A stretch of 64,000 bases of DNA, taken from Nocardioides jejuensis (GTDB taxonomy: Bacteria > Actinomycetota > Actinomycetes > Propionibacteriales > Nocardioidaceae). Positions within the stretch are counted from its first letter, which is position 1, and every line of letters begins with the position of its first letter. The notes beneath the pieces were generated by a model. The model had not been told where the DNA came from and ran no database searches. It saw only the letters and a list, made by a program, of their open reading frames with translations. The position numbers were made by a program, and so were the translations under genes. The stretch lies in contig NZ_SJZJ01000017.1 of NCBI RefSeq assembly GCF_004337475.1, forward strand, positions 1-64,000, read 5' to 3'. This document shows, one piece after another, positions 1-64,000 of this stretch.

Positions 1-51
1 ACAGTTTGGCCGGCTCTGACATTTCCGAAGTGTCAGCCCGAGCGAAACTGT
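1..51. repeat. Nested inverted repeats upstream of the M20 peptidase gene
   Basis: The outer arms are ACAGTTT at 1-7 and AAACTGT at 45-51. The inner arms are CTGACA at 16-21 and TGTCAG at 31-36. Together they could form an imperfect hairpin or bind a dimeric protein. The element may be the end of an upstream terminator cut by the window edge or an operator for the gene starting at 89. I cannot tell which. Confidence 0.4.
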
Positions 52-88
52 CACGATCCGGCTTTCGCTGCCGTGTCAGGATGACGGC

Positions 89-1405
89 ATGCCCGAGCAG
101 ACCCAGCCCCCGGCGTACGACCCGGCCGCAGAGGTCGTCGACATCTGTCGTGACCTGATCCGGATCGACTCCACCAACGACGGCACCGATCAAGGGCCGG
201 GGGAGCGCAAGGCCGCCGAGCACGTCGCCGGCCTGCTCGACGAGGTCGGGATCGAGTCGACGCTGATCGAGTCCCGCCCCGGCCGTACGACGCTGGTCGC
301 CCGCATCGGGTCGGGCGCCGGAGACCCGCTGCTGGTCCACGGCCACCTCGACGTCGTACCCGCTGCAGCCGACGACTGGTCGGTGCACCCGCTCAGCGGC
401 GAGATCCAGGACGGCTACCTGTGGGGCCGGGGCGCGGTCGACATGAAGGACTTCGACGCGATGGCGCTCTCCGTCATCCGCGCCCGTGCGCGTGCCGGCC
501 GGCTGCCTGACCGCCCGATCGTGCTCGCGCTGACGGCGGACGAGGAGGCAGGTGGCCACCTCGGGGCCCAGTGGCTGGTCGAGGAGCACCCGGATCTGGT
601 GGCCGACTGCACAGAGGCCGTCGGCGAGGTGGGCGGATTCTCGACGACCGTCCGCGGTCAGCGGATGTACCTCATCGAGGCAGCCGAGAAGGGCATGGCC
701 TGGATGCGGCTCACCGCCAAGGGCCGGGCCGGCCACGGCTCGATGATCAACCACGACAACGCGGTCACCACGCTCGCTGGTGCGGTTGCCCGGATCGGTT
801 CCTACGACTGGCCCGTGCGCCTCACCCCGACGATGGAGGTGCTGCTCGCGTCGGTCGGAGCGCTGGCGGGTGTGCAGGCCACGCCGGACAACGCCGAGGC
901 GCTGGTCGAGGAGTTCGGGGGAGCGGCGCGCATGCTCGGCGCGGTCATCCGCAACACCGCCAACCCGACGATGCTCGACGCCGGCTACAAGGTCAACGTC
1001 GTCCCCGGCGAGGCCACCGCGCACATCGACGGCCGGTTCCTTCCCGGCTACGAGGACGAGTTCTTCGCCACCGTGCACCAGCTGGCGGGACCTGACATCG
1101 CCTTCGACTTCGTCTCGCACCAGCAACCCTGGGAGACGTCGTACGACGGGGCGCTGGTGCGCGCGATGGAGCGGTCCCTGCTGGCCGAGGACCCCGAGGC
1201 ACTCGTCGCGCCGTACCTGATGAGCGGCGGCACGGACGCCAAGCACTTCGGCAAGCTCGGGATGCGCTGCTACGGCTTCGCTCCGCTGAAGCTGCCGGCC
1301 GACCTGGACTTCACCGCGCTCTTCCACGGCGTCGACGAGCGGGTGCCCGTCGACGGGCTGGAGTTCGGAGCCCGGGTCTTCGACCGGTTCCTCGAGCAGG
1401 CCTGA
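89..1405 (+). CDS. M20/M25/M40-family metallopeptidase
   Basis: This 438-residue protein is a predicted cytosolic zinc hydrolase that cleaves a peptide or N-acyl amide bond. The metal-ligand signature is in family order: LLVHGHLDVVP (about residues 85-95), then WGRGAVDMKD (about 112-121), then the catalytic/ligand glutamates in TADEEAGG (about 150-157). The dimerisation (lid) domain follows, and MSGGTDAKHF near residue 380 supplies the last ligand. Length is normal for the family. The ATG at 89 is the first in-frame start. No -10 of the TANNNT type precedes it, although CAGGAT sits 6 nt upstream. The substrate (dipeptide, acetylornithine-like or carboxypeptidase G2-like) cannot be assigned from sequence. 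Confidence 0.93.
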   Translation: MPEQTQPPAYDPAAEVVDICRDLIRIDSTNDGTDQGPGERKAAEHVAGLLDEVGIESTLIESRPGRTTLVARIGSGAGDPLLVHGHLDVVPAAADDWSVHPLSGEIQDGYLWGRGAVDMKDFDAMALSVIRARARAGRLPDRPIVLALTADEEAGGHLGAQWLVEEHPDLVADCTEAVGEVGGFSTTVRGQRMYLIEAAEKGMAWMRLTAKGRAGHGSMINHDNAVTTLAGAVARIGSYDWPVRLTPTMEVLLASVGALAGVQATPDNAEALVEEFGGAARMLGAVIRNTANPTMLDAGYKVNVVPGEATAHIDGRFLPGYEDEFFATVHQLAGPDIAFDFVSHQQPWETSYDGALVRAMERSLLAEDPEALVAPYLMSGGTDAKHFGKLGMRCYGFAPLKLPADLDFTALFHGVDERVPVDGLEFGARVFDRFLEQA

Positions 1406-1420
1406 CCTGCACGGGGCCGC

Positions 1421-1672
1421 TCAGTTGTAGCGGTGGCTCTTGGCCGCGTGCCCACGCTCGCGCGTGCACGTGCGACCGCTCATGTTGCGGTGCCCGCAGG
1501 ACTCCTCAGACGCCATGGGCGGAGCACTCGCCGGCTTCGCGGCCGCAGCGGGCGCGGCCCGCTTCGCTGGCTGCGCGGCGCCCGCAACAGGTCGGGGTGG
1601 CGTGCTCACCCGGGCGCTGTTGGCGGCATACCGCGCCTCTCGGAGGGCGCGCAGGGCATCGTTCTTGCTCAT
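1421..1672 (-). CDS. Small basic Ala-rich protein with a C-terminal Cys/His motif
   Basis: An 83-residue protein of unknown function. The N-terminus (MSKNDALRALREARYAAN) is a predicted amphipathic basic helix. The middle is a low-complexity Ala/Pro/Lys linker. The C-terminus reads CGHRNMSGRTCTRERGH and ends HRYN. Two Cys and several His suggest a tiny metal-binding or nucleic-acid-binding knob. It lies convergent to the M20 peptidase gene, 15 nt past its stop. A TAGGGT hexamer lies 18 nt upstream of the ATG, which would give a short leader. The clear compositional division into helix, linker and Cys/His tail favours a real gene over a chance frame. Confidence 0.65.
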   Translation of the reverse strand: MSKNDALRALREARYAANSARVSTPPRPVAGAAQPAKRAAPAAAAKPASAPPMASEESCGHRNMSGRTCTRERGHAAKSHRYN

Positions 1673-1739
1673 CGTCGGCTCACGGCAGTGACCCTAGGCC
1701 AGACCACCGACACCGCCCGCGCGCAGCGTGGCAGGAAGG

Positions 1740-1973
1740 TCAGATCGGCATGAAGTAGGTCTGCCGCTGCTGCCGGATGATCTTGCGGCGTACGACGATC
1801 CGGCGCACCCCGTCGTTGCCGATGCAGAGACGCGACAACTCCCAGCCGCCGGTCTCGGCGAGATCGACCAGGTAGCGCGTGACGAACGACCGACTGACGT
1901 CGCGCGGCAGGATGAACTGGTTGAACTCCCATTCGAGTCCGGGCCGGTGTGCCTTGCGCGCGGGTGCAGTCAA
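1740..1973 (-). CDS. DUF5703-family protein, TTG start
   Basis: A 77-residue protein resembling the actinobacterial DUF5703 family: a core of EFNQFILPRDVSRSFVTRYL, then GGWELSRLCI, then a basic RRIVVRRKIIRQ stretch. The role is unknown. The only plausible start in the right place is TTG at 1973-1971. It follows the stop codon of the aldo/keto reductase gene by one base and has a GGAG Shine-Dalgarno sequence 5-8 nt upstream, inside that gene's last codons. Longer readings would overlap the reductase by 180 bp and encode low-quality sequence. Translation is therefore probably coupled to the upstream reductase. Confidence 0.8.
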   Translation of the reverse strand: MTAPARKAHRPGLEWEFNQFILPRDVSRSFVTRYLVDLAETGGWELSRLCIGNDGVRRIVVRRKIIRQQRQTYFMPI

Positions 1974-1974
1974 T

Positions 1975-2922
1975 TCAGTCTCCTGAGACGTCGTCCAGTG
2001 CTTCGGTGATCGCGGGCGGGAGCTCGAGCTCGCCGATGCCGAGTGCGCCCTTGAGCTGGGCGGCGGTGCGGGCACCGACAAGAGGGGCGGCGACGCCGGG
2101 CCGGTCGCGCACCCAGACGAGCGCCACCTCGAGCGGCGTCCAGCCCAGGCCATCGGCGGCGCGGCACACGGCCTCGACGATGCGCTGCGAGCGCTCGTTG
2201 AGATAAACGCCGACGAAGCCGGCGAAGTGTGAGGACGCCGCGCGCGAGTCGGCAGGCGTGCCGGTGCGGTACTTGCCGGTCAGCACGCCACGACCCAGCG
2301 GCGACCAGGGCAGGATGCCGAGCCCGAGGGCCTGCGTCGCGGGCAGGATCTCCGCCTCGATCGAACGGTTGAGCAGGGAGTACTCGACCTGCGTCGAGGC
2401 GAGCGTCGCCCGTCCCGGCACGGCGCGCTGCCAGGTCGCGGCCTGCGCGGTCTGCCATCCGGTGTAGTTGGAGACACCGACGTACGACGCGCGGCCGGTC
2501 GTGACCGCGTAGTCGAGCGCCGAGAGCGTCTCCTCGAGCGGAGTCTCGTCCACCCAGGTGTGGACCTGCCACAGGTCGACGTGGTCGACACCGAGGCGGC
2601 GCAGCGAACCGTCGAGCTCGGCGATCAAACGACCGCGGGAGACGTTGGTCTCGCGCTCGCCGCGGCGGCGCGAGATGCCCGCCTTCGTGGCGATGACGAC
2701 GTCGTCGCGGGCCACGGCGTCGCCGAGCAGCGAGCCGATCAGCTCCTCCGAGGCACCGTCGCCGTAGCCGGCAGCCGTGTCGAGCAGCGTGCCACCGGCG
2801 GCGACGAACGACGTGAGCTGCTCGCGCGCCTCGTACTCGTCGGTGTCACGGCCCCACGTGAGCGTGCCGAGGCCGAGGCTGGAGACCTGGAGCCCGGTGG
2901 AGCCCAACGTGCGCTGCTGCAT
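1975..2922 (-). CDS. Aldo/keto reductase
   Basis: A 315-residue NAD(P)H-dependent oxidoreductase with a TIM-barrel fold. The catalytic tetrad elements are visible: LLDTAAGYGDGASE (Asp and Tyr), VVIATKAG (Lys) and DLWQVHTWVD (His). The C-terminal cofactor-binding loop reads PLVGARTAAQLKGAL. I chose the ATG at 2922 (MQQRTLGSTG) over an earlier ATG at 2949 because the family starts there. A TACCGT hexamer (2934-2929 on this strand) ends 6 nt before it, so the mRNA is probably leaderless. It is cotranscribed with the DUF5703 gene. The carbonyl substrate is unknown. Confidence 0.93.
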   Translation of the reverse strand: MQQRTLGSTGLQVSSLGLGTLTWGRDTDEYEAREQLTSFVAAGGTLLDTAAGYGDGASEELIGSLLGDAVARDDVVIATKAGISRRRGERETNVSRGRLIAELDGSLRRLGVDHVDLWQVHTWVDETPLEETLSALDYAVTTGRASYVGVSNYTGWQTAQAATWQRAVPGRATLASTQVEYSLLNRSIEAEILPATQALGLGILPWSPLGRGVLTGKYRTGTPADSRAASSHFAGFVGVYLNERSQRIVEAVCRAADGLGWTPLEVALVWVRDRPGVAAPLVGARTAAQLKGALGIGELELPPAITEALDDVSGD

Positions 2923-2993
2923 GCGCAAACGGTATCCACAGGGACACACGCGCCCGCGCGCGCCACGCCGCCGTGCGCCGTACGGTCGGACGC

Positions 2994-3188
2994 ATGGCGA
3001 CGATGCGAGACCGGGCCGAGGCCGACGCGTGGGAGCGGCGCCGGCTGCTGCGGGCGTTCGTGGCAGCGGATCCGGCGCCGGCGCGGGGCGACGGACCCTC
3101 GATCTGGCGGTGCCTGCTCGGCAGCGTGGCGCTGGCGATCGTCGTCGTGGCGGGTGTCGTCATGGTTCCGTCATGGATCCACCCGTAG
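2994..3188 (+). CDS. Small single-pass membrane protein
   Basis: A 64-residue protein of unknown function. The N-terminal half is charged (MATMRDRAEADAWERRRLLRAF). It is followed by one hydrophobic segment of about 20 residues (LLGSVALAIVVVAGVVMV) and a short tail ending at a TAG. A TACGGT hexamer at 2981-2986 ends 7 nt before the ATG, the leaderless arrangement used throughout this window. The -10 of the next gene, uppP, overlaps the stop codon of this one. It diverges from the aldo/keto reductase. Confidence 0.7.
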   Translation: MATMRDRAEADAWERRRLLRAFVAADPAPARGDGPSIWRCLLGSVALAIVVVAGVVMVPSWIHP

Positions 3189-3198
3189 GCTCCCGCCC

Positions 3199-4029
3199 GT
3201 GCTGAACTACTTCGACGCGGTCATCCTCGGAATCGTCGAGGGACTCACCGAGTTCCTCCCGGTCTCCAGCACCGGACACCTGACGATTGCCGAGAAGGCG
3301 CTGGGCCTGCCCATCGACGACAAGGCCATCACGGCGTACACCGCGGTGATCCAGGTCGGTGCGATCGCAGCGGTCCTCGTCTACTTCTTCAAGGACATCG
3401 TCGCCATCGCGACGGGGTGGGTCGGCGGCATCGTCAACCCCGCCAAGCGGGGCACGCTCGACCACCGCATGGGCTGGTACATCATCGCCGGCTCGCTGCC
3501 GATCGCCGTGGTGGGCCTGGCTGCGAAGCCGCTGATCGAGGGGCCCCTCCGGTCGCTCTGGGTCGTCGGCGCGGCCCTCATCCTCTGGAGCGCGGTGATG
3601 TGGTTCGCCGAGCGTGGTGCGACGCAGGAGCGCGGCGAGAAGAAGGTGACGCTCAAGGACGCCCTGGTCATCGGAGCGATGCAGTGCGTGGCCCTGATCC
3701 CCGGTGTCTCGCGTTCGGGTGCCACGATCTCCGCCGGTCTGTTCCGCGGTCTCGACCGCGTCACCGCCACGCGCCTCAGCTTCTTCCTCGGCATCCCGGC
3801 GCTCGTCGCGGCCGGCGCGCTGGAGCTGCTCGACCCGAAGATCCGCGAGCTGGCGGCCGGCCCGATGATCGTCGGCACGCTCGTCGCCTTCGTGGTCGCC
3901 TACGCGTCCGTCGCGTGGCTGCTCAAGTTCGTCGCCGGGCACACGATCGTCTCGTTCGTGCCCTACCGCCTGGTGCTCGGCGTCGGCCTGCTGGCGCTGC
4001 TCGCCGGCGGCGTCATGTCCGCCACCTGA
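3199..4029 (+). CDS. uppP: Undecaprenyl-diphosphatase (BacA/UppP)
   Basis: A 276-residue integral membrane phosphatase that recycles undecaprenyl pyrophosphate to the monophosphate carrier for peptidoglycan and other envelope polymers. Family motifs are intact: EGLTEFLPVSSTGHL near the N-terminus and PGVSRSGATI in the middle, both lining the active site, within about eight hydrophobic segments. The start is GTG 3199 (VLNYFDAV), preceded at 7 nt by the -10 TAGGCT (3186-3191), so it is likely leaderless. The frame is open much further upstream but that part overlaps the reductase antisense and lacks family similarity. Confidence 0.96.
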   Translation: MLNYFDAVILGIVEGLTEFLPVSSTGHLTIAEKALGLPIDDKAITAYTAVIQVGAIAAVLVYFFKDIVAIATGWVGGIVNPAKRGTLDHRMGWYIIAGSLPIAVVGLAAKPLIEGPLRSLWVVGAALILWSAVMWFAERGATQERGEKKVTLKDALVIGAMQCVALIPGVSRSGATISAGLFRGLDRVTATRLSFFLGIPALVAAGALELLDPKIRELAAGPMIVGTLVAFVVAYASVAWLLKFVAGHTIVSFVPYRLVLGVGLLALLAGGVMSAT

Positions 4030-4036
4030 GCGGACG

Positions 4037-5038
4037 TCAGAGCCAGCCGGAGCGCTTGAACCGGCGGTACAGGTAGTACGACGTGCCGACCATGAGCAGC
4101 ACTGCCATCGGGTAGCCGAAAAGCCAGTGCAGCTCCGGCATGTGGTCGAAGTTCATGCCATAGACGCCGGCGATCAGCGTCGGCAGCAGGATCAGCGCGG
4201 CGCCCGCCGAGATCTTGCGCATGTCCTCGTTCTGCTGGGCTGACACCTTGGCGAGCTGCAGCGAGATGCGCGCGGTCTGCGCTTCGAATGCCGAGGAGAG
4301 CAGCGAGTCCAGGGCGTCGATCGACTCGGCCACGCGTCCGAGGTGGTCGGCGACGTCGCGGAAGTACGGCGCCGCGTCCGGCGTCATGCCCGGCACCATG
4401 CCGGTGGCTGCGCGGTTCATCGGCTCCCTCAGCGGGAGTACGGCGCGGCGTACCTCCGCCAGCTCGCGCTTGAGGATGTAGATGCGCTCGGTCTCATCGG
4501 TCTCCTCGTCGGAGAAGACCGAGGTCTCGACCTCGTCGACGTCGATCTCCAGCTCCGCGGCGACCTTGAGGTACTCGTCGACCACGCGGTCGCACACGGC
4601 GTACGCAACCGCGGACGGGCCGTGGCTCAGGATCGAGGCGTGCTGCTCGAGCATCACCCGGGCGCTGTGCAGCTCCGCGCCCTGGCCGTGGCGGACCGTG
4701 ACGACGAAGTCCGGGCCCGTGAACACGTTGATCTCGCCGGTCTCGACGGCGTCGGTCTCGTCGACGTACCAGAGCGTCTTGAGGACCATGAAGAGTGAGT
4801 GGGGGTAGCGCTCCAGCTTCGGACGCTGGTGGGCCAGCAGCGCATCCTCGACGGCGAGCGGATGCAGGTCGAAGATCGCGGCGACGCGTGCCAGCTCGTC
4901 CTTCGTCGGCTCGTGCAGGCCCACCCACACGAACTCGTTGGCCGCATCGCACTGGTCGCGCAGGGCCGTGAGGTCATCGAGCGACCGGTCCAGCGGGACA
5001 CGGACACCGTCGCGGTAGAGGGCGCTGTCGACGATCAC
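4037..5038 (-). CDS. corA: CorA-family divalent cation transporter
   Basis: A 333-residue inner-membrane Mg2+/Co2+ channel subunit. A long cytoplasmic alpha/beta and helical N-terminal region is followed by two C-terminal transmembrane helices. The signature YGMNFDHMPEL closes the first helix, so the GMN selectivity motif is intact. The start is GTG 5038 (VIVDSALYRDG), matching family N-termini. Its -10 TACGCT (5050-5045 on this strand) ends 6 nt before it. It is convergent with uppP (7 nt between stops) and divergent from the phosphatase gene at 5062 with only 23 bp between start codons. Confidence 0.95.
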   Translation of the reverse strand: MIVDSALYRDGVRVPLDRSLDDLTALRDQCDAANEFVWVGLHEPTKDELARVAAIFDLHPLAVEDALLAHQRPKLERYPHSLFMVLKTLWYVDETDAVETGEINVFTGPDFVVTVRHGQGAELHSARVMLEQHASILSHGPSAVAYAVCDRVVDEYLKVAAELEIDVDEVETSVFSDEETDETERIYILKRELAEVRRAVLPLREPMNRAATGMVPGMTPDAAPYFRDVADHLGRVAESIDALDSLLSSAFEAQTARISLQLAKVSAQQNEDMRKISAGAALILLPTLIAGVYGMNFDHMPELHWLFGYPMAVLLMVGTSYYLYRRFKRSGWL

Positions 5039-5044
5039 GGGCTG

Positions 5045-5054
5045 AGCGTACGCT
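5045..5054. promoter_or_regulatory. Palindromic shared -10 for two divergent leaderless genes
   Basis: The palindrome AGCGTACGCT provides TACGCT on both strands. On the plus strand TACGCT (5049-5054) ends 7 nt before the ATG at 5062. On the minus strand TACGCT (5050-5045) ends 6 nt before the GTG at 5038. Both genes would start transcription at or next to their start codons. Confidence 0.65.
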
Positions 5055-5061
5055 CGCCGGC

Positions 5062-5763
5062 ATGGCAACGGTGATCCTCGTGCGACACGGACGGAGCACG
5101 GCGAACACCTCAGGAGTTCTGGCCGGCCGGACCCCCGGCGTGGACCTCGACGACGTGGGCCGCGCACAGGCGGACGCGGTCGCCCAGCGCATCGCGGACG
5201 CGCACCCGGTCTCTCTCAGGGTCAGCCCGCTGGACCGGTGCGTCCAGACGGCCGCGCCCATCGCCGCAGCGACCGGTCTCGAGGTCACGATCGAGGAAGC
5301 GCTCCAGGAGGTCGGGTACGGCGCCTGGCAGGGCCGAGCAATCACCGAGCTGCTCCACGAGCCGCTGTGGAAGACGGTCCAGGCGACGCCGTCGGTGGCC
5401 ACGTTCCCGGACGGCGAGTGCCTCGGCGACATGGCAGAACGCATCGCCACCGCGCTGCGCACGCACGACGCCGGGGTCGAGGCGGAGCACGGCACGGGTG
5501 CCGTCTGGGTGGCCGTGAGCCACGGCGACCCGATCAAGGCGGCGCTCGCGGACGCGCTCGGCCTGCCCTTCGACCACTTCCAGCGCATTCACGTGGACCC
5601 GGGGTCGGTCTCGATCATCCGCTACGGCAGCGTGCGCCCGACGGTTCTGGCGATGAACACCCACGCCGGCGACCTGGCCTGGCTCCGCGCTCCGGTCGCC
5701 CACCCGGACGACGCCGAGGTCGGCGGAGGAGCGGGGCCCACCGCGCAGACCGCCGGGTCCTAG
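5062..5763 (+). CDS. MSMEG_4193-type histidine phosphatase-fold protein
   Basis: A 233-residue member of the phosphoglycerate mutase-like superfamily. The phosphohistidine motif VRHGRST is at residues 6-12. The second catalytic histidine is in WVAVSHGDP (about residues 150-158). LRVSPLDRC carries a phosphate-binding Arg. The last 30 residues are Gly/Ala-rich and likely disordered. The family is known as a putative phosphomutase conserved in actinobacteria next to DUF3090 and SCO1664-type genes; its substrate is not established. It is the first gene of a tight block leading to mshC: the stop is 9 nt from the DUF3090 start. The leaderless -10 is TACGCT at 5049-5054. Confidence 0.9.
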   Translation: MATVILVRHGRSTANTSGVLAGRTPGVDLDDVGRAQADAVAQRIADAHPVSLRVSPLDRCVQTAAPIAAATGLEVTIEEALQEVGYGAWQGRAITELLHEPLWKTVQATPSVATFPDGECLGDMAERIATALRTHDAGVEAEHGTGAVWVAVSHGDPIKAALADALGLPFDHFQRIHVDPGSVSIIRYGSVRPTVLAMNTHAGDLAWLRAPVAHPDDAEVGGGAGPTAQTAGS

Positions 5764-5772
5764 GCTGGCGCC

Positions 5773-6336
5773 ATGGATCCGGTGATGCACTCGTTCGACC
5801 CGCCCGAGCGGTTCGTGGCGGGCACGGTCGGCGCGCCCGGACAGCGCACGTTCTTCCTCCAGGCCCGCGCGGGGCGCAACGTCGTGAGCGTGGCCCTGGA
5901 GAAGCAGCAGGTGACAGTGCTGGCGCAGCGCATCGACGAGCTGCTCGACGACCTCATGCAGCAGGGCGGCACCACGGGCCTGATCCCTGCGGTGGCACCG
6001 CTGGACCTCGCTGACGACGGCCCCCTGGAGCAGCCGATCGACGAGCAGTTCCGTGCAGGCACCATGACCTTGTCGTGGGACACCCCGGACGAACGGATCG
6101 TGATCGAGGTCTACCCGATCGACACGGCTCCCGAAGACGTCCCGGACGCGACGGAGGAGCCCGCGGTAGGGGAGGTGCTCGTCGTACGCCTGACGGCCGC
6201 GTCGGCGCGTGCGTTCGTGGCCCGCGCCCAGAAGGTGGTGGGCGCCGGACGCCCCGACTGCCCGTTCTGCGGTGAGCCGATCGACCCGTCGGGGCACCTC
6301 TGCGTCCGTGCCAACGGCTTCAAGCGACGTGGCTGA
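5773..6336 (+). CDS. DUF3090 family protein with C-terminal zinc knuckle
   Basis: A 187-residue conserved actinobacterial protein of unknown biochemical function. The family N-terminus is clear (HSFDPPERFVAGTVG, then QRTFFLQARAG). The C-terminus carries CPFCGEPIDPSGHLC, a four-ligand Cys/His metal site followed by a basic tail. The start is ATG 5773, with TAGGCT at 5761-5766 ending 6 nt upstream, so it can be transcribed separately as a leaderless message as well as from the upstream gene. Its 3' end overlaps the SCO1664-type gene in another frame, which points to translational coupling and joint function. Confidence 0.93.
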   Translation: MDPVMHSFDPPERFVAGTVGAPGQRTFFLQARAGRNVVSVALEKQQVTVLAQRIDELLDDLMQQGGTTGLIPAVAPLDLADDGPLEQPIDEQFRAGTMTLSWDTPDERIVIEVYPIDTAPEDVPDATEEPAVGEVLVVRLTAASARAFVARAQKVVGAGRPDCPFCGEPIDPSGHLCVRANGFKRRG

Positions 6337-7060
6337 ACTGATCCTCGAGGGCCGGCTCACCACCGCCTCCAATGCGACGTTCCTGGGTCGCCTCGACGAC
6401 CTGCAGGTCGTCTACAAGCCGATCGCGGGGGAGCGACCGCTGTGGGACTTCCCCCAGGGCCACCTCGCCCACCGCGAGCTCGCGACGTACGCCGTCTCCG
6501 AGGCGCTCGGCTGGCACGTCGTGCCCCGCACCTGGCTCGGCGACGGTCCACACGGTCCCGGCATGGTCCAGGAATGGATCGAGGAGGACGCGTACGCCGC
6601 GGTCGACGTCGTGCTGCCGGGCGAGCAGCAGCCCGGCCAGGTGGTCGTCCTCGAAGCGCGTGACGAGACCGGTCGGCCGGTGCTGCTCGTGCACGAGGAG
6701 TCCGCGGCCCTGCGCCGGATCGCGCTCCTCGACGTCCTGGTCAACAACGCCGATCGCAAGGGCGGGCACGTCCTGAGCCGCGGTGACGCGCGGTTCGGCA
6801 TCGACCACGGCGTCACGTTCCACACCGATCCGAAGCTGCGCACCGTGCTCTGGGGGTGGATCGGCGACCCGCTCACCGTCGATGAGACCGCCGCGATCGA
6901 GCAGGTCCTCCACGACGGCGCTCTCCATGACAGCCTCCGCGCGCTGGTGGCCGACGCCGAGGTCGAGGCCTTCCTCGCCCGCGCAGCCACGCTCCTCACC
7001 GCCGGTGCGTTCCCTGCACCAACCGGCGACTGGCCGGCCATCCCGTGGCCTGCGCTGTGA
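6308..7060 (+). CDS. SCO1664-family, PI3/PI4-kinase-like protein
   Basis: A protein of about 250 residues of the SCO1664 family. Several blocks look like a kinase of the phosphatidylinositol 3/4-kinase or HipA-like type. VVYKPIAGERPLWDFP has Lys37 in the position of the ATP-binding lysine. LVNNADRKGGH (about 145-154) resembles a catalytic loop with Asn/Asp. FGIDHGVTFH (about 163-172) resembles the metal-binding DxG segment. Activity is inferred, not shown. The start is GTG at 6308 or 6329; both overlap the end of DUF3090 (stop at 6336) and no strong ribosome site decides between them. The partner phosphatase-fold gene two positions upstream suggests a kinase/phosphatase pair. Confidence 0.85.
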   Translation: MPTASSDVAELILEGRLTTASNATFLGRLDDLQVVYKPIAGERPLWDFPQGHLAHRELATYAVSEALGWHVVPRTWLGDGPHGPGMVQEWIEEDAYAAVDVVLPGEQQPGQVVVLEARDETGRPVLLVHEESAALRRIALLDVLVNNADRKGGHVLSRGDARFGIDHGVTFHTDPKLRTVLWGWIGDPLTVDETAAIEQVLHDGALHDSLRALVADAEVEAFLARAATLLTAGAFPAPTGDWPAIPWPAL

Positions 7061-7089
7061 GCGTCACACCGACCGTCTAGAGTTCCAGC

Positions 7090-8316
7090 ATGCGCGCCTG
7101 GTCTGCTCCCGAGATCGCCCCTCTGCAGGTCAAGGGACCCGTCGTCCGGGTCCACGACACCGCCACGGGCGGTCTGGTCGAGACCAGCCCCGCCGCTGGC
7201 GGCGCCCGCATGTACGTCTGTGGCATCACGCCGTACGACGCCACGCACATGGGCCACGCCGCGACGTACATCGGCATGGACCTGCTCAACCGCGCCTGGC
7301 GCAACGCGGGCCACGCGGTCACCTTCGTGCAGAACGTCACCGACGTCGACGACCCGCTCCTCGAGCGCGCCGAGAAGGTCAACGTCGCCTGGGAGGAGCT
7401 CGCCCTCCGCGAGACCCAGCTCTTCCGCGAGGACATGGAGGCGCTGCGCGTCCTCCCGCCGGACCACTACGTCGGCGCGGTCGAGTCGATCCCGCTGGTC
7501 ATCGCGCTCATCCAGAAGCTCCAGGCCGCGGGCGTCGTCTACGACGTCGAGGGCGACCTCTACTTCGAGGTGGCCTCGGACAAGGCCTTCGGCGACGTCT
7601 CGGGCCTCGACCGCGAGCAGATGCTGGCGATCTTCGGCGAGCGCGGGGGTGACCCCGAGCGGCCCGGCAAGAAGGACCCGCTCGACTGCGTCCTGTGGCG
7701 CGCCGAGCGCGAGGGCGAGCCGAGCTGGGAGAGCCCGTTCGGCAAGGGTCGCCCCGGCTGGCACATCGAGTGCACCGCGATTGCCCTGGAGCACCTGGGC
7801 AACGGCTTCGACGTCCAGGCCGGCGGCAGCGACCTCTCGTTCCCGCACCACGAGATGTGCGCCGGCGAGGCGCAGGTGGCCGAGGGTGAGAGGTTCGCGC
7901 ACGCCTACGTGCACGCGGGCATGGTGGCGTACGACGGCGAGAAGATGTCGAAGTCCAAGGGCAACCTGGTCTTCGTCAACGAGCTCCGCCGCAGCGAGGT
8001 CGACCCGGCCGCGATCCGGCTCAGCCTCCTGCAGCACCACTACCGCGAGGACTGGGAGTGGACCGCACAGAACCTCTGGACGGCCGAGGACACCCTCGAC
8101 CGGTGGCGTGAGGCGCTGCGTCACGGCGTCGGCGCTCCGGCCGGTCCGGTTGTCGAGCAGGTCCTCGCTGCGCTGGCGACCGACCTCGATGCTCCTGCCG
8201 CGGTGGCAGCCGTCGACGCCTGGGCCGTCGCCACGACCGGCGGCGACCACAAGGACATCTACGCGGCCGACCAGATCCGCGCCGTCCTCGACGCCGGCCT
8301 GGGCCTCAAGGTCTGA
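7090..8316 (+). CDS. mshC: Mycothiol biosynthesis cysteine ligase MshC
   Basis: A 408-residue ATP-dependent ligase that joins L-cysteine to GlcN-inositol (1-D-myo-inosityl 2-amino-2-deoxy-alpha-D-glucopyranoside), the third step in making mycothiol. It is a class I cysteinyl-tRNA synthetase paralogue. Visible elements are zinc-binding Cys44 in [10 protein letters not shown], the HIGH-like HMGH at 53-56 and KMSKS at 285-289. It lacks the long anticodon-binding C-terminus of CysS, which explains the shorter length. The start is ATG 7090, with TAGAGT at 7078-7083 ending 6 nt upstream (leaderless). It is convergent with the PAC2 gene, with one base between stops. Confidence 0.97.
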
Positions 8317-8317
8317 C

Positions 8318-9163
8318 CTATTCGTTGTTGCGGCGCTTGAGGTAACGCTCGAACTCGCGCGCGATCGCCTCACCCGACGCCTCGGGCAGGTCCGCGGTGT
8401 CGCGCGTCTCCTCCAGCGCCCGGACGTAGTCGCCGATCTCCTCTTCCTCCTCGGCGAGCTCGTCGACGCCACGCTCCCACGCGCGTGCGTCCTCGGGGAG
8501 GTCGGCCAGCGGGATCGCACATCCAAGCAGGTTCTCGAGCTCGTGCACGAGGGCCAGCGTGGCCTTGGGACACGGAGGCTGGGCGACGTAGTGGGGGACA
8601 GCCACCCAGTACGAGACCGCCGGGATGTCGAGCTTGCCGCACGCGTCCTGGAAGACGCCGACGATCCCGGTCGGCCCCTCGTACGACGACTGCTCGACAC
8701 GCAGCCGGTCCACCAGCTCGGGCTCGGTCGCGGAGCCCGTCACCGGCAGCGGCCGCGTGTGGGGCGTGTCCGCCAGCAGCGCAGCAAGCGTGATCACGAG
8801 CGAGGCGCCGAGCTCGTCGCAGGTGGCGAGCACCTCGGCGCAGAACTGGCGCCAGCGCATGTTGGGCTCGAGACCGCGGATCAGGATGACGTCGCGGTCG
8901 AGGCCCGGGGGAGAGGCGATCGCGATCTGCGTCGTCGGCCAGACGATGTGCCGGTGCCCGTCAGGCCCCGACTCGATGTTGGGCCGGTTCATCTGGAAGT
9001 CGTAGAAGTCCTCCGGGTCGAGTGCGCCGACCACCTCGGCGTTCCACACGTCCATGAGGTGATCGACGACGGACGACGCGCTGTCGGCGGCGTCGTTCCA
9101 CCCCTCAAAGGCAGCAATCACCACGGGGTCGACCAGGTCTCGGACGTCTGCGATCTCGATCAC
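8318..9163 (-). CDS. PAC2 family protein
   Basis: A 281-residue protein of the PAC2 (proteasome assembly chaperone 2-like) superfamily, common in actinobacteria and archaea. The N-terminus (VVIAAFEGWNDAADSAS) and the later DVILIRGLEPNMRWRQF are typical family blocks. The C-terminal 60 residues are acidic and helical. It may act with the proteasome locus 11 kb away, but this is inferred from the family name and not from any motif here. The start is GTG 9163 (VIEIADVRD). TAGGCT (9175-9170 on this strand) ends 6 nt before it. The promoter overlaps that of metH on the other strand. Confidence 0.9.
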   Translation of the reverse strand: MIEIADVRDLVDPVVIAAFEGWNDAADSASSVVDHLMDVWNAEVVGALDPEDFYDFQMNRPNIESGPDGHRHIVWPTTQIAIASPPGLDRDVILIRGLEPNMRWRQFCAEVLATCDELGASLVITLAALLADTPHTRPLPVTGSATEPELVDRLRVEQSSYEGPTGIVGVFQDACGKLDIPAVSYWVAVPHYVAQPPCPKATLALVHELENLLGCAIPLADLPEDARAWERGVDELAEEEEEIGDYVRALEETRDTADLPEASGEAIAREFERYLKRRNNE

Positions 9164-9169
9164 CCTGCC

Positions 9170-9181
9170 AGCCTATAGAGT
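9170..9181. promoter_or_regulatory. Overlapping divergent -10 elements, PAC2 gene / metH
   Basis: The minus strand carries TAGGCT (9175-9170), 6 nt from the PAC2 GTG. The plus strand carries TATAGAGT (9174-9181), whose TAGAGT would place the metH transcript start near 9188, directly before the folded leader. The two hexamers cannot be occupied by two polymerases at once. Confidence 0.6.
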
Positions 9182-9189
9182 TGTCCTCG

Positions 9190-9263
9190 GCCGAGAGGCG
9201 TTGCAACGGGACCCGTCGTGAGGACGCGCCCGCCACGCTCGGCTTGAACACCCAAGGACGCCT
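9190..9263 (+). promoter_or_regulatory. S-adenosylhomocysteine (SAH) riboswitch-like aptamer upstream of metH
   Basis: The leader can form three elements of the SAH riboswitch class. P1 is GCCGAG (9190-9195) with CTCGGC (9238-9243). P2 is CGGG (9207-9210) with CCCG (9229-9232), continued by CGTC/GACG (9214-9217 with 9223-9226) around a GTGAG loop. The pseudoknot is AGGCGT (9196-9201) with ACGCCT (9258-9263). The joining bases read GTTGCAAC and CCACGCTCGG, close to the class pattern GCTGCRAC and CCAGGCTCGG. The two main departures (9236 and 9256) are complementary to each other. A promoter hexamer ends at 9181, so the RNA begins just before P1. SAH is a product of methylation and the downstream gene remakes methionine, which fits known targets of this class. 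Confidence 0.78.
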
Positions 9264-9278
9264 TCCAGATCTGGAAGG
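9261..9278 (+). promoter_or_regulatory. Shine-Dalgarno-sequestering hairpin, alternative to the aptamer pseudoknot
   Basis: This is a perfect 18-bp palindrome: CCTTCC (9261-9266), loop AGATCT, GGAAGG (9273-9278). The 3' arm is the metH Shine-Dalgarno sequence, 6 nt before GTG 9285. The 5' arm shares CCT (9261-9263) with the pseudoknot strand of the aptamer, so the hairpin and the ligand-bound fold exclude each other. Ligand binding would free the ribosome site, predicting an ON switch. Confidence 0.7.
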
Positions 9279-9284
9279 GAACCC

Positions 9285-13088
<3,804 letters not shown>

Positions 13089-14351
13089 TCAGGACCGATC
13101 AACGCTGGACGCCCCGGTCGACTCGTACGAGTCCGCCGGGGCGTTCGCGCGTCGTGACAGCGCGATCAGCGGGACCGCGACGGCGGAGATCGCCGCCGAC
13201 ACGAGGTACGACGCGGCGTACCCGCGGACGTCGGCGACCCGACCCAGCGCGGGCTGCGCCCAGACCCCGCCCGCCGAGCTCATCAGCGAGTCGGCGGAGA
13301 GCAGCGTTGCGCGCTGCTTCGACGGGATCAGCCCGTTGAGGTAGCTCTGGCGCACCGGCGTGAACGCCGCGAAGGTCAGGCCCCACAGGCCCGTCAGCGC
13401 CAGGACCGCGCCGAAGGAGTCGACGGACCCGATCGCGACCATCGCCGCGGCGGCGATGGCCGAGATCGCCATGAGCGCGGACGTACGGCGCCGGGCAATC
13501 CGGCGTACCTGTCCTGCGGCCATGCCGCCGACCATCTGTGCCAGGGCGACGGCAGCTGCGACGAGGCCGGCGATCTGGTAGGCGTGCGGGTCGCCGTACA
13601 GCTCGAGCAGGTAGGGCTGGAGCGCGTAGAACGCGTAGAGCCCGACGCCGCCCGTCACGAGCGCCTGCACCATCAGCCAGCGGATCGGCGGGACCTTCCA
13701 CCCGAGATCGATGGTCTGGCGCGCGAGCCGGGCCATCTCCTGGCCGGTGCTGCCGTGCCGCTCGGGAGTGAAGCCGAGGTCGCGCATGACGACGGCGGCA
13801 AAGCCGAACATCAGCACCAGCACCCCTGCGCGGAGCAGATAGGGAACACCCACGCTGGAGTGCTGGGCGATCCAGCCACCGGCGACCGAGCCGACCAGCA
13901 TGCCGGCCCCGGAGACGATCTGGCCGCGCCCGAAGACGCTGTCCAGCGATCCCTGGAAGCCGGTGCTCGTGAGCGCGTCGACGAGCCAGGCCTCGACGGC
14001 TCCCGAGAAGAACGTGAAGCCGAGACCGATCAGCACCGACGCCGCCAGCCACAGCCAGAACGGTCCGTGCACCTGCCACAGGCCGACGTAGAAGAGCGTG
14101 GACACGGCCAGCGTCACCGTCCCCAGGAGGTACGACGCGCGGCGGCCGACCGTGTCCGCGACGATGCCGGTCGGGATCTCGAAGAGCACCATGCCGGCCG
14201 TGAAGGCAGCGTTCGCGGCGAAGGCCTCGAAGTTCGACAGCCCGGCGTCGAGCAGGAAGATCGTGTTGATGCCCCAGATCAGCGAGGCCGCCAGCGTGTT
14301 GCCCAGCATGAGGAACAGGTAGATGCGCTGGACCGAGCGTGGGGTCGTCAC
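13089..14351 (-). CDS. MFS transporter
   Basis: A 420-residue major facilitator protein with twelve predicted transmembrane segments. The loop 2-3 signature is present as GIVADTVGRRASY. No substrate can be named. Two in-frame GTG codons (14360 and 14351) are possible starts. I prefer 14351 because TAGCGT (14364-14359 on this strand) ends 7 nt before it and overlaps the earlier GTG. The stop codon directly abuts that of metH, and the last dozen codons form the dyad at 13109-13144. A copy of the 61-bp palindromic element lies between this gene and the SRPBCC gene upstream. Confidence 0.9.
   Translation of the reverse strand: MTTPRSVQRIYLFLMLGNTLAASLIWGINTIFLLDAGLSNFEAFAANAAFTAGMVLFEIPTGIVADTVGRRASYLLGTVTLAVSTLFYVGLWQVHGPFWLWLAASVLIGLGFTFFSGAVEAWLVDALTSTGFQGSLDSVFGRGQIVSGAGMLVGSVAGGWIAQHSSVGVPYLLRAGVLVLMFGFAAVVMRDLGFTPERHGSTGQEMARLARQTIDLGWKVPPIRWLMVQALVTGGVGLYAFYALQPYLLELYGDPHAYQIAGLVAAAVALAQMVGGMAAGQVRRIARRRTSALMAISAIAAAAMVAIGSVDSFGAVLALTGLWGLTFAAFTPVRQSYLNGLIPSKQRATLLSADSLMSSAGGVWAQPALGRVADVRGYAASYLVSAAISAVAVPLIALSRRANAPADSYESTGASSVDRS
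13109..13144. terminator. Stem-loop inside the MFS gene's 3' end, probable metH terminator
   Basis: The arms ACGCCCCGG (13109-13117) and CCGGGGCGT (13136-13144) enclose a second palindrome, GACTCGTACGAGTC (13120-13133). It begins 20 nt after the metH stop and lies within the last codons of the convergent MFS gene. No U-tract follows on either strand. It may act as a two-way terminator. Confidence 0.5.
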
Positions 14352-14395
14352 GCTTCTCACGCTAGCGGCCCGTGGCCGCCCGGGTGCGGGCGCTT

Positions 14396-14456
14396 GCGAT
14401 ACCGATCAGTAGCGCCCCTATCCGGGGCGGAGAAGGGCCGTACTGATCGGTATCGC
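14396..14456. repeat. 61-bp palindromic element, copy A
   Basis: A perfect 16-bp inverted repeat (GCGATACCGATCAGTA at 14396-14411, its complement at 14441-14456) flanks 29 bp that hold a smaller hairpin (GCCCC/GGGGC on the minus strand). It lies 13 nt after the stop of the SRPBCC gene. Copy B at 25646-25706 has the same total length, arm length and spacer length, with compensatory arm changes. Confidence 0.8.
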
Positions 14457-14469
14457 TAGGGCGACGGGG

Positions 14470-14895
14470 TCAGGCAGCGCGCTTCAGGCGACGGACGTAG
14501 GCCTGGAGCAGACCGAGCGAGAGGGCCTTCAGCGCCTTCTGCTCGACGAACGGCACGCGCTGGCGGGCCGTGAGGGTCCAGGTGATCAGGGTGCCGGCCT
14601 CGGTCGCGACGAGCGTGACCTCGCCCGCGTAGTCCGCGAACGGGACGCCGCCGAGCGCCTTGTAGCCGAGGCGACCGGGCGCGTCGAACGCCGTGATCTC
14701 CTCGACGATGGCCGGAGCCGGACCGGGGGCGGTGATCTTGCGGACCGCACCGACGCCGTTCGGCTCCGTGGTGCCCGGCTTGGTGACGACCGCGGTGACG
14801 CCCGGGCCCCAGTCGGTCATGCCGGCGTGGTCGGAGAGGATCCGCCAGGCCTCGTCGATGTTGACGCGGACGATGGCCTTGCTCGAGGCGCGCAT
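14470..14895 (-). CDS. SRPBCC (START-like) family protein
   Basis: A 141-residue protein with the helix-grip fold of the polyketide cyclase/dehydrase and lipid-transport group. Evidence is the N-terminal strand-helix pattern VRVNIDEAWRILSDHAGMTDWGPGV, the central strands around ITAFDAPGRLGYKALGG, and the C-terminal amphipathic helix KALSLGLLQAYVRRLKR that normally caps the ligand cavity. The ligand is unknown. The ATG at 14895 is preceded by a good ribosome site (GGAAGGA). It is followed by the 61-bp palindrome copy A. Confidence 0.85.
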   Translation of the reverse strand: MRASSKAIVRVNIDEAWRILSDHAGMTDWGPGVTAVVTKPGTTEPNGVGAVRKITAPGPAPAIVEEITAFDAPGRLGYKALGGVPFADYAGEVTLVATEAGTLITWTLTARQRVPFVEQKALKALSLGLLQAYVRRLKRAA

Positions 14896-15029
14896 GCGCT
14901 TGTTCCTTCCAACGGGGACGTGTCGGCCTCATTGTGCCTTGGGGACCGACCTAGGCTGGACGTAGACCTGCACGCGCCACCTCCCGCCGGTTGGCGGCGT
15001 CGCAGCACCCCCGTGAGGCGGTGGCAATC

Positions 15030-15383
15030 ATGGCCACTGACAACATCTCCCGACTCACCCTGCGCGACCGCGTCGAGCCGTCGCTGCGCGACGGTGACTG
15101 GTGGCCCGAGAGCCGGGTGCTCGAGGACGAGCTGAGTCATCTCTTCGCCCTCTGGCCACCCTCCGCCGGGGAAATCACCCGCGTCCTCTACTCGCCGCCG
15201 GACTGGGACGACCACCCGCGTTCGGCACCCGTGCCCGGACGGCGGGTCAAGACGGGTTCCTTCCCCCGCGACGACACCCATCAGCTGGTCCTGGTCATGC
15301 GGACTGGACGACGCCTGGCGATCGGCGTGATCCCACCAGGTACCGCTGCCGGAGAGGCTGCGGAACTGCTCGCCGCGAGGTGA
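15030..15383 (+). CDS. DUF5994 family protein
   Basis: A 117-residue actinobacterial protein of unknown function. The start MATDNISRLTLRDRVEPSL and the phrases DGDWWPES and YSPPDWDDHPR fit the DUF5994 family, which pairs an Arg-rich first half with a compact beta-rich second half. I chose ATG 15030 because GAGGCGG lies 7 nt upstream and earlier codons lack similarity. The stop is 5 nt before the desaturase start, with the desaturase ribosome site lying over the stop codon, so the two are cotranscribed and probably coupled. Confidence 0.8.
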   Translation: MATDNISRLTLRDRVEPSLRDGDWWPESRVLEDELSHLFALWPPSAGEITRVLYSPPDWDDHPRSAPVPGRRVKTGSFPRDDTHQLVLVMRTGRRLAIGVIPPGTAAGEAAELLAAR

Positions 15384-15388
15384 CGGCC

Positions 15389-16459
15389 ATGTCCTCCGAC
15401 AAGCTCCTCGGACTGCCTACAACGGCAGGGGAGGACCGACCCTCGGTGACCGGCCACTACCAGGGCGGGTACGGCGATCTGGCCCGCCGCGTGCGGGCGG
15501 CCGGGCTGATGCAGCGCCGCCCGGCGGCGTTCGTCCGGCACCTCACGGTCCTGGTCGCCGCAACCGTCGCAGTCGTCGTCCTGATGGCGACGCATCGCGA
15601 CGCCTGGTGGCTGCTCGCGATGGCACCGCTGATGGCGGTGCTCGCCACCCGCACCAGCTTCCTCGGCCACGACGTGGGCCACCTCCAGATCACCCGGAAC
15701 ACCACAGCCAGCCGTCGCCTCGGCCTGCTGACGGGCAACCTGCTCAGCGGCCTCGGCTACGGCTGGTGGGTGCCGAAGCACAACGCCCACCATGCGCACC
15801 CGAACGACCTCGGCACCGACCCCGATGTGCGACCCGGCGCGCTGATCTGGGATCCGGTGCAGGCCACCGGGCGGCGCGGAGCGATGGCGTGGTGGACCCG
15901 GCACCAGGCGCTCCTCTTCTTCCCGCTGCTCGTCTTCGAGGCCATCAACCTCCACGTCGCCAGCATCCGTTCCCTGTTCAGCCGGGGCCTCCGCGGACGG
16001 ACCGGCGAGGCAGCGATGCTGGCCCTGCACTTCGCCGGCTACACGACGCTCCTGGTGCTGACGCTGACCTGGCCCCAGGCGGTGGCGTTCGTGGTCATCC
16101 AGAAAGGCCTCCAGGGTCTCTACCTGGGCTGCTCGTTCGCCCCGGGACACAAGGGCATGCCGGTCCTCGACGCAGACACTGCACGCGATCCGCTCCTGCG
16201 CCAGGTGCTGACCTCCCGCAACGTGCGCGGTGGCCCGGTTACGGACGCCGTCCTCGGCGGCCTGAACTACCAGATCGAGCACCACCTGTTCCCGAGCATG
16301 CCCCGCGCCAACCTGCGCCGCGCTCAACCCCTGGTACGGGCGTTCTGCGCGGAGCACGAGATCCCGTACCTCGAGTATCGGGCGTTCGCCTCGTACGCCG
16401 CAGGGTTGCGGCACCTGCGCCGGGTCGGCGCGACCGCAGGCGAGCCCGTGCGCGGGTAA
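15389..16459 (+). CDS. Membrane fatty-acid desaturase (acyl-CoA/acyl-lipid type)
   Basis: A 356-residue integral membrane di-iron desaturase that inserts a double bond into acyl chains. All three histidine boxes are present: HDVGH (94-98), HNAHH (131-135) and QIEHH (295-299), interleaved with about four hydrophobic segments. The first 50 residues are basic and may face an electron donor; no fused cytochrome b5 or ferredoxin domain is seen. The start is ATG 15389 with GCGAGG 6-9 nt upstream; a GTG nine bases earlier is also possible. It is in one operon with the DUF5994 gene. Regiospecificity cannot be predicted. Confidence 0.93.
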   Translation: MSSDKLLGLPTTAGEDRPSVTGHYQGGYGDLARRVRAAGLMQRRPAAFVRHLTVLVAATVAVVVLMATHRDAWWLLAMAPLMAVLATRTSFLGHDVGHLQITRNTTASRRLGLLTGNLLSGLGYGWWVPKHNAHHAHPNDLGTDPDVRPGALIWDPVQATGRRGAMAWWTRHQALLFFPLLVFEAINLHVASIRSLFSRGLRGRTGEAAMLALHFAGYTTLLVLTLTWPQAVAFVVIQKGLQGLYLGCSFAPGHKGMPVLDADTARDPLLRQVLTSRNVRGGPVTDAVLGGLNYQIEHHLFPSMPRANLRRAQPLVRAFCAEHEIPYLEYRAFASYAAGLRHLRRVGATAGEPVRG

Positions 16460-16513
16460 CGCCGATAGGCTTCCCGAACGCGTCGGTCCTCGCCCAGAGC
16501 CTCGGAGGTCATC

Positions 16514-17194
16514 CTGAACACCGTCACCCCGGGTGGGATCCGTGCCGTCCTGTGGGACATGGACGGCACCCTCGTCGACACCGAGCCCTACTGGATGGAG
16601 GCGGAGTTCGACCTCGCCGAGCAGTACGGGGGCAGATGGACGCACGAGCACGGCCTCGCCCTCGTGGGCAACGACCTGCTGGAGTCGGGTCGCTACATCC
16701 TCCAGCACATGTTCGAGCCGGACTCGCCGGGCGCAGCGCTCACGCCGGAGCAGGTCGTCGAGCTGCTGCTCGACGGCGTCGTGGCACGCGTCGAGAAGGC
16801 CGTGCCGTGGCGTCCTGGCGCCCGCGAGCTGCTCGACGACCTGCTCGACGCCGGTGTGCCGTGTGCACTCGTCACGATGAGCTACCAGCGCTTCGTCGAC
16901 CCGATCCTCACGCAGCTGCCGGCAGGCGCCTTCGCCGAGATCGTCACCGGTGACCGGGTCAGCCAGGGCAAGCCGCATCCCGAGCCGTACCTCAAGGCAG
17001 CAGCCGGTCTGGGCCTCGCGCCCGAGGAGTGCGTCGCGATCGAGGACTCCAACACGGGTGCCACGTCTGCCGAGGCTGCCGGGTGCACCGTGCTCGTCGT
17101 GGAATGCCACGTGCCCGTCGCGCCGGGGGAGCGGCGGGTCTTCCGGGACTCGCTCGAAGGCCTGACGGTCGACGACGTCCTGACGCTGCGCTGA
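16514..17194 (+). CDS. HAD-family phosphatase, apparent CTG start
   Basis: A haloacid-dehalogenase-like phosphatase of about 226 residues, beta-phosphoglucomutase subgroup. Motif I is DMDGTLVDTE, with nucleophile Asp15 and acid/base Asp17. Motif II is ALVTMS, motif III Lys is in GKPHPEPYLKA, and motif IV is CVAIEDSNTG. The first ATG in frame (16559) falls inside motif I and would delete the nucleophile. Between the upstream stop (16466) and that ATG there is no ATG, GTG or TTG. The best start is CTG 16514, five bases after GGAGG (16504-16508). The substrate is likely a sugar phosphate or nucleotide but is unknown. Confidence 0.9.
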   Translation: MNTVTPGGIRAVLWDMDGTLVDTEPYWMEAEFDLAEQYGGRWTHEHGLALVGNDLLESGRYILQHMFEPDSPGAALTPEQVVELLLDGVVARVEKAVPWRPGARELLDDLLDAGVPCALVTMSYQRFVDPILTQLPAGAFAEIVTGDRVSQGKPHPEPYLKAAAGLGLAPEECVAIEDSNTGATSAEAAGCTVLVVECHVPVAPGERRVFRDSLEGLTVDDVLTLR

Positions 17195-17215
17195 CCCGGC
17201 TGACGGAAGCCGGCC

Positions 17216-18103
17216 TCAGTCGTCGGTCAGGTCCGTGCCGAGGTCGCCCGCCGCGGCGAGCGCCTCGCGGACCAGGGGCAGCGGCAGCAGCTCACCACCG
17301 AACTCCGGGCAGTGCGCCTGGAACGAGCACCAGTCGCAGAGCCGTGACTTGTTGGGCCGCCAGTCGCCGCTCAGCTCCGCCGAGCGGATGGCGCCGAAGA
17401 CCGCATTGACCTTCCGCTCCAGCGACCGCAGGTCTGCCTCGTCGGGCGCATAGCTGACGGTCTCGCCGTTGCCGAGGTAGATCAGCTGCAGCATCGCCGG
17501 GATGACGCCGCGCGTCTTCCACCAGACGAGCGCGTAGAACTTCATCTGGAAGAGCGCCTTGGCCTCGAAGAACTCGCCAGGACTCCTTCCGGTCTTGTAA
17601 TCGGAGATCCGCACCCGTCCGTCAGGTGCCTCCTCGACCCGGTCGATGAAACCCCGGATCAGCAGCTTCGAGTCGAGCACGGTCTCGACGTACAGCTCAC
17701 GCTCGGACGGCTGCAGGCGCGTGGGGTCCTCGAGCGTGAAGTACTTCTCCAGCGAACGCCGACACTCGTCGAGCCAGGCGCCGACCTCGGGGCCTTCCTC
17801 GCCAAACATCGAGGCAAGCTCCGGCTCCGCCTCGAGCAGCGCCTCCCACGAGGGGACGACCATCTCCTGAGCCCGCTCGGGGGTGCGGTCCCCGGCATCC
17901 AGGTCGAAGAGGTCCTCCAGCACCTTGTGCACGACGGTGCCGCGGACGGCGGCGGGGGACGGAGCCTCCGGCAGCTTGTCGATCGACCGGTAGCGGTACA
18001 GCAACGGACAGGTCATGAAGTCGCCGGCCCGGCTGGGGGAGAGCGCGCCGAGCACCTCGACCCCGTCGACGGGGGTGGAATGGGCTTCAGCGGGCGAGCT
18101 CAT
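17216..18103 (-). CDS. RecB-like PD-(D/E)XK nuclease with C-terminal Cys cluster
   Basis: A 295-residue stand-alone RecB-family exonuclease domain. It starts with LSPSRAGDFMTCPLLYRYRSIDKLPE, the usual PDDEXK entry with a first Cys. It continues through GTVVHKVLEDLF and the nuclease core RISDYKTGRSPGEF (Asp and Lys of the D...DxK motif). It ends with CDWCSFQAHCPEF. One N-terminal and three C-terminal cysteines match the arrangement that holds a 4Fe-4S cluster in AddB/Cas4-type nucleases. The start is ATG 18103, with TAGATT (18115-18110 on this strand) 6 nt upstream. Genes of this kind sit beside the proteasome region in many actinobacteria; the role is probably DNA repair. Confidence 0.88.
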   Translation of the reverse strand: MSSPAEAHSTPVDGVEVLGALSPSRAGDFMTCPLLYRYRSIDKLPEAPSPAAVRGTVVHKVLEDLFDLDAGDRTPERAQEMVVPSWEALLEAEPELASMFGEEGPEVGAWLDECRRSLEKYFTLEDPTRLQPSERELYVETVLDSKLLIRGFIDRVEEAPDGRVRISDYKTGRSPGEFFEAKALFQMKFYALVWWKTRGVIPAMLQLIYLGNGETVSYAPDEADLRSLERKVNAVFGAIRSAELSGDWRPNKSRLCDWCSFQAHCPEFGGELLPLPLVREALAAAGDLGTDLTDD

Positions 18104-18174
18104 GCCAGCAATCTAGGCGAGGCCACCGACACTGGCCGCGGCGGTCCGCACCGGTGATCCGCTAGCCTCGGGCC

Positions 18175-19344
18175 GTGCCAGCACATGACGTCCCGTCACC
18201 GAGCGAGTCCGACCGCCGGGCTCCCGCTCCGGTCCCGCCGGGTCACTTCCGCGTGGGTCGTTTCCTCGGTGTCGATGTCCTCGTCACACGGTCCTGGTTC
18301 TTGCTCGCGGCGTTGATCGCCTTCCTCATGGCTCCGGTCGTCGACGAGGTCGAGCCCGGCCTCGGCGCCTGGAAGTACGTCGCTGGCCTGGTCATCGCGG
18401 TCGTCTACGCCTTCACGATCCTCGTCCACGAGGCAGCCCACGCGGTGTCGTCGCGGCGCTACGGCCACCCGGTCGAGTCGATCACGCTGCACTTCCTCGG
18501 TGGGCACACGGGTGTCGACGGTGGGCCGCGCAGCGCCCGCCAGGAGTTCGTGATGTCGATCGTGGGGCCGTTGGCCTCGCTCGGCGTCGCGCTGGTCGCG
18601 TGGCTGCTGGGCCAGGTCCTGCCCGGCGGACTGATCGGGCTGGTCATTGGCACCCTCGCCTGGGCGAACCTCGTCATCGGCGTCTTCAACCTGCTGCCCG
18701 GGCTGCCGCTGGACGGCGGGCGCGTCCTCAAGGCCCTGGTTTGGGGCGCCACGCGCAACGAGGTCCGCGGCACGATCGTCGCGGGCTGGTCCGGCCGGAT
18801 CGTCGCGCTCCTGACCCTCCTCCTGCCCCTCGTCATGGAGCGCGTGTACGACGTGCGGGCCGACGTCACGTCGTGGGCCTTCGCGGTGCTCCTCGCGGCG
18901 TTCATCTGGAGCGGTGCGACGGCGGCCATGCAGGGAGCTCGCCTCCGCCGCACGCTGCCGTCGCTGGTCGCCCGACAGCTCGCGCGGCGTACCCTCGCGG
19001 TCCCCGCGGACCTACCCATCGCCGAGGCCGTACGCCGCGCCCAGGAGGCCGAGGCCGGCAGCATCGTGACCGTCGATACCGACGGGCGCCCCGTCGGCAT
19101 CGTCAATGAGGCCGCCGTCGACGCGACACCCGACGACCGTCGCCCCTGGGTGCCAGCGTCCGCGGTCGCGCGCAGCCTGGTGCCCGGCATGACGCTGCCG
19201 GTGGACATCAAGGGCGAGGAGCTGATCCGGGCGATCACCTTCCTGCCCGCCCACGAGTACCTCCTCGTAGATGCCGAAGGCAGCATCTACGGCGTCCTCG
19301 CGACGGCCGACGTCGACCGAGCGTTCCGCGAGCGCCACCGCTGA
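18175..19344 (+). CDS. Site-2 protease family metallopeptidase (M50) with CBS-like tail
   Basis: A 389-residue intramembrane zinc protease. The zinc motif HEAAH is at 85-89 in a transmembrane helix. The third ligand Asp lies in NLLPGLPLDGGRV (about 178-190). About six hydrophobic segments precede a soluble C-terminal region (about 270-389) that looks like a pair of CBS modules (SIVTVDTDGRPVGIVNE, then EYLLVDAEGSIYGVL), which may sense a nucleotide. The target is unknown; relatives cut anti-sigma factors. The start is GTG 18175 with TAGCCT (18163-18168) 6 nt upstream. It diverges from the RecB-like gene. Confidence 0.92.
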   Translation: MPAHDVPSPSESDRRAPAPVPPGHFRVGRFLGVDVLVTRSWFLLAALIAFLMAPVVDEVEPGLGAWKYVAGLVIAVVYAFTILVHEAAHAVSSRRYGHPVESITLHFLGGHTGVDGGPRSARQEFVMSIVGPLASLGVALVAWLLGQVLPGGLIGLVIGTLAWANLVIGVFNLLPGLPLDGGRVLKALVWGATRNEVRGTIVAGWSGRIVALLTLLLPLVMERVYDVRADVTSWAFAVLLAAFIWSGATAAMQGARLRRTLPSLVARQLARRTLAVPADLPIAEAVRRAQEAEAGSIVTVDTDGRPVGIVNEAAVDATPDDRRPWVPASAVARSLVPGMTLPVDIKGEELIRAITFLPAHEYLLVDAEGSIYGVLATADVDRAFRERHR

Positions 19345-19380
19345 GCGAAGGCACCGGCGTGCGCCGATAGGCTTCCCCTC

Positions 19381-20373
19381 ATGCCTGACGCCACCGAGAC
19401 GACCCCCGAGACGCCCGCCACGACGAGCGCCCCGCTGGCCGATGTGGCCGCGGAGGCCTGGTCCGGAGTGCACCGCGGACCGCTCCGTGTCGGTGAATGG
19501 GTCCGGCTGATCGACTCGAAGGGTCGCAAGCACAACTTCGAGCTGACCGAGGGCAAGCGGTTCTTCAGCAACAAGGGTCACCTCGAGCACGACGAGCTGA
19601 TCGGTCGCGAGGAGGGCTTCACGGTCCGGTCCTCCGCCGGCGGCGAGTACCTCGTCTTCCGCCCCCTGCTCAGCGAGTTCGTCGTGTCGATGCCGCGCGG
19701 CGCTGCGGTGATCTACCCCAAGGACTCCGCACAGATCGTGGCCATGGCCGACGTCTTCCCGGGCGCGGTGGTGGTCGAGGCGGGCGTGGGCTCCGGCGCC
19801 CTCACCTGCTCGCTGCTGCGTGCCGTCGGTCCGTTCGGGCAGGTGCACTCGTTCGAGCGCCGCGAGGAGTTCGCCGACGTCGCGCGCCAGAACGTCACGC
19901 AGTTCTTCGGTGGTCAGCACCCGTCGTGGCACCTCCAGCTCGGCGACCTCGCCGAGGCGCTGCCGGCGTCCGGCCTCCGCGCCGACCGCGTCATCCTCGA
20001 CATGCTGGCGCCGTGGGAGTGCGTTGACGCCGCGGCCGACGCGCTGACGCCGGGCGGCATCCTGATCGCGTACGTCGCCACCACCACGCAGCTCTCGCGC
20101 TTCGTCGAGACGGTCCGGGTCCACGGCGGCTTCACCGAGCCGCACTCGTGGGAGTCGCTGAACCGTGACTGGCACGTCGAGGGCCTGGCCGTCCGGCCCG
20201 ACCACAAGATGATCGGCCACACGGCGTTCCTCTGCACCGCGCGGCGCATGGCGCCGGGGGAGAAGCCCCCGCGCAAGACCCGTCGTCCGGCTCCCGGCGC
20301 CTACGGTGCCGACTACTTCGGCCCCCGTCCGGCGGACCTCACCGAGCAGTCGCTCGAGGAGCGCGACGCGTAA
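19381..20373 (+). CDS. trmI: tRNA (adenine-58-N1)-methyltransferase TrmI
   Basis: A 330-residue S-adenosylmethionine-dependent enzyme that makes m1A58 in the T-loop of tRNAs. After an N-terminal beta domain (RVGEWVRLIDSKGRKHNFEL), the Rossmann motif VVEAGVGSGALT binds AdoMet. VILDMLAPWE is motif IV and DWHVEGLAVRPDHKMIGHTAFL is the family C-terminal block. The last 40 residues are basic and disordered. The start is ATG 19381, with TAGGCT (19368-19373) 7 nt upstream. The gene immediately precedes the proteasome ATPase, the usual order in actinobacteria. Confidence 0.95.
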   Translation: MPDATETTPETPATTSAPLADVAAEAWSGVHRGPLRVGEWVRLIDSKGRKHNFELTEGKRFFSNKGHLEHDELIGREEGFTVRSSAGGEYLVFRPLLSEFVVSMPRGAAVIYPKDSAQIVAMADVFPGAVVVEAGVGSGALTCSLLRAVGPFGQVHSFERREEFADVARQNVTQFFGGQHPSWHLQLGDLAEALPASGLRADRVILDMLAPWECVDAAADALTPGGILIAYVATTTQLSRFVETVRVHGGFTEPHSWESLNRDWHVEGLAVRPDHKMIGHTAFLCTARRMAPGEKPPRKTRRPAPGAYGADYFGPRPADLTEQSLEERDA

Positions 20374-20460
20374 CAGCTCGATGAAGTTGTTGCCTCGGCG
20401 CGGCTAACCCCTGTCCTCTCACGCGGATCTGGGTAATGTCGCAGCAAGGAGGTGGCGCAC

Positions 20461-22095
20461 ATGTCGGCATCCGACCCGGACCTGAGGCTCCTGGAGGCAC
20501 AGCGGTCACTCGCTGCTGTCACCGCGCAGAACGAGCGGCTCGCGCAGACGCTGCGGGACGCCCGCGACCAGATCGTCACGCTCAAGGAGGAGGTCGACCG
20601 GCTCGCGCAGCCGCCGGCCGGCTTCGGCACGTTCCTCCAGCGCAACGACGACGGCTCCGTCGACGTCTTCACCGGGGGCCGCAAGCTCCGGGTGAACGTC
20701 AGCCCGAACGTCGACGCTGCCGCGCTGCAGCGTGGCCAGGAGGTCATGCTCAACGAGGCGCTCAACGTCGTCGACGCGATGGCGTTCGAGCAGGTGGGCG
20801 AAGTCGTCATGCTCAAGGAGGTGCTCGCCGACGGAGAGCGCGTCCTCGTGATCGCCAACGCCGACGAGGAGCGCGTCGTGCGGATCGGCGCTCCGCTGCA
20901 GGACGAGAAGCTCCGCGCGGGTGACTCGCTGCTGCTCGACGTCCGCTCCGGCTACGTCTACGAGAAGGTGCCCAAGTCGGAGGTCGAAGAGCTGGTCCTC
21001 GAAGAGGTCCCCGACATCCACTACTCCGATATCGGTGGCCTCGCCGCCCAGATCGACCAGATCACCGACGCCGTCGAGCTGCCCTACCTCTACCCCGAGC
21101 TCTTCAAGGAGCACCAGCTCAAGCCGCCGAAGGGCGTGCTCCTCTACGGCCCTCCGGGTTGTGGCAAGACGCTGATCGCGAAGGCGGTCGCCAACAGCCT
21201 CGCGAAGAAGGTGGCGGAGAAGACCGGCCAGGAGGGGAAGTCCTACTTCCTCAACATCAAGGGCCCCGAGCTCCTCAATAAGTACGTCGGCGAGACCGAG
21301 CGCCACATCCGCCTGGTCTTCCAGCGTGCGCGGGAGAAGGCCTCCGAGGGCACCCCGGTCATCGTCTTCTTCGACGAGATGGACTCGCTCTTCCGCACCC
21401 GTGGATCCGGCGTGAGCTCCGACGTGGAGAACACCATCGTCCCGCAGCTGCTCAGCGAGATCGACGGCGTCGAGCTGCTGGAGAACGTGCTGGTCATCGG
21501 TGCCTCCAACCGCGAGGACATGATCGACCCGGCCATCCTGCGCCCAGGTCGGCTCGACGTGAAGATCAAGATCGAACGTCCCGATGCCGAGGCCGCGCGC
21601 GACATCTTCTCCAAGTACCTCGTGTCGTCGCTGCCGCTGCACGCTGACGACCTGGCCGAGTTCGGTGGCTCCCGGGACGCGACCGTCGCCGGCATGATCC
21701 GGGCGGCCGTCGAGCGGATGTACACCGAGACCGAGGAGAACCGCTTTCTCGAGGTCACCTACGCCAACGGTGACAAGGAGGTCCTCTACTTCAAGGACTT
21801 CAACTCCGGCGCGATGATCCAGAACATCGTCGATCGTGCGAAGAAGATGGCGATCAAGGACCTCCTCGACCACGACCAGAAGGGTCTGCGGATCCAGCAC
21901 CTGCTCCAGGCCTGCGTCGACGAGTTCAAGGAGAACGAGGACCTGCCGAACACCACCAACCCCGACGACTGGGCCCGCATCTCCGGCAAGAAGGGCGAGC
22001 GGATCGTCTTCATCCGCACGCTCATCACCGGCAAGCAGGGCACGGAGCCGGGCCGGTCGATCGACACGGTCGCCAACACCGGTCAGTACCTCTGA
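20461..22095 (+). CDS. arc: Proteasome-activating AAA ATPase ARC/Mpa
   Basis: A 544-residue hexameric unfoldase that recognises pupylated proteins and threads them into the 20S core. The N-terminal coiled coil (about 8-55) docks Pup. Two OB-like folds follow (about 60-200). The AAA module carries Walker A GPPGCGKT (230-237), Walker [10 protein letters not shown] and the arginine-finger region [11 protein letters not shown]. The C-terminus ends GQYL, the penultimate-Tyr motif that opens the proteasome gate. The start ATG 20461 has a strong AAGGAGG site; a possible ATG nine bases earlier lies inside the spacing region. TGGGTAATGT just upstream resembles an extended -10. Confidence 0.97.
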
Positions 22096-22117
22096 ACCCA
22101 GCAGACGGGAGCGCGCG

Positions 22118-23626
22118 ATGAGCGTCGTACGCGTGATGGGCACGGAGGTCGAGTACGGCATCTCGGTCACCGGGCAGCCCAACGCCAATCCGATGCAGGC
22201 CTCGTCGCAGATCGTCAACGCGTACGCCTCGGCAACCCTGCGCGCCCGGCGGGCACGCTGGGACTTCGAGGAGGAATCGCCGCTGCGCGATGCACGCGGC
22301 TTCGACATGTCGCGCGCCACCGCGGACGCCAGTCAGCTGACCGATGAGGACCTCGGGCTCGCCAACGTCATCCTCACCAACGGCGCGCGCCTGTACGTCG
22401 ACCACGCCCACCCGGAGTACTCCACGCCCGAGTGCACCAACCCGCTCGACGTCGTCCGGTGGGACCGGGCGGGGGAGCAGGTGATGCTCGAGGCGTCGCG
22501 GCTCGCTGCCCAGGTGCCCGGCACCGCCCCGATCCAGCTCTACAAGAACAACACCGACAACAAGGGCGCCTCCTACGGCGCCCACGAGAACTACCTCATG
22601 CGACGTTCGACGCCATTCGCGACGATCGTGCGCCACCTGACGCCGTTCCTCGTCAGCCGGCAGGTGGTCTGCGGGGCCGGGCGCGTCGGCATCGGCCAGG
22701 ACGGCGCGGGCGACGGCTTCCAGATCACCCAGCGCTCGGACTTCTTCGAGGTCGAGGTAGGTCTCGAGACGACGCTGAAGCGTCCCATCATCAACACGCG
22801 CGACGAGCCGCACGCCGATCCGGCGATCTACCGGCGGCTGCACGTGATCATCGGCGACGCCAACCTCGCCGAGACCTCGACGTACCTCAAGCTCGGTACG
22901 ACGTCGCTGGTCCTGGCCATGATCGAGGACGGCTTCATCGACCGCGACCTGGCGCTGGCCACGCCGATCGCGAGCCTGCGCGCGATCAGCCACGACCCGA
23001 CCTGCACGCTGGCCGTGCCTCTCAAGGACGGTCGGCGGCTGACCGCCGTGCAGCTCCAGCTGGAGTACCTCGACCTCGCCAAGAAGTACGTCGAGGACCG
23101 CTATGGCGTGGATGCCGACGCCCAGACCCGCGACGTGCTCCATCGCTGGGAGTCAGTCCTCGACCGCCTCGAGCGCGACCCGATGCTCTGCGCACGCGAG
23201 CTCGACTGGGTCGCAAAGCTCCAGCTGCTCCAGTCCTACCGCGACCGCGACGGCCTGGACTGGGCCGATCACAAGCTCCACGCCATCGACCTGCAGTACG
23301 CCGACATCCGGCCCGAGAAGGGGCTCTACCACCGCCTCGTGTCACTCGGCCGGATGGCGACCCTCATCGATCCGGCCAGCGTCGATCGCGCCATGCACGA
23401 GCCGCCCGAGGACACCCGGGCATGGTTCCGCGGCAAGTGCCTGGAGCGCTACGGCGACGGCATCGCGGCCGCTTCGTGGGACTCGGTGATCCTCGATCTG
23501 CCCGGTCACGACACGCTCCACCGGATCCCGACACTCGATCCGCTGCGCGGCACGCGCCACCACGTCGAGGCGCTGCTTGATCGTTGCGAAACTGCTGAGC
23601 AATTGTTCCGTGAACTGACCCGCTGA
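22118..23626 (+). CDS. dop: Dop, Pup deamidase/depupylase
   Basis: A 502-residue carboxylate-amine-ligase-fold enzyme related to glutamine synthetase. It hydrolyses the Pup-lysine isopeptide bond and, where Pup ends in Gln, deamidates it. The start [15 protein letters not shown] carries the catalytic and nucleotide-binding beta strand. Further signatures are [27 protein letters not shown] and [13 protein letters not shown], all shared with PafA. The Dop-specific loop of about 40 residues after residue 40 (region of [20 protein letters not shown]) is present, which separates it from PafA. Because Pup here ends in Glu, depupylation is the likely main role. ATG 22118 lies 22 nt after the arc stop. 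Confidence 0.96.
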
Positions 23627-23644
23627 TCCGGCTAGTGTCGAGTC

Positions 23645-23848
23645 ATGGCCCAGGAGCAGAAGCACCCCAAGAAGTCTGCGGAGGAGTCGGTCGAAGAGGT
23701 CGACGAGGTGACTCCTGACGAGACCGTCGCCGAGCGCAAGGAGCAGCTCGACGAGGACATCGACGCGATCCTCGACGAGATCGACGGAGTGCTCGAGTCC
23801 AACGCCGAGGACTTCGTGAAGTCGTTCATCCAGAAGGGCGGCGAATGA
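23645..23848 (+). CDS. pup: Prokaryotic ubiquitin-like protein Pup, C-terminal GGE
   Basis: A 67-residue, largely disordered acidic protein that is ligated through its C-terminal glutamate to lysines of target proteins. The central helix that binds the ARC coiled coil is visible ([18 protein letters not shown]). The tail reads [13 protein letters not shown]. The last residue is Glu, whereas M. tuberculosis Pup ends in Gln and needs deamidation. The leaderless -10 TAGTGT (23633-23638) ends 6 nt before ATG 23645. The stop codon overlaps the prcB start (ATGA), coupling the two. Confidence 0.98.
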
Positions 23849-24711
23849 GCGCCCTGGGCGGCGCGGCAGGGTCGTTCGTCGGCCTGCCGGCGTCCTTCAT
23901 GGCGCCCGGCACCTCGTCGTTCGCGGACTTCCTGAGTGCCCACCAGCCCGACCTGCTCCCGAGCTCACGCGTGACCGGCCTCGGCAGCGCCGCGGACCTC
24001 GCTCCGCACGGCACCACGATCGTGGCGGCGACCTTCAGCGGCGGCGTCGTCATGGCCGGCGACCGGCGCGCGACCATGGGCAACATCATCGCCCAGCGCG
24101 ACATCGAGAAGGTCTTCCCGGCTGATGAGTACTCGTGCGTCGGCATCGCCGGCACCGCCGGGCTTGCGGTCGAGATGGTCCGTCTCTTCCAGACCGAGCT
24201 CGAGCACTACGAGAAGATCGAGGGCTCGACGCTCTCCATGGACGGCAAGTCCAACCGCCTCGCTGCGTTGATCCGGGGCAACCTCGGTCTGGCGATGCAG
24301 GGCCTGGCCGTCGTTCCGCTCTTCGCCGGCTTCGACCTGGACGCAGGCATCGGCCGGATCTTCTCGTACGACGTCACCGGCGGCCGCTACGAGGAGACGG
24401 CGTTCCACTCGGTCGGGTCGGGCTCGCTCTTCGCCCGCGGCTCGCTGAAGAAGCTCTACCGGGATGACCTCTCCGCAGATGCGACCGTCCAGGCGGTCGT
24501 GGAGGCGCTCTACGACGCCGCCGACGACGACTCGGCCACCGGTGGTCCCGACGTCACGCGCCGGATCTTCCCGGTCGTCCAGGTGATCACCGCTGACGGC
24601 GGGCACCGGATGGCCGACGAGGACGTCGCGACCATTGCCGACCGCGTGATCGACGGGCGGATGCGCCGCCCCGATGGACCTGCCGCCGAGCTGGAAGGCC
24701 CCCGCCGATGA
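23845..24711 (+). CDS. prcB: 20S proteasome beta subunit PrcB
   Basis: A 288-residue N-terminal-nucleophile hydrolase forming the catalytic rings of the 20S core. A 56-residue propeptide precedes the mature end TTIVAATF, so Thr57 becomes the nucleophile after self-cleavage. The conserved [11 protein letters not shown] and GSGSLFARG blocks follow. The start ATG 23845 overlaps the pup stop and the stop overlaps prcA (ATGA), giving the standard pup-prcB-prcA coupling. The propeptide carries the GTSSFADFL block seen in actinobacterial homologues. Confidence 0.97.
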
Positions 24712-25637
24712 GCATGCCGGGCATGTACGTCACCCCCGAGCAGATGATGAAGGACCGCGCGGACTTCGCGCGCAAGGGCATCGCCCGCGGTCGCTCCGTC
24801 ATCGCCGTGCAGTACGCCGACGGCGTGCTCTTCGTGTCGGAGAACCCCAGCCAGGCGCTGCACAAGGTCTCCGAGATCTACGACCGGATCGCGTTCGCCG
24901 CGGTCGGTCGCTACAACGAGTTCGAGAACCTCCGGATCGCCGGCGTCCGGCTGGCCGACATGCGCGGCTACGCCTACGACCGCCGGGACGTCACGGGGCG
25001 CGCGCTCGCGAACGCCTATGCGCAGACCCTCGGCACGATCTTCAGCAGCGGAGGGGAGAAGCCCTATGAGGTGGAGCTCTTCGTCGCGGAGATCGGCGAC
25101 GCCGTGGGCGGCGACCAGCTGTACCGCCTGACGTACGACGGCCAGGTCGCCGACGAGCAGGGCTTCGCCGTGATGGGCGGTGCTGCGGACGTGGTCGCGG
25201 CGTACCTCCAGGAGCGCTACGTGCCCGGTGCGGACCTCGCCGCCGCCCTGCGGCTCGCTGTCGCCGCGCTCGGGCACTCCGACAGCGCGGACCGGGTCGT
25301 GCCCGATGAGGACCTTGAGGTGGCGGTCCTCGACCGGACGCGCACGCAGCCGCGCAAGTTCAAGCGGATCCGGGGCCAGCAGCTCACCGGCCTGCTCGGC
25401 CTGCGCGGCCCGGAGCAGCCGGACGGCCCCCACGATGAGGACAGCGACGCGGGCCGTGGCGCCGAGGCGATCCCGGCCGACGATGTCAGCGACCCGACCG
25501 ACCTCGCGGGCGGCGGCGTACCTCCGCTCGAGAACCCGCTGACCGGCGAGCCGAGCGGGCCGAGCGGGCCGGACGACGCGACCCAGGTGATCCCTCCGGT
25601 CGGTCCCGCCACGCCGCCGCCCGCGCCACCTGCCTGA
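24708..25637 (+). CDS. prcA: 20S proteasome alpha subunit PrcA
   Basis: A 309-residue structural subunit of the outer rings. The N-terminal gate region is [20 protein letters not shown], followed by the alpha-type core with [33 protein letters not shown] and [11 protein letters not shown]. The fold ends near residue 235. The remaining 70 or so residues are acidic and Pro/Gly-rich, longer than the M. tuberculosis tail, and include a repeated GPSGPSGP-like stretch. No catalytic Thr is expected. The 61-bp palindrome copy B begins 9 nt after the stop. Confidence 0.96.
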
Positions 25638-25645
25638 GGCACTGC

Positions 25646-25706
25646 GCGCTACCGATCAGTAGAGCCCTTTTTTGCGACCCGCGAAGGTCGTACTGATCGG
25701 TAGCGC
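25646..25706. repeat. 61-bp palindromic element, copy B
   Basis: A perfect 16-bp inverted repeat (GCGCTACCGATCAGTA at 25646-25661, its complement at 25691-25706) flanks 29 bp. The spacer begins with a pyrimidine-rich run (GCCCTTTTTTG) and ends in a small hairpin, CGACC/GGTCG. Relative to copy A the arms differ at one paired position, with the partner changed to match. It lies between prcA and pafA, ending 24 nt before the pafA -10. Confidence 0.8.
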
Positions 25707-25741
25707 GGGTCTGGGCACCAGCACGGGTCTAGTGTCGGGCC

Positions 25742-27103
25742 ATGGACCGGAGGATCTTCGGGATCGAGAACGAGTACGGCGTGACCTGCACCTTTCACGG
25801 GCAGCGTCGCCTGAGTCCTGACGAGGTCGCGCGCTACCTCTTCCGCAAGGTCGTGAGCTGGGGTCGCAGCAGCAATGTCTTCCTGCGCAACGGCGCCCGC
25901 CTCTACCTCGACGTGGGCAGCCACCCGGAGTACGCCACCCCCGAGTGCGACGACGTTGCGGAGCTCGTCGCGCACGACAAGGCAGGGGAGCGAATCCTCG
26001 AGGGCCTGCTGATCGACGCCGAGAACCGCCTCCATGAGGAGGGGATCGCCGGCGACATCTACCTGTTCAAGAACAACACCGACTCCGCCGGAAACTCCTA
26101 CGGCTGCCACGAGAACTACCTGGTCAGCAGGCAGGGCGAGTTCAGCCGGCTCGCCGACGTCCTGATCCCGTTCCTCGTGACGCGCCAGATCATCGTCGGC
26201 GCGGGCAAGATCATCCAGACGCCGCGGGGTGCGTCGTACTCCGTGAGCCAGCGGGCCGAGCACATCTGGGAGGGCGTCTCCTCGGCGACGACCCGGAGTC
26301 GCCCGATCATCAACACCCGCGACGAGCCGCACGCGGACGCCGAGCGCTACCGCCGCCTGCACGTCATCGTGGGCGACTCGAACATGTCGGAGACGACGAC
26401 CATGCTGAAGGTCGCCAGCTGCGACCTCGTGCTGCGGATGATCGAGGCCGGCGTCGTGATGCGCGACATGACCATGGAGAACCCAATCCGCGCGATCCGC
26501 GAGATCGCCCACGACATGACCGGCCGCAAGAAGGTGCGGCTCGCCAACGGGCGCGAAGCGAGCGCGCTCGAGATCCAGCTGGAGTACCTCACGCGGGCCC
26601 GCGACTTCGTCGACCGCCGTGACCTTCGTACGCCGGTCATCGACCGCACCCTCGACCTCTGGGAGCGCGGCCTGAAGGCAGTGGAGTCCGGTGACTTCTC
26701 GCTCGTCGACCGCGAGATCGACTGGGTGATCAAGTGGAAGCTGATCGAGCGCTATCGGGCCAAGCACGAGCTGCCGCTCGGGCACGCACGCATCGCGCAG
26801 CTCGACCTCGCCTACCACGACATCCGGCGCGACCGCGGTCTCTACTACCTGCTCGATCGTCGCGGGGCGGTCGCCCGGGTGACCGACGACCTCGCCGTCT
26901 TCCGGGCCAAGTCCGTGCCGCCCCAGGACACGCGGGCACGGCTACGCGGCGACTTCATCAAGGCGGCGCAGGAGCGGCACCGCGACTTCACCGTCGACTG
27001 GGTGCACCTCAAGCTCAACGACCAGGCCCAGCGCACCGTCCTGTGCAAGGACCCGTTCCGTGCCGTCGACGAGCGGGTGCAGCGGCTCATCGACGGGATG
27101 TGA
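25742..27103 (+). CDS. pafA: Pup-protein ligase PafA
   Basis: A 453-residue ATP-dependent ligase that forms the isopeptide bond between the Pup C-terminal Glu and a substrate lysine. It shares the glutamine-synthetase-like core with Dop: [14 protein letters not shown] at the start, [27 protein letters not shown] and [13 protein letters not shown]. It lacks the Dop-specific loop. The C-terminal small domain ends [13 protein letters not shown]. The start is ATG 25742 with TAGTGT (25730-25735) 6 nt upstream, so it has its own leaderless promoter, separated from prcA by the palindromic element. Confidence 0.97.
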
Positions 27104-27177
27104 GTCCGTTCAGGCGCTGCTCAGACGCGTTGGCTAGGCTGCGCGCGACATAGATCCAGCACCTGCAAGGGGAACCC

Positions 27178-28095
27178 GTGCGCCGCCTCGTCGTCACCTC
27201 CACCGTCCTCGCTCTCTCGACCATGGGCCTCGCGGCCTGTGGTGGCACCGACTCCCACGACACCGGTTCGGTGAAGGTGAGCGGTGCGTTTGGCTCCCAG
27301 CCGACGGTGAAGTACGACGGCAAGGTCGTCCGCGACAAGACCGAGGTCAAGGTCCTCCACAAGGGCACCGGCGACACGATCGCCGAGGGTGACTCGCTCA
27401 CGCTGAACATGTATCTCGGCAACGGCTACACGGGCGAGAAGGCGATCAGCTCCTACGACAAGGGCCAGTCGCCGACGCCGATCGACGTGAACTCCTCGAC
27501 CCTGCCCGCCCTCGAGAAGGCGCTCAAGGGCCAGAAGGTCGGTGCGCGCATCGAGGTCATCGCGGCGCCCAAGGACGCGTTCGGCCCCAACGGTGGCAAC
27601 CCGGACCTCAATATCGGCAACAAGGACACGACCGTCTGGGTCCTCGACGTGATGAGCAAGGTCGGCGTCAAGGACGTCGACCGCTCGGCCGTCCCGAAGC
27701 TCTTCGGCAAGGGTGGCGGCGTCCCGGCCGGCTTCGACTTCACCGCGTCCCCCAAGAAGCCGTCGACGGACCTCCTGCGCGCCACCCTCAAGCCGGGCAC
27801 GGGCGACCCGATCAAGGCGGGCCAGGCCGTCACGGTGCGTTACCTCGGCAGTGTCTACGGCTCCTCGAAGGTGTTCGACGAGACCTTCAGCAAGGGCAAG
27901 AAGCCGATCCCGGTCACCGTCGGCCAGGGTGGTGTCATCAAGGGGTGGGACCTCGGTCTGGTCGGCACCAAGGTCGGCAGCCGCATCGAGCTGGTCATCC
28001 CGAGCGACCTCGGCTACGGCGCGCAGGGACGCGAGCCCTCGATCAAGCCGAACGAGGCTCTCGTCTTCGTCATGGACATCGTCAGCGCTTCCTGA
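27178..28095 (+). CDS. FKBP-type peptidyl-prolyl isomerase lipoprotein
   Basis: A 305-residue secreted lipoprotein. The signal peptide ends in a lipobox, MGLAACGG, so Cys20 is the likely acylated residue. Two tandem FKBP-like regions follow (about 50-170 and 195-305). The second has the classic YLGSVYGSSKVFDETF, GGVIKGWDLGLVG and IPSDLGYGAQG motifs. The first is degenerate and may be structural. The protein should fold or chaperone exported proteins at the outer face of the membrane. The start is GTG 27178 after an AGGGGAA ribosome site. It lies between pafA and pafB, as in Streptomyces. Confidence 0.94.
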   Translation: MRRLVVTSTVLALSTMGLAACGGTDSHDTGSVKVSGAFGSQPTVKYDGKVVRDKTEVKVLHKGTGDTIAEGDSLTLNMYLGNGYTGEKAISSYDKGQSPTPIDVNSSTLPALEKALKGQKVGARIEVIAAPKDAFGPNGGNPDLNIGNKDTTVWVLDVMSKVGVKDVDRSAVPKLFGKGGGVPAGFDFTASPKKPSTDLLRATLKPGTGDPIKAGQAVTVRYLGSVYGSSKVFDETFSKGKKPIPVTVGQGGVIKGWDLGLVGTKVGSRIELVIPSDLGYGAQGREPSIKPNEALVFVMDIVSAS

Positions 28096-28113
28096 CGCGG
28101 CAACGGGGGTTCC

Positions 28114-29091
28114 GTGCAGAAGAGTGAGCGGCTGCTCAACCTCCTGATCCTGCTGCTCGTGCAGCGCCGGTACGTCGGCAAGGCGCGTATCCGCGCGCTC
28201 ATCGACGACTACCGCGATGCGTCCGACGAGGCGTTTGAGCGGATGTTCGAGCGCGACAAGGGCGAGCTGCGCGCGCTCGGCGTACCTGTCGAGACGGGGT
28301 TCGTCGACGGCTTCTTCGAGGACGAGCCCGGCTACCGGATCCCGGCGGACGAGTTCGCGCTGCCCGGCATCGAGCTGACGGCGGACGAGGCGGCGGTGCT
28401 CGGCCTCGCCACGCGGGTCTGGCGCCACGCCGGTCTGGCCGCGCACACCAGTGACGCCCTCGCCAAGCTGGCTGCGGCCGGGGTCGAGGTCGACCGCGAG
28501 CGGCTCGACGTCCTGGCCCCGGAGATCAGCGCCGAGGAGCCGTCGTTCGACGCGCTCTGGCAGGCAACGCTCGATCGTCAGCGGGTCAGCTTCGAGCACC
28601 AGCGGGTCGGCGCGAGCGCGCCGACGAAGCGCACCATCGAGCCCTGGGGCCTCGTGTCGACCTCCGGCCGGTGGTACGTCGTGGGCCGAGACCTCGACCG
28701 TGAGGCAGAGCGCATGTTCCGTCTGTCGCGCATCCGGAGCCGGATCAGCAAGGTCGGTCGCCCCGGCGCGTACGACGTGCCGGCCGGTGTCGATCTGCGC
28801 GCCCTCACACGACGGCTAGGACCCGGGCCACGCACGGAAGCAGCCACGCTCCTCGTGCGTCAGGGCAGTGGCGCCGCGCTGCGGCGTACCGGCACGGTGG
28901 TCGAGTCCGGCGTGACCGGACCTGACGGCCACTCGGCATGGGACCGCGTCGCCTTGACCGTCTCCTCGCTCACGTGGCTCGCGGACGAGGTGCTCGCCCA
29001 CGGCGCCGCCGTTCGCGCGGAATCGCCCGAGGCACTCGTCGCCGACGTCGTACGCCGCCTGGATGCGGCCGCCGCGGGGGAGTCGGCATGA
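28114..29091 (+). CDS. pafB: WYL-domain transcription regulator PafB
   Basis: A 325-residue regulator with an N-terminal winged helix (VQKSERLLNLLILLLVQRRYVGKARIRAL) and a WYL domain around IEPWGLVSTSGRWYVVGRDLDREAERMFRLSRI, followed by a C-terminal extension. With PafC it forms the PafBC activator of the LexA-independent DNA-damage response known in mycobacteria. The start is GTG 28114 after a GGGGG site. Its stop overlaps the start of pafC (ATGA), which fits obligate pairing. Confidence 0.93.
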   Translation: MQKSERLLNLLILLLVQRRYVGKARIRALIDDYRDASDEAFERMFERDKGELRALGVPVETGFVDGFFEDEPGYRIPADEFALPGIELTADEAAVLGLATRVWRHAGLAAHTSDALAKLAAAGVEVDRERLDVLAPEISAEEPSFDALWQATLDRQRVSFEHQRVGASAPTKRTIEPWGLVSTSGRWYVVGRDLDREAERMFRLSRIRSRISKVGRPGAYDVPAGVDLRALTRRLGPGPRTEAATLLVRQGSGAALRRTGTVVESGVTGPDGHSAWDRVALTVSSLTWLADEVLAHGAAVRAESPEALVADVVRRLDAAAAGESA

Positions 29092-30044
29092 GCTCCGCGA
29101 AGGACCAGGTCGGCCGGCTGCTCGCGCTGGTGCCGCTCATCCGTCGGCGGGGAGAGATCCACGTCGACGAGGCAGCTGCGCTCCTCGGTGTCACCGCTGC
29201 CCAGCTGGTCACCGACCTTCGCGTCCTGATCTTCTGCGGCTGGCCGGGCTGGCTTCCCGGCGACCTCATCGAGGTCGACCTCGACGCCCTCGAGCCCGGC
29301 GGCGACGGCATGATCCGGATCGCCAACGCCGACTACCTCGCCGCACCGCTGCGGCTCAGCCGCGCCGAGGCGTCCGCGCTACTGGTGGCGCTCCAGACGC
29401 TGCGGAGCAGCGCCGGCGAGGAGGTGCTGCCCTCCATCGACCGCGCCGTCGCGAAGATCGAGGAAGCCGTCGGCGCCGCTCCCGTGGCGTCGGTCTCCGT
29501 GCAGCCGGGCCCGAGGTCCGCCACGCGGTCCACCCTCGAAGGCGCTGTCGCTGCGGGCCGCCAGGTACGACTGCGCTACCTGGTCGCGTCGCGTGACGAG
29601 GTCACCGAGCGCGTCGTCGACCCGCTCGGCGTCGTCACCGGTGGGGGAGTCGACTACCTCGACGCCTGGTGCCACCGTGCGGATGACCGACGCTCCTTCC
29701 GACTGGACCGGATGCTCGAGATCGAGGTGCTCGACGCTCCTGCGGGCGTGCACGACCTCGACCCGCTTGACCTCTCGGAGGGCATCTTCCGGCCGGCTGC
29801 CGACCTGCCGCTGGTCTCACTCAGGCTCGCTCCGCCGGCCCGGTGGGCTGCCGAGTACTACCCGGTCGAGTCCCGTGCCGAAGGACCCGACGGCTCGCTC
29901 GAGGTGACCCTGCGGGTTGCCGACGAGGCATGGCTGCGCCGTTTGCTGCTCCGGCTCACACCGCACGTGAGCGTCCTCGGCCCCGACGCGTACGCCGCGG
30001 CGTACCGCTCCAGCGTGGCCGACGTCCGGGCGCTGTACACCTGA
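29088..30044 (+). CDS. pafC: WYL-domain transcription regulator PafC
   Basis: A 318-residue partner of PafB. The N-terminus (KDQVGRLLALVPLIRRRGEIHVDEAAALLGVTAAQLVTDL) is a winged-helix domain. The WYL core appears as VVDPLGVVTGGGVDYLDAWCHRADDRRSFRLDRML, and the C-terminal extension ends ADVRALYT. ATG 29088 overlaps the pafB stop. PafB and PafC are thought to act as one asymmetric dimer sensing single-stranded DNA; that is family knowledge, not seen here. Confidence 0.93.
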   Translation: MSSAKDQVGRLLALVPLIRRRGEIHVDEAAALLGVTAAQLVTDLRVLIFCGWPGWLPGDLIEVDLDALEPGGDGMIRIANADYLAAPLRLSRAEASALLVALQTLRSSAGEEVLPSIDRAVAKIEEAVGAAPVASVSVQPGPRSATRSTLEGAVAAGRQVRLRYLVASRDEVTERVVDPLGVVTGGGVDYLDAWCHRADDRRSFRLDRMLEIEVLDAPAGVHDLDPLDLSEGIFRPAADLPLVSLRLAPPARWAAEYYPVESRAEGPDGSLEVTLRVADEAWLRRLLLRLTPHVSVLGPDAYAAAYRSSVADVRALYT

Positions 30045-30098
30045 GGCGTACGATTCAGGCACTTGCTCGGGACACCCGTACTTCTCCAAGAGGTGATC

Positions 30099-30326
30099 AT
30101 GCTCAACCCCCTGCTCGGTATGCCTGAGGGCGCCGAATGGCTCGTCATTCTGGCGATCGTCATTCTCGTGTTCGGTGCGGCCAAGCTCCCGGACCTCGCG
30201 CGCAGCAGTGGTCAGGCGCTCCGCATCTTCAAGTCCGAGACCAAGGGCCTGCGTGACGGCGACAAGGGCAAGAGCACGGTCGAGGGCGAGGTCGTCAACG
30301 ACGACAAGCCCGAAGAGACCCGCTGA
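30099..30326 (+). CDS. tatA: Sec-independent protein translocase TatA
   Basis: A 75-residue twin-arginine translocase pore subunit. One N-terminal membrane helix (EWLVILAIVILVFG) is followed by the hinge and amphipathic helix KLPDLARSSGQALRIFKSETKGL, then an acidic disordered tail. ATG 30099 has AAGAGG 8 nt upstream; an earlier in-frame ATG at 30063 lacks one. It is followed directly by tatC; tatB is not in this window. Confidence 0.95.
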   Translation: MLNPLLGMPEGAEWLVILAIVILVFGAAKLPDLARSSGQALRIFKSETKGLRDGDKGKSTVEGEVVNDDKPEETR

Positions 30327-30335
30327 GGCCCACCC

Positions 30336-31172
30336 ATGATCGGTTCCGGATTCGTCCGGCTGCTGTCGGGTGCGCCCATGCACCCGGTCGGTGCTGACGG
30401 CCGGATGCATCTGTCGGACCACTTCCGTGAGTTCCGCGCGCGCGTACTGAAGATCGCTCTCATCTGGATCGTCGGCTTCGCGATCTCGTTGTTCTTCTTC
30501 GACCAGATCTACGCGCTGATCAACGACCCGTATCAGCAGGCCCGCGTCGCACTCGGACAGAAGCGAACGATCCCGATCACCCAGGGCCCCGGCGCGGGTC
30601 TGATGCTCTACCTGAAGCTCAGCAGCATCGCGACGAGCCTCTTCACCAGCCCGCTCTGGCTCTACCAGGTCTGGGCCTTCGTTCTCCCCGGTCTGCACCG
30701 TCACGAGAAGAAGTGGACGGCCGTCTTCGTCGTCGTCGCCGGCCCGCTGTTCCTCGCCGGTGTCGTCCTCGGCTACCTCACGCTGCCGAAGGGCCTCGAG
30801 GTGCTGATCGGTTTCAACCCACACGGCGTGACGAACCTTCTCGAGTTCAACGACTACATCACGTTCTTCAGCCGGACCCTGATGCTGTTCGGCATCTCGT
30901 TCGACATTCCCGTCTTCGTCGTACTGCTGAACCTTGCCGGCGTCGTGAAGGGCAAGACCCTCGGCGCCTACCGACGGTGGATGATCGTGGGCGTCTTCGT
31001 GTTCGCCGCGGTCGCAACGCCGTCGACGGACCCGTTCACGATGACCGCCATGGCCGTGCCGATGGTGATCCTCTTCCTCATCTCCGAGGTGATCGCCCGG
31101 ATCAACGACAACCGGCGCGCGGCTCGTCGGCCGAACGCGAACCTTTCGCCCGACGAGGCGTCGATCATCTGA
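30336..31172 (+). CDS. tatC: Sec-independent protein translocase TatC
   Basis: A 278-residue six-helix membrane protein that recognises twin-arginine signal peptides. Family blocks are MHLSDHFREFRARVLK at the cytosolic N-terminus, QVWAFVLPGLHRHEKKWT (first loop), a lumenal Glu/Phe region around NPHGVTNLLEFNDYITF, and the C-terminal VFAAVATPSTDPFTMTAMAVPM. The start could be ATG 30336 or one of two ATGs within the next 35 codons, since the first 24 residues are not conserved. It lies 9 nt from tatA and was probably cotranscribed. Confidence 0.95.
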   Translation: MIGSGFVRLLSGAPMHPVGADGRMHLSDHFREFRARVLKIALIWIVGFAISLFFFDQIYALINDPYQQARVALGQKRTIPITQGPGAGLMLYLKLSSIATSLFTSPLWLYQVWAFVLPGLHRHEKKWTAVFVVVAGPLFLAGVVLGYLTLPKGLEVLIGFNPHGVTNLLEFNDYITFFSRTLMLFGISFDIPVFVVLLNLAGVVKGKTLGAYRRWMIVGVFVFAAVATPSTDPFTMTAMAVPMVILFLISEVIARINDNRRAARRPNANLSPDEASII

Positions 31173-31197
31173 TCCTGCTGCGGACTAGGGTCGTCGT

Positions 31198-34014
31198 GTG
31201 ACCTCTCCGTCCGAGCAGTACGCCGCCTTCCGCCAGCGCCAGGAGTTCCCGGTCTTCGCGGAGTTCGCCTCGCTCTACGACTTCCCGCTGGACGACTTCC
31301 AGGTCCGGGCTGCCCACGAGCTCGAGCAGGGTCGTGGTGTGCTCGTGGCGGCGCCGACGGGGTCCGGCAAGACCATCGTCGGCGAGTTCGCGATCCACCT
31401 CGCGCTGACGCAGGGCCGCAAGTGCTTCTACACCGCCCCGATCAAGGCGCTGAGCAACCAGAAGTTCCACGACCTCGTCGAGCGCTACGGGCCCGACAAG
31501 GTCGGCCTGCTCACGGGCGACAACAGCGTCAACAGCGAGGCGCCGATCGTCGTCATGACGACCGAGGTCCTCCGCAACATGCTGTACGCCGGGTCCCGCA
31601 CGCTCATGGGTCTCAGCCACGTCGTCATGGACGAGGTCCACTACCTGGCGGACCGCTCGCGTGGCGCCGTGTGGGAAGAGGTGATCATCCACCTGCCGGA
31701 TTCGGTGGCGCTGGTGGCGCTCTCCGCGACGGTCTCCAACGCCGAGGAGTTCGGCGAGTGGCTCAACACGGTGCGCGACGAGGTCACCACGATCGTCGAG
31801 GAGAGGCGGCCCGTGCCGCTCTTCCAGCACGTCATGGTCGGCCGCCACCTGCACGACCTCTTCGCCGACTCCGACGTCGACGCCAAGGCCGGTTTCGTCC
31901 GCGAGGGCGCGCCGGTCAACCCGCAGCTGATGAGGGTCGCGCGTGACGACTGGGCCTCGAGCCGCACCCGCGACCGGCGTACGCCGCGCGACAAGCGGCA
32001 GGGCAACCAGGGCAGGCCCGGCCAGAAGAACGTCGGCAACGGCCGCCGCGTCTGGATCCCGAGCCGCGTCGAGGTCATCGAGCGCCTCGACCGCGACGGC
32101 CTGCTGCCCGCGATCACGTTCATCTTCAGCCGGGTCGGCTGCGACGCGGCCGTGCAGCAGTGCCTGGATGCCAACCTGCGGCTGACCAGCCCCGAGGAGC
32201 GCGACGAGATCTTCGCGTACGTCGAGGGCAAGGTCCGCCACCTGCCTGCTGACGACCTCCAGGTGCTGGGCTATCACGAGTTCCTCGACGGCCTGACGCG
32301 TGGCGTCGCCGCGCACCACGCCGGCATGCTGCCGACGTTCAAGGAGTGTGTGGAGGAGCTCTTCCAGCGGGGCCTCTGCAAGGTGGTCTTCGCGACGGAG
32401 ACGCTGGCGCTTGGCATCAACATGCCGGCCCGCACCGTCGTCATCGAGAAGCTCACCAAGTGGAACGGCGAGACGCACGCCGACATCACGCCGGGGGAGT
32501 ACACCCAGCTGACCGGTCGTGCCGGTCGTCGCGGCCTCGACGTCGAGGGCCACGGCGTGGTGCTGTGGCAGCCGGGCACCAACCCCAAGGAGCTCGCCGG
32601 CCTCGCCTCGACCCGCACCTACCCGCTCCGGTCGTCGTTCCGGCCCAGCTACAACATGGCCGTCAACCTGGTGAACCAGGTCGGTCGCGAGCGGGCCCGC
32701 GAGCTGCTCGAGGCGTCGTTCGCGCAGTTCCAGGCCGACAAGGCGGTCGTGGGCCTGGCCCGCCAGCACCGCAAGGCCGAGGACGCGCTGGAGGGCTACA
32801 AGGAGGCGGCGACCTGCCACCTCGGCGACTTCATGGAGTACGCCGCCCTCCGCCGCCGCATCTCTGACGTCGAGAAGTCGGCGGCTCGTGACCGGCGCAG
32901 TGACCGCCGCGACGAGGTCGTCGCCGCGCTCGGGAAGCTCCGCCCCGGCGACGTCATCCGGGTGCCCAACGGCAAGTTCGCCGGCTACGCCGTGATCATC
33001 GACCCCGGCATGTCTCCCGAAGGCCCGCGGCCGTACGTCGTGACGCTCGACCGCCAGGCGCGTCGCCTGGCGCTGATCGACTTCCAGGTCCCGGTGGCAC
33101 CCCTGGCGAAGCTGCGGATCCCCAAGGGGTTCAGCGGGCGCAACCCGCAGCAGCGGCGAGACCTGGCCTCGGCGCTGCGTGAGAAGACCGTCTTCGGGTT
33201 CCCTGACGAGCACCGGGAGCACCCCGGTCCGCGGGCCCGGGGCGGGCAGCAGCGCGGTGGCGCGCTGGACGAGGCCGACGCGCTGCGACGTCAGCTGAAG
33301 CAGCACCCGTGCCACGGCTGTGACGACCGCGAGGACCACGCCCGCTGGGCGGAGCGGTGGTTCAAGCTGCAGCGCGACTCCGACACCCTGCAGCGACGGA
33401 TCGAGTCGCGGACCAACACGATCGCGCGCCAGTTCGACCGCGTCTGTGACGTGCTGTCGAGCCTGGGCTACCTCGCCGAGCAGGACGGCACCACCGTCGT
33501 CACCGACGAGGGCCGGCACCTGATGCGCATCCACACCGAGATGGACCTCGTGGCGGCCGAGTGCCTCCGCGCAGGCCTGTGGGACGAGCTCGACGCATCC
33601 GAGCTCGCAGCGGTCCTGTCGATCCTCGTCTTCGAGGGCCGACGGGCCGACGACTCCGCAGCGCCCCGCCTGCCGGGCGGCATCGTGAAGGACGTCGTGG
33701 GCGAGATGGTCCACCTCTGGGCGAAGCTCGACGTCGTGGAGAAGGAGCACCGCCTGGACTTCCTGCGCGAGCCCGATCTCGGGTTCGCCTGGGCTACCTG
33801 GCGCTGGGCCGAGGGAGACGAGCTTGACGACGTCCTCCGCGATACCGGCCTCGCTGCCGGCGACTTCGTGCGCTGGACCAAGCAGCTCCTCGACCTCACC
33901 GACCAGGTCGCCGCCGCCACGGGGGACGGCGCGATGCGGACGGTTGCCCGCGAGGCCGGCGCCCGGATGCGCCGGGGTGTGGTGGCGTTCTCGACGCTCG
34001 GCGAGGACGACTGA
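31198..34014 (+). CDS. helY: Ski2-like DExH RNA helicase HelY
   Basis: A 938-residue superfamily 2 helicase related to Ski2/Mtr4. Walker A is APTGSGKT (52-59) and the DEVH box is at 145-148. SATVSN is motif III, and the second RecA domain carries FATETLALGINMPAR and the motif VI QLTGRAGRRGLD. The C-terminal half has an arch-like insertion and a DSHCT-type end. A CHGCDD pair of cysteines lies near residue 705. GTG 31198 has TAGGGT (31186-31191) 6 nt upstream. The tatA-tatC-helY order matches M. tuberculosis. It probably works in RNA turnover or DNA repair. Confidence 0.95.
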   Translation: MTSPSEQYAAFRQRQEFPVFAEFASLYDFPLDDFQVRAAHELEQGRGVLVAAPTGSGKTIVGEFAIHLALTQGRKCFYTAPIKALSNQKFHDLVERYGPDKVGLLTGDNSVNSEAPIVVMTTEVLRNMLYAGSRTLMGLSHVVMDEVHYLADRSRGAVWEEVIIHLPDSVALVALSATVSNAEEFGEWLNTVRDEVTTIVEERRPVPLFQHVMVGRHLHDLFADSDVDAKAGFVREGAPVNPQLMRVARDDWASSRTRDRRTPRDKRQGNQGRPGQKNVGNGRRVWIPSRVEVIERLDRDGLLPAITFIFSRVGCDAAVQQCLDANLRLTSPEERDEIFAYVEGKVRHLPADDLQVLGYHEFLDGLTRGVAAHHAGMLPTFKECVEELFQRGLCKVVFATETLALGINMPARTVVIEKLTKWNGETHADITPGEYTQLTGRAGRRGLDVEGHGVVLWQPGTNPKELAGLASTRTYPLRSSFRPSYNMAVNLVNQVGRERARELLEASFAQFQADKAVVGLARQHRKAEDALEGYKEAATCHLGDFMEYAALRRRISDVEKSAARDRRSDRRDEVVAALGKLRPGDVIRVPNGKFAGYAVIIDPGMSPEGPRPYVVTLDRQARRLALIDFQVPVAPLAKLRIPKGFSGRNPQQRRDLASALREKTVFGFPDEHREHPGPRARGGQQRGGALDEADALRRQLKQHPCHGCDDREDHARWAERWFKLQRDSDTLQRRIESRTNTIARQFDRVCDVLSSLGYLAEQDGTTVVTDEGRHLMRIHTEMDLVAAECLRAGLWDELDASELAAVLSILVFEGRRADDSAAPRLPGGIVKDVVGEMVHLWAKLDVVEKEHRLDFLREPDLGFAWATWRWAEGDELDDVLRDTGLAAGDFVRWTKQLLDLTDQVAAATGDGAMRTVAREAGARMRRGVVAFSTLGEDD

Positions 34015-34049
34015 CCCGCCCGAACCCCGGGTCTCGACGCTGGTTGCGG

Positions 34050-34520
34050 TCAGGCGTCGACGACGTGCGCCAGCACTGCGAGGTCACGGTGCAGTGCCTC
34101 CGCGCGGTCGGCACCGAGCGCGGCGGCCACCTCCGCAGACACCCTGTCCTCGACGACCCGCAGCGCAGCCGCGACATCCGTGCCCCGGGGCGAGAGCGCC
34201 ACCAGGGCACGGCGCTTGTCTGCACGATCGATCCGGCGGACGACGAGAGCGATCTCGGTCAGCCGATCCACGAGGCGGGTCAGCGTGGCTGCCGGCACGA
34301 CGGCGGCATCCGCGATCGTGCTCATCGTCAGCCCAGGGTGCAGCTCGAGGACGGCGAGGATTCGCCAGTGGTCGTAGGTGAGGCCGTGCTCGTCGAGGAC
34401 GGGCTGCAGGCGCAGCCGTACGGCCTGCTCCGCGTGCTTCAGCAGGAGTGACAGCCCGGCGCCCCGCGCCGGGGCGTCGGTGTCCAGCCCGGGCCCGAAC
34501 CCGGTCGACAGGTCACTCAT
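34050..34520 (-). CDS. MarR-family transcription regulator
   Basis: A 156-residue winged-helix dimeric regulator. The core is intact: LSLLLKHAEQAVRLRLQPVLDEHGLTYDHWRILAVLELHPG, the recognition helix region AAVVPAATLTRLVDRL, and the wing VVRRIDRADKRRALVALSPRG. The start is ATG 34520 with TAGGAT (34532-34527 on this strand) 6 nt upstream. It faces the AmiC-like gene across 41 bp with overlapping -10 elements, so it may control that gene, itself, and perhaps the urea operon. The inducer is unknown. Confidence 0.92.
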   Translation of the reverse strand: MSDLSTGFGPGLDTDAPARGAGLSLLLKHAEQAVRLRLQPVLDEHGLTYDHWRILAVLELHPGLTMSTIADAAVVPAATLTRLVDRLTEIALVVRRIDRADKRRALVALSPRGTDVAAALRVVEDRVSAEVAAALGADRAEALHRDLAVLAHVVDA

Positions 34521-34525
34521 GCCGA

Positions 34526-34532
34526 TATCCTA
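34526..34532. promoter_or_regulatory. Overlapping divergent -10 elements, marR / amiC-like
   Basis: TATCCTA on the plus strand gives TATCCT (34526-34531), predicting a transcript start near 34538 and a 24-nt leader with GGAGG before ATG 34562. The minus strand gives TAGGAT (34532-34527), 6 nt before the marR ATG. A single bound repressor dimer here could control both genes. Confidence 0.5.
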
Positions 34533-34561
34533 GGCGCCACGGCCCCAGTTCCGGAGGCACC

Positions 34562-35653
34562 ATGACGACCGAGTCATCGCGCGCGACACACCGTCGCACG
34601 ACGCTGCCCATCGCGTTCGTCGTGCCACTCCAGGGGCCGACCGGCATCTACGGCCCCTCGTGCCTTGCCGCCGGCCAGCTGGCTGTCGAGCAGCTCAATG
34701 CGGGCCGCGGGATCCTCGGTCGTCAGGTGGAGCTGACCATCGTCGACGGTGGCCGCGATCCCGAGATCGTCGCCGCCGAGGTCGAGCGCCTTGTCGTTGG
34801 AGGGCACGTCGAGGCGGTCGCTGGCTGGCACATCTCCGCCGTACGCCAGGCGATCACCCGCAAGATCGGTGGCCGGGTCGTCTATGCGTACGCCGCGATG
34901 CACGAGGGCCGTGACGACACACCGGGCGTCTTCATGCTCGGCGAGCGACCGATCAACCAGTTGCTGCCGGCAGCGCACTGGATGCGTGAGCAACTCGGGG
35001 CTGGGCGCTGGGCCGTGATCGGCAACGACTACGTCTTCCCGCGCGTCACGGGCGCGACGGCGCGCCTCGCACTCGACGGCGGACCGTCCTCGATCGTCAG
35101 CGAGACCTATGTGCCACTCGGGACGCGCGACTTCCGCAGTGTGCTGCGCGAACTCGAGGGCGGCGCCGTCGACGGAGTCATGATGCTGCTGATGGGCCAG
35201 GACGCGGTGCACTTCAACCGGCAGTTCGCGCGCTCCGGTCTGGACGATCGACTGGTACGGCTGAGCCCGGCAGTGGAGGAGAACACCCTGCTCGCGGGCG
35301 GCGCCGACTCCCACCGCGGCCTGTTCGCCGCCGCGGCGTACTTCGACGGGCACCCGACCGCTGCAGGCTCGAACCTCGCTTCGGCGTACTACGCACGCTT
35401 CGGCGCGTGGGCACCGGTCCTCAACGCGGTCGGCGAGTCCTGCTACGAGGCGATCCACTTCCTCGAGCGCGTCGCCGACGTGTGCGGGAGCCTCGACGTC
35501 ACGGCGGTCGAGGCGATGCAGACGGGCCATGCCTACGCGAGCCCACGGGGTCTGCTGCGCCTCGACGGCAACCTGGTCGATCAGGACGTCTACCTCGCCG
35601 AGGCCGTGGGCATGGAGTTCGAGGTCCGGGAGCGGATCGCCCGGGCCACCTGA
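34562..35653 (+). CDS. AmiC-like cytosolic amide/urea-binding protein
   Basis: A 363-residue type I periplasmic-binding-fold protein of the AmiC/UrtA group. Conserved blocks include PLQGPTGIYGPSCLAAGQLAVEQ, GRQVELTIVDGGRDPE, NDYVFPRVTGATARL and the C-terminal [17 protein letters not shown]. Unlike UrtA at 43573 it has no signal peptide and no lipobox: the N-terminus MTTESSRATHRRTTLPIAF goes straight into the first strand. This is the arrangement of Pseudomonas AmiC, a cytosolic sensor of short amides. A sensor role for urea or amides is therefore inferred. ATG 34562 has GGAGG 7 nt upstream. Its 3' end overlaps ureD tail-to-tail. Confidence 0.88.
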   Translation: MTTESSRATHRRTTLPIAFVVPLQGPTGIYGPSCLAAGQLAVEQLNAGRGILGRQVELTIVDGGRDPEIVAAEVERLVVGGHVEAVAGWHISAVRQAITRKIGGRVVYAYAAMHEGRDDTPGVFMLGERPINQLLPAAHWMREQLGAGRWAVIGNDYVFPRVTGATARLALDGGPSSIVSETYVPLGTRDFRSVLRELEGGAVDGVMMLLMGQDAVHFNRQFARSGLDDRLVRLSPAVEENTLLAGGADSHRGLFAAAAYFDGHPTAAGSNLASAYYARFGAWAPVLNAVGESCYEAIHFLERVADVCGSLDVTAVEAMQTGHAYASPRGLLRLDGNLVDQDVYLAEAVGMEFEVRERIARAT

Positions 35654-36369
35654 TCCCAGAGGCCATGATCCGCGGCCTCGTGTGCCGAGCCGGCGCACGC
35701 TCGATAGACGTGACCGCCCTCCTCAAGGTCGAACCGCACGGTGGATGACGCCGGCTCCTGCGGATCCAGTCCGAGCGTCATCACGGATGCCACGACCGGA
35801 CGACCGCCGAGCCATGCCTGGCAGCGCGCCGCGTCAACCTCCAGGGCCTCGATCAGCACCGGGTGACCGTCCGGTCGCACACACGCGGTGTGCTGCTCCA
35901 GCAGGCCCGGCACCTCACCGTGACGTCCCAGGACGAGCACCTCACGGATCGCGACCCGTGCCTCCTCAGCAGCCACCACGCGCGTCGTACGCCGGACCCG
36001 GGCACCGGCGCTGACCACGAAGGGCTCGCCGTGCCAGAGGAGGCTCGCGCCCTCGGAGACGGTCGCGTGAACGTCCCAGCGGGCCGACCGCCCGTCCATG
36101 TCGTACGCGACGGTGCCGCCAGGCTCGACGAGCTCCAGCGCCGCACCGGCACCGACCTCGACCACGATCCTCACGTGGTCGTCGGCAAGCAGCAGGGCCC
36201 CGTCCGGCACGAGCGCGACCCGTGCTCCTGCGGCATCGCTCGCGAGCAGCATCGGTCGGACCTGAGGCGCCGCCGAGGGCGCGTGCGAGGAGAGCTCGAC
36301 CCGGACCCGCTCCCCGTCGCACGCCACCCGGACCAGGGTGGTGCTGACCAGGTCAGTGGACGTGGACAT
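35590..36369 (-). CDS. ureD: Urease accessory protein UreD (UreH)
   Basis: A 259-residue accessory protein that binds apo-urease and, with UreF and UreG, delivers nickel. It is built of long beta strands with family blocks such as [50 protein letters not shown] and [14 protein letters not shown]. It is the last gene of the leftward urea operon. ATG 36369 overlaps the ureG stop by 17 bp. Its final 64 bp overlap the convergent amiC-like gene, so the C-terminal 20 residues are less certain. Confidence 0.92.
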
Positions 36370-37066
36370 GGTCCCCATGACTGTGGGGCGCCATCGGCCC
36401 CGGGTCCTGGGGCACGAGCACACCGTCACGGTGGTGCACCAGCTGGTGGCGGACCCATGCGGTGAGCTCGTCGATCGACGCGCGATCCGTCCGGGAGAGC
36501 GCGATCACCGGGCGTCCCGAGCGCGCCGCGCGGGCATCGGTGACCATCTGGTCCCGGTCGACGCCGACGTACGGCGCGAGGTCGGTCTTGTTGACGATCA
36601 GCAGGTCGGCGCGCTCGATGCCGGGGCCGCCCTTGCGGGCCACGTCGCCGCCACCGGCGATGTCGAGAACGAAGATCTGCACGTCCACCAGCGCGGGGGA
36701 GAAGGTCGCGGTCAGGTTGTCTCCACCCGACTCGATCATCACGACGTCGAGGTCCTCGTAGTCGGCCTCGAGCTCCTCCGCGGCGATCAGGTTCGCGGTG
36801 ATGTCGTCCCGGATGGCGGTGTGCGGACACGCCCCGGTCTCCACCGCGCGGATCCGGTCGGGGTCGAGCACACCCGCTGCACGAAGCATCCGGGCATCCT
36901 CGTCGGTGTAGATGTCGTTGGTCACCACGGCCAGCTCGAGATCGGCGGCGAGCTCGCGACAGAGCAGCGCGATCAGGCTGCTCTTGCCGGTGCCGACCGG
37001 ACCACAGACGCCGACCCGGAGGGCGCGCGGAGCGCAGCCGAGGGAGGAAGCAAACGGATCACGCAC
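36353..37066 (-). CDS. ureG: Urease accessory GTPase UreG with His-rich C-terminus
   Basis: A 237-residue SIMIBI GTPase that powers nickel insertion into urease. Walker A is GPVGTGKSS (22-30). The CPH metal motif is in [14 protein letters not shown] and the Walker B/ESGGDN block is [26 protein letters not shown] gives guanine specificity. The last ten residues are [10 protein letters not shown], a metal-binding tail; His-rich extensions on UreG are usually N-terminal. No ureE is present in the cluster. GTG 37066 overlaps the ureF stop by 8 bp. Confidence 0.96.
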
Positions 37067-37727
37067 TGAACAGTCTCCTCGTGGTGCGGGCGTGGGCCTC
37101 AGCCCACGCTTCGAGCTGCGGAGCCCCCGCAGCGGGGATGTCGTCGGGGCTGGTCAGGCCGGCCACGCCCTCGGCCATGGCCTCCACCTCCGGCAGTGCG
37201 TCGTGCACCCAGCAGGCAACGTCGGCCGGATCGAGCGGGAGCAGCTTCAGCGCGGCAGAGGCCACGGTCTGCACGTCGTCGTAACCGACCAGTCGGGCGA
37301 GGGAGCGCGGCCCCAGGCCGGTCACCGCTGCACAGGATGCGAGGACGGCGGGACGAGAGGGGCTGTCCAGCGCAGCGACTGCCGCTACCGCGGGAGCGTC
37401 CGGCCAGAGCCGTACGGCGAGACGCAGCAGCGCCTTCCCCTGTGCCCGCGAGGTACGCCGCATGGCCAGGCTCGGCGTGCGGGCTGCCCAGGCCGCCTCC
37501 ACCGCGCCGAGCGGCAGCGCCTGGCGCAGGTGGTGCAGCGCCACGACTCCGGCCGCAGCATCGACCCGCGTGACCGTGGTCAGCCGGGTGCGGACGTATC
37601 CCGGCACGTCCCGCAGGCCGTCCGCCACCGCCGGCTCCAGCCCACCGGACTGGGTGTGGCCGGCGACCGGAAGGCGCGCGTCCGCGAGCAGCATCAACAG
37701 CAGCTCGCTGGATCCCGAGGTAGCCAT
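37059..37727 (-). CDS. ureF: Urease accessory protein UreF
   Basis: A 222-residue all-helical protein that bridges UreD and UreG in the urease activation complex. The N-terminus [30 protein letters not shown] is the family signature; most UreF proteins have a similar FPxGxFxxSxGLE pattern. ATG 37727 begins 5 nt after the ureC stop. The rest is Ala-rich helix, typical of high-GC homologues. Confidence 0.92.
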
Positions 37728-37732
37728 CGGAC

Positions 37733-39439
37733 TCAGAACATCGTGTAGAGCTGCGCGAGGGGCAGCCGTTCGGCGGGCAGGGGCTCGACACGCTGGCCGT
37801 CGATCGAGATCGCGAAGGTCTCGGGGGCGACGTCGATACGCGGCAGGGCGTCGTTGTGGACCATGTCGGCCTTGCCGATGTCTCGGGTGGGCGTGACCCC
37901 GACCAGACGGCGCCGCAGCCCCAATCGGTCGGCCAGACCGTCCTCAAGGGCCGACGGGGCGACGAACGTGACCGCGTGGTCGGCCCCCGCACCATCCGCG
38001 GGATCCACGAGTGTGTGCCGCATCAGTTGGGGCTGCGGCGTCGGGATCGAGGCGTTCGGGTCGCCGAGCGCACCCCAGACCAGCATGCCGCCCTTGATGA
38101 CGACCTCGGGCCGGATGCCGAAGAACCGCGGGTCCCACAGCACCAGGTCCGCCAGCTTGCCCTGCTCGACGGAGCCGACCTCGTGGGAGATGCCGTGGGC
38201 GATCGCCGGGTTGATCGTGTACTTCGCGACGTACCGCTTGGCACGGAGGTTGTCCGCGGGCCCACCGAGGGGGCCGAGGCGATGCTTCATCACGTGCGCG
38301 ACCTGCCAGGTGCGGCACACGACCTCGCCGATCCGGCCCATCGCCTGGGCGTCGGAGGAGGTGATCGAGAGTGCGCCCATGTCGTGGAGGAGGTCCTCGG
38401 CCGCGATCGTCGTGGCACGGATCCGTGACTCGGCGAAGGCGAGGTCCTCGGGCACCCGCGGGTTGAGGTGATGACAGACCATGAGCATGTCGAGGTGTTC
38501 GGCGACCGTGTTGACGGTGTGGGGGAGTGTCGGGTTCGTCGATCCCGGGATGACATGCGGAAGCGAGGCCACCTCGAGGATGTCCGGGGCGTGTCCACCG
38601 CCGGCACCTTCAGCGTGGAACGCGTGGATCGAGCGCCCACCGATCGCACGCACGGTCGACTCCAGGTAGCCGGCCTCGTTGAGGCTGTCGGAGTGGAGCG
38701 CGACCTGCAGCCCGTGCTCGTCCGCGGCGCGGAGCGCCGCATCGATCGCTGCCGGCGTCGACCCCCAGTCCTCGTGCACCTTGTACGCCGCCGCTCCCGC
38801 CAGCGCCTGCTCGGCAAGACCAGCTGCGGAGACCGTGTTGCCCTTTCCCATCAGCAGGATGTTGAGGGGCAGCGAGTCGAGGGCGCGGTGCACCGACTGC
38901 AGGTGCCATGCACCCGGTGTCACCGTCGTGGCCTTGGACCCCTCCGACGGCCCCGTGCCTCCTCCACCCACGGTCGTGACGCCCGTTGCCAGTGCTTCGA
39001 CGAGCTGGGAGCGCGAGAGGAAGTGGACGTGCACGTCGATCGCCCCGGCCGTCAGGATCCGACCCTCGCCGGAGATCACGTCGGTCGACGGACCGATCCT
39101 CAGGTCCGGGTGCACGCCGTCACTGATGTCCGGGTTGCCGGCACGCCCGAGCGCCACGATCCGCCCGTCACGGATGCCGACATCGGCCTTGAAGATGCCG
39201 CTGTGGTCGAGCACCAATGCGTTCGTGATGACCGTGTCTGGCGCGCCCTGGGCGCGGGTCGTCGTGCCCTGGGCCATCGACTCGCGGATCGACTTCCCGC
39301 CGCCGAAGACCGCCTCGTCACCGCCGAACGTGAGGTCCTGTTCGACCTCGATCCAGAGGTCGGTGTCACCGAGCCGGACCTGGTCGCCGACCGACGGGCC
39401 ATAGAGCGCGGCGTACTGCTCGCGGGTCACGAAAACCAC
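37733..39439 (-). CDS. ureC: Urease alpha subunit UreC
   Basis: The 568-residue catalytic subunit of urease, which hydrolyses urea to ammonia and carbamate. All active-site residues are in place, offset +3 from the Klebsiella numbering: His137 and His139, carbamylated Lys220 in YKVHEDWG, His249, His275, flap Cys322 in MVCHHL, and Asp363 in [13 protein letters not shown]. The enzyme should be active once loaded with nickel. The start is GTG 39439, immediately after the ureB TGA. It uses three separate subunit genes (gamma, beta, alpha), the usual bacterial form. Confidence 0.98.
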
Positions 39440-39751
39440 TCAGGACTCCTTGATCTGGATGCCCGGGACGATCCCCGGCCCGCCGAGGGCGACGATGTCG
39501 ACCTCCCGCGATGCACCCGGCTCGAAACGCCGCGACGTGCCCGACGGGATGTCGAGGCGGAACCCCTGGGCTGCGACCCGGTCGAACTCGAGGGCGCTGT
39601 TCGCGTCGGGCAGGTGCAGGTGGGAGCCGATCTGGATCGGCCGGTCACCTGTGTTCAGCAGGACGAGGGTTCGCCGGGGACGCCCGGCGTTCAGCTCGAC
39701 CCTGCCGTGGGCGATGCGAAGGGCTCCGGGCCCGGTGGTGGAGATGGACAT
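39440..39751 (-). CDS. ureB: Urease beta subunit UreB
   Basis: A 103-residue structural subunit of the urease trimer of trimers. Conserved strands include LVLLNTGDRPIQIGSHLHLPDANSALEFDR (single residue changes from the usual NTGDRPIQVGSHYHF), GFRLDIPSGTSRRFEPG and VDIVALGG. ATG 39751 follows ureA by 10 nt, and the TGA abuts the ureC GTG. Confidence 0.96.
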   Translation of the reverse strand: MSISTTGPGALRIAHGRVELNAGRPRRTLVLLNTGDRPIQIGSHLHLPDANSALEFDRVAAQGFRLDIPSGTSRRFEPGASREVDIVALGGPGIVPGIQIKES

Positions 39752-39761
39752 GTGGGCCTCC

Positions 39762-40064
39762 TCAGGCGATCGGCTGGTGGATCGTCACGAGCTTGCGGCC
39801 GTCCGGGAAGGTCGCTTCCACCTGGACCTCACGCAGCATCGAGGCGACCTCAGGCATCACCTGGTCGCGCGTCAGGACGTCGCGCCCGAGGACCATCAGA
39901 TCGGTGACCTTCAGTCCGTCGCGGGCCCGCTCGATCACCCACGTGGACAGGTACGCCACCGCTTCGGGGTAGTTGAGGCGTACGCCGCGCGCCAGCCGGT
40001 CGCGGGCAACCATGCCCGCCACGGAGAGGAGCAGCTTCTCGGTGTCGCTCGGAGTCAGGTGCAC
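39762..40064 (-). CDS. ureA: Urease gamma subunit UreA
   Basis: A 100-residue structural subunit. Family sequence runs from [39 protein letters not shown] to [18 protein letters not shown]. The start is GTG 40064; an open frame further upstream overlaps urtE and is not conserved. One base separates it from the urtE stop, tying urea import to urease subunit synthesis in one transcript. Confidence 0.96.
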
Positions 40065-40065
40065 G

Positions 40066-40746
40066 TCAGACCGCCATCGCCGCGCGGACCGCACTCTCGG
40101 CACCGTCGCCACCCTCGCCGCTGGAGGTGATCCGGCCCGATTCGAGGACGTAGTACGTGTCCGTGGCACGCAGGGCGAACCCCACGTGCTGCTCCACGAG
40201 CAGCACCGACAGGTCGCCGCGTTCGGCGAGGCGGGTGATCACCTGTTCGATCTCCTCCACCACGTTGGGCTGGATCCCCTCGGTGGGCTCGTCGAGGATC
40301 AGCAGGCGCGGCCTGGTCAGCAGCGTGCGCGCGATCGACAGCTGCTGGCGCTGCCCACCGGACAGCAGGCCGGCACGCCGGCCGAGCTGGGCACGCAGGG
40401 CCGGGAACGTGTCCAGTACGCCGTCCACCGCGCCGCGCTCGGTGCTGACGAGGTGGAGATTCTCGAGCGTGGTCATCTGCGGGAAGCAGAGCTGGCCCTG
40501 GGGCACGTAGCCCAGTCCTCGGCGTACGCGGGCGCTCGGGCGCAGCTTTGTCACGTCCTCGCCGTCGAGCAGCACCTGACCCCGCTTGACCGGGAGCAGC
40601 CCGCAGGCGACCCGGAGCAGCGTGGTCTTGCCTGCGCCGTTGTGGCCCATGATCGATGCGGCCTTGCCCGTGGGGATGGTGATGCTGACGTCGTCCAGCA
40701 CCATCGTGCGGCCGTAACCGGCCGTCACCGACTTCAGCTCAAGCAT
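40066..40746 (-). CDS. urtE: Urea ABC transporter ATPase UrtE
   Basis: A 226-residue ABC ATPase of the branched-chain amino-acid/urea (LivF-like) class. Walker A is GHNGAGKTT, the signature is [10 protein letters not shown] and Walker B is [10 protein letters not shown] followed by IQPNVVEEI, which is typical of UrtE. ATG 40746 overlaps the urtD stop by 8 bp. It pairs with UrtD to energise the UrtB/UrtC channel. Confidence 0.96.
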
Positions 40747-41506
40747 GGACGTTTCCCTTCGCCGTCCGGCCCAGATAGACCTCCTGGACCGCCTCGTTGG
40801 CCTGGATCTCCGCGACGCTGCCCTCGGCGAGCACCTTGCCTGCGTGCATCACCGTCACGACGTCCGCGTGGTTGCGCACGAAGTCCATGTCGTGCTCGAT
40901 CACCACGATGGTCCGCTCACGCCCGATGCGCCTCAGCAGCTCACCGGTCTCGGCACGCTCGTCGGCGCTCATGCCCGCGACCGTCTCGTCGAGGAACATC
41001 ACCCGGGCGTCCTGCACCAGCAGCATGCCGATCTCCAGCCACTGCTTCTGCCCGTGGGCCAGTACGCCGGCGGGCTTGTGCCGCAGGTCGGACAGGCCGA
41101 TCTTCTCGAGTGCCTCATCGACTGCCGCGGGAACGCCGTGTCGGGCGAATGCCAGCCGCCACGCCGGCCGGTGCAGACCCGCAGCGATGTCGAGGTTCTG
41201 CAGCACGGTGAGCTGGTCGAACACCGTCGCGGTCTGGAACGTGCGACCGACCCCGGCGCGCACGATCTTGTGCGAGCGCAGGCCGAGCAGCTCCTTGCCG
41301 CCGTACGACGCGGAGCCGGTGCCCTTGACCAGTCCGGTCAGGGCGTCGACGAGCGTGGTCTTGCCGGCTCCGTTGGGCCCGATCAGGAAGTGCAGCTCGC
41401 CCGGCGCGAACGAGACGTCGACGCCGGAGACCGCCTTGAAGCCGTCGAAGCTGACGCTGAGGTCGCGCACGAGGAGTGCATCGGGGTGCAGGTGTCGTTC
41501 GGTCAT
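40739..41506 (-). CDS. urtD: Urea ABC transporter ATPase UrtD
   Basis: A 255-residue LivG-like ATPase. Walker A is GPNGAGKTT and the signature-region sequence is LAHGQKQWLEIGMLL, as expected for UrtD where the usual SGG is replaced. Walker B is VMFLDETVAGM, and DFVRNHADVVTVMHAGKVLAEG is the family end. ATG 41506 overlaps the urtC stop (ATGA). An open frame upstream of this ATG overlaps urtC and has no similarity. Confidence 0.95.
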   Translation of the reverse strand: MTERHLHPDALLVRDLSVSFDGFKAVSGVDVSFAPGELHFLIGPNGAGKTTLVDALTGLVKGTGSASYGGKELLGLRSHKIVRAGVGRTFQTATVFDQLTVLQNLDIAAGLHRPAWRLAFARHGVPAAVDEALEKIGLSDLRHKPAGVLAHGQKQWLEIGMLLVQDARVMFLDETVAGMSADERAETGELLRRIGRERTIVVIEHDMDFVRNHADVVTVMHAGKVLAEGSVAEIQANEAVQEVYLGRTAKGNVHA

Positions 41507-42579
41507 GCCGAGGCCGCCTTCCGGTCGGAGGAGCGCAACCGGGCCAGCAGCCCGGCACCACGCGTGGCGAGGGAGGCGATCCCGCCGGGAAGAGCGATCG
41601 TCACGACAATGAAGAGGAGCCCGAGCACGTAGATCCACGTGCCCGGCCACTGCTCCGACAACGTCGACTGGCCGTAGCCGACCGCGAGCGCCCCGAGGAC
41701 CGGGCCGAACAGTGCAGCGCGACCCCCCAGCGCGACACCGGCGATGAAGAAGATCGACGCCGCGGCGTCCATCGACTTCGGCGCCATGATGCCGACGATC
41801 GGCACGAACATCGCGCCGCCGATGCTCGCCATCACCGCTGCGACCACGAAGGCGACGAGCTTGATGTTGGCCGGGTCGTAGCCGAGGAAGCGAACCCGCT
41901 CCTCGGCGTCACGCGTCGCAACGAGCAGCTCGCCGAAGCGGCTCCGGTAGAGCTGCCAGGCGACCACCAGGCAGCCGACCAGCAAGGTGGCGGTGATCGT
42001 GAAGATCAGCCTGCGGTTGAGCGGGTCGTCGAGGGTGTAGCCGAAGAATGAGGTGAAGCCGGAGAGCCCGGTGTCGCCACCGGTGTACTTGATGGTGCCG
42101 CTGATCAGCGTCGCCAGCGCGACGGCCAGTGCCTGGGTCAGGATCGCGAAGTACGCGCCCTTGACCCGGCGCTTGAAGATGGCGAAGCCGAGGATGCTCG
42201 CCACCACCACGGGCGCCACGACGATCATCGCGATGGTGAATGCGCCGCTGCGGAACGGCTCCCAGAAGGCAGGGAGCGGGGCGAGCGGGTCGTACAGGAT
42301 CATGAACGTCGGGATGCCGCCGTCACCCACGGACTCGAGCTGCATGTGCATGCCCATGGCGTAGGCGCCGAGCGCGAAGAACACGCCCTGGCCCATGACC
42401 AGCATGCCGCCGCGCCCCCAGGCCAGGCCGATGCCGACAGCCACCATGGCCCAGCAGCAGTACTTGGCCAGGTTGTTCAGACGCAGGTCGCTGAGGACCG
42501 CGGGGGCCACCACGAGCAGCGCGATCGCCAGGGCGGCGATGCCGAGGAGCGGCAGGAACGACTTCAGCTTGGTGGTCAT
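41503..42579 (-). CDS. urtC: Urea ABC transporter permease UrtC
   Basis: A 358-residue LivM-like permease with about nine transmembrane segments. Family blocks are YCCWAMVAVGIGLAWGRGGMLVMGQGVFFALGAYAMGMH and RFGELLVATRDAEERVRFLGYDPANIKL, the latter being the cytoplasmic loop that contacts the ATPases. ATG 42579 overlaps the urtB stop. The frame remains open upstream but overlaps urtB. Confidence 0.95.
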   Translation of the reverse strand: MTTKLKSFLPLLGIAALAIALLVVAPAVLSDLRLNNLAKYCCWAMVAVGIGLAWGRGGMLVMGQGVFFALGAYAMGMHMQLESVGDGGIPTFMILYDPLAPLPAFWEPFRSGAFTIAMIVVAPVVVASILGFAIFKRRVKGAYFAILTQALAVALATLISGTIKYTGGDTGLSGFTSFFGYTLDDPLNRRLIFTITATLLVGCLVVAWQLYRSRFGELLVATRDAEERVRFLGYDPANIKLVAFVVAAVMASIGGAMFVPIVGIMAPKSMDAAASIFFIAGVALGGRAALFGPVLGALAVGYGQSTLSEQWPGTWIYVLGLLFIVVTIALPGGIASLATRGAGLLARLRSSDRKAASA

Positions 42580-43460
42580 GCGAGCCCCCGGGTCCGGACG
42601 GTGAACAGGCCCTGCGGGCGGACCTGCAGGAAGATCACGACCAGGACGAAGACGATCACCTGGGCGATGCTGCCGGTCGTCCAGTCGGTGAAGAAGGCAG
42701 TCGACACGCCGACCACCCACGCGGCGATGATCGTGCCCTTGAGCTGGCCGAGACCGCCGGCCACGACGACGAGGAACGCCGCGACGATGTACTTCGTGCC
42801 GAGGGTCGAGTCGGTCGCGGCGATCAGCGAGATGGCCACACCAGCAACGCCCGCGAGCCCCGAACCGACGAAGAAGGTGATCCGGTCGACCATGCGGGTG
42901 GAGACGCCGAGCGTCTCGGCCAGCGCCCGGTTCTGCACCGTCGCCCGGATCTGACGTCCGAAGGACGTGAACTTCAGGAGTGCCGCGAGTGCGCTGAGGC
43001 AGGCGCCGGCAAGGAGGATCGTGAAGAGCTGGCGCAGCGGCCACGCGTAGCCGAACACGTCGATCTGGTGGTCGAGCCAGTCAGGGGTCACCACGCCGAC
43101 TCCCTGGCTCGGGAAGGCGTCCAGCACGAACTGGCGCAGGATCATCGCGACACCGACGGTCGCGAGCAGCGTGTCGAGCGGCCGCTCGTACATCCAGCGG
43201 ATGACGGTCGCCTCCAGGACCACGCCGAGCGCCCCTGCGACGACGAATGCGATCGGGAGCGCGAGGAGGATCGAGAGATCGGTGCTGGCGATCACCTGCT
43301 GCGTGACGTACGCCGTCAGGGCCCCGGCGAGCAGGAACTCGCCGTGCGCCATGTTGATGACGCCCATCTGCCCGAAGGTCAGGGCCAGGCCCAGCGCCGC
43401 AATGAGCAGGAGCGCACCGTCTGCGGTGCCGTTGAGAAAGGGAGCGATCAAGGAATCCAC
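42576..43460 (-). CDS. urtB: Urea ABC transporter permease UrtB
   Basis: A 294-residue LivH-like permease with about eight transmembrane segments. Conserved stretches are ALGLALTFGQMGVINMAHGEFLLAGALTAYV and the ATPase-contact loop FGRQIRATVQNRALAETLGVSTRMVDRITF. The start is GTG 43460. A 112-bp gap with a strong hairpin separates it from urtA, so the permease genes are likely expressed at a lower level than the binding protein. Confidence 0.95.
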   Translation of the reverse strand: MDSLIAPFLNGTADGALLLIAALGLALTFGQMGVINMAHGEFLLAGALTAYVTQQVIASTDLSILLALPIAFVVAGALGVVLEATVIRWMYERPLDTLLATVGVAMILRQFVLDAFPSQGVGVVTPDWLDHQIDVFGYAWPLRQLFTILLAGACLSALAALLKFTSFGRQIRATVQNRALAETLGVSTRMVDRITFFVGSGLAGVAGVAISLIAATDSTLGTKYIVAAFLVVVAGGLGQLKGTIIAAWVVGVSTAFFTDWTTGSIAQVIVFVLVVIFLQVRPQGLFTVRTRGLA

Positions 43461-43524
43461 GCGGGGACCTTCCGTGACGTTCGTTCAGAGCGTCGATGTG
43501 GTGCGTGATGAGAGCCGGGGGAGC

Positions 43525-43554
43525 GGGGCCCCGCGCCTGAAGACGCGGGGCCCC
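43525..43554 (-). terminator. Strong hairpin between urtA and urtB (attenuator or processing site)
   Basis: The arms GGGGCCCCGCG (43525-43535) and CGCGGGGCCCC (43544-43554) form a perfect 11-bp stem with an 8-nt loop, 18 nt after the urtA stop in the direction of transcription. No U-run follows. Such hairpins after binding-protein genes usually stabilise the upstream message or cause partial termination. Confidence 0.7.
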
Positions 43555-43572
43555 CTCCGGGGTGGTGCAGGA

Positions 43573-44856
43573 TCAGCCGGCAGCCTTGACGAGCGCGTCG
43601 CGCGTCGCGGCCGGGAACCAGTCGTAGCCCTTGAGGTACGGGTCCGGAGCAATCGGCGTACCCGAGGACCAGACGATCTTGAACTGGTTGTCGGGCTGGA
43701 TCTGACCGATGTTGGCGACCTTGGAGATGTGGTGGTTCTCGCCGTCGAGGGTGATCAGACCCTCGGGGGCGTTGAAGGTGATCTTGTACTTCTTCGCCGC
43801 CGCGTTGATCTTGTCGACGTCGAACGAACCCGCCTTCTCCACGAGCTCCTTGTAGAGGTACAGCGAGTCGTACGCCGCCTCCATCGGGTCGGACGTGACA
43901 CCGGAGTTGCCCGGGTACTTCTTCCAGTCCGCGATGAACTTCGCGTTGGCGGGCGACTTGATCGACTCGAAGTAGTTCCACGAGGCGTAGTTGCCCGAGA
44001 CGTCGTGGCCCATGGCGGGCGCCTCCTCCTCGGCGATCGAGACCGAGATGATGGGCGTCGTCTTCGGGGACAGGCCGGCGTCGTAGTAGGCCTTGACGAA
44101 GCCGACGTTCGACGAGCCGTTGATGGTGTTGAAGACGAAGTCAGGCTTGGCCTTGACGATCTTCGCCACCTGCGTGGTCCAGTCGGCCTTGTCGAGCGGG
44201 ACGTACTCCTCGCCGACGATCTTGATGCCGAGCTTGGCGGCGTACAGCTTGATGATCGCGTTGGCGGTGCGCGGGAACACGTAGTCGGAGCCGGCGAGGA
44301 ACAGCGTCTTGACACCCTGGGCCTTGAGGAAGTCCATGGCCGGGATGATCTGCTGGTTGGTCGTGGCGCCCGTGTAGTAGATGTTCTTCGACGACTCCAG
44401 GCCCTCGTACTGCACCGGGTAGAAGAAGAGGCCGTTGTACTTCTCGACGACCGGCTTGACGGCCTTGCGGGAGGAGGACGTCCAGCCGCCGAAGGTGGCC
44501 GCGACGCAGTCCTTCGTGAGGAGCTTTTCCTCCTTCTCGGCGAAGGTCGGCCAGTCCGTGGCGCCGTCCTCCTGGATCGGGACGATCTTCTTGCCGAGGA
44601 TGCCGCCCGAAGCATTGATCTCGTCGGCTGCCATGTGCAGCGTCTTGGAGACGGTCTTCTCCGAGATCGCCATGCCGCCGGTGAGTGAGTTGAGGAAGCC
44701 GAGCTTGACGGTGTCGCCCGAGGTGTCGACACAAGACTTGGGCGCGGCGGTGGGAGCCGCGTCCTTGGTGGTGGCGCCACCGCAGCTGGACAGGATGAGC
44801 CCCGTCGTCAGCGCGGCAGCCGTCACGGACAGCATGCGGTTGCGGGATTTGAACAC
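43573..44856 (-). CDS. urtA: Urea ABC transporter substrate-binding lipoprotein UrtA
   Basis: A 427-residue extracytoplasmic urea receptor. The signal peptide ends in the lipobox LILSSCGG, so it is anchored by a lipid at the Cys. The mature protein has the type I binding fold with KLGFLNSLTGGMAISEKTV, GKKIVPIQEDGATDWPTFAEK, GSDYVFPRTANAIIKLY and EGLITLDGENHHISK, all typical of UrtA. The start is GTG 44856 (VFKSRNRMLSV) with GAGAGG about 10 nt upstream; an ATG seven codons later is possible but has no ribosome site. It is the first gene of the eleven-gene urea operon. Confidence 0.95.
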   Translation of the reverse strand: MFKSRNRMLSVTAAALTTGLILSSCGGATTKDAAPTAAPKSCVDTSGDTVKLGFLNSLTGGMAISEKTVSKTLHMAADEINASGGILGKKIVPIQEDGATDWPTFAEKEEKLLTKDCVAATFGGWTSSSRKAVKPVVEKYNGLFFYPVQYEGLESSKNIYYTGATTNQQIIPAMDFLKAQGVKTLFLAGSDYVFPRTANAIIKLYAAKLGIKIVGEEYVPLDKADWTTQVAKIVKAKPDFVFNTINGSSNVGFVKAYYDAGLSPKTTPIISVSIAEEEAPAMGHDVSGNYASWNYFESIKSPANAKFIADWKKYPGNSGVTSDPMEAAYDSLYLYKELVEKAGSFDVDKINAAAKKYKITFNAPEGLITLDGENHHISKVANIGQIQPDNQFKIVWSSGTPIAPDPYLKGYDWFPAATRDALVKAAG

Positions 44857-44934
44857 CTTGGTAAGACCTCTCGGTAGGACCACTCGGTGAAGCACGGATG
44901 TGCTCTCGTGGCCCTGACCGTAGGAACCCGGCGT

Positions 44935-44950
44935 TTCGGTTATTACCGAA
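44935..44950. promoter_or_regulatory. Palindrome upstream of urtA, possible operator
   Basis: TTCGGT (44935-44940) and ACCGAA (44945-44950) surround TATT. It lies about 80 bp before the urtA start and just upstream of TACGGT, a candidate -10 on the minus strand, so it would cover the -35 region. It does not match a GlnR box or the marR promoter region. The binding factor is unknown. Confidence 0.5.
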
Positions 44951-44955
44951 TGGAA

Positions 44956-45888
44956 TTAAATCCCTGTAACGCGGGCCAGCGTCTCGCTGAGCCGGGTCGT
45001 GGAGGTGCCCAGGCCCCACTGGGCAACCAGCCCGTCGAGCACGTCCGGATGCAGGGGGCCGGCGGGAAGCGCGGTGTCCGGCAGCCCGAGGTCGATGTCG
45101 CGCGCGACCGCCACGACCGTCGGCGCGACGGCCAGATAGGCCTCCGCGTCACGGAGCTTCGCACGCGGGCCGGGCGCGAGGTCGCTGGTCGGGTCGTCGA
45201 CCGCCGCCACGAGCGCAGGGATGTCCGCGAAGCGCTGCAGCAGCGTGGCCGCCGTCTTCTCGCCGACCCCCTTGACTCCCGGAAGTCCGTCCGACGCGTC
45301 GCCGCGCAGCGTGGCGAAGTCGGCGTACTGGCGGGCCTCGACGGCGTACTTCTCCCGCACCCAGGCCTCGTCGACGCGGTCGTGACGGCTGACCCCGCGA
45401 CCCACGTAGAGCACCCGGACGCCAGCCGCGTCGTCGACGAGCTGGAACAGGTCACGGTCGCCGGTGACGATGTCGACGGGCATGCCGGCGCCCGTCGCGA
45501 GGGTGCCGATGACGTCATCGGCCTCGTAGCCGTCGGCACCGACCACTGCGATGCCGTAGGCCGCGAGGACGTCGCGGATCACCGGCACCTGGACCTGGAG
45601 CGGGTCCGGGACCTCCTCCACGTCCGGTCCGAGATCGCGCTCCTCGACGACCCGGTGTCCCTTGTACGAAGGGATCAGGTCGACCCGCCACTGCGGCCGC
45701 CAGTCGTTGTCCCAGCAGCAGACCAGATGGGTGGGGGAGTACTCCTCCACGAGGCGGCTGATGTAGTCGAGCAGGCCGCGGACCGCGTTGACGGGCGTGC
45801 CGTCGGGCGCCCGCATGGAGTCCGGAACGCCGAAGTAGGCACGGAAGTAGAGCGACGCGGTGTCAAGGAGCATCAGGCGCTGGGTCAC
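44956..45888 (-). CDS. 5'-3' exonuclease (PolI N-terminal domain-like)
   Basis: A stand-alone FEN-like 5'-nuclease of about 310 residues. Metal-binding acidic residues appear in MLLDTASLYFRAYFGVPDS, DGYEADDVIGTLA and VTGDRDLFQLVDD, and the helix-hairpin-helix GLPGVKGVGEKTAATLL binds DNA. No polymerase domain follows. It probably removes flaps or RNA primers, or acts in repair. I take GTG 45888 (VTQRLMLLD) because homologues start there; ATG 45918 would add ten residues. It diverges from the alpha/beta hydrolase gene. Confidence 0.9.
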   Translation of the reverse strand: MTQRLMLLDTASLYFRAYFGVPDSMRAPDGTPVNAVRGLLDYISRLVEEYSPTHLVCCWDNDWRPQWRVDLIPSYKGHRVVEERDLGPDVEEVPDPLQVQVPVIRDVLAAYGIAVVGADGYEADDVIGTLATGAGMPVDIVTGDRDLFQLVDDAAGVRVLYVGRGVSRHDRVDEAWVREKYAVEARQYADFATLRGDASDGLPGVKGVGEKTAATLLQRFADIPALVAAVDDPTSDLAPGPRAKLRDAEAYLAVAPTVVAVARDIDLGLPDTALPAGPLHPDVLDGLVAQWGLGTSTTRLSETLARVTGI

Positions 45889-45996
45889 CCGGATGATTCT
45901 GCCGGACGGCGCCGACATGGCTACTTCTAACCATCTGTCCAGAGAATCATGCCGAAATGGCGACCTCCGGTCTCCCGTGTGTATACCGTCACACCC

Positions 45997-46941
45997 ATGC
46001 GCACCGATTTCGGCGGCGGTTCCGTCCAGTCCCAGGTCCTCGGCCTGGTGCTGCGCAGCAGCGCGCGCCTGGTGATCGAGGCCTGGGCCACGGCGCCGTC
46101 GCTCCCGTGGCCCTATGGGGTCGTCGACCAGCTCGGCCAGCTGCAGCGCAAGGCGCCCGGCACGTCGTTCGGCCAGACCCGGATCGGCGCGATCCGCGCC
46201 CGCGTCGTGCGCCACTCCTCGGCCCGCCCCGGTCGGCACATCCTGTACTTCCACGGCGGGGCGTTCCTCGTCGGCGGCTGGCACCTCCACGGCGGTCTGC
46301 TGTCGCGCATCGCCGCCGCAACCGGAGCGACGCTGACCTCAGTCGAGTACCGCCAGTACCCCAAGCACTCCGTCACCCAGTCCACGGCGGACGGCCTCGC
46401 GGCGTACCGGCACCTGCTCGGCCAGGGCGTCGCCCCCGACGAGATCGTCTTCATGGGCGACTCCGCCGGTGGGTTCCTGACATTCACCGTCGCCGACGCA
46501 GCCCGCGAAGCCGGGCTCCCGATGCCGCGCGCACTCGTCGCCATGTCCCCGCTCATCGACTTCGACTTCATCCGTACGCCGATCGGCCGCACGCGCCGCG
46601 GTGACCACGTGTTCGGTCCCCGCGCGTTGAGGACCTTCGGCCGCGTGGTCGGGGGAGCGCCGGGCTCCGTCCACACGCCCGTCGACTGCGACCTCGCGAC
46701 ACTCCCGCCCGTCCTGCTGCAGGTGAGCTCGAGCGAGGCCCTGTATCGCCAGGTCGCCCGGTTCGCCGACCTGCTCGAGGACGCCGGCGTCCCGACGGAC
46801 CTGCACGTCTGGCCCGGCCAGGTCCATGTCTTCCAGGCGGCCTCGGTCGTGCCGGAGGCCATCGAGGCTGTGGGCGCGATGGCGGCATGGGCAGAACGCG
46901 TCTGGTCCAGCAACGCCGGAGCCGCGGCAGCGACCGCCTGA
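45997..46941 (+). CDS. Alpha/beta hydrolase (HSL/acetylesterase-like)
   Basis: A 314-residue esterase of the hormone-sensitive-lipase type. The oxyanion-hole motif appears as YFHGGAFLVGG, the nucleophile elbow is GDSAGG, and the catalytic Asp and His lie in the later segments (DVWPGQVHVFQ-like region near the end, where the sequence reads HVWPGQVHVFQ). The first 70 residues are amphipathic and may bind the membrane. ATG 45997 has TACCGT (45984-45989) 7 nt upstream. The substrate is unknown; small acyl esters are typical. Confidence 0.92.
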   Translation: MRTDFGGGSVQSQVLGLVLRSSARLVIEAWATAPSLPWPYGVVDQLGQLQRKAPGTSFGQTRIGAIRARVVRHSSARPGRHILYFHGGAFLVGGWHLHGGLLSRIAAATGATLTSVEYRQYPKHSVTQSTADGLAAYRHLLGQGVAPDEIVFMGDSAGGFLTFTVADAAREAGLPMPRALVAMSPLIDFDFIRTPIGRTRRGDHVFGPRALRTFGRVVGGAPGSVHTPVDCDLATLPPVLLQVSSSEALYRQVARFADLLEDAGVPTDLHVWPGQVHVFQAASVVPEAIEAVGAMAAWAERVWSSNAGAAAATA

Positions 46942-47353
46942 GGACCCCGCGGACGGCGGCGGCGTGTCGTCCACCGACACGCCGGAGCCCGGGAAAATCC
47001 CGGGAAATGAACGGTGACGAGGACCCGTCCCTGACCTGCAGGAACGGGCGTTGTCGCTGGTCAGATGAGGGTTGACATCAGCGCCGGAAACCAGCACATT
47101 CGGGCAGTCCGCCCGCGCAGCCGTCGCGGTCGAACCGGCCGGAAGGCGCCGTACTCCTCGGGTCCCACCAGTTCCGAACGAGTGCGTTGTCCGCCAGTCG
47201 GGGACCCGCTTCGGGGGCAGACGCGCAGGAACCCGACTCCCTAGACAACTTCCCGGGCACAGCAGCCAGCGGCGCTCCGGGTGGGCCCGAAGGGTCGGCC
47301 CATTCCTTCGCCTGCGGAGGGAGGGGTGCGGGCACGCCGGTAACCTAGCCGCC
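46942..47353. other. 412-bp intergenic stretch without a supported gene
   Basis: The stretch between the hydrolase gene and lnt holds a small hairpin, CCCGGGA (46988-46994), loop AAA, TCCCGGG (46998-47004), possibly the terminator of the hydrolase gene. Near 47341 is the lnt -10. Open frames on both strands lack codon bias and family similarity. I see no tRNA, RNase P, SRP or tmRNA hallmarks. An unrecognised small RNA or a small protein cannot be excluded. Confidence 0.6.
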
Positions 47354-48853
47354 GTGCCCACCCGCCTCCTCGTCGCCACGACGGCTGGTGTGATCACCGC
47401 ACTGGCCTTCGAGCCGGTGACATGGGCCTGGCTGATGCCGGTCGGGCTTGCCGCCTACTTCCTCGCGGTCCGCGGCGCGACCCCGATTCGCGCCGCGGCC
47501 GCTGGCGGCGCCTACGGTCTGGGCTTCTTCGGGATGCACCTGATCTGGATGCGCACGCTGGGCACCGACGCGTGGATCTCCATCACCGTGCTCCAGACGG
47601 CGTTCCTGGTCGTGCTCGGCGTCGTCCTGGCGCGGCTCGGTGAGCTGCGCCGCTGGCCGCTCTGGTACGCCGTCGCGTGGCTCGCGGGGGAGACGGTCCG
47701 CGGTCACCTGCCGTTCGGCGGGTTCACGTGGGGCGACCTCGGCCTCGGCGTGATCGACACCCCCGTGGCGGCGTGGCTTCCGTGGGTCGGCGTTCCCGGT
47801 GCGAGCCTCGTGGTCGCCGGGCTGGGTGCCGGTCTGGCCTGGCTGCTCACCGAGGGACGGGGACGCACCGCCACCCTGGTCGTGGTCGGCTTCGTGGTGC
47901 TGCTCGCCGTACCTGCGTGGGTGCAGCCGCCTCGCCACAGCACAGGCAGCACGACCGTGGCGCTGGTCCAGGGCGATGTGCCGGGCGACGGCACGCTCGT
48001 GGCGACGTACCACTACCAGGTGACGCGGTCGCACTCCGACCTGACCGTTCGACTCGCCCACGACGTCGCGGACGGTCGCGAGCCCGCGCCGGACTTCGTC
48101 GTGTGGCCCGAGAACTCCACCGCCGTCGACCCGGCGATCGACCCGCGGGTCCGCCGCGACGTCACCCGGGCGGTGGCCCACATCGGACGTCCGGTGCTGA
48201 TCGGTGCCATCTCCGACGACCCCCGCGACAGCTCACGCGTGATCAACCAGGGCATCGTGATGGACCCCTTGTCCGGCGCGGGGGAGACCTACGTCAAGGC
48301 GCACCCCGTCCCGTTCGGTGAGTTCGTGCCGTGGCGCGGCCTGTTCGGCAAGCGCTTCACGGAGGACATCGGCCTGGTCCGCCGCGACATGGAGGCGGGG
48401 ACGCGCACGACGCCGCTGGCGATCGCCGGCACCAAGGTCGCGGACGCGATCTGCTTCGACATCGCCTTCACGGAGCCCCTCGCGGCGGAGGTGCGCAACG
48501 GCGCGCAGCTCGTCGTCGTCCAGACCTCCAACGCAACCTTCATCAACACGCGGCAGATCGACCAGCAGTTCGCGATGACGCGCGTGCGAGCCAAGGAGCT
48601 CGGTCGCAGCATCGCGGTCGCCTCGACCAACGGGCGTACCGGCTTCATCGACGCCGACGGCAACGTGGTCGACACCGCCCAGACCCGCACCAAGGACGTG
48701 CTGGTCCGCCCGGTCCGCCTGTACGACAGCCGGCCACCGTCGGTGTGGGTGGGACCTGTCCTCGGACCTGTCGCCGTGGCGTTGACGTTGCTTGGGCTCG
48801 TGTTCACGTCTCGCGCGTATCTTCGAAGGCGTGAACAGCGAAGGACGCAGTGA
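47354..48853 (+). CDS. lnt: Apolipoprotein N-acyltransferase Lnt
   Basis: A 499-residue membrane enzyme that adds the third acyl chain to lipoproteins. Seven or so N-terminal transmembrane segments hold the phospholipid-binding region (FGGFTWGDLGLGV). The nitrilase-like C-terminal half has the triad Glu in VVWPENST, Lys in YVKAHPVPFGEFVPWR and Cys in ADAICFDIAF. The start is GTG 47354 with TAACCT (47341-47346) 7 nt upstream; the frame is open farther upstream but without similarity. It is followed and overlapped by ppm1, as in mycobacteria, where the two can be fused. Confidence 0.95.
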   Translation: MPTRLLVATTAGVITALAFEPVTWAWLMPVGLAAYFLAVRGATPIRAAAAGGAYGLGFFGMHLIWMRTLGTDAWISITVLQTAFLVVLGVVLARLGELRRWPLWYAVAWLAGETVRGHLPFGGFTWGDLGLGVIDTPVAAWLPWVGVPGASLVVAGLGAGLAWLLTEGRGRTATLVVVGFVVLLAVPAWVQPPRHSTGSTTVALVQGDVPGDGTLVATYHYQVTRSHSDLTVRLAHDVADGREPAPDFVVWPENSTAVDPAIDPRVRRDVTRAVAHIGRPVLIGAISDDPRDSSRVINQGIVMDPLSGAGETYVKAHPVPFGEFVPWRGLFGKRFTEDIGLVRRDMEAGTRTTPLAIAGTKVADAICFDIAFTEPLAAEVRNGAQLVVVQTSNATFINTRQIDQQFAMTRVRAKELGRSIAVASTNGRTGFIDADGNVVDTAQTRTKDVLVRPVRLYDSRPPSVWVGPVLGPVAVALTLLGLVFTSRAYLRRREQRRTQ

Positions 48854-49610
48854 CGTGAACGACGGACTCGGCGGTACCGTCATGGTCGTTCCCACGTACA
48901 ACGAGGCGGAGAACATCGCCTGGATCGTGGGCCGGCTCCGCGCCGCCGAGCCGGAGGTCGACGTGATGATCGTCGACGACGGCTCACCCGACGGCACCGG
49001 CGCCCTCGCCGACGCTCTCGCGGCGGAGGACCGGCAGATCCAGGTCGTGCACCGCACGGAGAAGGCCGGCCTCGGTGCGGCGTACCTGCATGGTTTCCAG
49101 GTCGCGCTCGCGCAGGGCTACGACGTCATCGGCGAGATGGACGCCGACGGGTCGCACCAGCCGGAGCAGCTCTATCGCCTCCGCTCGGCGCTGCTCGACG
49201 CAGATCTCGTCATCGGCTCGCGCTACATCCCGGGCGGCTCGGTCGTGAACTGGCCGCTCTTCCGGCGCCTGCTCTCAGCCTTCGGCAACCTCTACGTCCG
49301 CCTTCTCCTGGGCATCAAGGTGCACGACTCGACAGCGGGCTTCCGCCTCTTCCGGCGTACGACGCTGGAGAAGATCGACATCGCGACCGTCAACGTGACG
49401 GGCTACGTCTTCCAGACCGACATGGCCTGGCGGACCATCCAGTCCGGCCTCACGGTGCGCGAGGTGCCGATCGAGTTCATCGAGCGCGAGCGCGGTGACT
49501 CCAAGATGAGCCGCGCCGTCGCGATCGAGTCGCTGCAGCGGATCACCTGGTGGGGCCTGAAGCAGCGCCGGGCCCAGTTCTTCCGCGCCTTGCGCGGCAT
49601 GCGACGCTGA
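48831..49610 (+). CDS. ppm1: Polyprenol monophosphomannose synthase (GT2)
   Basis: A GT2 glycosyltransferase of about 259 residues that makes the mannosyl donor polyprenyl-phosphomannose from GDP-mannose for lipoglycans and protein O-mannosylation. Motifs are VVPTYNEAENI, VDDGSPDGT, the DxD-type GEMDADGSHQP and the family end EVPIEFIERERGDSKMS. There is no membrane tail. Start GTG 48831 has TATCTT (48818-48823) 7 nt upstream and overlaps lnt by 23 bp; GTG 48855 just after the lnt stop is the alternative. Confidence 0.93.
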   Translation: MNSEGRSDVNDGLGGTVMVVPTYNEAENIAWIVGRLRAAEPEVDVMIVDDGSPDGTGALADALAAEDRQIQVVHRTEKAGLGAAYLHGFQVALAQGYDVIGEMDADGSHQPEQLYRLRSALLDADLVIGSRYIPGGSVVNWPLFRRLLSAFGNLYVRLLLGIKVHDSTAGFRLFRRTTLEKIDIATVNVTGYVFQTDMAWRTIQSGLTVREVPIEFIERERGDSKMSRAVAIESLQRITWWGLKQRRAQFFRALRGMRR

Positions 49611-49614
49611 GGGA

Positions 49615-50112
49615 GTGACCACCTCCGTACGCCGCGTCCCCGGCTGGTTCCTCGCCGTCCTGTTCATCGGCGTACCCCTGCTCGAGCTGATCGTCATCGT
49701 CAAGGTCGGTCAGACCATCGGAGTCGGCTGGACGATCCTGCTGCTGATCGCCGACAGCGTCTTCGGCGCGTGGTTGCTCAAGCGTGAGGGCCGTCGCGCG
49801 CTGGCCGCCCTCGGCACGGCGTTCTCCTCGGGGCGCATGCCGGCGCGCGAGATCGCCGACGGCATGCTGATCCTGGTCGGCGGGGTGCTCATGCTGACGC
49901 CGGGCTTCCTCTCCGACATCCTCGGCTTCCTCTGCATCCTGCCGTTCACCCGTCCGATCGCGCGGGGCGCCCTGACCCGCTTCGTTGCCGCACGACTTGT
50001 CGCCATGCCCGCTGGTCCGCTGACCGGTGGACCCGCCTTCGGCGGAAATGAGCGACGACCCCGCCCCGAGGGCCACGGTGATGTGGTCCAGGGCGAGGTC
50101 GTCGACGACTGA
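49615..50112 (+). CDS. fxsA: FxsA family membrane protein
   Basis: A 165-residue protein with three to four hydrophobic segments. The family core is FLAVLFIGVPLLELIVIVKVGQTIGVGWTILLLIADSVFGAWLLKREGRRAL, followed by ADGMLILVGGVLMLTPGFLSDILGFL. In E. coli FxsA eases phage exclusion; its general function is unknown. GTG 49615 lies 4 nt after the ppm1 stop, with GAGGG upstream. The C-terminal 45 residues are soluble and variable. Confidence 0.9.
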   Translation: MTTSVRRVPGWFLAVLFIGVPLLELIVIVKVGQTIGVGWTILLLIADSVFGAWLLKREGRRALAALGTAFSSGRMPAREIADGMLILVGGVLMLTPGFLSDILGFLCILPFTRPIARGALTRFVAARLVAMPAGPLTGGPAFGGNERRPRPEGHGDVVQGEVVDD

Positions 50113-50123
50113 GTCAGCCAGCG

Positions 50124-50510
50124 TCAGGCGTTGGCCTTCTTCTTGGCCTTGCTCGGGCGGTGCAGGTGGGCCGGGCCGATCTCGCCACCGCGCAGCAGCT
50201 CGAGGCGCTCGGTGAGGATGTCCTCGAGCTCCTCGACGGAGCGGCGCTCGAGCAGCATGTCCCAGTGCGTGCGGACCGGCTTCTCGGCCTTCGCCTCGGG
50301 CAGGATGCCGGCGGCGCTCAGCGCGACGGTGCCGCAGCGCGGGCACTCCCACTGGGCCGGGATGTCCGCCTCGACCGACATGGTGATCTCGAAGAAGTGC
50401 CCCTGCGGGCAGTTGTAACCGACCTGCTGCCGCGCAGCGAACTCGATCCCGCGCTCGTCCTCGAAGCTCTGGCCTCCGAGACGAGCCCCACGCAGTGTGC
50501 GCTCTGCCAT
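50124..50510 (-). CDS. rbpA: RNA polymerase-binding protein RbpA
   Basis: A 128-residue actinobacterial transcription activator that binds the principal sigma factor and RNA polymerase and stabilises the open complex. The N-terminal tail and core are recognisable: RGARLGGQSFEDERGIEFA, the zinc site in YNCPQGHFF plus ECPRCG, and the C-terminal sigma-interaction helix THWDMLLERRSVEELEDILTERLELLR. Start ATG 50510 has a strong GGAGGT site; a longer frame upstream is not conserved. A sigma-R-type promoter sits about 110 bp upstream. Confidence 0.96.
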   Translation of the reverse strand: MAERTLRGARLGGQSFEDERGIEFAARQQVGYNCPQGHFFEITMSVEADIPAQWECPRCGTVALSAAGILPEAKAEKPVRTHWDMLLERRSVEELEDILTERLELLRGGEIGPAHLHRPSKAKKKANA

Positions 50511-50618
50511 TGCTACCTCCGGATGACGTCGGGTGGATTGGTGTCTCTCGCAGATGGGACGGACGGGTGTGGTCACCATGACGCGAGCAACGGACACCAG
50601 TTGGTGTCGCTGTCATCA

Positions 50619-50645
50619 AACGTACGGGCAGGGGCAAGGATTCCC
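50619..50645 (-). promoter_or_regulatory. Sigma-R/SigH-type promoter of rbpA
   Basis: Reading leftward on the minus strand: GGGAAT (50645-50640), an 18-nt spacer, GTT (50621-50619). This is an exact match to the Streptomyces thiol-stress sigma-R consensus GGGAAT-N18-GTT. The predicted start near 50613 gives a leader of about 100 nt before rbpA. In S. coelicolor rbpA is a known sigma-R target. Confidence 0.75.
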
Positions 50646-50661
50646 GCCCCTGCGCGACGGT

Positions 50662-52020
50662 TCAGACGTTGCCAGCGTCCCGCATCCCGCGCGCCGTGTC
50701 GACCCGGGCCAGGAGGGCGCCGCCGAGCACGAAGAACGCGATGAGCGCAAAGATCGCGGGCCGGTAGGAACCGGTCAGCTGGTAGACCAGACCGAAGGTG
50801 AGCGTGCCGAACCACGACGTGCCGCGGTCCATCGCGTGATAGAAGCTGAAGAACTCACCCTCGCGGCCGCGGGGGATCAGCAACGAGAAGTAGGAGCGCG
50901 CCAGCGCCTGCGTGCCTCCGAGCACGAGCCCGATCGCCACACCGAGCGCCAGGAAGGGAACCAGCGCCTTCTCGGGCAGCACCAGCGCGACCGTCACGAT
51001 CACCATCCAGACCACGAGCCCGCCGAGGATGACCTTCTTCGCGCCCATCGACGCGGCCAGTCGTCCGAAGAGCAACGCGCCGAAGAACGCAACGAACTGC
51101 ACCATCAGGATCGTGCCGATGAGCACCGAGGTGGCGAAGCCGAGCTCCTCCTGGCCGTACGTCGAGGCGGCGTACACGACCGTCTGGATGCCGTCGTTGA
51201 AGAACAGGTAGGCAATCAGGAACAGCAGCGCCATCGGATAGCGGCGCAGCTCCTTCAGGGTGACCCAGAGCTGGCCGAAGCTCGCCTGGATGACGCCGCC
51301 ACCGGCAGCGACCTCGTGCACGGGCGGATGATCGCTCAGGCCCCGCATCGGGATGATCGTGAACGCCGCCCACCACACCGCCGCGGAGAGCATCGAGAGC
51401 CGGACGGCCATGGACTCCGAGAGCCCGAACGTGTCGTGCAGCAGGACCATGGCGAGGTTCACGGCGAGCAGGAGCCCACCACCGAGATATCCCCACGCCC
51501 AGCCGCGTGAGCTCACCCGGTCGCGGTCGTCCTCCTCGGCGATCAGGGGGAGGAAGGCGTCGTTGACCGTGATCGCCGCACCGAGGCAGATGTTCGCCAC
51601 GATCATGGCGAGCGCACCGATCTGCCAGTCCGTGCCCTCGACGAAGAAGAGCAGTGCACCGGCCGCCGACCCGACCCAGGTGAATCCTCCGAGCAGGCGC
51701 TTCTTCCGGGCGGTCCTGTCGGCGATCGCGCCGATCAGCGGGAGCAGGACCGCGCCGAGGAGCGTGGAGAACGTGACGATGTACGACGGCAGCGCGCCCG
51801 GAGCGATGTGCAGCCCGAGCACCGCGAGGTCCCGCGCGCAGTCACGCCCGTCGTCACTCGTGTAGCCACAAGCGGCCTTCTCCGCCACCGCGATGAGGTA
51901 CGGCGCGAAGAGCACCGTCTGCACCGTCGTGACGAAGGCACTGTTGGCCCAGTCGTACCAGTACCAGGCGCGCTGCTCGCGACGGCGTGCAAGGGGGCGG
52001 AGGTCGGCGATCCCGCTCAT
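50662..52020 (-). CDS. MFS transporter, Atg22/UMF1-like
   Basis: A 452-residue transporter with twelve predicted membrane segments. The N-terminus EQRAWYWYDWANSAFVTTVQTVLFAPYL is characteristic of the Atg22-like (UMF1) family, related to vacuolar amino-acid effluxers. A 40-residue external loop after helix 1 carries two Cys (CGYTSDDGRDC) and may form a disulfide. ATG 52020 overlaps the stop of the GDPD gene (ATGA), so the two are translationally coupled. The substrate is unknown. Confidence 0.92.
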   Translation of the reverse strand: MSGIADLRPLARRREQRAWYWYDWANSAFVTTVQTVLFAPYLIAVAEKAACGYTSDDGRDCARDLAVLGLHIAPGALPSYIVTFSTLLGAVLLPLIGAIADRTARKKRLLGGFTWVGSAAGALLFFVEGTDWQIGALAMIVANICLGAAITVNDAFLPLIAEEDDRDRVSSRGWAWGYLGGGLLLAVNLAMVLLHDTFGLSESMAVRLSMLSAAVWWAAFTIIPMRGLSDHPPVHEVAAGGGVIQASFGQLWVTLKELRRYPMALLFLIAYLFFNDGIQTVVYAASTYGQEELGFATSVLIGTILMVQFVAFFGALLFGRLAASMGAKKVILGGLVVWMVIVTVALVLPEKALVPFLALGVAIGLVLGGTQALARSYFSLLIPRGREGEFFSFYHAMDRGTSWFGTLTFGLVYQLTGSYRPAIFALIAFFVLGGALLARVDTARGMRDAGNV

Positions 52021-52775
52021 GAGTCCTCCTCGGTCGTCCACAGGCCCAGCTCGGTCAGGGTGTCACGCAGGACGTCGGTGCGGTCTGTGAAGATGCCGTC
52101 GACGCCAAGGTGGTGCAGCCGGCGGATCTCCTCGGCGTCGTCGACCGTCCAGACGTGCACCTCGACACCCGCCTCGTGCGCCTTCTCGACGAAGCGGCGG
52201 GTCACCACGAGCACCCGGCCGTGGCGCACCGGCACCTGCAGCGCCTGCGGGCGGCCTCCGGTCAGCCGACGTGCCAGGTGACCCGTGGGCGCCAGGAGAA
52301 AGGCCGCGACCTCGACGGGGTGCGCCGACGTGGGCACCTCCGGCCCCGCCACCCGCCGGAACTCGCGGAGCGCGGCGGGGGAGAAGGAACCGACCATCAC
52401 ACGCTCCTGGAGACCGCGCTCGACGATGAACCGCGCGAGCGGGGCCGCTGCACGACGCGACTTGATGTCGATGTTGAAGCTCGCCCCGGGAAAAGCCGCA
52501 ACCAGCTCCTCCAGCGTGGGCACCGGCTCGCTGCCGCCCACCCGCGCCGCGCGCACCTCGTCGTACGTCAGGTCGGCGATGGCCCCGGTCAGGTCGGTGA
52601 CGCGGTCCAGCCGTGCGTCGTGGAAGGCGAGCAGCACGCCGTCGCGGGTCACGTGGACGTCGGTCTCGAGGTGCCGGTAGCCGAGCGCCACCGCATGGCG
52701 GAACGCCGCCAGGGTGTTCTCCAGGCCCTCGAGATCAGGGTGCCGGGCGCCGCCGCGGTGGGCGAAGGGGGTCAT
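52017..52775 (-). CDS. Glycerophosphodiester phosphodiesterase
   Basis: A 252-residue TIM-barrel enzyme that splits glycerophosphodiesters into glycerol 3-phosphate and an alcohol. Motifs are FAHRGG (general acid His), LENTLAAFRHAVALGYRHLETDVHVTRDGVLLAFHD (metal Glu, Asp and His) and NIDIKS. The start is ATG 52775 (MTPFAHRGG); an upstream ATG would add 17 unconserved residues. It has no signal peptide, so it is cytosolic. It precedes and overlaps the Atg22-like transporter gene, suggesting linked uptake and breakdown or export. Confidence 0.93.
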   Translation of the reverse strand: MTPFAHRGGARHPDLEGLENTLAAFRHAVALGYRHLETDVHVTRDGVLLAFHDARLDRVTDLTGAIADLTYDEVRAARVGGSEPVPTLEELVAAFPGASFNIDIKSRRAAAPLARFIVERGLQERVMVGSFSPAALREFRRVAGPEVPTSAHPVEVAAFLLAPTGHLARRLTGGRPQALQVPVRHGRVLVVTRRFVEKAHEAGVEVHVWTVDDAEEIRRLHHLGVDGIFTDRTDVLRDTLTELGLWTTEEDS

Positions 52776-52856
52776 GCAGCCATCGTGGCAAAGAACCTGC
52801 GACGCCACATGGAGCGACCTGCTCACAACGGGGCATCAGGGGAGTAGGTTCACCCC

Positions 52857-53123
52857 ATGGATGCGGAGTCGATGGCCTGCCCCCGGTGCGGCGCAGGGAT
52901 GGTGGAGCGCGGCGTCGGCCGCGTGGTGGTCCAGCAGTGCCCCGATGGGCACGGTGTCTTCCTGCCGCGGGTCGAGCTGGCCGAGCTGATCGACGCCGAG
53001 CGCGCTTGGCACGAGTCCGACGGGCGTCACACCATGGCGATCCCGCGGATCACCGCCGACATGACCGCCCCGCCGCCCAAGCCGCCGCGTCCACTCGCCT
53101 GGATCGCCACCCTCTTCGACTGA
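52857..53123 (+). CDS. Small zf-TFIIB-type zinc-ribbon protein
   Basis: An 88-residue protein with CPRCGAGMVERGVGRVVVQQCPDGHGVFLPRVELAELI, the TFIIB-like zinc ribbon (C-x2-C ... C-x2-H) seen in short bacterial proteins of unknown role. The C-terminal half is Pro-rich and ends WIATLFD. TAGGTT (52845-52850) ends 6 nt before ATG 52857, so it is leaderless. It is convergent with murA across a strong terminator. Confidence 0.88.
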   Translation: MDAESMACPRCGAGMVERGVGRVVVQQCPDGHGVFLPRVELAELIDAERAWHESDGRHTMAIPRITADMTAPPPKPPRPLAWIATLFD

Positions 53124-53138
53124 CCCCCACACGCACAC

Positions 53139-53169
53139 GAGCCCGCCGCGACCAGGTCGCGGCGGGCTC
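53139..53169. terminator. Bidirectional hairpin terminator between zinc-ribbon gene and murA
   Basis: A perfect 14-bp stem: GAGCCCGCCGCGAC (53139-53152) and GTCGCGGCGGGCTC (53156-53169) with a CAG loop, 15 nt from each stop codon. This is the strongest intergenic stem in the window. Confidence 0.85.
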
Positions 53170-53183
53170 GTCGTACGTCTGTG

Positions 53184-54710
53184 TCAGATGTCGCGGAACG
53201 TCACGATGTTGGCGCCGAGCTCGTTGAGCCGCTCGGCCAGGTCCTCGTAACCACGGTGGATGACGTACGTCGAGCGGAGCACGCTGGTGCCCTTCGACGC
53301 GAGCATCGCGAGCAGGATGACGACGGCCGGACGCAGCGCCGGCGGGCAGACGATCTCGGTGCCGGAGAAGTGCGTCGGACCCTCGACGAGCACGCGGTGC
53401 GGGTCGAGCAGCTTGACGTTGCCGCCGAGCTTGGTGAGCTCGGTCAGGTAGATCGCGCGGTTCTCGTAGACCCAGTCGTGCAGCAGGGTCTGGCCCTCCG
53501 CGACGGCCGCGATCACCGCGAAGAACGGCAGGTTGTCGATGTTGAGGCCCGGGAACGGCAGCGGGTGGATCTTGTCGAGCGGCGCGCGGAGCTTGGACGG
53601 CTTCGGCGTCAGGTCGACGAGGCGCGTGTGGCCGTTCTCGGCGAGGTACTCCTCCGAGATGGCGTAGCGCAGGCCCATCTCCTCGAGGGTCGCGAGCTCG
53701 ATCTCCATGAACTCGATCGGCACCCGCTGGATGGTGATCTCGGACTCGGTCACGATCGCGGCGGCGAGCAGCGACATCGCCTCGATCGGGTCCTCGGACG
53801 GCGCGTAGTCGACGTCGACGTCGATCTCGGCGAGACCCGTGACGGTCAGGGTCGTGGTGCCGACACCCTCGACCGTGACGCCGAGCTTCTGCAGGTAGAA
53901 GCAGAGGTCCTGGACCATGTAGTTGGACGAGGCGTTGCGGATGACGGTGGTGCCCGGGTGGAGCGCGGCCGCCATGAGCGCGTTCTCGGTCACGGTGTCG
54001 CCACGCTCGGTGAGGACGATCGGCTTGCCCGGCTCGACCGTCCGGTTGACCGACGCGTTGTAGGACCCGTCGGTCGTCTTGACCGTGAGGCCGAACGGAC
54101 GCAGTGCCGAGAGGTGCGGCTCGACCGTGCGCTCTCCGAGGTTGCAGCCGCCCGCGTAGGGGAGGGCGAACTCCTCCTCACGGTGCAGCAGCGGGCCGAG
54201 GAACATGATCACCGAGCGCGTACGACGGGCCGCGGCCTCGTCGATGTTCGACAGGTCGAGCACCGCCGGCGGGATGATCTCGAGGTCGTTGTCGTCGTTG
54301 AGCCAGCGGGTCTGCACACCGAGGCTCTCGAGGACCTCGATCAGCCGGTTGACCTCCTCGATCCGGGCGACCTTGCGCAGCGTCGTACGGCCCTTGTTGA
54401 GGAGGGAGGCGCACAGCAGCGCGACGCCGGCGTTCTTCGAGGTCTTGACGGCGATGGTGCCGGAGAGCTTCGTGGGGCCGGTGATCCGCAGGTGCGTGGG
54501 GCCGGCGCCGAGCGAGACGATCTCGGAGTCGAGGGCAGCACCGATGCGGGCCAGCATCTCGAGCGAGAGGTTCTGGTGGCCCTTCTCGATCCGGTTGACC
54601 GCAGACTGGCTGGTGCCGAGCAGATCAGCGAGCTGCTGCTGGGTCAGGCCACGGTGCTTGCGGGCGTCGCGGATCAGGTTGCCGATGCGTCCCAGGTAGT
54701 CCTCGGTCAT
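53184..54710 (-). CDS. murA: UDP-GlcNAc enolpyruvyl transferase (MurA) with N-terminal XRE helix-turn-helix
   Basis: A 508-residue fusion. Residues 5-65 form an XRE-type DNA-binding domain (IRDARKHRGLTQQQLADLLG, recognition segment SQSAVNRIEKG). Residues about 72-508 are a full MurA that adds enolpyruvate to UDP-GlcNAc, the first committed step of peptidoglycan. Lys92-Asn93 match the K22-N23 pair. Cys189 in AGGCNLGER matches the PEP-binding, fosfomycin-target Cys. FPGLNIDNLPFF holds the catalytic Asp. So the enzyme looks active. ATG 54710 has TACCTT (54722-54717 on this strand) 6 nt upstream; a 20-bp dyad overlaps that -10. Self-repression by the fused domain is a likely inference. Confidence 0.93.
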   Translation of the reverse strand: MTEDYLGRIGNLIRDARKHRGLTQQQLADLLGTSQSAVNRIEKGHQNLSLEMLARIGAALDSEIVSLGAGPTHLRITGPTKLSGTIAVKTSKNAGVALLCASLLNKGRTTLRKVARIEEVNRLIEVLESLGVQTRWLNDDNDLEIIPPAVLDLSNIDEAAARRTRSVIMFLGPLLHREEEFALPYAGGCNLGERTVEPHLSALRPFGLTVKTTDGSYNASVNRTVEPGKPIVLTERGDTVTENALMAAALHPGTTVIRNASSNYMVQDLCFYLQKLGVTVEGVGTTTLTVTGLAEIDVDVDYAPSEDPIEAMSLLAAAIVTESEITIQRVPIEFMEIELATLEEMGLRYAISEEYLAENGHTRLVDLTPKPSKLRAPLDKIHPLPFPGLNIDNLPFFAVIAAVAEGQTLLHDWVYENRAIYLTELTKLGGNVKLLDPHRVLVEGPTHFSGTEIVCPPALRPAVVILLAMLASKGTSVLRSTYVIHRGYEDLAERLNELGANIVTFRDI

Positions 54711-54719
54711 GCCTCCAAG

Positions 54720-54739
54720 GTATCTCAGATATGAGATAC
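54720..54739. promoter_or_regulatory. Dyad operator over the murA -10
   Basis: The arms GTATCTCA (54720-54727) and TGAGATAC (54732-54739) flank GATA. The dyad overlaps the -10 (54717-54722) of the murA fusion gene by three bases. Its size and symmetry fit an XRE-type dimer, and the only helix-turn-helix gene beside it is the murA fusion itself. Confidence 0.7.
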
Positions 54740-54842
54740 GTCAATGGAACGACGCGTCAGGCGCGCCGGGGGAGCGGCGCCACCAGGTGCCGGTCAGAAC
54801 GTCGGTGAGTCAGATTTCCGTGAAAGTGCAAGGATCGTTCCC

Positions 54843-55859
54843 ATGCGCGCAACAACGATCCACGGCACCCGCGACATCCGCCTCTCCGAGGTGCCCGACC
54901 CCCGCATCGAGAAGCCCACGGACGCGATCGTGAAGGTCGTCGCGGGCTGCATCTGCGGCTCGGACCTCTGGCCCTACCGGGGCGAGAACCCGGTCGTTGC
55001 CGGCAACACGATCGGCCACGAGTGCATCGGGGTCGTCGAGGAGGTCGGCGCCGACGTCCGCGACATCAAGGTCGGCGACTTCGTCGTGGTCCCGTTCGAC
55101 CACTGTGACAACACCTGCGTGCACTGCGCCGCCGGGATGCAGTCCGCCTGCGTGAACCTCGGCTTCACCGTCAGCGGCCAGGCCGAGTACGCCCGCGTGA
55201 CGCAGGCGGACGGCTCGCTGGTGGCAGTGCCCGGCACGCCGGATGCCTCGCTGATCCCGTCGCTGCTGGCCCTGGCCGACGTCATGCCGACAGGCTGGCA
55301 CGCTGCTGTCGCCGCCGGCGTACGCCCGGGTGGGACGGCGGTCGTCGTCGGCGACGGAGCCGTCGGCCTCTGCGGCGTCCTCGCCGCGAAGCAGCTCGGC
55401 GCAGAGCGGATCATCGCGATGTCCCGCCACGAGCCCCGCCAGCAGATCGCGAAGGCGTTCGGCGCGACCGACATCGTCGCTGTCCGCGGCAAGGAGGCGA
55501 CCGCGGCGGTGCTCGAGCTCACGGGCGGAGCAGGCGCCGACGCCGTACTCGAGTGCGTCGGCACCGACGACTCGATGAAGACCGCCTTCCACGCCGCCCG
55601 GCCCGGCTCGATGGTCGGGTTCGTCGGAGTCCCGCACGGTGTGGTGCTGCCGGTCGGCACGATGTTCGGGCGCAACGTCGGTCTGGCAGGCGGCATGGCG
55701 CCGGTGCGGAAGTACCTCCCCGAGCTGCTCGGCCTGGTCCTCGACGGCACCATCGACCCCGGCCGGGTCTTCGACATGACGCTTCCGCTGGAGGGCGTCG
55801 CGGAGGGCTACCAGGCGATGGACGAGCGTCGTGCGATCAAGGTGATGCTGCAGCCGTGA
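54843..55859 (+). CDS. Zinc-dependent alcohol dehydrogenase (MDR family)
   Basis: A 338-residue medium-chain dehydrogenase. Catalytic zinc ligands lie in CICGSDLWPYRG and GHECIGVVEEVG. A structural-zinc lobe follows with only three clear Cys (CDNTCVHCAAGMQSAC). VVGDGAVGLCGVLAAKQLG is the NAD(P)-binding Rossmann motif. Relatives include formaldehyde- and glutathione-independent dehydrogenases. ATG 54843 was chosen because family similarity starts there and CAAGGA lies 8 nt upstream. It overlaps the GNAT gene (GTGA). Confidence 0.93.
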   Translation: MRATTIHGTRDIRLSEVPDPRIEKPTDAIVKVVAGCICGSDLWPYRGENPVVAGNTIGHECIGVVEEVGADVRDIKVGDFVVVPFDHCDNTCVHCAAGMQSACVNLGFTVSGQAEYARVTQADGSLVAVPGTPDASLIPSLLALADVMPTGWHAAVAAGVRPGGTAVVVGDGAVGLCGVLAAKQLGAERIIAMSRHEPRQQIAKAFGATDIVAVRGKEATAAVLELTGGAGADAVLECVGTDDSMKTAFHAARPGSMVGFVGVPHGVVLPVGTMFGRNVGLAGGMAPVRKYLPELLGLVLDGTIDPGRVFDMTLPLEGVAEGYQAMDERRAIKVMLQP

Positions 55860-56323
55860 ACGACCGGCTCGAGATCCGCCACGACGACCTGAGCGGCGGC
55901 GAGGTGCAGGCCCTGCTGGCCGAGCACCTCGCGGACATGTACGCCACGTCGCCGGCCGAGTCGGTGCACGCGCTGGACCTCGATGCCCTGCGTGCCCCCG
56001 ACATCACGTTCTACAGCGCGTGGGACGAGCAGACGCTGCTCGGGTGCGGCGCGCTGCGCGATCTCGGGGACGGCCACCTCGAGATCAAGTCGATGCGGGC
56101 TGCGCGTGCGCACCGCGGCCGCGGCACCGGTGCCGCGATCCTGCTGCACCTGCTCGGCGCGGCGACGCGTCGTGGCGCCGTACGCATCTCGCTCGAGACC
56201 GGCGTCGAGGACTACTTCGCGCCGGCGAGAAGGCTCTACGAGCGCCACGGCTTCGTGGTGTGCGAGCCGTTCGGCGGCTACCGGCCGGACCCGAACTCCG
56301 TGTTCATGACCCGCGAGGGCTGA
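55856..56323 (+). CDS. GNAT-family N-acetyltransferase
   Basis: A 155-residue acetyl-CoA-dependent transferase. The pyrophosphate-binding loop is AHRGRGTGAAIL (about 83-94), and the C-terminal block LYERHGFVVCEPFGGYRPDPNSVFM is typical of YjdJ/PhnO-like members. GTG 55856 overlaps the dehydrogenase stop, so they are coupled. The last 20 bp overlap the convergent membrane glycosyltransferase gene. The acceptor is unknown. Confidence 0.92.
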   Translation: MNDRLEIRHDDLSGGEVQALLAEHLADMYATSPAESVHALDLDALRAPDITFYSAWDEQTLLGCGALRDLGDGHLEIKSMRAARAHRGRGTGAAILLHLLGAATRRGAVRISLETGVEDYFAPARRLYERHGFVVCEPFGGYRPDPNSVFMTREG

Positions 56324-57812
56324 CACACACCAGTGGCGGCCGCTCCACCGAGGCCAGCACGCGTACGTCGACGCCGCAGACCTCTCCGAGATCGCGATAG
56401 CGGGCCTCCAGGAGGGGGCGGACCCGGCCCGGCTCGCTGGTGACCACGACCCACGTCGGTGCCCGATCACTGGTGAGCAGGGCGGACAGATCGGCGAGGT
56501 CTGGGTCCTTGACGCGCAGCGGAAGGATCCAGAGATAGGGGTACGGCGACTCGAGCCCGGATCCGAACTCGACCTCCGGACTGCCGTAGAGGCTGACGAT
56601 GGTGTCGCCGGGCGACGCCACCGCGGCGATCGAGCGGCCGAGCCGCATCTCGGGGGAGTGGACCGGGTGGCGCATCTCCCAGGCGATCCCCGGGACGACC
56701 GAGGCCACCAGCGCGACGGCAGCGACGGCAGCGGTCACGCGATGCGTGAGCCACCCGTGCGTGGGAGTCGCTGCGGCGATGCCGGCCAGAACCCCGAGCG
56801 GCACCATCAGCTGGACCAGGTAGTGGGTCCAGGAGCCACCGCCGGCGACGATCGACGTGACGTCCCAGACAAGGACGACGAGCAGCGCCAGCACAGCGGG
56901 GTCGAGCACGCGACGTCGCAGAACGACCAGCGACCAGGCCAGGACCGGGAGCAGCCCACACACCAGCGCGACCCGGACCAGCTCGGTCGGCCGCCCGTTG
57001 GCCTGTGACATCCGTGCGGCCGCAGCGTGCGCCTGGACCCGGAACGGGAACATCGCGTCATTGAGCGCCGGGAGGTCGGTGCCGGCCCAGACGGCATGAC
57101 CGAGCACCGCGCCCATGGCGACCGCTGCGCCGACGATTGCGGCCGCGACGGCGCGGACGAGATCCCGCCAGCGATCACGTGGAAGGTCGCGGCGCAGTGC
57201 CAGCACGACCAGCAGGACGACGGCGTAGACGCCCACGTCGATCATGTTCTGCTTGACCAGCACCGCGCAGGCCGCCGCTGCGCCGGCCAGCAGGCCACGG
57301 CGTACGGGACGGGTCTGGAGGGCGCCGGTCCACGCCCACAGGCCGAGCGCGACGAACGGCGCAGCCAGCAGCTCGCCGTCGACGACCTGGGAGCCGTCAC
57401 GCGGGTTGGCCAGCAGGGCCGCGGTGACCAACGCAGCGGGGAGGACAGCACGACGGCCAGCCACGCGGTACGCGGTTGCTGCCGCGAGGAGCACCGTGAC
57501 CATCACGGCGACGCAGGCGATCAACCGCAGGGCGGTCACGGGGAAGACAACGCTCGCCGCGGCGTCAGCGAGCCGGTAGGGGAGCAGGAGAAGGGGTGGC
57601 CGGTCGACCCAGTAGTCGCCGTAGAGGCTGCTGCCGGGGTGCCACTGGCGGGCCAGGACGAGGAAGCCGGCTTCATCATGGGTGGCGACGTCGTCGACGA
57701 AGGGCAGCCGGGCCGCTGCTGCAGCGATCGAGGCAAGGCCTGCGCCGGCGTACAGGAGGCGGGTACGTCGGTCCACCCTCGCGAGCGTACGGAGGCGAGC
57801 GGTCCGGTTCAT
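56304..57812 (-). CDS. GT39-like integral membrane glycosyltransferase
   Basis: A protein of about 502 residues with ten to twelve hydrophobic segments and a soluble C-terminus. The first external loop carries the acidic pair of the family (FVDDVATHDEAGFLVLARQWHPGSSLYGDYWVDRPPLLLL), similar to the catalytic loop of protein mannosyltransferases and ArnT-like enzymes that use polyprenyl-phosphate sugars. It could use the donor made by Ppm1 (48831), but this is inferred. The start is ATG 57812; an internal GTG (VDRRTRLL) is possible. Confidence 0.87.
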   Translation of the reverse strand: MNRTARLRTLARVDRRTRLLYAGAGLASIAAAAARLPFVDDVATHDEAGFLVLARQWHPGSSLYGDYWVDRPPLLLLPYRLADAAASVVFPVTALRLIACVAVMVTVLLAAATAYRVAGRRAVLPAALVTAALLANPRDGSQVVDGELLAAPFVALGLWAWTGALQTRPVRRGLLAGAAAACAVLVKQNMIDVGVYAVVLLVVLALRRDLPRDRWRDLVRAVAAAIVGAAVAMGAVLGHAVWAGTDLPALNDAMFPFRVQAHAAAARMSQANGRPTELVRVALVCGLLPVLAWSLVVLRRRVLDPAVLALLVVLVWDVTSIVAGGGSWTHYLVQLMVPLGVLAGIAAATPTHGWLTHRVTAAVAAVALVASVVPGIAWEMRHPVHSPEMRLGRSIAAVASPGDTIVSLYGSPEVEFGSGLESPYPYLWILPLRVKDPDLADLSALLTSDRAPTWVVVTSEPGRVRPLLEARYRDLGEVCGVDVRVLASVERPPLVCVSPRGS

Positions 57813-57852
57813 GACGAATTCGTGAACCGGTGGCGCATCGGGCGCCGAGAGG

Positions 57853-57996
57853 TCAGGCGTGCGCGACGCCGGGTGCGTCAGGCGGCGTGCAGCTGCAGCG
57901 ATCGCAGGGCAGGTAGACGTGGACGGCGTGACCACACGCCGTACACGGAAGATCGTGTGCGAGGTGGACGGTGCTCTCCTCGACGGTGTCCCACAT
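57853..57996 (-). CDS. Small Cys-rich zinc-ribbon-like protein
   Basis: A 47-residue protein with two CxxC pairs (CTACGHAVHVYLPCDRC), each with nearby His, so a small metal-binding knuckle is likely. ATG 57996 has a good AGAGGAGA ribosome site 7-14 nt upstream, which decides the start over an earlier ATG at 58041. It lies alone between the asparaginase and the membrane glycosyltransferase genes on the same strand. Function unknown. Confidence 0.7.
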   Translation of the reverse strand: MWDTVEESTVHLAHDLPCTACGHAVHVYLPCDRCSCTPPDAPGVAHA

Positions 57997-58086
57997 GGCT
58001 TGCTCTCCTCTGACGTGCTCGACACAGGTGAGACGGGGCACGGGGGAGTGCGTGACGGCGATTTCTGACCAGTTGTCCGAACTTTT

Positions 58087-58581
58087 TCAGGGAGCGTCGA
58101 CGAACACGCCACGCCCGCGGTCCTTGGCCACCTTCCCGGCGGGGAAGACGCGGCCGCTCATCACGATGTGCACACCGGCGGGCAGGAGCTGCACGGCGGT
58201 CATTGCCGCCCCGAGGTTGAACGCTGCGTCGCTGCGCCCCATGGCGGCCGGCTGCATCGCACCGGTCAGCACCACCGTCTGGTCTGCCGCCGCCAGATGG
58301 GCGTCGAGGAACGCCGCGGTCTCGGGCATCGTGTCCGTGCCGTGCGTGACCACCACATGACGCCCCGGCAGGGCGTCGATCGCCTGGCACAGCACCACGC
58401 GGTCGGCGTCAGTCATGTCGAGACTGTCCACGGCGAGCACGGGGGAGACGTCGTACGTCAGGTCGGTCAGGACGGGCGCGAGCAGCGCGTCGACCGACGG
58501 CTCACCGATCTCGAGCTCGCCCGCCCGGGAGTAGATCTTGTCGATCGTGCCGCCCGTGGCGACGACGTGGATGTGCGGCAT
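58087..58581 (-). CDS. Single-domain asparaginase-like protein
   Basis: A 164-residue protein equivalent to the N-terminal domain of type I/II L-asparaginases. Both active-site threonine motifs are present: VVATGGTIDKIY and VVTHGTDTMPETA. The middle VVLTGAMQPAAMGRSDAAFNLGAAM and the metal-side HIVMSGRVFPAGKVAKD are also conserved. The C-terminal domain of normal 320-residue enzymes is missing, and a stop follows cleanly. Short forms exist elsewhere. TATCGT (58594-58589 on this strand) is 7 nt from ATG 58581. Confidence 0.88.
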   Translation of the reverse strand: MPHIHVVATGGTIDKIYSRAGELEIGEPSVDALLAPVLTDLTYDVSPVLAVDSLDMTDADRVVLCQAIDALPGRHVVVTHGTDTMPETAAFLDAHLAAADQTVVLTGAMQPAAMGRSDAAFNLGAAMTAVQLLPAGVHIVMSGRVFPAGKVAKDRGRGVFVDAP

Positions 58582-58642
58582 GTCGGCGACGATAGCGAGT
58601 GAAGCCTCCCACTCGGGCGCGGGTGTGGGTTAGCGTCCCGGC

Positions 58643-59329
58643 ATGGCACAGGACGGGGTGAGTCGGCGCGGCGTCGCGCCCGGGCGCAGGGCGCTCGGCG
58701 TTGCGGCCGCGCTCAGCGTCCTCGCGCTCTCCGCCTGCGAGCCGCTGCTGGCGCCGTCTCCTGGCGTGTCCGCGGCGGACCGGGCCCCGGCGCAGGGGAG
58801 TGGCAGCCCCTCCGCCACCTCGTCCGCTACCCCGCCAGTCCAGCACGAAGAGGTGTCACGCAACCGCGACCGGACGCTGTCGCAGGCGCAGCTCTCGGCG
58901 ATGACACAGGCGCGGATGAGCGTGAGCGACGGCGACATCATGCGGCAGCTGGCCAACACGGCCGAGCGGATCGCGCAGAACCTTGCCGCCGGCGGCGGAT
59001 CCGCACCCCAGCCCACGAGCGTCCAGCCGGGCACCAACCGGGCACTCGGCTATCACCTGCTGCTCGACTTCGGCTGGCCTGCCTCGGAATGGCCCGCGCT
59101 CGACGCCCTCTGGCAGCGAGAGTCCGGCTGGAGCCAGGTCGCCGAGAACCGCTCGTCCGGCGCCTACGGCATCCCGCAATCACTGCCGGCCAGCAAGATG
59201 GCGGCGGTCGGAGCTGACTGGAAGACCAATCCGGAGACGCAGATCCGCTGGGGCCTGGCGTACATCGGCGCCAGGTACGGCAGCCCGCACGCCGCCTGGG
59301 CGCACTCGGAGAAGTTCGGCTGGTACTGA
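58643..59329 (+). CDS. Lytic transglycosylase-like lipoprotein
   Basis: A 228-residue exported lipoprotein. The lipobox is LALSACEP, followed by a Ser/Pro/Thr-rich linker and a short helix. The C-terminal domain (about 125-228) has LWQRESGWSQVAENRSSGAYGIPQ, the SLT/goose-lysozyme-like motif with catalytic Glu, and ends YGSPHAAWAHSEKFGWY. It should cut peptidoglycan or anchor at the wall. TAGCGT (58631-58636) is 6 nt before ATG 58643. Confidence 0.9.
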   Translation: MAQDGVSRRGVAPGRRALGVAAALSVLALSACEPLLAPSPGVSAADRAPAQGSGSPSATSSATPPVQHEEVSRNRDRTLSQAQLSAMTQARMSVSDGDIMRQLANTAERIAQNLAAGGGSAPQPTSVQPGTNRALGYHLLLDFGWPASEWPALDALWQRESGWSQVAENRSSGAYGIPQSLPASKMAAVGADWKTNPETQIRWGLAYIGARYGSPHAAWAHSEKFGWY

Positions 59330-59334
59330 TGCCT

Positions 59335-59354
59335 GTCTAGCGTGACGACTAGAC
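59335..59354. terminator. Small inverted repeat between convergent genes
   Basis: GTCTAG (59335-59340) and CTAGAC (59349-59354) with an 8-nt loop lie between the lytic transglycosylase stop and the VOC gene stop. It is a weak candidate two-way terminator. Confidence 0.35.
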
Positions 59355-59371
59355 GTTACGTCAACCTGTCG

Positions 59372-59725
59372 TCAGGCTGGCTGCCACAGCTCGAGTCGAT
59401 TGCCCGCAGGGTCGTTGATCCAGGCGAAGCGGCCCACTCCGTCCATCTCCTGGATCTCGCCGATTCTGTGAGAGCCGTTCTGAGCCAACTGCGCGAGCAT
59501 CGCGTCCAGATCGGCGACCCGGAAGTTGAGCATGACCTGCTGGGCGCGCGCACCGAAGTAATCCGTGTCAGCGGGGAACGCCGCCACGACGGTCGGCCCG
59601 GATTCCTGCGTCCAGACGCCGTACGCCGCCATGTCGATGCCCAGCACGTCGCGGTACCACGCTGTCAGCGCGTCAGGATCCTCAGCGCGCACGAAGAAAC
59701 CACCGATGCCGAGTACGCGTTCCAT
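59372..59725 (-). CDS. VOC family protein (glyoxalase-like)
   Basis: A 117-residue vicinal-oxygen-chelate-fold protein. Two beta-alpha-beta-beta-beta modules are visible: LGIGGFFVRAEDPDALTAWYRDVLGIDMA and VMLNFRVADLDAMLAQL, ending INDPAGNRLELWQP with the metal-ligand Glu. ATG 59725 was selected because the fold starts there. The reaction is unknown. Confidence 0.9.
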   Translation of the reverse strand: MERVLGIGGFFVRAEDPDALTAWYRDVLGIDMAAYGVWTQESGPTVVAAFPADTDYFGARAQQVMLNFRVADLDAMLAQLAQNGSHRIGEIQEMDGVGRFAWINDPAGNRLELWQPA

Positions 59726-59866
59726 GAGAGCGATTCTGACAGCGGGGTCCGACAACAGCCCCTCCCGACGCACATCATGATTGTTCCGATAATGGACATT
59801 ATGTCATTACGCATACGTGGAAGAGCCTCGTCGTACGCCGAACCCCTCCCCGCTACAGTCACCGGC

Positions 59867-60541
59867 ATGCTGACCCGTACGGCGCTGGCCGCCGCTTCGC
59901 TCGTCCTGATTCCGGCTGCTGCACTCACTGCGTGCGGCAGCGACACCGACGCCCAGAAGGCGCCGACGTCGGCTGGCGATGCGACGTGCTCGTACCCGTC
60001 GTCCGGACAGGCTGCGCGCGACGTCAAGGCCCCCAGCTCGGAGCCGACCGTCGACAACGCCGTCTCTGCCACCATCAAGACGAACGTCGGCGACCTGGGC
60101 ATCACCCTCGACGGCAAGGCGACGCCCTGCACGGTCAACTCGTTCCTGTCTCTCGCGAAGCAGGGCTTCTACGACGACACGTCGTGTCCGCGACTCGCGA
60201 ACACCCCGGGCTTCGGCATGCTCCAGTGCGGCGACCCGACCGGCACGACGAGTGGCGGCCCGGGCTACACGATTCCGGACGAGATCACCGGCAAGGAGAC
60301 CTACCCCGCGGGCACCATCGCGATGGCCAACACCGGCCAGCCCGACTCCGGTGGCTCGCAGTTCTTCCTCGTCTTCGCCGACAGCAGCCTGACCCCCGAC
60401 TACACGGTCTTCGGCCACCTCGACGCTGCCGCGATCAAGATCCTCAAGGGCGTTGGCGCGAAGGGCGACGACGGCTCCAACCCGTACGGCGGCGGCAAGC
60501 CGAACCAGCCGGTCACCATCACGGACGTCGTCGTCAGCTGA
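59867..60541 (+). CDS. Cyclophilin-type peptidyl-prolyl isomerase lipoprotein
   Basis: A 224-residue lipoprotein with the lipobox AAALTACGS. The cyclophilin domain (about 60-222) shows TIKTNVGDLGITLDGKATPCTVNSFLSLAKQGFYDDTSCPRL, the shortened actinobacterial form. GQPDSGGSQFFLVFADSSL is the active-site strand. It has two Cys in the domain (PCTVN and TSCPR) plus MLQCGD, possibly disulfide-linked outside the cell. TACAGT (59854-59859) is 7 nt before ATG 59867. It is the second extracytoplasmic isomerase in the window. Confidence 0.93.
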   Translation: MLTRTALAAASLVLIPAAALTACGSDTDAQKAPTSAGDATCSYPSSGQAARDVKAPSSEPTVDNAVSATIKTNVGDLGITLDGKATPCTVNSFLSLAKQGFYDDTSCPRLANTPGFGMLQCGDPTGTTSGGPGYTIPDEITGKETYPAGTIAMANTGQPDSGGSQFFLVFADSSLTPDYTVFGHLDAAAIKILKGVGAKGDDGSNPYGGGKPNQPVTITDVVVS

Positions 60542-60570
60542 CACGCGCAGCAGGCTGGGCGAAGCCCGTC

Positions 60571-60984
60571 TCAGCGCATCACGACCGGCTCTCCCGTCTC
60601 CACAGTGCGGCTGACGGTGCAGAGCCGGTCGTGCGTCCGCTGGATCGCTGACGGCAGTACGGCGCGGGCCGCGTCGCCGTCGGGCCCCTCGGGGAACTCG
60701 ACCTCGAAGGTGACCGTCAGCTCGGTCATCCGGGTGCCGGTCTCGTCACGCACCTTCTCCCCCTCGGCCTTCACGCGGAACGTCGTCGCCGTCGCGCGCC
60801 GCGCCGTGATGGGGTCGACGGTCACAGCCGCACACCCCGCAAGTGCCGCAAGCAGCAGCTCGACCGGCGTGAAGTCCGGGTCATCACCGCCGCCGAGGGT
60901 GACGACTCCCCCGCGCGCGTTGGTGGCGCGAAAGCGCGCCGGCCCGATCTTCTCCAGCTCGACCTCACGATGCGTGTCACTCAT
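60571..60984 (-). CDS. OsmC family protein
   Basis: A 137-residue OsmC/Ohr-fold protein. The first half has GGDDPDFTPVELLLAALAGCAAVTVDPI with one conserved Cys; the second Cys lies in RTHDRLCTVSRTVE. These form the peroxidatic and resolving pair of the family. It may reduce organic hydroperoxides. TACTGT (60996-60991 on this strand) is 6 nt before ATG 60984. Confidence 0.93.
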   Translation of the reverse strand: MSDTHREVELEKIGPARFRATNARGGVVTLGGGDDPDFTPVELLLAALAGCAAVTVDPITARRATATTFRVKAEGEKVRDETGTRMTELTVTFEVEFPEGPDGDAARAVLPSAIQRTHDRLCTVSRTVETGEPVVMR

Positions 60985-61058
60985 GAGGCGACAGTACGCG
61001 GACGGCCGCGGCCCCCAGGCGGGAGTCGCGGCCGTCGTACGTCGTCGGTGCGGTGTGG

Positions 61059-61463
61059 TCAGTCGACCGGGATCTTGAAGACCTGGCCCGGGAAGATGAG
61101 GTCCGGATTCTCGATGTGGTTGATCCGCGCGATCTCGTGCCAGTCGGCGCCGAAGCGGGCGCCGATCTCGGACAGGGTGTCGCCGGAGACGACGGTGTAC
61201 TCCTTGAACCGCTTCTTCGGCTTCACCGGCTCGTCGACGTGCGGAGCTGCCTTGGGCTCGTCGGCCTTCGGCTCGATGTGCGGCGCCGGCGCTGCCTGCG
61301 GCTGCTCCGGAGTGCTCTGCCCGGCGTCGTGTGCGGCGTCGTCCGCCTTCTGACGTGCGGCATCCGCCTGCTCCTGCGCCTTCGCCGCGGCGTCACGCGC
61401 CGCATCGGCGATCTCGCCCTTGGAGTTGGTCAGCCCGTCCTTGATCTTGTCCCAGAGGCCCAT
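61059..61463 (-). CDS. LysM-domain protein with charged coiled-coil linker
   Basis: A 134-residue protein. The N-terminus MGLWDKIKDGLTNSKGEI is a short amphipathic helix. An Ala/Lys/Asp-rich helical stretch and a Pro-rich linker follow. The C-terminal LysM domain (about 87-134) reads YTVVSGDTLSEIGARFGADWHEIARINH, then PDLIFPGQVFKIP. There is no signal peptide; similar proteins (YgaU/LysM-BON type) are cytosolic or periplasmic without a clear role. ATG 61463 has AGGGA close upstream. Confidence 0.9.
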   Translation of the reverse strand: MGLWDKIKDGLTNSKGEIADAARDAAAKAQEQADAARQKADDAAHDAGQSTPEQPQAAPAPHIEPKADEPKAAPHVDEPVKPKKRFKEYTVVSGDTLSEIGARFGADWHEIARINHIENPDLIFPGQVFKIPVD

Positions 61464-61601
61464 GGTCCCTGCTCGCTTCCTCGAGAGCGGCCGACGCACC
61501 CGATGCACGCCGGCCCAGCGGGGCCGACCCTACCCCGCCCTCTCCCCCGCACCCCGGCGTGTGCGCGGAGTTCTGTCGGTGGTCACTGTTTGGATGGCAG
61601 C

Positions 61602-62972
61602 ATGCTCCTGATCGGTCTCCTCCTCGGCCTTCTCGTCGGCGCAGCCCTGGGCTGGCTCGCGGCTCGCGTGCTCTCTGTCTCCGCGCCGGGCACTGTCGTC
61701 GAGGACCCGGAGATCGCCGCCGCCCGTCACCGGGCTGACGTTGCCGCGATCCGCCAGGAGGAGTCCGAGGCCCGCGCAACGCTCCAGGCCGATGTCGCGC
61801 ACGCGGAGGCGACGGTCAGCGGCCTGCGCGACACGGTGGCCGGGCTCCAGCAGGCCCTGAGCACTGCTCGCGACGACCACCGCGCGCTCCTCGAGACGCA
61901 GCGCCGTGACCAGCTGGAGCGTGAGCGTGCCGAGAGCGCGCAGGCTCAGGTCCTCAAGACAGTCGCCCCCGTTGCTCAGCAGCTGCGAGCGATGCAGCAG
62001 CAGGTCAACGATCTGGAGAAGCAGCGCTCGCTGCAGCACGGCGAGCTTGCCGAGCAGATCCGCACCACCCGGCGTTCGGCCGAGGAGTCACGCAAGGCGG
62101 CCGACACCCTGGCCTCGGCGCTGGGCAACAACGCGACCCGTGGCTACTGGGGAGAGACGCAGCTCAAGACGCTCGTCGAGTCTGCGGGGCTCCTCCCCCG
62201 CGTCGACTTCACGACGCAGGCATCGATCACCGCGGATTCCGGCGCCCGCCGCCCGGACATGGTGGTCAACCTGCCGGGTGGCAAGCAGATGGCCGTCGAC
62301 GCCAAGGCGCCGTACTCGTCCTTCGTCGAGGCGTTCCGCGAGTCGGTCGACCCCGGCGAGCGCCAGCGACTCCTCGTGGACCACGCGAAGAAGATCCGCG
62401 GTCATGTCGACGCCCTGTCCGGCAAGACCTACTGGACCGGCCTCGAGGCCAGTCCGGAGTTCACGGTCGCCTTCATCCCCAACGAGCAGCTGCTCAGCTC
62501 TGCCCTCGAGGTCGACCCTTCCCTGCTCGAGTATGCGTTTGCCAAGGGCGTCGTGCTGGCCACCCCCGCCAACCTCTGGGCCGTGCTCAAGACCGTCGCC
62601 TACACCTGGCGTCAGGACGTCCTCACCGAGGATGCCAAGCGCCTCTTCGACCTCGGCCAGGAGCTCTACCGCCGGATCTGCACGCTCGCTGGCCACGCCG
62701 AGAAGATGCGTAGCTCGCTGGAGAGCGCCGTGGGCCACTACAACGCGTTCGCGAGCTCGCTCGAGACCCGCGTCCTGGTGACTGCTCGCAAGCTCGACCA
62801 GGTCGACGAGGGGAAGCTCCTCCCCTCCCCCACGCTCATCGACAAGACGCCGAAGCGGATCGTCGCGACCGACTTCGAGGCGCTGCGCGAGGTGTCCCGC
62901 GACGAGCTTCCGCTCCACCTCGAGGACGCGGTCGAGGCCGAGATCGTCGACGACACCTCAGCGGCCGGCTAG
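61602..62972 (+). CDS. rmuC: DNA recombination protein RmuC
   Basis: A 456-residue protein with one N-terminal membrane anchor (LLIGLLLGLLVGAALGWLAAR), a long coiled coil (about 45-170), and a PD-(D/E)XK-related nuclease-like core around RGYWGETQLKTLVESAGLL and PDMVVNLPGGKQMAVDAKAPYSSFVEAF. RmuC limits sequence inversions in E. coli and may cut DNA structures. I used ATG 61602 because the anchor begins there. It is divergent from the LysM gene. Confidence 0.95.
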   Translation: MLLIGLLLGLLVGAALGWLAARVLSVSAPGTVVEDPEIAAARHRADVAAIRQEESEARATLQADVAHAEATVSGLRDTVAGLQQALSTARDDHRALLETQRRDQLERERAESAQAQVLKTVAPVAQQLRAMQQQVNDLEKQRSLQHGELAEQIRTTRRSAEESRKAADTLASALGNNATRGYWGETQLKTLVESAGLLPRVDFTTQASITADSGARRPDMVVNLPGGKQMAVDAKAPYSSFVEAFRESVDPGERQRLLVDHAKKIRGHVDALSGKTYWTGLEASPEFTVAFIPNEQLLSSALEVDPSLLEYAFAKGVVLATPANLWAVLKTVAYTWRQDVLTEDAKRLFDLGQELYRRICTLAGHAEKMRSSLESAVGHYNAFASSLETRVLVTARKLDQVDEGKLLPSPTLIDKTPKRIVATDFEALREVSRDELPLHLEDAVEAEIVDDTSAAG

Positions 62973-62983
62973 CCGGCAGGGGG

Positions 62984-63667
62984 TCAGAAGACCGGGAAGT
63001 GAGCCGGGGCGAGCAGCAGGAAGGCCGTGATCAGGCCGATTCCGAGCAGCCACACCAGCAGCCGCGCGAAACGTCGACGACCACGACCACGCCGCGCCGA
63101 CATGCGTGCGGCGCCGCGGCGCCGGAGCTCACGCTCCTCGAGCTTGTCGGCGAAGACACGCAGCGTCGGGTCGTCCGGAGCACGCCAACCCGGGAGTGCC
63201 TCACCCTCCGGCGGCGCAAGAGCGACCGCACTCAGGACTGCTTCGGCGGCGACGCGCTGCGTCGGCAGGGTCGGCGCAGGGTGCTGCACGAAGGCAGCAG
63301 GAGCGGAAGGGGCAGTCGGCGCTGCCGACGCGGCAGGAGCGGGCGCCACGGGCGCTGCGGGCGCAACCGGCGCCTCCATCGCGGCAGGCGCCGAGACGTC
63401 GGGGGATGCCGGCACGCTCACCGGGACAGCAACCTGGACAGGCGCCGCAGCAGGTGCCGGCACCGTGACAGCGGACGGAGCAGGCGTCTCCAGAAGCGGC
63501 GCCGTGATCACGGGGATGTTGCCCGTGAGGTGGCTCCAGTCCTGGGGCGGCGGCACGGGAGCGCCGAAGGGAATCCGGCACAGGGTGCACTTCACGGCGT
63601 CCGCCGGCGACAACGTGCCGCACCACTCGCAGCGCTTCTCGTCCACGGTTGTCGTCGCTCCTCCCAT
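62984..63667 (-). CDS. Zinc-ribbon, Pro/Ala-linker, single-pass membrane protein
   Basis: A 227-residue protein of unknown function. A zinc ribbon opens it (KRCEWCGTLSPADAVKCTLCRIPFG). A low-complexity Pro/Ala/Val region follows (about 55-150). A basic Arg-rich stretch (RRRGAARMSARRGRGRRR) precedes one C-terminal membrane helix (LLVWLLGIGLITAFLLLAP). The topology suggests a tail-anchored cytosolic protein. ATG 63667 starts at MGGATTT; a TATTCT hexamer lies about 20 nt upstream. Confidence 0.82.
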   Translation of the reverse strand: MGGATTTVDEKRCEWCGTLSPADAVKCTLCRIPFGAPVPPPQDWSHLTGNIPVITAPLLETPAPSAVTVPAPAAAPVQVAVPVSVPASPDVSAPAAMEAPVAPAAPVAPAPAASAAPTAPSAPAAFVQHPAPTLPTQRVAAEAVLSAVALAPPEGEALPGWRAPDDPTLRVFADKLEERELRRRGAARMSARRGRGRRRFARLLVWLLGIGLITAFLLLAPAHFPVF

Positions 63668-63824
63668 GATTTGCCCAGCTGAAGAATAGACGGATCTGCC
63701 ACCCCAGTTGTGCCGTTTCCGGGCGAAACCCACCACCAGAACCTTGGATGTCCAACCTCTATGCACCGGGGCTACTCGCCAGTATCTTGCGGATGTAATC
63801 CTCGTCACATCTCAGGAGTTGTTG

Positions 63825-64000
63825 ATGCGTCTTACCCGAGCAATGGCCAGTGCCTGCGGCACCGCCACCATCGTCGTGGCCGGCCTGACGGCGGTCCCCT
63901 CCCCTGCCCTGGCTGACGGTCCAGGTGTCGGGTCGCCCTGGATCGTCTCCGTCGGCGATTCGTACATCTCGGGCGAGGCTGGCCGCTGGGCCGGCAACAC
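63825..64000 (+). CDS. Secreted SGNH/GDSL-type hydrolase, 3' part beyond the window
   Basis: Only the first 58 codons are visible. MRLTRAMASACGTATIVVAGL is a signal peptide with a predicted cleavage after ALA at PSPALA. Block I of the SGNH fold follows (VSVGDSYISGEAGRW), with Ser in GDSY as nucleophile. Similar actinobacterial proteins are extracellular lipases or esterases. ATG 63825 has CAGGAG 8 nt upstream. Confidence 0.8.
   Translation, partial: MRLTRAMASACGTATIVVAGLTAVPSPALADGPGVGSPWIVSVGDSYISGEAGRWAGN

Follow-up and report, generated by a model that had tools for sequence, protein, structure and literature searches.

Where does translation of a HAD phosphatase gene begin if its open frame offers no ATG, GTG or TTG ahead of the catalytic aspartate? 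The question is raised by a gene in the stretch of 64,000 nucleotides of Nocardioides jejuensis DNA that was analysed here (contig NZ_SJZJ01000017.1, positions 1 to 64,000; hereafter the window). Comparison with other loci of the genus suggests, with a probability that we put at a little under 0.8, a joint answer: the gene is translated from a CTG at 16514, its leader is the right attachment arm of tyrosine-integrase elements that rebuild the HAD gene upon insertion, and the window holds a 1.6-kb remnant of such an element.

The HAD gene of the window and its start region

The open HAD frame spans 16469-17194 on the forward strand and is preceded by an in-frame TAG at 16466-16468. The first ATG, GTG or TTG past this stop is the ATG at 16559, directly 3' of the nucleophile Asp codon in AVLWDMDGT; the motif I region of the protein reads AVLWDMDGTLVDTEP, with the Asp followed by the Met that this ATG encodes. 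A GGAGG ribosome-binding site (16504-16508, forward strand), which is kept across the alignment of leaders, is separated by 5 nt from the proposed CTG start codon (16514-16516, forward strand). That the frame has no standard start before 16559 and that a well-spaced GGAGG precedes the CTG had both been pointed out in a preliminary description of this DNA, and both were confirmed on the sequence. Read from the CTG, the gene (16514-17194, forward strand) encodes a protein of 226 aa that begins with LNTVTPGGIRAVLWDMDGTLVDTEP. Its membership in the HAD-IA phosphatases is indicated by motif I, DxDGT, present as DMDGT, together with a HAD_2 profile match (PF13419, E 3.7e-29) and a TIGR01509 (HAD-IA) score of 63.9 bits against a cut-off of 29.4. 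Codons 2-10 (16517-16543, forward strand) form a linker that would have arrived with the leader.

The upstream stop is contained in TAGGCT (16466-16471, forward strand), a -10-like box which stands in the leader alignment in the same register as TAGGGT elsewhere. A scan with the sigma-70 consensus found no promoter, and Rfam at gathering scores found nothing between 14900 and 17300. Since the stop lies inside the box, it is probably not transcribed, as far as the alignment indicates. The other match to the short pattern in the same genome (L237) lies antisense within a long ORF, presumably similar to an acyl-CoA synthetase, and was taken as a chance occurrence.

Recurrence of the CTG block in the genus

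The HAD gene was found in 212 of 215 genomes by a genus search, and 156 loci were sampled (30, with the window's genome, plus 27 plus 99), of which 149 have a readable motif; the seven without one were dropped before counting. HAD matches outside the sample exist in 56 of the 212 genomes, and because these are mostly weaker matches, the 149 loci are biased to closer HAD genes. An in-frame block of the type GGAGG-N5-CTG-A(A/G)C-ACC is present in 39 of the 149, the window counted; the initial figure was 40, from which L181, directly 3' of metH, was moved to a metH-coupled class. With a strict pattern (SD + codon + A[AGC][CT]AC[CGT]) applied to the 149 loci, the in-frame codon is CTG in 36, AGC in three and GTG in one, and the out-of-frame matches comprise one TCC and no CTG. 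The relaxed pattern (GGAGG + CTG) is found 40 times in frame versus 1 and 3 times in the other frames.

The preference for CTG is also seen when the codon plays no part in its own selection. Picked by GGAGG alone (n = 26), codon -22 is CTG in 22 loci, GTG in three, AGT in one, and ATG or TTG in none; with a looser ribosome site (n = 34), it is CTG in 24, GTG in three, ATT in two, ATC in one and another codon in four, and in the ATT and ATC cases (L013, L129, L174) the next codon is CTG. The preliminary description had held that relatives with ATG or GTG at the same position, along with signs of a base error, would speak against the CTG start. Such a codon occurs among the relatives compared only as the GTG of L154, L205 and L216, versus CTG in 22 by the SD-only choice, and the two closest relatives, L111 and L112, have another GTG, leaderless-looking and located elsewhere, and carry no CTG-leader insertion. 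From the recurrence in the genus, the frame control and the SD-only choice, CTG 16514 is very likely the codon at which translation of HAD begins.

The linker from the CTG to the motif comprises 10-26 codons, exactly 22 in 24 of the 39 loci. Its differences by codon position (2244/2735/3114) show a weak skew that is no proof of coding, as is also true of the nearest 40 pairs, where the differences (190/262/249) peak at position 2. No standard start is present between stop and motif in 11 of the 39 CTG loci, including the window. A control with neighbour genes (RecB, M50, TrmI, metH), whose queries were read from stop to stop and were badly defined, scored 4 of 61 without a standard start and 3 more at stretch ends, and was not used. 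In a set of 80 loci drawn from named records, part of which come from the same genomes, four have the block (L050, L053, L068 and, in Isoptericola, L065), and a search of the class (394 genomes) gave three matches but was too strict to judge the spread.

Unusual starts were also observed outside this class. The HAD orthologue of L065 has no standard starts, and an AGGAG is followed by CTGAACACC 11 codons before the motif. Located after metH, L136 and L173 have no ATG, GTG or TTG before the motif except a GTG within it; L181 has none before the motif and only a CTG just past the metH stop.

Insertions and putative integrative elements at the HAD 5' end

In many relatives the direct upstream neighbour of HAD is metH (in the window at 9288-13088, forward strand, by its Pfam domains), and the start states of the 149 loci fall into four classes: metH-coupled (67), CTG leader (39), GTG at the CTG place (3) and other (40), the last often with a leaderless-looking GTG behind a TAGGGT-like box. 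A metH gene at no more than 60 nt from the HAD motif was seen in 54 of the 67 metH-coupled loci and in 0 of the 39 CTG loci. Starts differ between close relatives (L208/L218, L177/L210, L021/L011, window/L111), and the window and L111 are 90% identical yet differ in start state. A quick tree was made from 156 HAD proteins (149 from the genus, 7 from outside), with poor support for 58 of its 153 inner branches. On it, the CTG label, which 40 rows including L065 carry, requires 35 changes versus a mean of 35.6 for shuffled labels, 228 of 500 shuffles being as low, and the metH-coupled label requires 36 versus 50.3 and is less scattered than chance.

When CTG genomes were aligned with sister genomes, the alignment extended to the upstream neighbour and resumed from the HAD motif, with extra DNA between the two in the CTG genome. 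Insertions with both sides seen measure 0.6-5.4 kb and end at the HAD motif AVLWDMDG: 1.6 kb in the window versus L253 and L254 (14908-16543), 2.2 kb in L242/L243, 5.0 kb in L246/L247, 5.4 kb in L248/L249, 2.1 kb in L257/L258 and 0.6 kb in L259/L260. For L244/L245, L251/L252 and L255/L256, the right side alone was seen. In each of the nine CTG loci that were compared, these three right-side cases included, similarity restarts no more than 17 nt ahead of the motif. As a separate feature, both of the sisters L246 and L247 have several imperfect palindromic repeats (ACGTTTGGTCCCCAACGACA...) in the surroundings of metH and HAD.

The recombination core of the element family is TGGGACATGGACG, which lies within the HAD motif I codons and is found at both the left and the right end of four elements (G227, G075, G036 and G158). 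The two copies are separated by 47.35 kb in G227, by 31.2 kb in G075 and by 4.85 kb in G036; in G158 the second is on another contig, and the two ends presumably form a pair. Displaced old gene starts are present at the left ends, namely a CTG leader in G036, a GTG leader in G227 and leaderless-type starts in G075 and G158. G036 contains two leaders, of which the left runs through LSTAYSRGTDRRTPGGDLPPPPRAVLWDMDGT and then departs from HAD, and the right continues into HAD. All four elements have GCAGGTCAG at -48 and +51 of the core and CGTYGCATG-like pairs near -115/-103 and +125/+137. Some arm repeat was detected in 18 of the 39 CTG loci and in 2 of the 3 with GTG at the CTG place, versus 1 of 67 metH-coupled and 2 of 40 other loci; 12 CTG loci have both repeats, with a linker of 21 or 22 codons, and 21 of the 39 have neither. 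Given these repeats around the core, the 5' UTR and linker appear to double as an attachment arm, which can explain the nucleotide conservation of the linker and its usual length of 22 codons. Integrative elements would thus enter HAD at its 5' end, and we interpret the CTG leader as their right attachment arm.

A tyrosine integrase (PF00589, 3.5e-20) is encoded beside the leader in G198, together with an Xis-like ORF with an HTH (HTH_17, 26.5 bits, just under the Pfam cut-off of 27). This integrase is found at E <= 1e-60 in five of 209 genus genomes (G198, G227, G158, G075 and G221), in all five at 0.6-0.7 kb from the leader and HAD, and the leader start is CTG in four of them and GTG in G221. 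No relatives of the integrase were found in viral_contigs. Among the 39 CTG genomes, a close integrase is confined to G198, G227 and G075, and a second core near HAD to G227, G075, G036 and G084; the one in G084 contains a mismatch, lacks a leader and is 0.7 kb distant. With one mismatch allowed, no core was matched in G003 and G146. Most CTG loci, that of the window included, have neither integrase nor second core and are probably decayed or derive from other element lineages. Further core copies in G065 and G134 proved to belong to other HAD genes, and additional copies were matched in G007, G198, G135 and contig C2 of G075.

The 31-kb element of G075 (L277:16422-19501, L278:1697-4731, L255:99-1175) encodes defence proteins similar to MzaB, C, D and E, and a piece of a C-5 cytosine methylase is present near them. 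One sequence from another genus of the family (G537; L261, reverse strand from 8211; also L239) was first read as the same gene, but it is not HAD past MDG and was excluded from the CTG counts. It consists of the leader and AVLWDMDG fused to a different ORF, which we take to resemble part of a P1/S58 peptidase, and perhaps represents a secondary integration site.

In the window, the alignment with the closest relative (L253/L111) stops at -1637 relative to the motif (14907) and restarts at 0 (16544), with about 24 nt in L253 in place of the insertion (14908-16543). The insertion contains a small ORF (15030-15383) and a fatty acid desaturase (15388-16459; PF00487, 9.5e-37, over the whole open frame), both on the forward strand and with approximate starts. 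Searched against 11 other genomes in all, the desaturase has a single match, of 46% identity, and in the two closest relatives there is none at E <= 1e-30. The leader of the window retains the block GGAGGTCATCCTGAACACC, and the core common to the ends of the four elements lies inside HAD motif I at 16553-16565 (forward strand) as the one copy in this genome; no integrase and no second core were found in the genome, and the arm repeats are absent at the window leader. The insertion probably represents the remnant of a decayed element, and the link between the window and the element family is weaker than the case for the CTG start itself.

Proposed mechanism, alternatives and known systems

The mechanism that we propose would connect features established by sequence comparison, namely the frame, its recurrence, the insertions, the core copies, the arm repeats and the integrase linkage. 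The leader, which consists of the -10 box, 5' UTR, GGAGG, CTG and 10-26 codons, would be the right attachment arm, and recombination would take place at TGGGACATGGACG within the codons of the HAD nucleophile motif. Integration would sever HAD from its old start, whether metH-coupled or leaderless, and the element arm would give it, in frame, a new promoter with a working -10 box, a ribosome site, a CTG start used in vivo and a new N-terminus; the elements would also be capable of excision. Decay would then strip away the integrase and arm repeats, while the -10 box, GGAGG and CTG would persist. In the window, the element would have shrunk to the 1.6-kb remnant with the desaturase, and the leader would have been retained because the HAD gene depends on it.

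Several other explanations have to be weighed against this mechanism. The preliminary description had left it open whether a true CTG start is used or a sequencing change is responsible, and the former is strongly favoured. Although a single assembly lies behind the window sequence, an assembly base error or frameshift that conceals an ordinary start is barely credible: 38 of the 148 other readable loci have the CTG behind a similarly spaced ribosome site, 10 of these lack any standard start between stop and motif, and this contradicts a base error. It is also very improbable that the CTG is internal or untranslated and that another codon, a GTG or TTG up- or downstream or a rare start such as ATC 16511, is the true start. 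Some in-frame standard start does exist between stop and motif in 28 of the 39 CTG loci, and ATC or ATT stands just before the CTG in many; however, the preceding codon varies (ATC, CCC, GCT, ACC, GAA, ATG) while the CTG is constant, a start at ATC 16511 would leave a spacer of just 2 nt after GGAGG, the stretch between stop and CTG is free of standard starts in 17 of the 39, and L154, L205 and L216 have GTG exactly where CTG would stand.

The origin of the leader might also be different from the one proposed. If the CTG leader were the ancestral HAD start, repeatedly lost by deletion beside metH, most loci would never have held a mobile element, and the absence of an integrase from most CTG loci, the leader close behind metH in L138 (131 nt) and L013 (241 nt) and the limited scatter of the metH-coupled state would fit. 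Against this, the CTG label is as scattered as shuffled labels, the state differs between close relatives, and the displaced starts, core copies, arm repeats and integrase of the intact elements require insertion, so that we regard an ancestral CTG leader as improbable. We give somewhat more credit, within what is still an unlikely reading, to conservation of the CTG for DNA binding by integrase or Xis with an accidental use in translation, as the leader overlaps the attachment arm, with repeats at -48 and -115/-103. No 9-mer around the CTG recurs in the left arm, however, and the 21 of 39 loci that lack both arm repeats keep SD and CTG, an argument which is partly circular in that the loci were chosen by their CTG.

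Elements of this kind are known, and the present case differs by its HAD target, by its hosts and, most of all, by a CTG start that is conserved. Published precedent for an insertion at the 5' end that rebuilds the target gene is provided by dusA-targeting islands such as IMEVchUSA3, for which target expression after insertion was measured and found to be lower (PMC8409611). These islands belong to Vibrio and relatives, and a figure legend of that study gives an ATG start for their target dusA; the present elements, in a Nocardioides-like genus, target HAD and supply a CTG. The SXT/R391 ICEs, which are conjugative, enter the 5' end of prfC (PMC2791158, PMC4344509), whereas the present elements target the HAD gene and not prfC. 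Within the literature collection searched, no paper was found that deals with this HAD gene as a target or with elements that bring along a CTG start. Conserved weak starts are known from infC, with its AUU, and from other genes, and infC is autoregulated by IF3. The present start resembles that of infC in that a rare codon is kept although one base change would make a common one, but it is borne by an element.

As to the function of such a start, the initiation machinery discriminates against CUG (PMC11497404), which makes a low, set HAD dosage from the CTG start plausible; the weak start may tune this dosage. It is a more tentative idea, and to us a rather doubtful one, that the elements, some with defence genes, hold a deliberately weak CTG start in their arm. 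One stretch of DNA would then serve as integrase arm sites, as promoter and 5' UTR and as N-terminal coding sequence; it would be selected for a set, low HAD dosage uncoupled from metH and possibly varying with initiation fidelity or one-carbon state, and the CTG would persist after decay as a scar that resets host gene expression. The excerpts of the review checked for a link between one-carbon state and CUG initiation contain no direct support for it.

The finding carries a warning for annotation, since a start placed at the nearest ATG would strip the catalytic Asp from the predicted HAD protein. CTG starts are very rare in bacteria, as illustrated by 36 genome triplets in which only 2 of 61,358 reconstructed AUG starts changed to CUG (PMC5622118), yet such a start recurs here in 39 of 149 readable loci of one genus. 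In the intact elements, the CTG can be followed back to its origin at the end of a mobile element, and one may therefore ask directly if such elements favour weak starts in the rebuilding of host genes.
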